A DNA stretch of 20,869 nt from a virus, in IMG/VR virus record IMGVR_UViG_3300021375_000204, positions 1-20,869 of that record. The stretch is one strand, 5' to 3'. Below the pieces are notes generated by a model that was not told the DNA's origin, ran no database searches, and worked only from the letters and a program-made list of their open reading frames with translations. Below are positions 1 through 20,869 of the stretch, in pieces. Numbering within the stretch: position 1 is the stretch's first letter; every line of letters starts with the position of its first letter. Both the position numbers and the translations under genes were made by a program.

Positions 1-975
1 TACTATTCCACTATTAATTTCTTCTTGTTTCCATTGTGTGTAAGCACAATCGTATAACCATTGTTTTCTATCAAACTTACATTGTATATTACTTTCACCT
101 ATAATGTCAAGCTTGTGGTAGCTTACTGGCCAAGCGTGTGATGTATCTGATAAGGCCACGGTTGGTATACCCTCACATACACTTTCTACTAATGCATTAC
201 TTGAATATGATACAACAACTCTAGCACCATCTAAATCTTTCTGAAATCCACTACCACCATTTGTTTCATTAAAATTATCATAGTTTTTACTATATATGAT
301 TTTGTTTTTAATTCCTGCTTCTCTAAATCTAGCAAAGAAACCACCTTTTTGACCACCATCTGGTGATATATTACCATATTTTTCTAAAAATCTAGGATGA
401 AATCTTACTACAATAGGTTCGTTAGTTAAAGAAGAAATCTTTTTCATTACCATATATAGATAGTTAATATAATTCCATTGTGTGCCTCTAGCTTTAGTGT
501 GTACTATTAATTTATCTTGCATATCGGCTGTATATAAATCATTCAGACTTGTATCAGTAGGATTTTGTAAACATAATAGTATATACTTACCCTCACTTCT
601 CCAAGGTTTAATTTCTATATCTTGTTCTTTTTGTATCATATCCCACCTATCAGACGGCGAGTTTTTATTCTTAAATATACCATTATTATATGTGTAATCA
701 TTTAAACCAATTCTATAATAGTAGTTATCGTCACCAACTTTTATATTTCTTCTAAATGTGGCACCCTCAAATACTATAACAGGCTTTTTAGTTTGTGCAA
801 TATAATCATATTGGTCTTTATAGTCTTTAAAAACACCTCTAACACCTGTGGTAACATATGCGTTTGCGTGTTCAAGGACTTTACGGTCTTCAAACTTTGC
901 AAATTTAAAATCATTATGTGTAGGAAAATTAAAGAAATCTCCTTCTCTAAATGAACCCCAAAAACCAACTATCAT
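1..975 (-). CDS. Polysaccharide-type glycosyltransferase (partial, 3' end beyond window)
   Basis: The frame is open from an ATG at 975 to the window edge: 325 codons, no stop, so the C-terminus is missing. The start overlaps the upstream stop as ATGA. Seen: an HxR-type stretch RFHPRFLEKYG (about 191-201) and a C-terminal block VVVSYSSNALVESVCEGIPTV (about 253-273) followed by WLYDCAYTQW (about 306-315). A Ser-rich loop, then an acidic residue and GxP, is what capsule/GT-B-like transferases show at the nucleotide-sugar site. I recognise this layout from marine phage 'glycosyltransferase' proteins. It resembles the next gene upstream (972-1793), so the two look like paralogues. Donor and acceptor are unknown. 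Likely role by inference: glycan transfer onto a virion or host-surface structure. Confidence 0.8.
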   Translation of the reverse strand, partial: MIVGFWGSFREGDFFNFPTHNDFKFAKFEDRKVLEHANAYVTTGVRGVFKDYKDQYDYIAQTKKPVIVFEGATFRRNIKVGDDNYYYRIGLNDYTYNNGIFKNKNSPSDRWDMIQKEQDIEIKPWRSEGKYILLCLQNPTDTSLNDLYTADMQDKLIVHTKARGTQWNYINYLYMVMKKISSLTNEPIVVRFHPRFLEKYGNISPDGGQKGGFFARFREAGIKNKIIYSKNYDNFNETNGGSGFQKDLDGARVVVSYSSNALVESVCEGIPTVALSDTSHAWPVSYHKLDIIGESNIQCKFDRKQWLYDCAYTQWKQEEINSGIV

Positions 976-1793
976 TGTAACCTCTTAACTGTCTCATATG
1001 CGACACCATTTTTTATTTCTTCTAGTGTAAACTGACAACTTAATAAACTATCTATCCATTTATCTATAAGTTCTTTATCAGGATAATATGGTCTTTCTAT
1101 TTTAGTCAAATCACTTTCACCAACAACATTTGATTGTGATACTTCATCACAAAATACTGGTACACCAGATAATACTGCCTCAATGGCAGCTGTTGATTGC
1201 ATAGTGACCATTGCCCAACAATTTTTTAATTGTTCTTGTAAAGATGTTTTATCACCTTTATTTCTAATTCTAATTTCTCTGTCTGTATATTTTTTTAATG
1301 TTTCAAGTGTATCACTTAACCACTTTTCTTCGGTTATATGATACATTCTACATACTGCTTTAGTTGGTGGACAAACTAGAATATAAGTACCAAAATTCCA
1401 ACCATTAAATGTAATTGGTTTATATCTTTCTATTCTCTTTTTGTCCTGATTTGTTAACTCAACTAACTTATTCAGTTGCAATTGATTCTTTACAACTCTG
1501 TATAATTGACCATAAGGACCTGGTCTATAATCTCTTGTAGCGTAAAAGTAAGCGTGGTCCATATAATAAAATTCGTGGTTTCTTTTTTGACATTCCCATA
1601 TAACTCTTTCTGAACCTCTTAATGTTCCTACAACTGCTAGAGGATTAGTTGTAAAATTTTCCCAATTAAACGTAGGCCAAAACCCCTCTTCAAATGGGTG
1701 TATTCTTTCTCTACCGTTTCTATGTACTATTTGTGAGAAAGCAACAATAAATCTATCTTTAGCACCAGAACCTGTACAAAATCCTTCAATCAT
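972..1793 (-). CDS. Polysaccharide biosynthesis-type transferase (GT-B-like)
   Basis: 273 aa, ATG start, overlapping both neighbours by 4 nt (ATGA), so probably translated by coupling; I see no strong ribosome site. The C-terminal third carries MVTMQSTAAIEAVLSGVPVF (about 195-214). This is the same Ser/Thr-rich loop, then Glu, then GVP as in the partial gene downstream, and it is followed by WIDSLLSCQFTLEEIKNG (about 246-263), which parallels WLYDCAYTQWKQEEINSG there. That pattern is typical of capsule/polysaccharide transferases. The N-terminal half is divergent and rich in aromatic residues. No signal peptide or membrane segment is visible, so it should be cytoplasmic. The substrate cannot be read from sequence. 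Confidence 0.75.
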   Translation of the reverse strand: MIEGFCTGSGAKDRFIVAFSQIVHRNGRERIHPFEEGFWPTFNWENFTTNPLAVVGTLRGSERVIWECQKRNHEFYYMDHAYFYATRDYRPGPYGQLYRVVKNQLQLNKLVELTNQDKKRIERYKPITFNGWNFGTYILVCPPTKAVCRMYHITEEKWLSDTLETLKKYTDREIRIRNKGDKTSLQEQLKNCWAMVTMQSTAAIEAVLSGVPVFCDEVSQSNVVGESDLTKIERPYYPDKELIDKWIDSLLSCQFTLEEIKNGVAYETVKRLQ

Positions 1794-2464
1794 TTTATAT
1801 TAATCTTACATTGTTGGTGATAGTAGTCAAACCATTCTGAATGATAGTCGCAATCGTTAGTATCGTGAAACCAAGGACCACCCTCTGTATAGTGAACGTT
1901 CTTTACATCTTTATTATATTCATATTCATCTGCTAACCAATTCCACTCTAATGGTAAATCACCTATTAGACTTTCATCCTCCAACCATTTAAATTGGTGT
2001 AATTGTAATCCTGAAGCTGTATTAACATAATCTGGTGTTAATGATGTACACTTGTCACAATTCATTAACATAAAACTAGACCAGTTCTTTTTAGGATATT
2101 TTGTTTGTATTTGATTTAAAAACTTTGTTTCAGTTCTTGGTTCATAATCGTGTTTACAAACCTGTACGGCATATTTTTCATCACGCAATCTCCATAATTC
2201 AGAAATATCGCCTAACATTAACTGGTCACAATCCATAAAAACTGCCCAGCCTTTATAGTCTGCTAGATAAGGCACCATAAATCTACTAAAACTAAATTCA
2301 GTTGATTCTAAATTACCTCTTTCTCTAGTAAACGTATCTTTTATATTAGGTAAATAAACAGGTGTAATTGATACCGGTCTGGTACTGTTTTTTAATATAC
2401 TATAAGCAAGTACACTAAAAGCAGCCTTCTCTTTACTATCATAACCAATAAAGACTTTAATCAT
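1790..2464 (-). CDS. GT8-like (GT-A fold) glycosyltransferase
   Basis: 224 aa from the ATG at 2464. A longer frame starts with GTG at 2479, but the internal MIKVFIGYDSKE is the usual beginning of this family and overlaps the upstream gene by only 8 nt. Seen: RFMVPYLADYKGWAVFMDCD (about 61-80), with a DxD-type metal/nucleotide-sugar motif DCD at 78-80, and HYTEGGPWF (about 191-199), which corresponds to the conserved C-terminal His region of GT8-like enzymes. Family knowledge: such enzymes move a sugar from a nucleotide-sugar with retention of configuration, using Mn2+. The sugar and acceptor are unknown. It sits in a tightly overlapping cassette with other sugar-modifying genes. Confidence 0.82.
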   Translation of the reverse strand: MIKVFIGYDSKEKAAFSVLAYSILKNSTRPVSITPVYLPNIKDTFTRERGNLESTEFSFSRFMVPYLADYKGWAVFMDCDQLMLGDISELWRLRDEKYAVQVCKHDYEPRTETKFLNQIQTKYPKKNWSSFMLMNCDKCTSLTPDYVNTASGLQLHQFKWLEDESLIGDLPLEWNWLADEYEYNKDVKNVHYTEGGPWFHDTNDCDYHSEWFDYYHQQCKINIK

Positions 2465-2945
2465 AGCATATAATACCACATACTGGAGTTTTAGTTTCTA
2501 AATCGTGTATTTCATCTAACTTTAGTCTGTACCATTTACCAGGTTCAGGTTTAAATTTAAACTTACATAATTCAGCTTCTTTATCTTCTACTGTACGTGT
2601 TTGGTCAAGTCTTTCATTTTCAAACCATTGTGACCAAAATCTAAATTGATTATCAAAGTCAAGTGCATAGAAAAAAACTTCTTCTTTTTTAGCGTCTGCA
2701 AATAGAGGAACATCTTTCATACACCAATAATAATACTTACCTTTTTCTGGTAATAATATGCTTCTAAATTCGTGTTGCAACCATTCTGATAGTTCATTTG
2801 ATACTTTATGAAAACTAAACTTTTCTCTATATTTTTCATAATTACCATCAATAGGTTTTTCTGCAATTGCTTCATTAGATTCAATTAACTCTTTAGGTAT
2901 TTCTTTGATACCCTTTTCTTCTTGTACAAATGAATTGTAAATCAT
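2457..2945 (-). CDS. Unrecognised protein in the glycosyltransferase cassette
   Basis: 162 aa. It starts as ATGA overlapping the upstream stop and overlaps the downstream transferase by 8 nt, so it is embedded in the coupled operon. I do not recognise a family. Visible features: soluble, no signal peptide or membrane segment, rich in Trp, Phe and Tyr (YYYWCMKD about 82-89, FRFWSQWF about 110-117), and the C-terminal CGIICYD. The first 50 residues are charged and look less ordered. The conserved context suggests a role with the transferases, for example an acceptor-binding or accessory protein, but nothing in the sequence proves that. Confidence 0.7.
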   Translation of the reverse strand: MIYNSFVQEEKGIKEIPKELIESNEAIAEKPIDGNYEKYREKFSFHKVSNELSEWLQHEFRSILLPEKGKYYYWCMKDVPLFADAKKEEVFFYALDFDNQFRFWSQWFENERLDQTRTVEDKEAELCKFKFKPEPGKWYRLKLDEIHDLETKTPVCGIICYD

Positions 2946-3658
2946 ACTCTAGCCTCCGGACTTTTCATTAACTTTTTTCTTTTAGGACCTTTTATGTGGT
3001 CATACACCGGTCCTAATATAGACCTTGCTTGTACGTGTCCTGTTTTACCATCACCAATGTCTTTATTCTTGACACCATTCTTTTCATATTTTTTTCTCAC
3101 TAAATCCCATATATAACTATCGTGTTGTTCTTTTTCTTTGTATATTAAATCTTCATTGTACATATTCTGCATTTCAACTGCATATTTTACCACATCTGGA
3201 TGTTTCATATTGAAGTATAAAAAACCACATTCACTATAATGATTTCCTCTACCTAGATAACTCATCATCATATCGTTATTGTGTATGTGTTTCTTTACCC
3301 ATTCTTCATCAATAGTTTTATAAAATACACTATCAGCGTCTATACAAATTAAACCATCATAGTCTTCGTTAGTAATAATCTCATTTGTATAAGCATATAC
3401 TTTATAAGAAAATCTAACACCATCATTAATATATCCAGCAGGTGTATCTGCAACAGGTCTTTCTTTGTTTCTATTTACAAACTCTTCGCATTGTGGTATC
3501 TCATCAAACGTACTTTTAGGCATAAAGTTCGTATGTGGTATATCTAACATATCTTCACTATATACAATCAAGTTAAATGGCCAGTTATAGGTTTCAAAAA
3601 ACTTATGACCATATTGTTTATATAACTTTTTGTTTAAAGTTGTGACTACACCAATCAT
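2942..3658 (-). CDS. GT-A type glycosyltransferase
   Basis: 238 aa, ATG start, 4-nt ATGA overlaps at both ends. Seen: an N-terminal MIGVVTTLNKKLYKQYG typical of nucleotide-binding strands, LICIDADSVF (about 103-112) with the DxD motif DAD, YSECGFLYFN (about 141-150), HDSYIWDLV near 180, and a basic GPKRKKLMKSPE tail that I recognise from similar marine phage proteins. DxD followed by a Glu/Cys-Gly-Phe-x-x-Phe-N block fits GT-A fold enzymes that read a nucleotide-sugar. It differs clearly from the other DxD protein (1790-2464), so it probably performs a separate transfer step. Substrate unknown. Confidence 0.78.
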   Translation of the reverse strand: MIGVVTTLNKKLYKQYGHKFFETYNWPFNLIVYSEDMLDIPHTNFMPKSTFDEIPQCEEFVNRNKERPVADTPAGYINDGVRFSYKVYAYTNEIITNEDYDGLICIDADSVFYKTIDEEWVKKHIHNNDMMMSYLGRGNHYSECGFLYFNMKHPDVVKYAVEMQNMYNEDLIYKEKEQHDSYIWDLVRKKYEKNGVKNKDIGDGKTGHVQARSILGPVYDHIKGPKRKKLMKSPEARV

Positions 3659-4347
3659 TTTGTAAATACTGTTTCTTTCCTATAATTACCTCTACGAAAG
3701 TATTTAATTGAAGCCATAATACTTTCAACATCTTTTGCATATTCTTTTTCTTTATCGTTTCTCAATGGTAATTCTAACACTACAACTGCATTATTTTTTG
3801 ACATCAATTCTAAACCACCTAGTACAATTTCTTTTTCGTGTTCTTGACAATCTACTTTGATAAAATCCACATTTTGGTCAAACTTATCTACATAATCATC
3901 CAACATTCTAACATCTGTTGTTAACTTTTTTAATGCTGATTCTTTTAATGTTCTTTGAGAGTTGCCATATTGTACACCGTGAGCTAGAAGACTTACGTTA
4001 CCACTTTCATCAGGACTTTGAAATAGTACGGCGTCTTTCTGGTGTTTGTTTGATAATGCTATCTCTTCTAATGTCCAGTTATTAAAACTTTCCATATTTC
4101 TTTTATAACATTCTATGTTTTCTGGATGTGGTTCAAATGCAACTACCTTTTCAAACTTTTTTGATAAGTCTTTAGACCAAAAACCAATATTACCACCAAT
4201 GTCTAATGCTAAACCTAATTTCTTAACAAATGATAATGAATAGTCTCTTTGTTCTTTTTGATATTCAAAATTACCATAGTGGTCTACTATATGAGTATCG
4301 TAATGTGTGTCCCAATCAGGCAACCACCAAGTTTTAATTAATTTCAC
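3655..4347 (-). CDS. FkbM-family SAM-dependent methyltransferase
   Basis: 230 aa, starting at a GTG (4347) whose GTGA overlaps the stop of the upstream gene. AGGAA seven bases upstream serves as ribosome site, and no other Met occurs until about residue 85, so the GTG start is well supported. Seen: LDIGGNIGFWSKDL (about 48-61), the SAM-binding motif I; VVAFEPHPENIE (about 68-79), motif II with the acidic ribose-binding Glu; and FIKVDCQEHEKEIVLGG (about 162-178), the FkbM hallmark block. Family knowledge: FkbM proteins mostly O-methylate sugars or hydroxyls. In this cassette, methylation (capping) of a glycan is the simplest reading, but the target is inferred. Confidence 0.9.
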   Translation of the reverse strand: MKLIKTWWLPDWDTHYDTHIVDHYGNFEYQKEQRDYSLSFVKKLGLALDIGGNIGFWSKDLSKKFEKVVAFEPHPENIECYKRNMESFNNWTLEEIALSNKHQKDAVLFQSPDESGNVSLLAHGVQYGNSQRTLKESALKKLTTDVRMLDDYVDKFDQNVDFIKVDCQEHEKEIVLGGLELMSKNNAVVVLELPLRNDKEKEYAKDVESIMASIKYFRRGNYRKETVFTK

Positions 4348-4895
4348 TTTTCACTTCCTATTTTTTGTATAAAATAACTATCTGCAATATCTGATAATGG
4401 ATTAGTTGCCTTATCTGTATCAAATATCTTTTTTAAGTCAATTTTAGTTTGTTTTATAAATTCATTTAACATCATATCTTTATCAGCATTACCTTTTCCT
4501 GTCGCACCTTTTTTAACAACACTTGGCACGACTGCTTCATAAGTAAGTCCCTTTTCAAGTATTCTATATTTGAGTATACCACAGTTCTCAGCGATTTGAA
4601 AAAGTCCTTGACCTTTTGAACCGTAAGAATAGCCTTCAATAAATATTTTTGGAGTTCCGAGTGGAGCAAGAATATTGAATACGAAATCTGATATATAACC
4701 AAATCTCTCAATAGGGTCTTTCCATTCTTTATGTTCATAACCAATAATATTATCACTTTGTTTACCAATCCACTTTTTCTTGTTTGTCAAATAATAAAAG
4801 TTTAAAGTACCGCCGTCATTCACACATACAGCAGGACTAGTTAGACTATAATCAATCCCAACTATCGTCCTCTGCTTTGTTATAATTTTCTTCAT
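4344..4895 (-). CDS. RuvC-like Holliday-junction resolvase/nuclease
   Basis: 183 aa from the ATG at 4895, which has GAGGA just upstream. A longer frame begins with GTG at 4919 and would overlap the upstream gene further. The RNase H-like acidic site is complete: IVGIDYSLTSP with Asp15, IFIEGYSYG with Glu87, and PLSDIADSYF with Asp169 and Asp172, spaced like the RuvC DxxD. KGATGKGNADKD (about 129-140) matches the conserved Lys-rich loop of phage RuvC-like proteins. Role by family: cutting four-way or branched DNA before packaging, as T4 gp49 (endonuclease VII) does. Neighbours are replication and nucleotide genes upstream and the sugar cassette downstream. Confidence 0.85.
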   Translation of the reverse strand: MKKIITKQRTIVGIDYSLTSPAVCVNDGGTLNFYYLTNKKKWIGKQSDNIIGYEHKEWKDPIERFGYISDFVFNILAPLGTPKIFIEGYSYGSKGQGLFQIAENCGILKYRILEKGLTYEAVVPSVVKKGATGKGNADKDMMLNEFIKQTKIDLKKIFDTDKATNPLSDIADSYFIQKIGSEK

Positions 4896-5025
4896 CAAAT
4901 TCCTCAACTTCCCATCCACAAAAAGGACAAGTTAATGGTTCTAAATCTTGAACCTCTATGTCCCATTCTACGGTATATTTAGTCTCACAATTTGAGCAGA
5001 CTTTTTGTGCTTTTTCTAATGCCAT
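4852..5025 (-). CDS. Small zinc-ribbon protein
   Basis: 57 aa, read directly from the sequence. The ATG at 5025 overlaps the nrdB stop by one base (TAATG), and the 3' end overlaps the RuvC-like gene by 44 nt. It carries CSNC (10-13) and CPFC (33-36), two CxxC pairs 19 residues apart, which fits one zinc ribbon; the tail is acidic (EEFDEENYNKAEDD). I recall small proteins of this form near ribonucleotide reductase or recombination genes in marine T4-like phages. The function is unknown. Binding to nucleic acid or to a partner protein is possible. Tight coupling to nrdB means it is made with the nucleotide enzymes. Confidence 0.8.
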   Translation of the reverse strand: MALEKAQKVCSNCETKYTVEWDIEVQDLEPLTCPFCGWEVEEFDEENYNKAEDDSWD

Positions 5026-6128
5026 TATAGTTTAAACTTTTTAAATTGGTCTTTTTTAACGTCTTGCTTAATACCACCAATTACATAAGATTCAATCTCT
5101 GTCTCTTGTGGTGCGTTTTGTGTAGAACGGCTGTTTAACCAATGTTCTACCCAAGGTAAAGGATTTGTTTTTTGCTCGTATCTCGGTTCTAGGCCGATTG
5201 CTTTCATTCTTCGGTTCGCCATATACTCTACAAACTGGTGTAATAGTTTTTCTGATAAACCAATCATACTTCCTTTGGAAAATAGATATGTTGCCCAACG
5301 TTTTTCCTCCTGAACAGCCTCATCATACATAGTATAAACTTCTTTTTCACTATCTTTAATTACTTTGTTCATCACTTTGTCATTTTCGTGGTCTCTGTAA
5401 TTATTGATAATTCTTTGTGACATTGCTAAGTGTTGTGATTCGTCTCTTGCAATAAAAGAAATAATCTTAGCACTACCTTCAAGTAGTTTTAATTCACCAA
5501 ATGCAAATGAACAAGCAAATGATACATAGAATCTTAAACCCTCTAGTATGTTAACTGTTACCAATGCTTTCCATAATTTCTTTTTGATTTCGTATTCGTC
5601 AACACTCTTCTTATCTAAATGCCACTTATAACCTGTGTCAATTAGGTCATCATAAGTCTCTGTAATAGTTTTTGCTCTTCGTTCAATTTTTTCATCACCA
5701 ATAATTGTATCAAATACTTCATTTGGATTTGAATATAGATTTTTAATAATGTATGTATAACTTCTACTATGAATTGTCTCAATGAAATCCCAAGTCACAA
5801 TACAACCTTCAATTTCTGGTAAAGAAACAAACGGTAAAAATGCAAGGCACGGACCTCTACCTTGTACACTATCTAACATAGTTTGGTATTTTAGATTAGA
5901 TGTAAAAATAAACTTTTGTTGTTCATTTAATTCTGCATAATCATTTCTATCTTTTTGTAAAGATACTTCTTCTGGTCTCCAAAAATAACCCATTTGTTGT
6001 TGATTCAGTTTATCAAAAATAGGATATTTCATATCACTATATTGTTGTACTTGTAAATCTTCACCAAAAAACATAGGTTGTTTTGTGAAATCAATATTTT
6101 TATTTGTGTTAAATACACTTCTCGCCAT
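5025..6128 (-). CDS. nrdB: Ribonucleoside-diphosphate reductase beta subunit (class Ia)
   Basis: 367 aa, the usual length. It holds the di-iron centre and radical used by NrdA to turn ribonucleotides into deoxyribonucleotides. All iron ligands are visible: Asp86 (TMLDS), Glu117 and His120 (WDFIETIHSRSY), Glu196 (ILEGLRF), and Glu230 and His233 (ARDESQH). The radical tyrosine is Tyr124, four residues after the His120 ligand, as in E. coli NrdB (His118/Tyr122). The C-terminus KKDQFKKFKL presumably docks to NrdA. It lies 10 bp downstream of nrdA with AAGGA before the ATG, so the two should be co-expressed. Cytoplasmic. Confidence 0.96.
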   Translation of the reverse strand: MARSVFNTNKNIDFTKQPMFFGEDLQVQQYSDMKYPIFDKLNQQQMGYFWRPEEVSLQKDRNDYAELNEQQKFIFTSNLKYQTMLDSVQGRGPCLAFLPFVSLPEIEGCIVTWDFIETIHSRSYTYIIKNLYSNPNEVFDTIIGDEKIERRAKTITETYDDLIDTGYKWHLDKKSVDEYEIKKKLWKALVTVNILEGLRFYVSFACSFAFGELKLLEGSAKIISFIARDESQHLAMSQRIINNYRDHENDKVMNKVIKDSEKEVYTMYDEAVQEEKRWATYLFSKGSMIGLSEKLLHQFVEYMANRRMKAIGLEPRYEQKTNPLPWVEHWLNSRSTQNAPQETEIESYVIGGIKQDVKKDQFKKFKL

Positions 6129-6138
6129 TTTTAAGTCC

Positions 6139-8454
6139 TTAAATTGTACAACTATCGCAATCTTCTTCAGCTTGCAATGTTGCCGGTTCTGTTTCCTTTA
6201 CTTCGTCTTTCCAACCTACTGGATGTGTAGGTTCGTCTTCGTCTTTTTTACTATCATAAGTGTTTTGATAGTAAGAGGTTTTCCAACCTAATTTATAAGT
6301 TGTTAACAAGTCTTGAGCCATAACCGAAATAGGTACTTGACCCTCGTCAAAATGTTCGGGATTATATGACCAGTTTCCACTAATTGCCTGGTCAAAATAC
6401 TTTTGCATTACTGCAACGATATTTATATATCCTTCATTCCCTTTCATATCCCATAATAGAGTATAAAAGTTTTTTAATCTAGGATAATCGGGTACAATTT
6501 GTTTTAATGTACCTTTTTTAGACTTTTTAATACTTAAATAGTCTCTAGGTGGTTCGATACCATTTGTCGCATTTGAAACAACACTAGATGACTCACTTGG
6601 CATTTGTGCTGATAACGTACTATGTCTCAATCCAAATTCTTTAATATCTTTTCTTAATTTATCCCACTTCATAGATAGTTTACGATTTACAATTTCATCT
6701 ACTTCTTTTTTGTAGGTGTCTATTGGTAATATACCATCAGAGTATTTTGTTCTATTAAAGTATTCACAAGCACCTTTTTCTTTTGCAATGTTATTACTTG
6801 CTTGCAATAGATAATATTGGAATGCTTCAGTAAGTATATCTACTTCTTTCCAAGCTTCTTTACTTTCATATGAAACTTTGTTCTTTGCCAAATAGTGTGC
6901 AAGACCAATATAACCAATACCTAAACTTCTTCTTGCCTTTGTAGATACTTCGGCAGCCTTAACAGGATATTGCTGATGGTCAATAATTTCTTCTAATGCT
7001 CTAACAGCCAAATCACATAAGTTTTCTAAATCTTCAACATACTGTATTTTACCAACATTGATAGCAGATAGAATACATAAAGCAATCTCGCCTTCACCAT
7101 CAATATGACTAATAGGGTCTGTTGGTAATGTAATCTCTTGACATAAGTTTGACATATAAATTCTGTCTTTGAAACTAGAGTGAGTATTACAATGGTCAAT
7201 ATTCATAATGTAAATACGACCTGTCTCTGCTCTCTCTTTTAATATATCACCAAATAATTCTTGAGCACCTACTTTTGTTTTTTTAATACTGGTTTTTCTT
7301 TCGGCTTTGGTATATAAGTCATCAAACGTCTCTGACCCCCAAGCCTGATAGAGCTCAGGTACTTCGTGTGGCGAGAAGAGTGTAATTTCTTCGTCATTAA
7401 TAAACCTTTCATAAAATAACTTTGAAATCTGAATAGAGTAATCTAATTTTCTAACTCTGTTATCTTCGGTGCCTTTGTTGTTTTTTAAAACAATAATATC
7501 TTTTATTTCTTGGTGCCAAATAGGGAAGTGAACCGTTGCGCTACCGCCTCTAACACCATTTTGAGTGCAACACTTAACCGTTGACTCAAACTTTTTGAGG
7601 AATGGTATAACTCCTGTGTGTTGTACTTCACCGCCTCTAATTCTGGCGTTAATGCCTCTGATTCTCCCAGCGTTAATACCAATTCCAGCCCTTTGTGCAA
7701 CGTAGTTGCCAATAGCCATATCACTAGAGAAAATACTAGGTAGAGTGTCATCAACATCAACCAAAACACAACTAGCGTACTGGCGAATAGGTGTTCTAAC
7801 GCCGGCCATAACAGGCGTAGGAATGTTGATTTTAAATTTTGAAATAGCTTCATAATACTTCCTTACATAACTTAATCTTGTGTTTTTTGGATACTTTGCA
7901 AATAATGTGGCTGCAATAAGCATATACATAAATTGAGGTGTTTCAAACACTTCACCTGTACTTCTATCTTGCACCAAATATTTGTCTATTACTTGTCTTA
8001 AACCAGCATATGTGAAATCATAATCTCTTTCGTGATTAATCCAATTTTCCATTCTATCAAAATCACTTTTACTATACCAATTTAATATTTCTGAATCATA
8101 AACACCAATCTCTACACCTTTTTTAGTGTGTGTAAAAATGTGTGGGTGGTCCCATAGTTTATGATGAATTTGTTTTCTCAAACTATATAATAATAACCTA
8201 GAGGCAACAAACTGATAATTAGGATTGTCTAGTGAAATTAAATCTGAAGCAGACTTAATAAGAATTTGTTGAATTTCATCTGTTGTAATACCGTCATAGA
8301 ATTGTAAACCACTATTCATTTCTACTTGTGATGATGATACACCTGAAATATCTTCACACGCATACTCCACCATTTCGTGTATCTTATCAATGTTAAGAGA
8401 TTCTAATCCTCTACCATTTCTTTTCTTCACCTGCAACGTCTTATTATCTACCAT
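6139..8454 (-). CDS. nrdA: Ribonucleoside-diphosphate reductase alpha subunit (class Ia)
   Basis: 771 aa, the normal length for the catalytic subunit. It starts with an ATP-cone (about 6-95: VKKRNGRGLESLNIDKI and following), the allosteric activity site. Catalytic residues are in place: Cys229 (YASCVLV), Asn436/Cys438/Glu440 (SNLCQE) and Cys460 (EIALCILSAINVG). The C-terminal redox pair is present as CDSC at 766-769, which accepts electrons from thioredoxin or glutaredoxin. MPSESSSVVSNATNGIEPPR is the substrate-phosphate region. Role: making dNDPs for phage DNA synthesis. It sits 9 bp after the primase gene and 10 bp before nrdB, in one operon. Confidence 0.97.
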   Translation of the reverse strand: MVDNKTLQVKKRNGRGLESLNIDKIHEMVEYACEDISGVSSSQVEMNSGLQFYDGITTDEIQQILIKSASDLISLDNPNYQFVASRLLLYSLRKQIHHKLWDHPHIFTHTKKGVEIGVYDSEILNWYSKSDFDRMENWINHERDYDFTYAGLRQVIDKYLVQDRSTGEVFETPQFMYMLIAATLFAKYPKNTRLSYVRKYYEAISKFKINIPTPVMAGVRTPIRQYASCVLVDVDDTLPSIFSSDMAIGNYVAQRAGIGINAGRIRGINARIRGGEVQHTGVIPFLKKFESTVKCCTQNGVRGGSATVHFPIWHQEIKDIIVLKNNKGTEDNRVRKLDYSIQISKLFYERFINDEEITLFSPHEVPELYQAWGSETFDDLYTKAERKTSIKKTKVGAQELFGDILKERAETGRIYIMNIDHCNTHSSFKDRIYMSNLCQEITLPTDPISHIDGEGEIALCILSAINVGKIQYVEDLENLCDLAVRALEEIIDHQQYPVKAAEVSTKARRSLGIGYIGLAHYLAKNKVSYESKEAWKEVDILTEAFQYYLLQASNNIAKEKGACEYFNRTKYSDGILPIDTYKKEVDEIVNRKLSMKWDKLRKDIKEFGLRHSTLSAQMPSESSSVVSNATNGIEPPRDYLSIKKSKKGTLKQIVPDYPRLKNFYTLLWDMKGNEGYINIVAVMQKYFDQAISGNWSYNPEHFDEGQVPISVMAQDLLTTYKLGWKTSYYQNTYDSKKDEDEPTHPVGWKDEVKETEPATLQAEEDCDSCTI

Positions 8455-8463
8455 ATTTCTCTC

Positions 8464-9465
8464 CTAACATTTCTTGTAATCGGTTAATTTTGTCAAAGCA
8501 CTTAATCTGGAATACGTGTTATTACTTATAATACCAGCAACTTGACTTTTTGTCAAGCCTGACATAATTAAGTCATTTACATCTTTCAGTTGCATATCAT
8601 TTGGCCATATTACTATGTTATAACCTTTGTCAACAACATCATACATTCTCTTAATAATTTCTCTGTTTCTTGGTTCGTTGTCAAATATATATGTGACTTG
8701 TTCAGTAGGTACACGTAGAGTCAAATCGGCGCCGCCAGCTGCCAAACAATTGTCAACAAACATACTATCAATGGGTCCTTCTACTATGTAAATATCTTCT
8801 TGTAGATTTACATTGTCAAGACCAAATACTTTTTGTTTGTTCTCATCAATTTTTATTGTGAGATATTTTGGTTGTTCATTACCAAATGCACGACCTTGAA
8901 AAGCAAATGGTTTGCCATCAACACCGTAAAAAGGAATAATCAACCTAGGGTGTTCACCTTTAGTATGAGGAAAAGTATTTGGTTTTACCTCATTAACAAA
9001 AGACATAAACTTATTTGAAAGATACAACTTACTAAAATATTCGGTTGGTATTTTTCTATTAATAACGTATCTATAAGCAGGATGTGATTCTTTCAACTCG
9101 CTTATTTTAATTAATTTACTAAAGTAATCTGTGTCTGCAAACTGCGTAGGTTTGAAATCAAACTTTTTAGGTTTTGGCGTGGAGGGTGCCGAGCCTTTAT
9201 ATCTCTCTAGTAAATATTCTTCATATTTTTTAGGGTCAATTTCTTTCAGGAAATTAGCCAAATTTTGGCCTTCACCACAATTATGACATTTAAAGAACAT
9301 ATCATTTTTTACTTGGTAAAAATATGCTCTCGCCTTGGTTTTACTCTTTTTAGAATCACCACAATGAGGACAACGAAAGTTAAAAAGATAATCACCTTTC
9401 TTCTTAAATTGCCCCAATCTTGATGATAATTCGTTAATATACTTTAAATCAATATAACTAGACAT
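8464..9465 (-). CDS. DNA primase, T4 gp61-type
   Basis: 333 aa from the ATG at 9465; T4 gp61 is about 342. A longer frame starts with TTG at 9486, but that would leave almost no leader after the promoter at 9502-9530. Seen: an N-terminal zinc site CPHCGDS...CHNCG (Cys32, 35, 60, 63), then the toprim core IYIVEGPIDSMFV (about 225-237, Glu229), YIFDNEPRN (Asp262) and KDVND (about 294-298). These are the metal-binding acidic residues of toprim primases. Role: making RNA primers for lagging strands together with the gp41 helicase, which is not in this window. It is the first gene of the replication/nucleotide operon, followed 9 bp later by nrdA. Confidence 0.9.
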   Translation of the reverse strand: MSSYIDLKYINELSSRLGQFKKKGDYLFNFRCPHCGDSKKSKTKARAYFYQVKNDMFFKCHNCGEGQNLANFLKEIDPKKYEEYLLERYKGSAPSTPKPKKFDFKPTQFADTDYFSKLIKISELKESHPAYRYVINRKIPTEYFSKLYLSNKFMSFVNEVKPNTFPHTKGEHPRLIIPFYGVDGKPFAFQGRAFGNEQPKYLTIKIDENKQKVFGLDNVNLQEDIYIVEGPIDSMFVDNCLAAGGADLTLRVPTEQVTYIFDNEPRNREIIKRMYDVVDKGYNIVIWPNDMQLKDVNDLIMSGLTKSQVAGIISNNTYSRLSALTKLTDYKKC

Positions 9466-9501
9466 TATATAAGTTTTTACTTTCAATTAGATTAGTCATA
9501 G

Positions 9502-9530
9502 AGAATAACACAATAATATGTGTTTGTCAA
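9502..9530 (-). promoter_or_regulatory. Sigma70-type (early) promoter of the primase-nrd operon
   Basis: On the minus strand, TTGACA (9525-9530, perfect -35) is followed by a 17-bp spacer and TATTCT (9502-9507, 4 of 6 for -10), with TG one base before the -10 (extended -10). The predicted transcript start near 9495 leaves about 30 nt before the primase ATG at 9465. Position, spacing and orientation all fit. It lies just downstream of the terminator at 9553-9580, so it starts a new transcription unit. Confidence 0.72.
9507..9524. promoter_or_regulatory. Palindrome in the promoter spacer (possible operator)
   Basis: The minus-strand reading AACACA-TATTAT-TGTGTT is a perfect 6-bp inverted repeat with a 6-bp centre. 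It fills the interval between -35 and -10 and touches the -10 hexamer. A dimeric DNA-binding protein could sit here and block polymerase. Palindromes of this size arise by chance in AT-rich DNA, so function is inferred only from the exact placement. Confidence 0.4.
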
Positions 9531-9552
9531 TGGTGGAAAAAACTTTCCAGCG

Positions 9553-9580
9553 AAAAAATAGCACCGAGGTTTCCAGCGCT
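9553..9580 (-). terminator. Intrinsic terminator ending the late envelope operon
   Basis: On the minus strand, AGCGCTGG and TCGGTGCT can pair around a 5-nt loop (9560-9580; 8 bp including three G-U pairs), followed by A and six T. It lies about 30 bp after the stop of the 141-aa gene and before the primase promoter, where a boundary between late and early transcription is expected. The G-U pairs make it moderate rather than strong. Confidence 0.6.
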
Positions 9581-9592
9581 GTTTTTTTAACC

Positions 9593-9608
9593 AGGACTTA
9601 CCAGTCCT
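9593..9608. repeat. Perfect hairpin just after the 141-aa gene
   Basis: AGGACT-GGTA-AGTCCT on the minus strand: a perfect 6-bp stem with a 4-nt loop, starting one base after the stop codon at 9610-9612. It has no T-tract, so it is not a terminator alone. It may stabilise the 3' end of the late transcript or add to the terminator that follows. Confidence 0.5.
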
Positions 9609-9609
9609 A

Positions 9610-10035
9610 CTACTTCATCATTTCTAGGATTTCGTGACCGTTTAAGGCTATAAACCACCCTATAACAACAGCACCACCCATAATTAACCATTTATATTTC
9701 TCTAGTATACCAATTCTCCCACCAATGTCAAGCTTCAATTGCTTTATTTCAATTAATAATCGCTTTTCTACTTGTTGGATTTCTTTTGAGAGGTCTTTAT
9801 GAACAGAATCTATCTCACCAGCTCTTTCTTTTAGCTTATCAAAAATGATTTCATCCATTTGTTCTTGTCTGGAGATTTTTTCTTCGTGTACGGCCAACAT
9901 TTGCTTGATGGATGTTGATACGTCTGTAAGTTTATCTATAGCCGTGTCTATTCTACCGTGGATTGAGCCCATATTCTCAACATCTTTTTTCAATCCAGCA
10001 ATATCTATAAGCATTTCTTTGTTTGATTCTGACAT
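9610..10035 (-). CDS. Tail-anchored coiled-coil membrane protein
   Basis: 141 aa. Residues about 15-112 are charged heptad-rich helix (for example ISRQEQMDEIIFDKLKERAG) and residues about 115-131 (KWLIMGGAVVIGWFIAL) form one membrane segment near the C-terminus. There is no signal peptide, so most of the protein probably faces the cytoplasm with a C-terminal anchor, although the opposite topology cannot be excluded. I recognise the AVHEEKISRQE block from conserved marine phage proteins of unknown function. It is the last gene of the late envelope operon, followed by a hairpin and a terminator. No enzyme motif. Confidence 0.8.
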   Translation of the reverse strand: MSESNKEMLIDIAGLKKDVENMGSIHGRIDTAIDKLTDVSTSIKQMLAVHEEKISRQEQMDEIIFDKLKERAGEIDSVHKDLSKEIQQVEKRLLIEIKQLKLDIGGRIGILEKYKWLIMGGAVVIGWFIALNGHEILEMMK

Positions 10036-10044
10036 ATTACTCTA

Positions 10045-10386
10045 CTAATTCGCTAAAGGATTTTGTGCTTTTAATTTAAGTTCTTGTATTTGTAATTTTA
10101 ATACTTCTACTTCTTTTTCTAATACTGCTACGCTAGTCTCGTTCTTCTTAATTCCAGACACGTCTGGCGCCTCCGATTCAGACTTTTCTAATAAAGATAT
10201 TCTTTCATTAGATTTAGCAATTTCAGCTGTATTTACTGTGATACCTGATACATCAACATTTGAACCCTCAATTGCTGATAATCTAGTATTGAATTCTCCC
10301 CACGCATAAAAACCACCACCTATGGTAGCAATAACACCTATTAAGGCTGCATATGTAGAGAGTTTATCTACTATTCCATTCTTCAT
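10045..10386 (-). CDS. Small membrane-anchored coiled-coil protein with internal repeat
   Basis: 113 aa. The N-terminal helix (about 10-30, TYAALIGVIATIGGGFYAWG) is a membrane segment. Two copies of a short unit follow: DVSGITVNTAEIAKSNERISLLEK (45-68) and DVSGIKKNETSVAVLEK (75-91), then a coiled coil to residue 105. AAGGAAT upstream of the ATG is a clear ribosome site. The duplicated DVSGI unit suggests the length of the stalk varies between phages. The general form resembles an inner-membrane spanin-like stalk, but a spanin pair already exists at 13853-14633. Function unknown. Confidence 0.8.
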   Translation of the reverse strand: MKNGIVDKLSTYAALIGVIATIGGGFYAWGEFNTRLSAIEGSNVDVSGITVNTAEIAKSNERISLLEKSESEAPDVSGIKKNETSVAVLEKEVEVLKLQIQELKLKAQNPLAN

Positions 10387-10396
10387 TTTTATTCCT

Positions 10397-12241
10397 TTAT
10401 TGTATTGATTTCAAAGCAGCTATTTCTGCTTGTAAAGTATTTATTCGTGTTGACACCCTAGCTAGAGCATTTTGTTGTACAGCAATTGGGTCATTACTGG
10501 TGTAGGCATTTAAACTAGCCTCTTTGTATATTTGTTGCTGTTCTAATATATTTAGTTTTTCAAATAACTCTAGGTTACCATCTGGAATGTTTCCACCATT
10601 TAATCTCTTACTTTTATATACTGTTAAATCTGGTGCGTTTGAAGATAGACCTGCTGATAACACTAGAGAAGTTGCTTGTAGTTTTTGGTCAACTCTTTTT
10701 AATTTAGAGTTTATTTTAGCAATTATTTTTGCAACCTTTTTACTTATGTTGTCAGCGTCGGTAGTGGTAATCTTCCTGTCCTCGACAGATACGTCTGTTT
10801 CATCTTCCACAACCTCGCTATTATTCTCCTTCTCCTCTTGTCTTTCTGTTTCCTTATCTTCAACCAATTCTGATTCATTTGATACAACATCACTCTCTTG
10901 TCCTTCCGGCTCTGTTGTCTCTTCATTTGTAGATAAAGTTTCCTCTGTCTTAATGGTTTCATTTGTAAGCTCTTCATTAGTAGCATTTGATTCCTCTTTT
11001 ATGTTAGATTCTTCCGTTGGTTTTGCTTCTATTATGTCTTCTCTTTTATTTTCCACCTCCTCAAAGTTATTTGTCATTGTTTCTTCTTCTTTAAATTCTT
11101 CCATATCTGGTTCTTCCATCATAATTTCTGGTTCATTTAAACTAGCAATTTCATTCATCATATCACCACCCAATTCTTTCATCATACTATCACCTAACTC
11201 TTCAAAAAATTGCTGTTCAGTAATATTTTCAACTTGTAATTCTTGTTTAAAATCTTCTACTAGATTATTAGTTTCTATAAAATCTGTAAATTGCATTTCA
11301 ACAAAGTCTTCAAATTTTATTTCTTCAAACTTACCAAGGTCATCTTCAACTATAACCTCAAATTTTATTTCCTCTATTTTTACTTCTTCCATTTTATCTA
11401 TTTCTTTAAATGCGTCTTCAACTTTATTATCTAAATCTACAAATAAATCCAAGCCATCATCTGTTGTTAAATTAACTGCGTCATTGATAGCCTCGCCTGC
11501 ATTTGTACAAGTACCTAGTTCTTCACAAGATGTAAATGTTGATGATTGAACACCAGCAGTTGTAATAGATAACTGAGCATTATCTACATCTGGTCCTCTA
11601 TGAGCCTCATCATATGATGTACCAGCGGTGTCATTATACATTTCTGCTCTGATTGTAAAATCGGTTTGTGTGTTTGAGTTATGAGTATAACTATCTGTAT
11701 AATTATTCCATTGACCACCATTACCTGCCCTATTCGGGTCGTGGTCATTTATATCTCTAATTTGTGTAGTTACCGTACCATCACCGGCTGTGATAGTTTG
11801 TTTAAGTGTAAATGTATTTTCTGTATTATTCCAAAACCATACATCTGCTGACATTGTTGAGGTAAAACCCTCATTGATTTGTGATTGTGTTAAGTGACCA
11901 TCGCCAACCAAATCCACATCTTGGTAGATACTACCATTAGGGTCACCTTCAAATGCTAAAACACCACCTGAAGTATTTTGTCCTGTGTAAGTTGTGCCTG
12001 ATGTGCTAGAGTGTCCGTGACCTATATCACCTGATTCAGTCCAACCGTGATTATAGTTACCCTTACCGTCTGGTGAAAAAGTTGAATTGTTTAAGACGTT
12101 GCCTGTGATTGTGCCTGCTGTAGATGTGGTACAGGTACGGTCACCAAGGTCGTTGGTTGTGCAGGTTTCTGCCTTACTTACGTTTAGAAAAGTCGTAAGG
12201 GTTAAGGCTATGACCAAACTTATAAACTTTATAACTTGCAT
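10397..12241 (-). CDS. Large secreted acidic protein, function unknown
   Basis: 614 aa. Residues 1-24 are a clear Sec signal (Lys-5, hydrophobic core, SKA before ETC). Residues about 40-230 read as a beta-rich domain with FSPDG, ADVWFWNNT and HRGPDVDNAQLSIT, similar in style to carbohydrate-binding or jelly-roll modules (inference). A Cys pair follows (SCEELGTC, 238-245). Residues about 260-490 are a long acidic Glu/Asp/Thr/Asn-rich stretch with a repeated EEIKFE (290-295 and 306-311). The C-terminal 120 residues are again ordered, with NIPDGNLELFEKLNILEQQQ and a final coiled coil, a block I have seen in marine phage proteins. No lipobox. The protein is presumably exported to the periplasm or beyond late in infection. 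Confidence 0.82.
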   Translation of the reverse strand: MQVIKFISLVIALTLTTFLNVSKAETCTTNDLGDRTCTTSTAGTITGNVLNNSTFSPDGKGNYNHGWTESGDIGHGHSSTSGTTYTGQNTSGGVLAFEGDPNGSIYQDVDLVGDGHLTQSQINEGFTSTMSADVWFWNNTENTFTLKQTITAGDGTVTTQIRDINDHDPNRAGNGGQWNNYTDSYTHNSNTQTDFTIRAEMYNDTAGTSYDEAHRGPDVDNAQLSITTAGVQSSTFTSCEELGTCTNAGEAINDAVNLTTDDGLDLFVDLDNKVEDAFKEIDKMEEVKIEEIKFEVIVEDDLGKFEEIKFEDFVEMQFTDFIETNNLVEDFKQELQVENITEQQFFEELGDSMMKELGGDMMNEIASLNEPEIMMEEPDMEEFKEEETMTNNFEEVENKREDIIEAKPTEESNIKEESNATNEELTNETIKTEETLSTNEETTEPEGQESDVVSNESELVEDKETERQEEKENNSEVVEDETDVSVEDRKITTTDADNISKKVAKIIAKINSKLKRVDQKLQATSLVLSAGLSSNAPDLTVYKSKRLNGGNIPDGNLELFEKLNILEQQQIYKEASLNAYTSNDPIAVQQNALARVSTRINTLQAEIAALKSIQ

Positions 12242-12290
12242 ATGCTACAAGGCAACTCCAAATAAGCCAATTAATAGTACCGTAATCCAT
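12174..12290 (-). CDS. Possible 38-aa membrane peptide overlapping the secreted protein gene
   Basis: The ATG at 12290 opens a frame of 38 codons (MDYGTINWLIWSCLVAYASY...FSKRK) ending at a TAA at 12174-12176, in a different frame from the 614-aa gene that it overlaps by 68 nt. It fills an otherwise empty 60-bp gap and encodes one hydrophobic helix with a basic tail. A ribosome site is weak (AGGAA about 13 bases upstream). The 614-aa gene itself lacks a well-placed ribosome site, so translation of this peptide could feed it. It may also be chance. Confidence 0.42.
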   Translation of the reverse strand: MDYGTINWLIWSCLVAYASYKVYKFGHSLNPYDFSKRK

Positions 12291-12303
12291 AAATTATTTA
12301 TTC

Positions 12304-13077
12304 CTATTTCGGTGGATTTTGTTTCATCTCCAGGCTTTTTTTTTTCATTTCTTTTTCAGCAGCCTTATCTACTTCTTTCCACTCTTTATTTGATTTACTT
12401 TCTTCTATTTTTTTTAATTTTTCTTGTACAACTTTCAATTCTTCCTGTCTAGCAATCTCATCTTTCTTTGCTTGAATTTTGTCTGCTTTCTGTACAACTT
12501 TTAATCTCTTTGTATAGATGTCATAGTCTGGTCTCAACTTATTGTATTTTTGCCATTGTTGAGTTGCAGCCTTACCGATTTTACCTTCAAATGGGCAAGG
12601 TGTACCAGATTGTTCCATTGCAAAGAACACTCTAGGATCCTGACACAAAATTGACACAGCTGCCACTTTCATACCAAGGTCATTTAATACTTTTGATAAT
12701 TTTATTCTTTCACAGTTCTCATCTGTTCTATATGTACCAGCAGATATACCTAAACCAAATGTAGATATACCACCTGCCATACCAACCACACATAAATCCT
12801 GTGACATTGCTGACATACTTGGTGCTGATGATTGAGAGGTTACTCTTGTCTCACCTGTGTTTGTGGTATTATTGGTTGTAGCCGTGGTATTAGAAGACGA
12901 ACCACTAGCGTAAGTAGTAGTTGATTCTTGGCTATATCCACCAGAAATAGTGGTGTTAGAACCTGAAGTTGTTGTTTGTGTGTTGGTCGTGGCACCATTT
13001 GAAGTGGTGTCCGCAAGTGTCAAGTGTGTTAGTCCCATAACGAAACATATTATAAGACCGATTAAAGTCTTGTTCAT
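12304..13077 (-). CDS. Secreted Ser/Thr-rich phage protein
   Basis: 257 aa from the ATG at 13077. A frame starting at GTG 13113 is longer, but the signal peptide begins here: MNKTLIGLIICFVMGLTHLTLA (1-22), cleavage likely before DTTS. Residues 23-88 are a low-complexity Thr/Ser/Asn linker with almost no charge. Next comes a compact domain with four cysteines (about 96, 122, 145, 161): SQDLCVVGMAGGIS, ENCERIKLSK, LGMKVAAVSILCQDPRVF, GTPCPFEGKIG. I recognise that domain from many marine phage genomes; its function is unknown. The C-terminal 65 residues are charged coiled coil. It is the first gene after the late promoter at 13157. Confidence 0.85.
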   Translation of the reverse strand: MNKTLIGLIICFVMGLTHLTLADTTSNGATTNTQTTTSGSNTTISGGYSQESTTTYASGSSSNTTATTNNTTNTGETRVTSQSSAPSMSAMSQDLCVVGMAGGISTFGLGISAGTYRTDENCERIKLSKVLNDLGMKVAAVSILCQDPRVFFAMEQSGTPCPFEGKIGKAATQQWQKYNKLRPDYDIYTKRLKVVQKADKIQAKKDEIARQEELKVVQEKLKKIEESKSNKEWKEVDKAAEKEMKKKSLEMKQNPPK

Positions 13078-13098
13078 AATTTGTCTCTGCGCCTCTAC

Positions 13099-13113
13099 GT
13101 GAGTTAATCTCAC
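13099..13113 (-). promoter_or_regulatory. Hairpin in the leader of the secreted-protein gene
   Basis: GTGAG-ATTAA-CTCAC on the minus strand, a perfect 5-bp stem between the late promoter (13157-13164) and the ATG at 13077. Possible roles are transcript stabilisation or control of ribosome access. It is short, so confidence is limited. Confidence 0.4.
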
Positions 13114-13156
13114 TTATTTGTATGCAATTTTCGTGCAAAAGAGGTCGTTGTACCTT

Positions 13157-13164
13157 TATTTATA
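13157..13164 (-). promoter_or_regulatory. T4-type late promoter (TATAAATA)
   Basis: A perfect match to the T4 late promoter core, recognised by the phage sigma factor gp55 with the gp33/gp45 system. It begins 7 nt after the stop of the 73-aa gene and lies 80 nt before the ATG at 13077. Its flanks, CCTTTATAAATAAAGG (13153-13168), form a perfect 16-bp palindrome. The two other late promoters share the upstream CCYTT. Confidence 0.8.
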
Positions 13165-13171
13165 AAGGATT

Positions 13172-13393
13172 TTATTCTAGTATCAAAGCCTTAATGCCTT
13201 TTGAGCCGTCAATATTAACTTCCAATTGTGCCTTTGATTTTATGCAACTATATTGTAAGTTATTATTGCCTTTTATTTGTCTTTCAGCTATTCTTTTTCC
13301 TTTGAGACAATTTGACATACTCTCTTGGATTCTATGTTCCTTTATCTCATTATTGACAATCATAAGTAGTGCTACAACTGTTTCTACAATCAT
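13172..13393 (-). CDS. Small conserved marine phage protein with N-terminal hydrophobic helix
   Basis: 73 aa, with AGGAT before the ATG. The first 13 residues (MIVETVVALLMIV) are hydrophobic, followed by NNEIKEHRIQESMSNCLKGK and two cysteines (29 and 50) that could form a disulphide outside the cytoplasm. The C-terminus VNIDGSKGIKALILE is regular. I recall close relatives in marine phages with the EIKEHRIQ...CLKGKR pattern, all uncharacterised. It ends the operon: the stop codon is followed 7 nt later by the next late promoter. Possible periplasmic or membrane peptide of the lysis/envelope block. Confidence 0.78.
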   Translation of the reverse strand: MIVETVVALLMIVNNEIKEHRIQESMSNCLKGKRIAERQIKGNNNLQYSCIKSKAQLEVNIDGSKGIKALILE

Positions 13394-13401
13394 TTTTTAT
13401 C

Positions 13402-13881
13402 CTATTGGCTTTTGCCATTCCCATTTTCGTATTTCATATCTCTATCTGCGTCTTTTAGTTTTTCAATATTATCAGCCGCCTTTTGCATTTGAGTTTGCAA
13501 AAATTCAATGTTAATTTTATTGTTTTTTGAATCATCTAATTCTTTTTCAATTTTCTCCACCGTTTTATACAAATCCTCGATTAACATATATTGTTCCGAG
13601 TCGGCAGGCAATGTACCCATTTCACCTCTAGGCCATTTAATTCTAAATTCTGTATTCTTTTCTAAATCGGTTGACAACATTTCAATTGCCTGATTTAGGT
13701 CTTTTTGAAGTAGTGTAAGTTTAGTCTCTGAAATGTTTAGTCGTTCTACAATACCGAAATAACTCCACACTCCTACTGCTACTGCACCGATTATGGCCAG
13801 CATATTACGGATTGGCATAGCAACTGCTGTACTGTCATCTAATTCTAAAGGTTTACTCATCTTTGATTTCTTCACTTTCAT
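13402..13881 (-). CDS. Conserved membrane protein with WPRGE block
   Basis: 159 aa. One membrane segment (about 24-44) is followed by a helix and the block EFRIKWPRGEMGTLPADSEQ (78-97), continuing as YMLIEDLY, which I recognise as conserved in marine phages. The rest is coiled coil. A second ATG at 13860 (MSKPLELDD) would reduce the overlap with the upstream gene from 29 to 8 nt and matches the usual N-terminus. Neither start has a strong ribosome site, so the start is open. It follows the spanin pair directly, which suggests an envelope or lysis-timing role, but no function is known to me. Confidence 0.8.
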   Translation of the reverse strand: MKVKKSKMSKPLELDDSTAVAMPIRNMLAIIGAVAVGVWSYFGIVERLNISETKLTLLQKDLNQAIEMLSTDLEKNTEFRIKWPRGEMGTLPADSEQYMLIEDLYKTVEKIEKELDDSKNNKINIEFLQTQMQKAADNIEKLKDADRDMKYENGNGKSQ

Positions 13882-14233
13882 AGTATTCTTTATATTTATC
13901 TAACAAATCATTTGTAATCTTCAACTGGTTTCTGATTCTAGCAAAGTTCTTAGCCAAGAGTTCAAAGTCCTTATCTGTAAGTCCCCATAACACCGGGTCT
14001 ATGCCTTGTTCCTCTAGCTTTTTGAATACTTCCTCAGCATTATTACTAGTGATAATAATCCATCTTAAATTCTCTAATTCAAGAGGTTTAGGACTGTTCA
14101 AATTGAGTTTTTCCCTAGGTACTTCTTGCTTAAATATTTCTAACTGTTTTACTCCAGCACAACTAGTAAGGAATATAGTTAGGGTTAGCAATAGAAGGAC
14201 ACTCTGAATTAATTTCAGACTTCTTTGTAGCAT
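13853..14233 (-). CDS. Outer-membrane spanin lipoprotein (Rz1-like)
   Basis: 126 aa. A lipoprotein signal with LTSC (Cys25 at the end of a hydrophobic run) directs acylation and outer-membrane anchoring. The mature domain contains ENLRWIIITSNNAEEVFKKL and DPVLWGLTDKDFELLAKNFA, a fold found in o-spanin partners of many marine phages, then an amphipathic helix. It starts inside the upstream i-spanin gene, in another frame, with a 71-nt overlap and its own ribosome site (AAGGAA five bases before the ATG). Family knowledge: o-spanin and i-spanin join across the periplasm and fuse the membranes in the last step of lysis. Confidence 0.85.
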   Translation of the reverse strand: MLQRSLKLIQSVLLLLTLTIFLTSCAGVKQLEIFKQEVPREKLNLNSPKPLELENLRWIIITSNNAEEVFKKLEEQGIDPVLWGLTDKDFELLAKNFARIRNQLKITNDLLDKYKEYYESEEIKDE

Positions 14234-14633
14234 TCTTTTCCTTATCTGTTAAAGGTGACCCACTAGCAATCTCTATACATCTTGTCGCCAATGCACTCGC
14301 ACCGTTTGTTATTCGTTCAATAGTTTCTGTTCTCTGTATGGCTAACTTACCAACGTCTCTATTCTTTTTATTAAATCTCTTATCTAAATCTTCTAAATCT
14401 TTTTTTAATACATTCACCAACTGATTTATCTTATTGTTAGCGTCTAGTATTTTTTTAAAATCTATCTTTTGGTTTTCTATGAGTTCTTTCTGCTCTGTGA
14501 CGGCAGATTCTAACTTGATTTGATTTGCTTTTAATGTAGCATTATCAGACCTTAATTTCATAACATAGGCACCAGCACCGGCAAGACCAGCAACCATTAC
14601 ACCTATCATTATCATTCTCATAGAACCAAACAT
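14163..14633 (-). CDS. Inner-membrane spanin (Rz-like)
   Basis: 156 aa. An N-terminal membrane helix (about 7-25, MIMIGVMVAGLAGAGAYVM) is followed by a long periplasmic coiled coil (about 28-112) and a Cys-containing tail (Cys119, Cys145). This is the Rz layout: N-in signal-anchor plus coiled-coil stalk. The downstream lipoprotein gene begins inside it in another frame, as in the classical Rz/Rz1 arrangement. The start is 1 bp after the stop of the 34-aa gene (TAATATG). The tail SECPSIANPNYIPY carries prolines, as is common at spanin contact ends. Confidence 0.85.
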   Translation of the reverse strand: MFGSMRMIMIGVMVAGLAGAGAYVMKLRSDNATLKANQIKLESAVTEQKELIENQKIDFKKILDANNKINQLVNVLKKDLEDLDKRFNKKNRDVGKLAIQRTETIERITNGASALATRCIEIASGSPLTDKEKNATKKSEINSECPSIANPNYIPY

Positions 14634-14634
14634 A

Positions 14635-14739
14635 TTATTTCTTTCTTAATTTTTTCATAGCATTTAAGATGTCTTCAAACTTTTCGTTGACATACCAACC
14701 TGCTACAAAACCGATTACAAATGCGATTGTTGTAAACAT
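14635..14739 (-). CDS. 34-aa single-pass membrane peptide
   Basis: Read directly: MFTTIAFVIGFVAGWYVNEK..., ending at the TAA at 14635-14637. One hydrophobic helix (2-16) is followed by a charged, basic tail (AMKKLRKK). The ribosome site is very good (AAAGGAGA, five bases before the ATG). Tiny proteins with IAFVIGFVAGWYVNEKFEDI are familiar from marine T4-like phages. It sits between a two-helix membrane protein and the spanins, so a part in lysis (holin partner or antiholin) is possible, but unproven. Confidence 0.82.
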   Translation of the reverse strand: MFTTIAFVIGFVAGWYVNEKFEDILNAMKKLRKK

Positions 14740-14749
14740 ATTATCTCCT

Positions 14750-14953
14750 TTAACTTTTACTTCCACCAATGTAACCACCAATTACTCCAATCAGTCCTGT
14801 GACTGACATCTTCATAAGTGTAATTACAGATTCATCTACTGGTCTGTTTTCTTCTAATGCTACCCAATAGTCACCAATGATGATAACTCCAAGTAAAACT
14901 AATACACCAGATGTTATTAGTAATATTACAATGTCTTTAAAATTTTTTATCAT
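14750..14953 (-). CDS. Two-helix small membrane protein, holin candidate
   Basis: 67 aa. Two hydrophobic segments (about 8-27, VILLITSGVLVLLGVIIIGD, and about 48-64, MSVTGLIGVIGGYIGG) are joined by an acidic loop (WVALEENRPVDESV), and the protein ends GGSKS. Size and topology fit a class II holin. I have seen the RPVDxSV...MxVTGxIG block in marine phages without assigned function. It lies immediately upstream of the spanin genes, where lysis genes cluster. Holin function is an inference from size, topology and position. Confidence 0.75.
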   Translation of the reverse strand: MIKNFKDIVILLITSGVLVLLGVIIIGDYWVALEENRPVDESVITLMKMSVTGLIGVIGGYIGGSKS

Positions 14954-15538
14954 TTAATCCTCTATCTTTGCGTTTCTTTTTCTATGTCCGTTCCACGCAA
15001 CAAAACCACCCAATCTTAATGAGTAGTATGCTAGATAGTTCATAAGATAGAAACCATTTACATTAATATTAATATCTCTAAAGATTTCATCTGCTCTCTT
15101 TTGTGATATAGTTCCTAATGTATCTTTTTTATTAGCGCTTAACAATGTCTGATACTTATAACCATAATCGTGTACCAAACCTCCTACTAATAAAACACCA
15201 ACTGGTGAGAAAAAAGTTCTTAAAAATTTAGGTATACTTGCACCATCAAATTTAAAACCTTTTGGTATTACATACTTCTTATCATTTAGATTGTAATAGA
15301 AGTCTGCTGTAAGTTCCCAATTTCTCGTTGCTAATAACCACATAGCTATAGCTTTAAAAAAACCTTTACCTTTTGTTTTAATTGGTAGAGGTTTCAGTTG
15401 AGGCATTTCATTATATTTAAACGTATAACATTTAGGTTTTTTCTTATCAAACATATTGATTAAAAAACCTATAATTATAAAAGCAATTAGTAATGACCAT
15501 TGCCAAAATTTCATTGCTAGTGTTAATAAAAGTTCCAT
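14954..15538 (-). CDS. DUF1353-family protein with N-terminal membrane anchor
   Basis: 194 aa. A membrane helix (about 12-28) is followed by a DUF1353 core: VIPKGFKFDGASIPKFL (about 90-106), GGLVHDYGYKYQ (about 119-130) and SQKRADEIFRDI (about 145-156). Conserved Asp-Gly-Ala-Ser-Ile-Pro and His-Asp residues look like a catalytic or metal site, but no activity is established to my knowledge. The family is common beside phage tail or lysis genes. It is in the lysis block here, 1 bp after its upstream neighbour, and no standard endolysin is seen in the window. The anchor suggests a place at the inner membrane. Confidence 0.85.
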   Translation of the reverse strand: MELLLTLAMKFWQWSLLIAFIIIGFLINMFDKKKPKCYTFKYNEMPQLKPLPIKTKGKGFFKAIAMWLLATRNWELTADFYYNLNDKKYVIPKGFKFDGASIPKFLRTFFSPVGVLLVGGLVHDYGYKYQTLLSANKKDTLGTISQKRADEIFRDININVNGFYLMNYLAYYSLRLGGFVAWNGHRKRNAKIED

Positions 15539-15539
15539 A

Positions 15540-15743
15540 TTATTCCTTGTTTTTGATTACACCCTTTTTAACTAGGTGAGTATGTAATGCTGTACCTTTT
15601 ACATTTTTAGAAGCAGTTATACCTGCCATTCTTTTTGTTCTATACTGAGCACCTTTAGGTGGTGTGTCACCTAAACTTGCGATAGGAGCCAAGTTAGAAG
15701 TACCATTACTGAAGCCTGTGATATATTCTTTTAAAGATTTCAT
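15540..15743 (-). CDS. Small basic protein, unknown
   Basis: 67 aa, overlapping the upstream gene by 4 nt (ATGA). It begins MKSLKEYITGFSNGTSNLAP, continues with a Gly/Thr/Lys-rich basic stretch (QYRTKRMAGITASKNVKG) and ends in KKGVIKNKE. No membrane segment, no Cys. The MKSLKEYI-type start is shared in style with other small proteins here (MKTFKQHV, MKKFKSFI), which suggests a common N-terminal tag-like element. Function unknown; real because of tight coupling and clean spacing. Confidence 0.68.
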   Translation of the reverse strand: MKSLKEYITGFSNGTSNLAPIASLGDTPPKGAQYRTKRMAGITASKNVKGTALHTHLVKKGVIKNKE

Positions 15744-16078
15744 ACTTTTGCTTTTTCTCTAATAGATTTTTTATCTTCTTCAGCTTCTACTGTTATTTCT
15801 TCTTTGACAATACCTGATAGTTCATCTACCTTATCGTCTAATTTATCTAAAGTTTTTAAAACACCTCTGAAAACCACATTATTCATATCATTATTCTCTT
15901 TAATTTTTGCACCAAACTTTTTCATAATAGTTCTACGCAATACATCTTCGGCGTCATCTTTCTTTTTCTTACCTGTTGGATTCATATCTACACCACCACC
16001 AGCAACAGAGTTTGTTGGAGCGTCCTCATCCATCTTATTGATGATTTCGTCTACCATTTCTTTATAATGTTTTGGCAT
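15740..16078 (-). CDS. Conserved T4-like marine phage protein
   Basis: 112 aa. Seen: APTNSVAGGGVDMNPTG (about 20-36) after an acidic start, KKKKDDAEDVLRRTIMKKFG, then a long helix with LDKLDDKVDELSGIVKEE. I recall the DEDAPTNSVGGG-type segment in many cyanophage and pelagiphage proteins without assigned function; the Gly/Asn-rich segment looks flexible. It overlaps the upstream gene by 17 nt and the downstream gene by 4 nt. It is likely a small virion or assembly-associated protein because it is in a late operon. Confidence 0.75.
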   Translation of the reverse strand: MPKHYKEMVDEIINKMDEDAPTNSVAGGGVDMNPTGKKKKDDAEDVLRRTIMKKFGAKIKENNDMNNVVFRGVLKTLDKLDDKVDELSGIVKEEITVEAEEDKKSIREKAKV

Positions 16079-16541
16079 ATTCTTTCTCCGATATTAGTTT
16101 ATCATCAACTTCAAATACATCAATACCAAAACACGTCATATAAGGTTCTTGTTGTCTGATAGTTTCAGGCACCTCACCCTCTTCACTCAATAAAGTTTCA
16201 TAATGGTTTTGTTCTTTTAAGTATTTAATTATAGTTGATTCAATCAAATCTTTATGCTGAGCATAAGACTTGTCTTCTTTGATTAGTAAAGCTAATGCAA
16301 CTGCAAACGAACCAAGTTTTGAACCTAGTCCAACTTTAGCTAATATTTTTTTAAGGTTGAATACGAACCTGTGTAATAGAGTGTAGTTTTTCTTCTTACT
16401 ACCTAATACATTTCTATATTTAATTAACACCTTGCCATCTTTATCAATAATACCATCTTTAAATGCACCTGTTTTTTCAAACGGTGTGATAAGCATTTTG
16501 ACTACACGATATGTAATTAAAAAATCTATTCCTCTAGCCAT
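16062..16541 (-). CDS. Conserved marine myovirus protein (MARGIDFLITYR family)
   Basis: 159 aa. The start MARGIDFLITYRVVKMLITPF is characteristic of a family I recognise from marine T4-like phages. It is followed by FEKTGAFKDGIIDKDGKVL (positions about 22-40), LLHRFVFNLKKILAKVGLGS and a hydrophobic helix FAVALALLIKED (about 79-90). The ATG overlaps the upstream stop (TAATG). No enzyme motif. The single moderately hydrophobic helix may be buried rather than membrane-spanning. Late expression suggests a structural or assembly role, but that is inference. Confidence 0.78.
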   Translation of the reverse strand: MARGIDFLITYRVVKMLITPFEKTGAFKDGIIDKDGKVLIKYRNVLGSKKKNYTLLHRFVFNLKKILAKVGLGSKLGSFAVALALLIKEDKSYAQHKDLIESTIIKYLKEQNHYETLLSEEGEVPETIRQQEPYMTCFGIDVFEVDDKLISEKEYAKTL

Positions 16542-16903
16542 TATAGTTCCTCTATCATTCCTTTTATCTTTAAGTCTTCTTGTTCCTCATTTAATTCGTG
16601 AGGGTACAAGTAACCTAGATAACCACAAATTGTTTTCAGTATAGGCCAGTAAACCTTATCTATTTTAAATAATAATAAAGTCATACAGACATCAGAACCG
16701 AAAACATTATGCAATAATATAATATGGTTTAGTACCAATCGTATCTTAATTTCACCTGTCGCTTCGTATTTACGAAACAACCTTTTAAGGTACTTGAACC
16801 TTTTTATATCATCATCAAACTCTTGTTGTTTTTCAAGAGTGGGGTTGTCATAATTTTGCATTGCAAATAACAACCAATTTTGTTTGGTTATTGTTTCAAA
16901 CAT
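16541..16903 (-). CDS. Conserved phage protein (FDDDIKRFKYLKRLF family)
   Basis: 120 aa. Contains FDDDIKRFKYLKRLFRKYEA (about 29-48), LRLVLNHIILLHNVFG-like sequence (about 55-69), and a C-terminal LKTICGYLGYLYPHEL. I recognise this from T4-like phages, where it is widely conserved next to the MARGIDF-type protein, which is the next gene here. All helical by appearance, acidic C-terminus, no membrane segment with charge-free length. Function unknown. The conserved pair of neighbours suggests the two act together. Confidence 0.8.
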   Translation of the reverse strand: MFETITKQNWLLFAMQNYDNPTLEKQQEFDDDIKRFKYLKRLFRKYEATGEIKIRLVLNHIILLHNVFGSDVCMTLLLFKIDKVYWPILKTICGYLGYLYPHELNEEQEDLKIKGMIEEL

Positions 16904-16905
16904 TA

Positions 16906-17343
16906 TTACACTAACTTAGCGTAAACCTTAGACATTCCTGTTTTTAATGTTTCGTATTCAACTTGAAGCTTTAAACCACCTTCTTTTTTGTGAGAAATAC
17001 CATCATCATTAATATCAGAACCGTCTATGTCCTTACCAAATCTTCCTCCACCAAATTTAATTTCAGCAGTAAAATCACCCTTATCGCCAGATACTTCTTG
17101 TACTGGACAAAATAAGCCAATTCTTGCTAAGTCATTTCTAATTTCTTCTACAGCGTGTTGAGCAGTCATATATTCTTTACTCGCTACACCACCTAAAAAT
17201 GCATTAACTCTTTTTAAAACCTCGGGGTCTTGTATGTTATGAACACCAACAGAACCATCTTCAAAAGAAGCTGCGTTAGGTGTACCAACGTGGCCGCCAT
17301 CAAGACTTTCTTTGATGTTTACGTGTTGTTTAAAAGTTTTCAT
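16906..17343 (-). CDS. Unknown late phage protein
   Basis: 145 aa. Start MKTFKQHVNIKESLDGGHVG; its ATG abuts the stop of the 49-aa gene. Contains HVGTPNAASFEDGSVGVHNI (about 18-37), a helix with YMTAQHAVEEIRNDLARIGLF, and an acidic Gly-rich strand region GGGRFGKDIDGSDINDDG (about 98-115), which could be a Ca2+-binding loop by its Asp spacing (inference). It ends in LKLQVEYETLKTGMSKVYAKL. The regular alternation suggests a beta-sandwich. A virion accessory protein is possible. I do not recognise a named family. Confidence 0.72.
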   Translation of the reverse strand: MKTFKQHVNIKESLDGGHVGTPNAASFEDGSVGVHNIQDPEVLKRVNAFLGGVASKEYMTAQHAVEEIRNDLARIGLFCPVQEVSGDKGDFTAEIKFGGGRFGKDIDGSDINDDGISHKKEGGLKLQVEYETLKTGMSKVYAKLV

Positions 17344-17493
17344 TTATTCTTCCTCTTTTTCTTCTTTGTCTTCCGATTTCTTATTAGTCTTTAAACTAGC
17401 CATAGGTTTATTAGTACCAAGACCAGGACCAAGGATTTCTTCCTCAAAGTCATCTAAATTTTTATCTTCTATAAAAGATTTAAATTTTTTCAT
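17344..17493 (-). CDS. 49-aa acidic small protein
   Basis: Read directly: ATG at 17493 (MKKFKSFIEDKNLDDFEEE...), stop TAA at 17344-17346, immediately followed by the ATG of the 145-aa gene. Overlaps the coiled-coil gene upstream by 14 nt. The C-terminal 12 residues are almost all Lys/Glu/Asp (SEDKEEKEEE). A GPGLGTNKP segment lies in the middle (23-30). Likely disordered, and similar in its start to MKSLKEYI and MKTFKQHV neighbours. Accepted because it fills the gap exactly and is coupled on both sides. Confidence 0.66.
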   Translation of the reverse strand: MKKFKSFIEDKNLDDFEEEILGPGLGTNKPMASLKTNKKSEDKEEKEEE

Positions 17494-17707
17494 TTGTTTT
17501 TTTCTTTACTTTTTTTAATACAACTTCCTTATTGGTAGCTATATTGATTAAGTTAGTTGCAAATTGAACAGCACCATTGATTGCATTTAAATTGCCTTTC
17601 ATAGCACCTAAATCAACTTCAACTTTTTGAATCTTATTCTTCAACTCATCAAAGTCTTTTGTAAGTCGTTGTCTTTCATCTTGTAGTTCGTGTAATGTTA
17701 TATTCAT
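17480..17707 (-). CDS. Small coiled-coil protein
   Basis: 75 aa from the ATG at 17707, which has GGAG six bases upstream. A longer frame starts with TTG at 17719 and is less likely. Residues about 5-48 form a heptad-patterned coiled coil (LQDERQRLTKDFDELKNKIQ) and the C-terminus is highly basic (LKKVKKKTNEKI). An intermediate amphipathic segment (NAINGAVQFATNLINIATNK) is weakly hydrophobic. No known function; a small scaffold, chaperone or tail-associated coiled coil would fit. It lies 20 bp after the fibre-like gene. Confidence 0.75.
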   Translation of the reverse strand: MNITLHELQDERQRLTKDFDELKNKIQKVEVDLGAMKGNLNAINGAVQFATNLINIATNKEVVLKKVKKKTNEKI

Positions 17708-17727
17708 AATATTCTCCAATTAATAAA

Positions 17728-18186
17728 TTACGCTGTTGTTCCAGTATTTGCTAAAATATTCCAAGAACCATTTTTGAAAAAACAAATTGCTGTTTTTCCA
17801 GCACCAGATAATACTATACTAGTATGACCTCGTAAGTTAGTTGGTGTAATTGTAGCATTGTTAGAACCAGTTGATGATGTATTTAAAAAGATTTTAATTT
17901 GACCATCTGCACCATTAGCTAATGTAATAGTACCTGCTTGTGCTGTTGCGTTGATTTCAGTCACACTTGAAGTCACATCAGCTGCAAGAGCGGAAGAACC
18001 GTCTAGTGTTAATTGTTGCGAAGCTTGTTTCAATCCTAACCAAGTTGGTATATTATTGAATACTGAGCTTGCACTTACTTTTTTATTGATTGGTGTTCCA
18101 GTTGGGTCATCTACAATGTGAAATAAATCTACTGAAGCTAATGCGTTACCTAAATCGGTAAGCTGTGTAATTTTCTTATCTGCCAT
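17728..18186 (-). CDS. Tail/fibre-like virion protein
   Basis: 152 aa. It begins MADKKITQLTDLGNALASVD, a start I know from phage fibre and appendage proteins, followed by LFHIVDDPTGTPINKKVSAS. The C-terminal two-thirds is Ser/Thr/Asn/Gly-rich beta-type sequence (EINATAQAGTITLANGADGQ, LNTSSTGSNNATITPTNLRG) ending with CFFKNGSWNILANTGTTA, where FKNGSWN is common at ends of phage beta-structured surface proteins. Excellent ribosome site (AGGAG seven bases from the ATG). First gene of a long late operon behind the promoter at 18255-18262. Host-contact role inferred. Confidence 0.8.
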   Translation of the reverse strand: MADKKITQLTDLGNALASVDLFHIVDDPTGTPINKKVSASSVFNNIPTWLGLKQASQQLTLDGSSALAADVTSSVTEINATAQAGTITLANGADGQIKIFLNTSSTGSNNATITPTNLRGHTSIVLSGAGKTAICFFKNGSWNILANTGTTA

Positions 18187-18202
18187 TTTTTTCTCCTGTT
18201 AA

Positions 18203-18240
18203 CCCCTTTCGGGGAATTCTACTTGTGCCAAAAGACACAA
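18203..18240 (-). promoter_or_regulatory. Two tandem hairpins in the late leader of the fibre-like gene
   Basis: On the minus strand, TTGTGTC-TTTT-GGCACAA (18223-18240; 7 bp with one G-U) is followed by CCCC-GAAA-GGGG (18203-18214; four G-C pairs closed by a GNRA tetraloop). The second ends just before the ribosome site AGGAG of the 152-aa gene. Both lie downstream of the late promoter and so are in the transcript. Probable role: mRNA stability or tuning of translation. Confidence 0.55.
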
Positions 18241-18254
18241 TCACTTTGTTTATA

Positions 18255-18262
18255 TATTTATA
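18255..18262 (-). promoter_or_regulatory. T4-type late promoter (TATAAATA)
   Basis: Perfect core with CTCCCTT immediately upstream, 69 nt before the ATG at 18186. It precedes a run of 15 same-strand genes with no larger gap until the next late promoter. The upstream flank is also the descending arm of the hairpin at 18261-18288. Confidence 0.82.
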
Positions 18263-18288
18263 AAGGGAGGTCAAGTGACCCCCCTTTA
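18261..18288 (-). terminator. Strong hairpin after the 93-aa gene, overlapping the late promoter
   Basis: On the minus strand, TAAAGGGGGGTCA pairs with TGACCTCCCTTTA, 13 bp with one G-U and a nominal 2-nt loop (open one pair for 4 nt). It begins 11 bp after the stop of the 93-aa gene and shares its last bases with TATAAATA. Only TTTAT follows, so termination may be partial. An mRNA 3'-end stabiliser is an alternative. Confidence 0.62.
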
Positions 18289-18299
18289 ATTAGTTGCTA

Positions 18300-18581
18300 T
18301 TAAGCAGCGTTAGTTAAAACTGATAAAGTCTCGTATTGTACTCTACCATTTCTACCACCACTACCTGTAATTTTTAAGTTCCAACCTGCGTGACCGGCAC
18401 CTGCTGGTACTTGGCCATCTGCATAGTTAAATAAACCCAATGTGACACCTGTAATAAAGTTGTCAGCAGTTGCGTCTTCAAATAAGTTAGTTCTATTTGC
18501 ACTTGTAGGTGCTAATTTAGCAGCGGCACAAGCCCATAACGGTGCTCCTGCAGCTGAATCTGCGCTAGTTTGCATAGACAT
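18300..18581 (-). CDS. Conserved small virion-type marine phage protein
   Basis: 93 aa. It contains FITGVTLGLFNYADGQVPAG (about 42-61), then AGHAGWNLKITGSGGRNGRV (62-81) followed by QYETL, a block I recognise from many marine phages, often in several copies per genome. Small, Ala/Gly-rich, no charge clusters; likely a beta-structured surface or decoration protein (inference). GGGAGAG precedes the ATG. It forms its own short late unit: promoter at 18637-18644 on one side and a strong hairpin on the other, which suggests high, separate expression. Confidence 0.82.
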   Translation of the reverse strand: MSMQTSADSAAGAPLWACAAAKLAPTSANRTNLFEDATADNFITGVTLGLFNYADGQVPAGAGHAGWNLKITGSGGRNGRVQYETLSVLTNAA

Positions 18582-18609
18582 AGTATTCTCTCCCTTTTAA
18601 ATAGTTAAT

Positions 18610-18635
18610 TGGTACTCAATTCTTAATATGTACCA
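18610..18635 (-). promoter_or_regulatory. Hairpin in the leader of the 93-aa gene
   Basis: TGGTAC and GTACCA on the minus strand form a 6-bp stem with a 14-nt loop, directly after the late promoter core and before the ribosome site. All three late leaders in the window carry a stem in this position. The long loop makes this one uncertain. Confidence 0.35.
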
Positions 18636-18636
18636 C

Positions 18637-18644
18637 TATTTATA
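18637..18644 (-). promoter_or_regulatory. T4-type late promoter (TATAAATA)
   Basis: Perfect core with AATCCCT just upstream, beginning 7 nt after the stop of the nucleotidase gene and 56 nt before the ATG at 18581. The same spacing after a stop codon and the same ATCCYTT flank occur at the promoter at 13157-13164. Confidence 0.82.
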
Positions 18645-18650
18645 AGGGAT

Positions 18651-19130
18651 TTAATTTTCTAGGAGTTTTTTGAGAAGTCTGATAGTTCTTGATGTGTCAC
18701 CATTGTGTACTACACCTAGTCCACCTTTGGCTCTAAATTCATTAACGTTTTTAGGATAATCGTCAATTAATATAGAATTTTTATTAGCGTACTTTTGCTT
18801 TTGTACTCTTTTAACTAGATTGATTTTGTTAGAAGAAAGGCCTAACTTTGTGGATGCCCACGCCTTTTTGCCTGGTATACAGTTCTTATCATACGTATCT
18901 TCTACGTAAGCAGATAAAATCTCCGTGTCGTACTTCTTGATGAAGTTCCAGAGTTCTTGTCCGCCTTTCATCCAAGGTAGTGTTTTCCAAAAATCAGGTT
19001 TAGATTTAATCTCTCCCCACTTTTCAGCCTTTGAACCTTTAGACCAGTCTGTAATTGATTTACCAGTCAGAGTTTCAGCACCTTTTACAAAGTCTGCTAA
19101 TACTCCGTCCATATCACAATATATTTTCAT
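18651..19130 (-). CDS. HAD-family 5'(3')-deoxyribonucleotidase
   Basis: 159 aa. Motif I is CDMDGVLADF, with nucleophile Asp6 and general acid Asp8; motif II is ILSA (Ser73); a basic motif III lies in PGKKAW (Lys88/89); motif IV is ILIDDYPKN (Asp123, Asp124). That is the full set for a C1-capped HAD phosphatase of the 5'(3')-deoxyribonucleotidase type, which removes phosphate from (deoxy)nucleoside monophosphates. Role by inference: balancing dNMP pools from host DNA breakdown. Ribosome site AAGGA seven bases before the ATG. It has its own sigma70-type promoter at 19157-19185 although it lies among virion genes. Confidence 0.88.
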   Translation of the reverse strand: MKIYCDMDGVLADFVKGAETLTGKSITDWSKGSKAEKWGEIKSKPDFWKTLPWMKGGQELWNFIKKYDTEILSAYVEDTYDKNCIPGKKAWASTKLGLSSNKINLVKRVQKQKYANKNSILIDDYPKNVNEFRAKGGLGVVHNGDTSRTIRLLKKLLEN

Positions 19131-19156
19131 AGTGTTATCCTTTTTTATTATGTCTT

Positions 19157-19185
19157 ATTATAACACAAGGTTATGTCAAAGGCAA
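19157..19185 (-). promoter_or_regulatory. Sigma70-type promoter of the deoxyribonucleotidase gene
   Basis: Minus strand TTGCCT (19180-19185, 4 of 6), a 17-bp spacer, TATAAT (19157-19162, perfect) with TG one base upstream (extended -10). The transcript would start near 19150, about 20 nt before the ATG at 19130. A perfect TTGACA also lies in the spacer but is only 11 bp from the -10. TTGTGTTAT is shared with the promoter at 9502. Confidence 0.75.
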
Positions 19186-19193
19186 GCACTTTT

Positions 19194-19466
19194 TTACTTA
19201 TTATATGTGATTTTTGGCTCAGTATCTACTTTAGTCTTTGGTTGACCACTCATAGTCTGACCTTTTGTCTCTGATTCTTTAGTATATTTCTTATCAATCA
19301 TATTGAAAAAGTCTTTTTTCTCTTTTGGTGACATTGCACCGATACCTTTACCAGTTTTTTCTAGTTCTTTTTTGAACATAGTTTGGTATGCACTATCTTC
19401 CATATGTTTTGATAAGTTCTTTACTGTCTCTTCTATTGAACCTGATTTTGATTCTAAATATGCCAT
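19194..19466 (-). CDS. Small companion of the modular virion protein
   Basis: 90 aa, starting 1 bp after the upstream stop (TAAAATG). Contains SAYQTMFKKELEKTGKGIGA (about 27-46), followed by MSPKEKKDFFNMIDKKY, a helix-turn-helix-like packed segment I recognise from C-terminal parts of marine phage structural proteins. The last 25 residues (ESETKGQTMSGQPKTKVDTE) are polar and probably disordered. No membrane segment. Coupled to the 459-aa gene, so probably part of the same head or virion assembly unit. Not a known enzyme. Confidence 0.75.
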   Translation of the reverse strand: MAYLESKSGSIEETVKNLSKHMEDSAYQTMFKKELEKTGKGIGAMSPKEKKDFFNMIDKKYTKESETKGQTMSGQPKTKVDTEPKITYNK

Positions 19467-19467
19467 T

Positions 19468-20847
19468 TTAATTTCCCTTTACCTGTTTTGCTAAGTCTTT
19501 ATCTGCACCACCCCAAGTTCCACTTGATTTAGTCACAAATGAATTTACTCTAGCAAATGCCCATTGTTGTTGAGTTGTACCTGGTCGGTGTCCACCTCTC
19601 CAAGCGGCCATACCTCTATCATAAACCTGTTTTAAAATACCATATGGCATTCCTGATTTCTCAGCTTTGTTTTTTAAACCCTCAATTTTTTCAAATAATT
19701 CTTTTGCTGGGTGGTTTGCTTGTTCTTTTCTTACTGTTGATTCTGGTACACAGTTTGGTACCATCTTGTCACCTTTTTTCTTCATACCTTTTTGAGTATA
19801 TCCTACCCAACAAGCTTCTGTAATAGGATTATAATTATCTGCGTCAGCGCTTTCATCAATAGCATAACTCTCTGCTCTTACTGTTGCACCATAATTGTTT
19901 TGTAAATCCGTTGCATACTTATTAAGGTCTGCACCGTTACCATTTACCTTTAAAGCCTTTTGATTACCACTAATTGTGAAACCTTGTTTTGCTAAATCAG
20001 TTGAAGCTTTGGACATCATATCGTGTGTTTTAAAAGATACTGTCATCTTCTTAAACTCATTCAAATCTTCGTTAGTTCTTTTAAGAACATTCTGAACATC
20101 TGGATGTAATGATAAACCTTTTGCAATCTTTTCAATTGCTGCTACAGCGCCTGAATAATTACCACCTTTGTATCGTTTATCGTTTGCAATACCATATGCC
20201 ATCTTAATTTGTTGTGTAGTATACTTTGAAGTGTCTTCGTTTATTTTTTTAAGTTTCATATAATCAGAAAGGTCCATACTTGTAGCGCCAGTATTACTGA
20301 ATTTATTATCAGGATAACTTGGGCTGAAAAACGCTACTACTTTACCGTTGACAATATGTTTCCATTCTCCATAACGGTCTATATCAATTTGACCGTGTTT
20401 AGAATGTTTAAATTTAGGATACATTCCACCACCTGGTTGTTTTTTCCAGTTTGGATTTTTTCTAATATCATCAACACTTTCTTTAACTGCAACTGACATA
20501 CCAATAGCATATGCTTTACCGTTTGGCATTTCAACTTTTAAACTTTCTTTTACTTCTTCTTTTGCTTTTTCTTTTTCAATCTTATCTTTTAGATGTTTGT
20601 ATGCAATACCAATTTGTAATAGAGGTTCACCTGTTTCAGGATTAACCTGTTTTTGAGTTGACTTTTGAATAGTTTTTGCTTTTTCTGTTTCGGCCTTTTG
20701 CTTTAACATAGCAATCTCATTATCTTTTTGGTCGTTTTGATTCTTTAATTTTTCTGCGTCATCTTCTTTAGGTTTTTTCTGCATATCTTCAGCAGCTTCA
20801 GCCCAATCTTGGAAGTTTTCTTTAACTGCAACTACTGTAGCTGCCAT
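19468..20847 (-). CDS. Modular virion/scaffold-type protein (possibly 5'-partial)
   Basis: 459 aa from the ATG at 20847, which has AAGGTG four bases upstream. The frame remains open to the window edge, so a longer protein is possible. Order: charged coiled coil (about 20-100); a domain with PNGKAYAIGM and WKHIVNGKVVAFF (about 108-185); a helical repeat IKMAYGIANDKRYKGGNYSG (about 214-233) continuing as AVAAIEKIAKGLSLHP; KMTVSFKTHDMMSKASTDLA with NNYGATVRAE (about 267-326); ACWVGYTQKGMKKKGDKMVP (345-364); and a C-terminal domain with YDRGMAAWRGGHRPGTTQQQ (409-428), which resembles DUF5824. I have seen these modules shuffled in marine phage structural proteins. Head or core role is inferred. 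Confidence 0.8.
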   Translation of the reverse strand: MAATVVAVKENFQDWAEAAEDMQKKPKEDDAEKLKNQNDQKDNEIAMLKQKAETEKAKTIQKSTQKQVNPETGEPLLQIGIAYKHLKDKIEKEKAKEEVKESLKVEMPNGKAYAIGMSVAVKESVDDIRKNPNWKKQPGGGMYPKFKHSKHGQIDIDRYGEWKHIVNGKVVAFFSPSYPDNKFSNTGATSMDLSDYMKLKKINEDTSKYTTQQIKMAYGIANDKRYKGGNYSGAVAAIEKIAKGLSLHPDVQNVLKRTNEDLNEFKKMTVSFKTHDMMSKASTDLAKQGFTISGNQKALKVNGNGADLNKYATDLQNNYGATVRAESYAIDESADADNYNPITEACWVGYTQKGMKKKGDKMVPNCVPESTVRKEQANHPAKELFEKIEGLKNKAEKSGMPYGILKQVYDRGMAAWRGGHRPGTTQQQWAFARVNSFVTKSSGTWGGADKDLAKQVKGN

Positions 20848-20869
20848 ATCACCTTGTGCAAATAATACT

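Follow-up and report, generated by a model that had tools for sequence, protein, structure and literature searches.

The junction between two minus-strand genes of a marine viral genome fragment raised the question of how one late transcription unit can end and the next begin when a gene-end hairpin and a late promoter share bases, and whether the hairpin acts in RNA or in DNA. The stretch analysed (the window) is the 20,869-nt virus record IMGVR_UViG_3300021375_000204, positions 1 to 20,869. Its genes matched those of Pelagibacter phage HTVC008M and Methylophilales phage Melnitz, both T4-like Kyanoviridae, and judged by these matches the window is a fragment of an HTVC008M/Melnitz-like marine T4-like phage. 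The gene ahead of the junction encodes a 93-aa protein, for which no match was found among phage isolates; the window copy had no match in PHROGs, Pfam or PDB, and structure prediction gave a low-confidence model (pLDDT 53). The gene behind the junction encodes a 152-aa protein and starts 68 nt past the TATAAATA box at 18262-18255. The predicted C-terminal beta domain of this protein resembles the N-terminal modules of T4 gp9 and CBA120 TSP4, with low TM-scores near 0.45. About 13 tightly packed minus-strand ORFs lie between this box and the next TATAAATA at 13164. Also on the minus strand, overlapping Rz-like and Rz1-like spanin genes were seen at 13853-14633 (products of 156 aa and a lipoprotein-like 126 aa), and positions 972-6128 carry glycosyltransferase-like genes, an FkbM methyltransferase and a RuvC-like resolvase adjoining a ribonucleotide reductase gene. 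The features of the junction are collected in Table 1.

Table 1. Features at and around the hairpin/promoter junction, in window coordinates
Feature	Position	Strand	Basis or remark
Late promoter TATAAATA of the 93-aa gene	18637..18644	-	Pattern scan
93-aa upstream gene	18300..18581	-	56 related loci; stop codon 11 nt ahead of hairpin H1
H1, 12-bp hairpin	18261..18288	-	5′ arm 18288-18277, loop ACTT 18276-18273, 3′ arm 18272-18261
T4-type late promoter TATAAATA, exact match	18255..18262	-	Pattern scan; consensus and position per PMC1524935, PMC2988020
Predicted transcription start (+1)	18249	-	TATAAATA taken as -13 to -6, per PMC1524935; leader model match starts here
Leader: H2, GTAGAATT linker, H3 and Shine-Dalgarno	18187..18249	-	Covariance model, covariation
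H2, 7-bp stem, UUUU loop	18223..18240	-	Stem sequence varies, pairing kept in relatives
H3, CCCC GAAA GGGG	18203..18214	-	Fold and covariation
AGGAG Shine-Dalgarno of the 152-aa gene	18193..18197	-	Sequence; conserved
152-aa gene (MADKKITQLT...)	17728..18186	-	First gene of the downstream unit

The hairpin, H1, pairs TAAAGGGGGGTC with GACCTCCCTTTA around a 4-nt loop (ACUU as RNA), and one of its pairs is a G-U, with the G in the 5′ arm and the T in the 3′ arm, which makes it an imperfect inverted repeat. Its minimum free energy was -19.5 kcal/mol (z = -4.9), and none of 200 shuffled sequences folded equally well. No other stem in the window reaches 12 bp, and no hairpin there is stronger; when the 20.9-kb strand was shuffled 30 times with a first-order Markov model, a stem of 12 bp or more never appeared. 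A preliminary description of this DNA had given the stem as 13 bp; the hairpin was confirmed, but with 12 bp, as a thirteenth pair would reduce the loop to 2 nt. The same description had placed the end of the stem inside the late-promoter box, and this proved correct: the last two paired bases of H1 (18262-18261) are the first two bases of TATAAATA. The operon of 15 genes that it placed downstream compares with the roughly 13 ORFs counted here. We propose, with a probability of about 75%, that H1 is a terminator-type 3′-end RNA hairpin of the 93-aa late message that is merged with the next gp55-type late promoter. This reading is founded on the sequence itself, on selection for pairing in the sense-strand RNA, on a conserved overlap of 2-3 nt, and on an association between hairpins and late promoters that exceeds chance in the relatives and in T4.

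To follow the junction in relatives, 56 loci were collected through the 93-aa gene and 80 through the 152-aa gene. In nearly all close relatives a hairpin lies between the two genes, usually fused to TATAAATA. The stems differ widely (for example GGGGGCTTCGGCCCCC, CGAGAGGGCTTCGGTCCTCTCG and AGGGCGGATATCTATATGTCCGCCCT), so that the stem sequence has been replaced wholesale with pairing retained. A stem was present in 124 of 145 distinct upstream segments, and 64 of those 124 carry an exact TATAAATA. The box behind 98 distinct hairpins was TATAAATA in 46, TATATATA in 18 and another one-base variant in 8; TATATATA, which stands in place of TATAAATA in loci such as L100, L111 and L116, is perhaps a tolerated promoter variant. 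Paired cells reached 96.6% in the fused hairpins, compared with 73.3% (maximum 80.6%) when the arms were re-dealt. When the box positions were scored in 35 distinct fused hairpins, T1 was paired in 32, A2 in 30, T3 in 22, A4 in 12 and A5 in 7, indicating that pairing enters TATAAATA by 2-3 nt and then drops to background. All these conservation counts are phylogenetically non-independent, similarity clustering having been applied to the strand test below and to nothing else. A pattern search of the full collection with TAAAGGGN{3,30}CCCTTTATAAATA returned true relatives mixed with seemingly unrelated records, and serves as a lead only. The compensatory stem changes for which the preliminary description had suggested looking were thus found, and the covarying stem bears out its view that the hairpin at the 3′ end of the 93-aa unit and the late promoter that follows it form a single compact element.

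Such covariation can arise from pairing in RNA or in DNA. At the DNA level, the inverted repeat might act as a cruciform or a template hairpin that alters promoter opening, as had been suggested from the sequence; indeed, the stem reaches the -13/-12 positions, and each of the DNA strands is able to fold (-9.2 and -7.7 kcal/mol). Selection for pairing in DNA should tolerate G-T and A-C mispairs to about the same degree. We therefore performed a strand test with a pairing rule that admits G-T and A-C alike. The 98 distinct hairpins held 125 G-T mispairs and 11 A-C mispairs, and the excess persisted under progressive similarity clustering (77:11, 43:7, 26:6 and, at the strictest level, 14:3). 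Since pairing was not equally kept on both strands, a functional DNA cruciform was rejected. Moreover, CTTCGG (UUCG) loops were found in 16 of the 98 hairpins; RNA hairpins capped by UUCG are unusually stable. The G-T excess over A-C, together with the recurrent UUCG loops, indicates that the structure is maintained as sense-strand RNA. In addition, the hairpin outlives the promoter in some relatives: HTVC008M retains the hairpin and the leader with TATAAATA absent at the junction, and two related records (G004 and G007) likewise retain both without TATAAATA at the junction, the box being present elsewhere in them. Tuning of that promoter is thus unlikely to be the main role of the hairpin. 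Together, the mispair bias and the promoter-less hairpins contradict the suggested control of promoter opening, and we consider any such DNA-level role very improbable.

A simpler explanation of the fused element is that terminators and promoters are both intergenic and therefore come into contact now and then. Both are expected at unit boundaries, and most genomes hold few such sites. To weigh this, we counted strong hairpins that end within -30 to +8 of TATAAATA and identified them at 13 of 136 sites in eight related records, against 1.4% when the other 55 permutations of the 8-mer were used; T4 gave 7 of 32 sites against 2.1% for permuted 8-mers. A co-directional ORF ends just upstream at 19 of the 20 hairpin-associated sites (the eight records and T4 together), and the T4 sites include those at genes 8/9, 18/19, 35/36 and near alt. 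A published comparison of six T4-like genomes predicts a terminator at the gene 35/36 junction in all of them (PMC1524935). The enrichment stands against permuted 8-mers of equal composition, and conservation of the pairing 2-3 bases into the box extends over 35 hairpins whose stems have been replaced. Mere proximity is therefore, in our view, an unlikely account of the junction. We also considered whether a general preference for CCC/CCTT upstream of late promoters could be the source of the 3′ arm, and rejected it because no C-rich upstream column appeared in 123 hairpin-free TATAAATA sites.

Fused elements were seen at other junctions as well. In one related record (G006, L204 3146-5263), the tail tube/portal junction bears a hairpin fused to a late promoter in the same manner, and HTVC008M has a hairpin behind its tail tube gene that includes seven of the eight box bases. 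In the latter (L196 9392-9422, HTVC008M 69415), ATTTATAGCGG...CCGCTATAAAT forms a single hairpin with TATAAAT on each strand, possibly a bidirectional late promoter. Separately, a terminator/promoter string ending in TTTTTCTTTATAAATACTAT is common to L057 (1537-1568) and T4 (87187 and 155837). This shared string and the fold resemblance between the MADKK protein and T4 gp9 may reflect common descent or convergence.

We then asked what the RNA hairpin would do at the end of the 93-aa message. A stable G/C-rich hairpin that follows a stop codon, as H1 does at a distance of 11 nt, fits the description of an intrinsic terminator, and termination at H1 is plausible. However, the stretch past its G/C core is UUUAUAAAUA, composed of A/U only, and a terminator scan of the window with a threshold of 5 T in 8 did not call H1. 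At the fused sites generally, the first 8 nt that follow the last G-C pair contain 3-5 T, which is a poor U-tract. With a d'Aubenton-Carafa-type terminator index, H1 scored +22.8 when the A/U pairs were taken as tail and -6.7 when they were taken as stem; correspondingly, the index was positive at 26 of 35 fused sites in the first case and at 2 of 35 in the second.

These features leave room for a role in protection or processing of the 3′ end only, in which transcription passes H1 or stops elsewhere, for example through Rho, while the hairpin keeps 3′ exonucleases away and so lengthens the life of the upstream message. The poor U-tract at fused sites and the stability of UUCG-capped stems would suit it, as would those orthologues that keep the hairpin with UAUAUACU or without any T-run behind it. 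On the other hand, full U-tracts occur in several orthologues and at other junctions, and these suggest that termination was the original role: the orthologous junctions in L057, L058 and L064 carry a canonical terminator, GGGAGCTTCGGCTCCCTTTTTCTTTATAAATA, nearly identical to those at T4 genes 8/9 and 35/36. Protection alone is a sub-case of the merged-element model, from which it differs in termination alone, and we regard it as a possible, though tentative, account. Within the merged-element model, termination with insulation and pure 3′ protection carry similar weight.

On the merged-element model, RNA that starts from the promoter at 18644 would fold H1 just beyond the 93-aa stop codon, and the folded hairpin would either free RNA polymerase at UUUAUAAAUA or shield the message from 3′ exonucleases. 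At the DNA level, these A/T bases would form the -13/-12 end of a putatively active TATAAATA, and the next message would begin near 18249. The merged element would also bar polymerases arriving from upstream from the promoter. T4-type late promoters consist of an 8-bp box and have no -35 element (PMC2988020); because the box alone makes the promoter, the upstream DNA is free to carry a hairpin, and the merger becomes possible.

Downstream of the predicted start, the RNA would open with a structured 63-nt leader. A covariance model of it (R1) matched the window at 18184-18249 with 76.2 bits. The leader is conserved as one unit up to the start codon, comprising H2, AGUAGMAUUCCC, H3 and the Shine-Dalgarno sequence. 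Across 65 sequences, 122 cells were changed on both sides, compared with 45 in shuffles, and 85.5% of cells were paired, compared with at most 51.5% after sliding. In the window and in each of 7 of the 8 related records the model identified one strong copy, and its scan found no leader copy in Melnitz or T4. Every match in a leader-like context precedes a gene of the MADKK type. In Rfam, the best score for the window was 18 bits against the 56 needed, and no match was found at the leader in six other loci. Taken together, we lean towards the view that the leader is an undescribed cis-regulatory RNA family, which marine and freshwater T4-like phages carry in single copy and nowhere but ahead of the MADKK-type gene. 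Its probable role is to control how that message is translated or how stable it is, and autoregulation may be involved. The leader is thus a candidate for a new RNA family of abundant aquatic phages, and it, rather than the fused hairpin, is probably the more novel part.

We also considered a switch of the T4 soc/e type, in which H1 would hide the ribosome site of the next gene in read-through early RNA and late RNA starting inside the element would lack the hairpin. Overlap of promoter and hairpin, as reviewed for T4 gene e (PMC3014915), is shared with this junction. However, H1 ends about 63 nt ahead of the Shine-Dalgarno sequence, and in the predicted fold of the whole intergenic RNA, H1, H2 and H3 form separately with AGGAG unpaired. 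Such a translational switch was therefore rejected, and we hold it to be highly unlikely.

A literature search, in which subscription journals were thinly covered, returned no account of a gene-end hairpin overlapping a T4-type late promoter. In these streamlined marine T4-like phages, one late unit would end and the next start in under 40 bp, and a promoter without a -35 element suggests why such compactness is possible. The overlap, conserved despite complete stem replacement, offers a clean test of termination beside a gp55-type promoter.

Compared with known systems, the junction is of a type already known in kind, and the variant lies in the conserved overlap and the reduced U-tract. Like the T4 junctions at 8/9, 18/19, 35/36 and the alt region, it has a hairpin just past a late-gene stop, often with a UUCG loop, followed by the TATAAATA of the next gene, and the L057 version shares TTTTTCTTTATAAATACTAT with T4; the T4 stem, however, ends 2-10 nt before the box, mostly with a U-tract, whereas here the stem runs into the box and only UUU is left of the U-tract. 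The promoter resembles the T4-type (gp55/gp33/gp45) late promoter in its perfect TATAAATA, its A/T-rich downstream sequence and its lack of need for a -35 element, but the upstream edge of its box is paired into the hairpin of the upstream transcript. With T4 e and soc it shares a late promoter overlapping hairpin-forming sequence, although the T4 hairpin covers the downstream ribosome site and H1 does not. Finally, H1 has the G/C-rich stem, the tetraloop and the position past a stop codon of a bacterial intrinsic terminator, but its U-tract merges into the -10 box, which also limits it.
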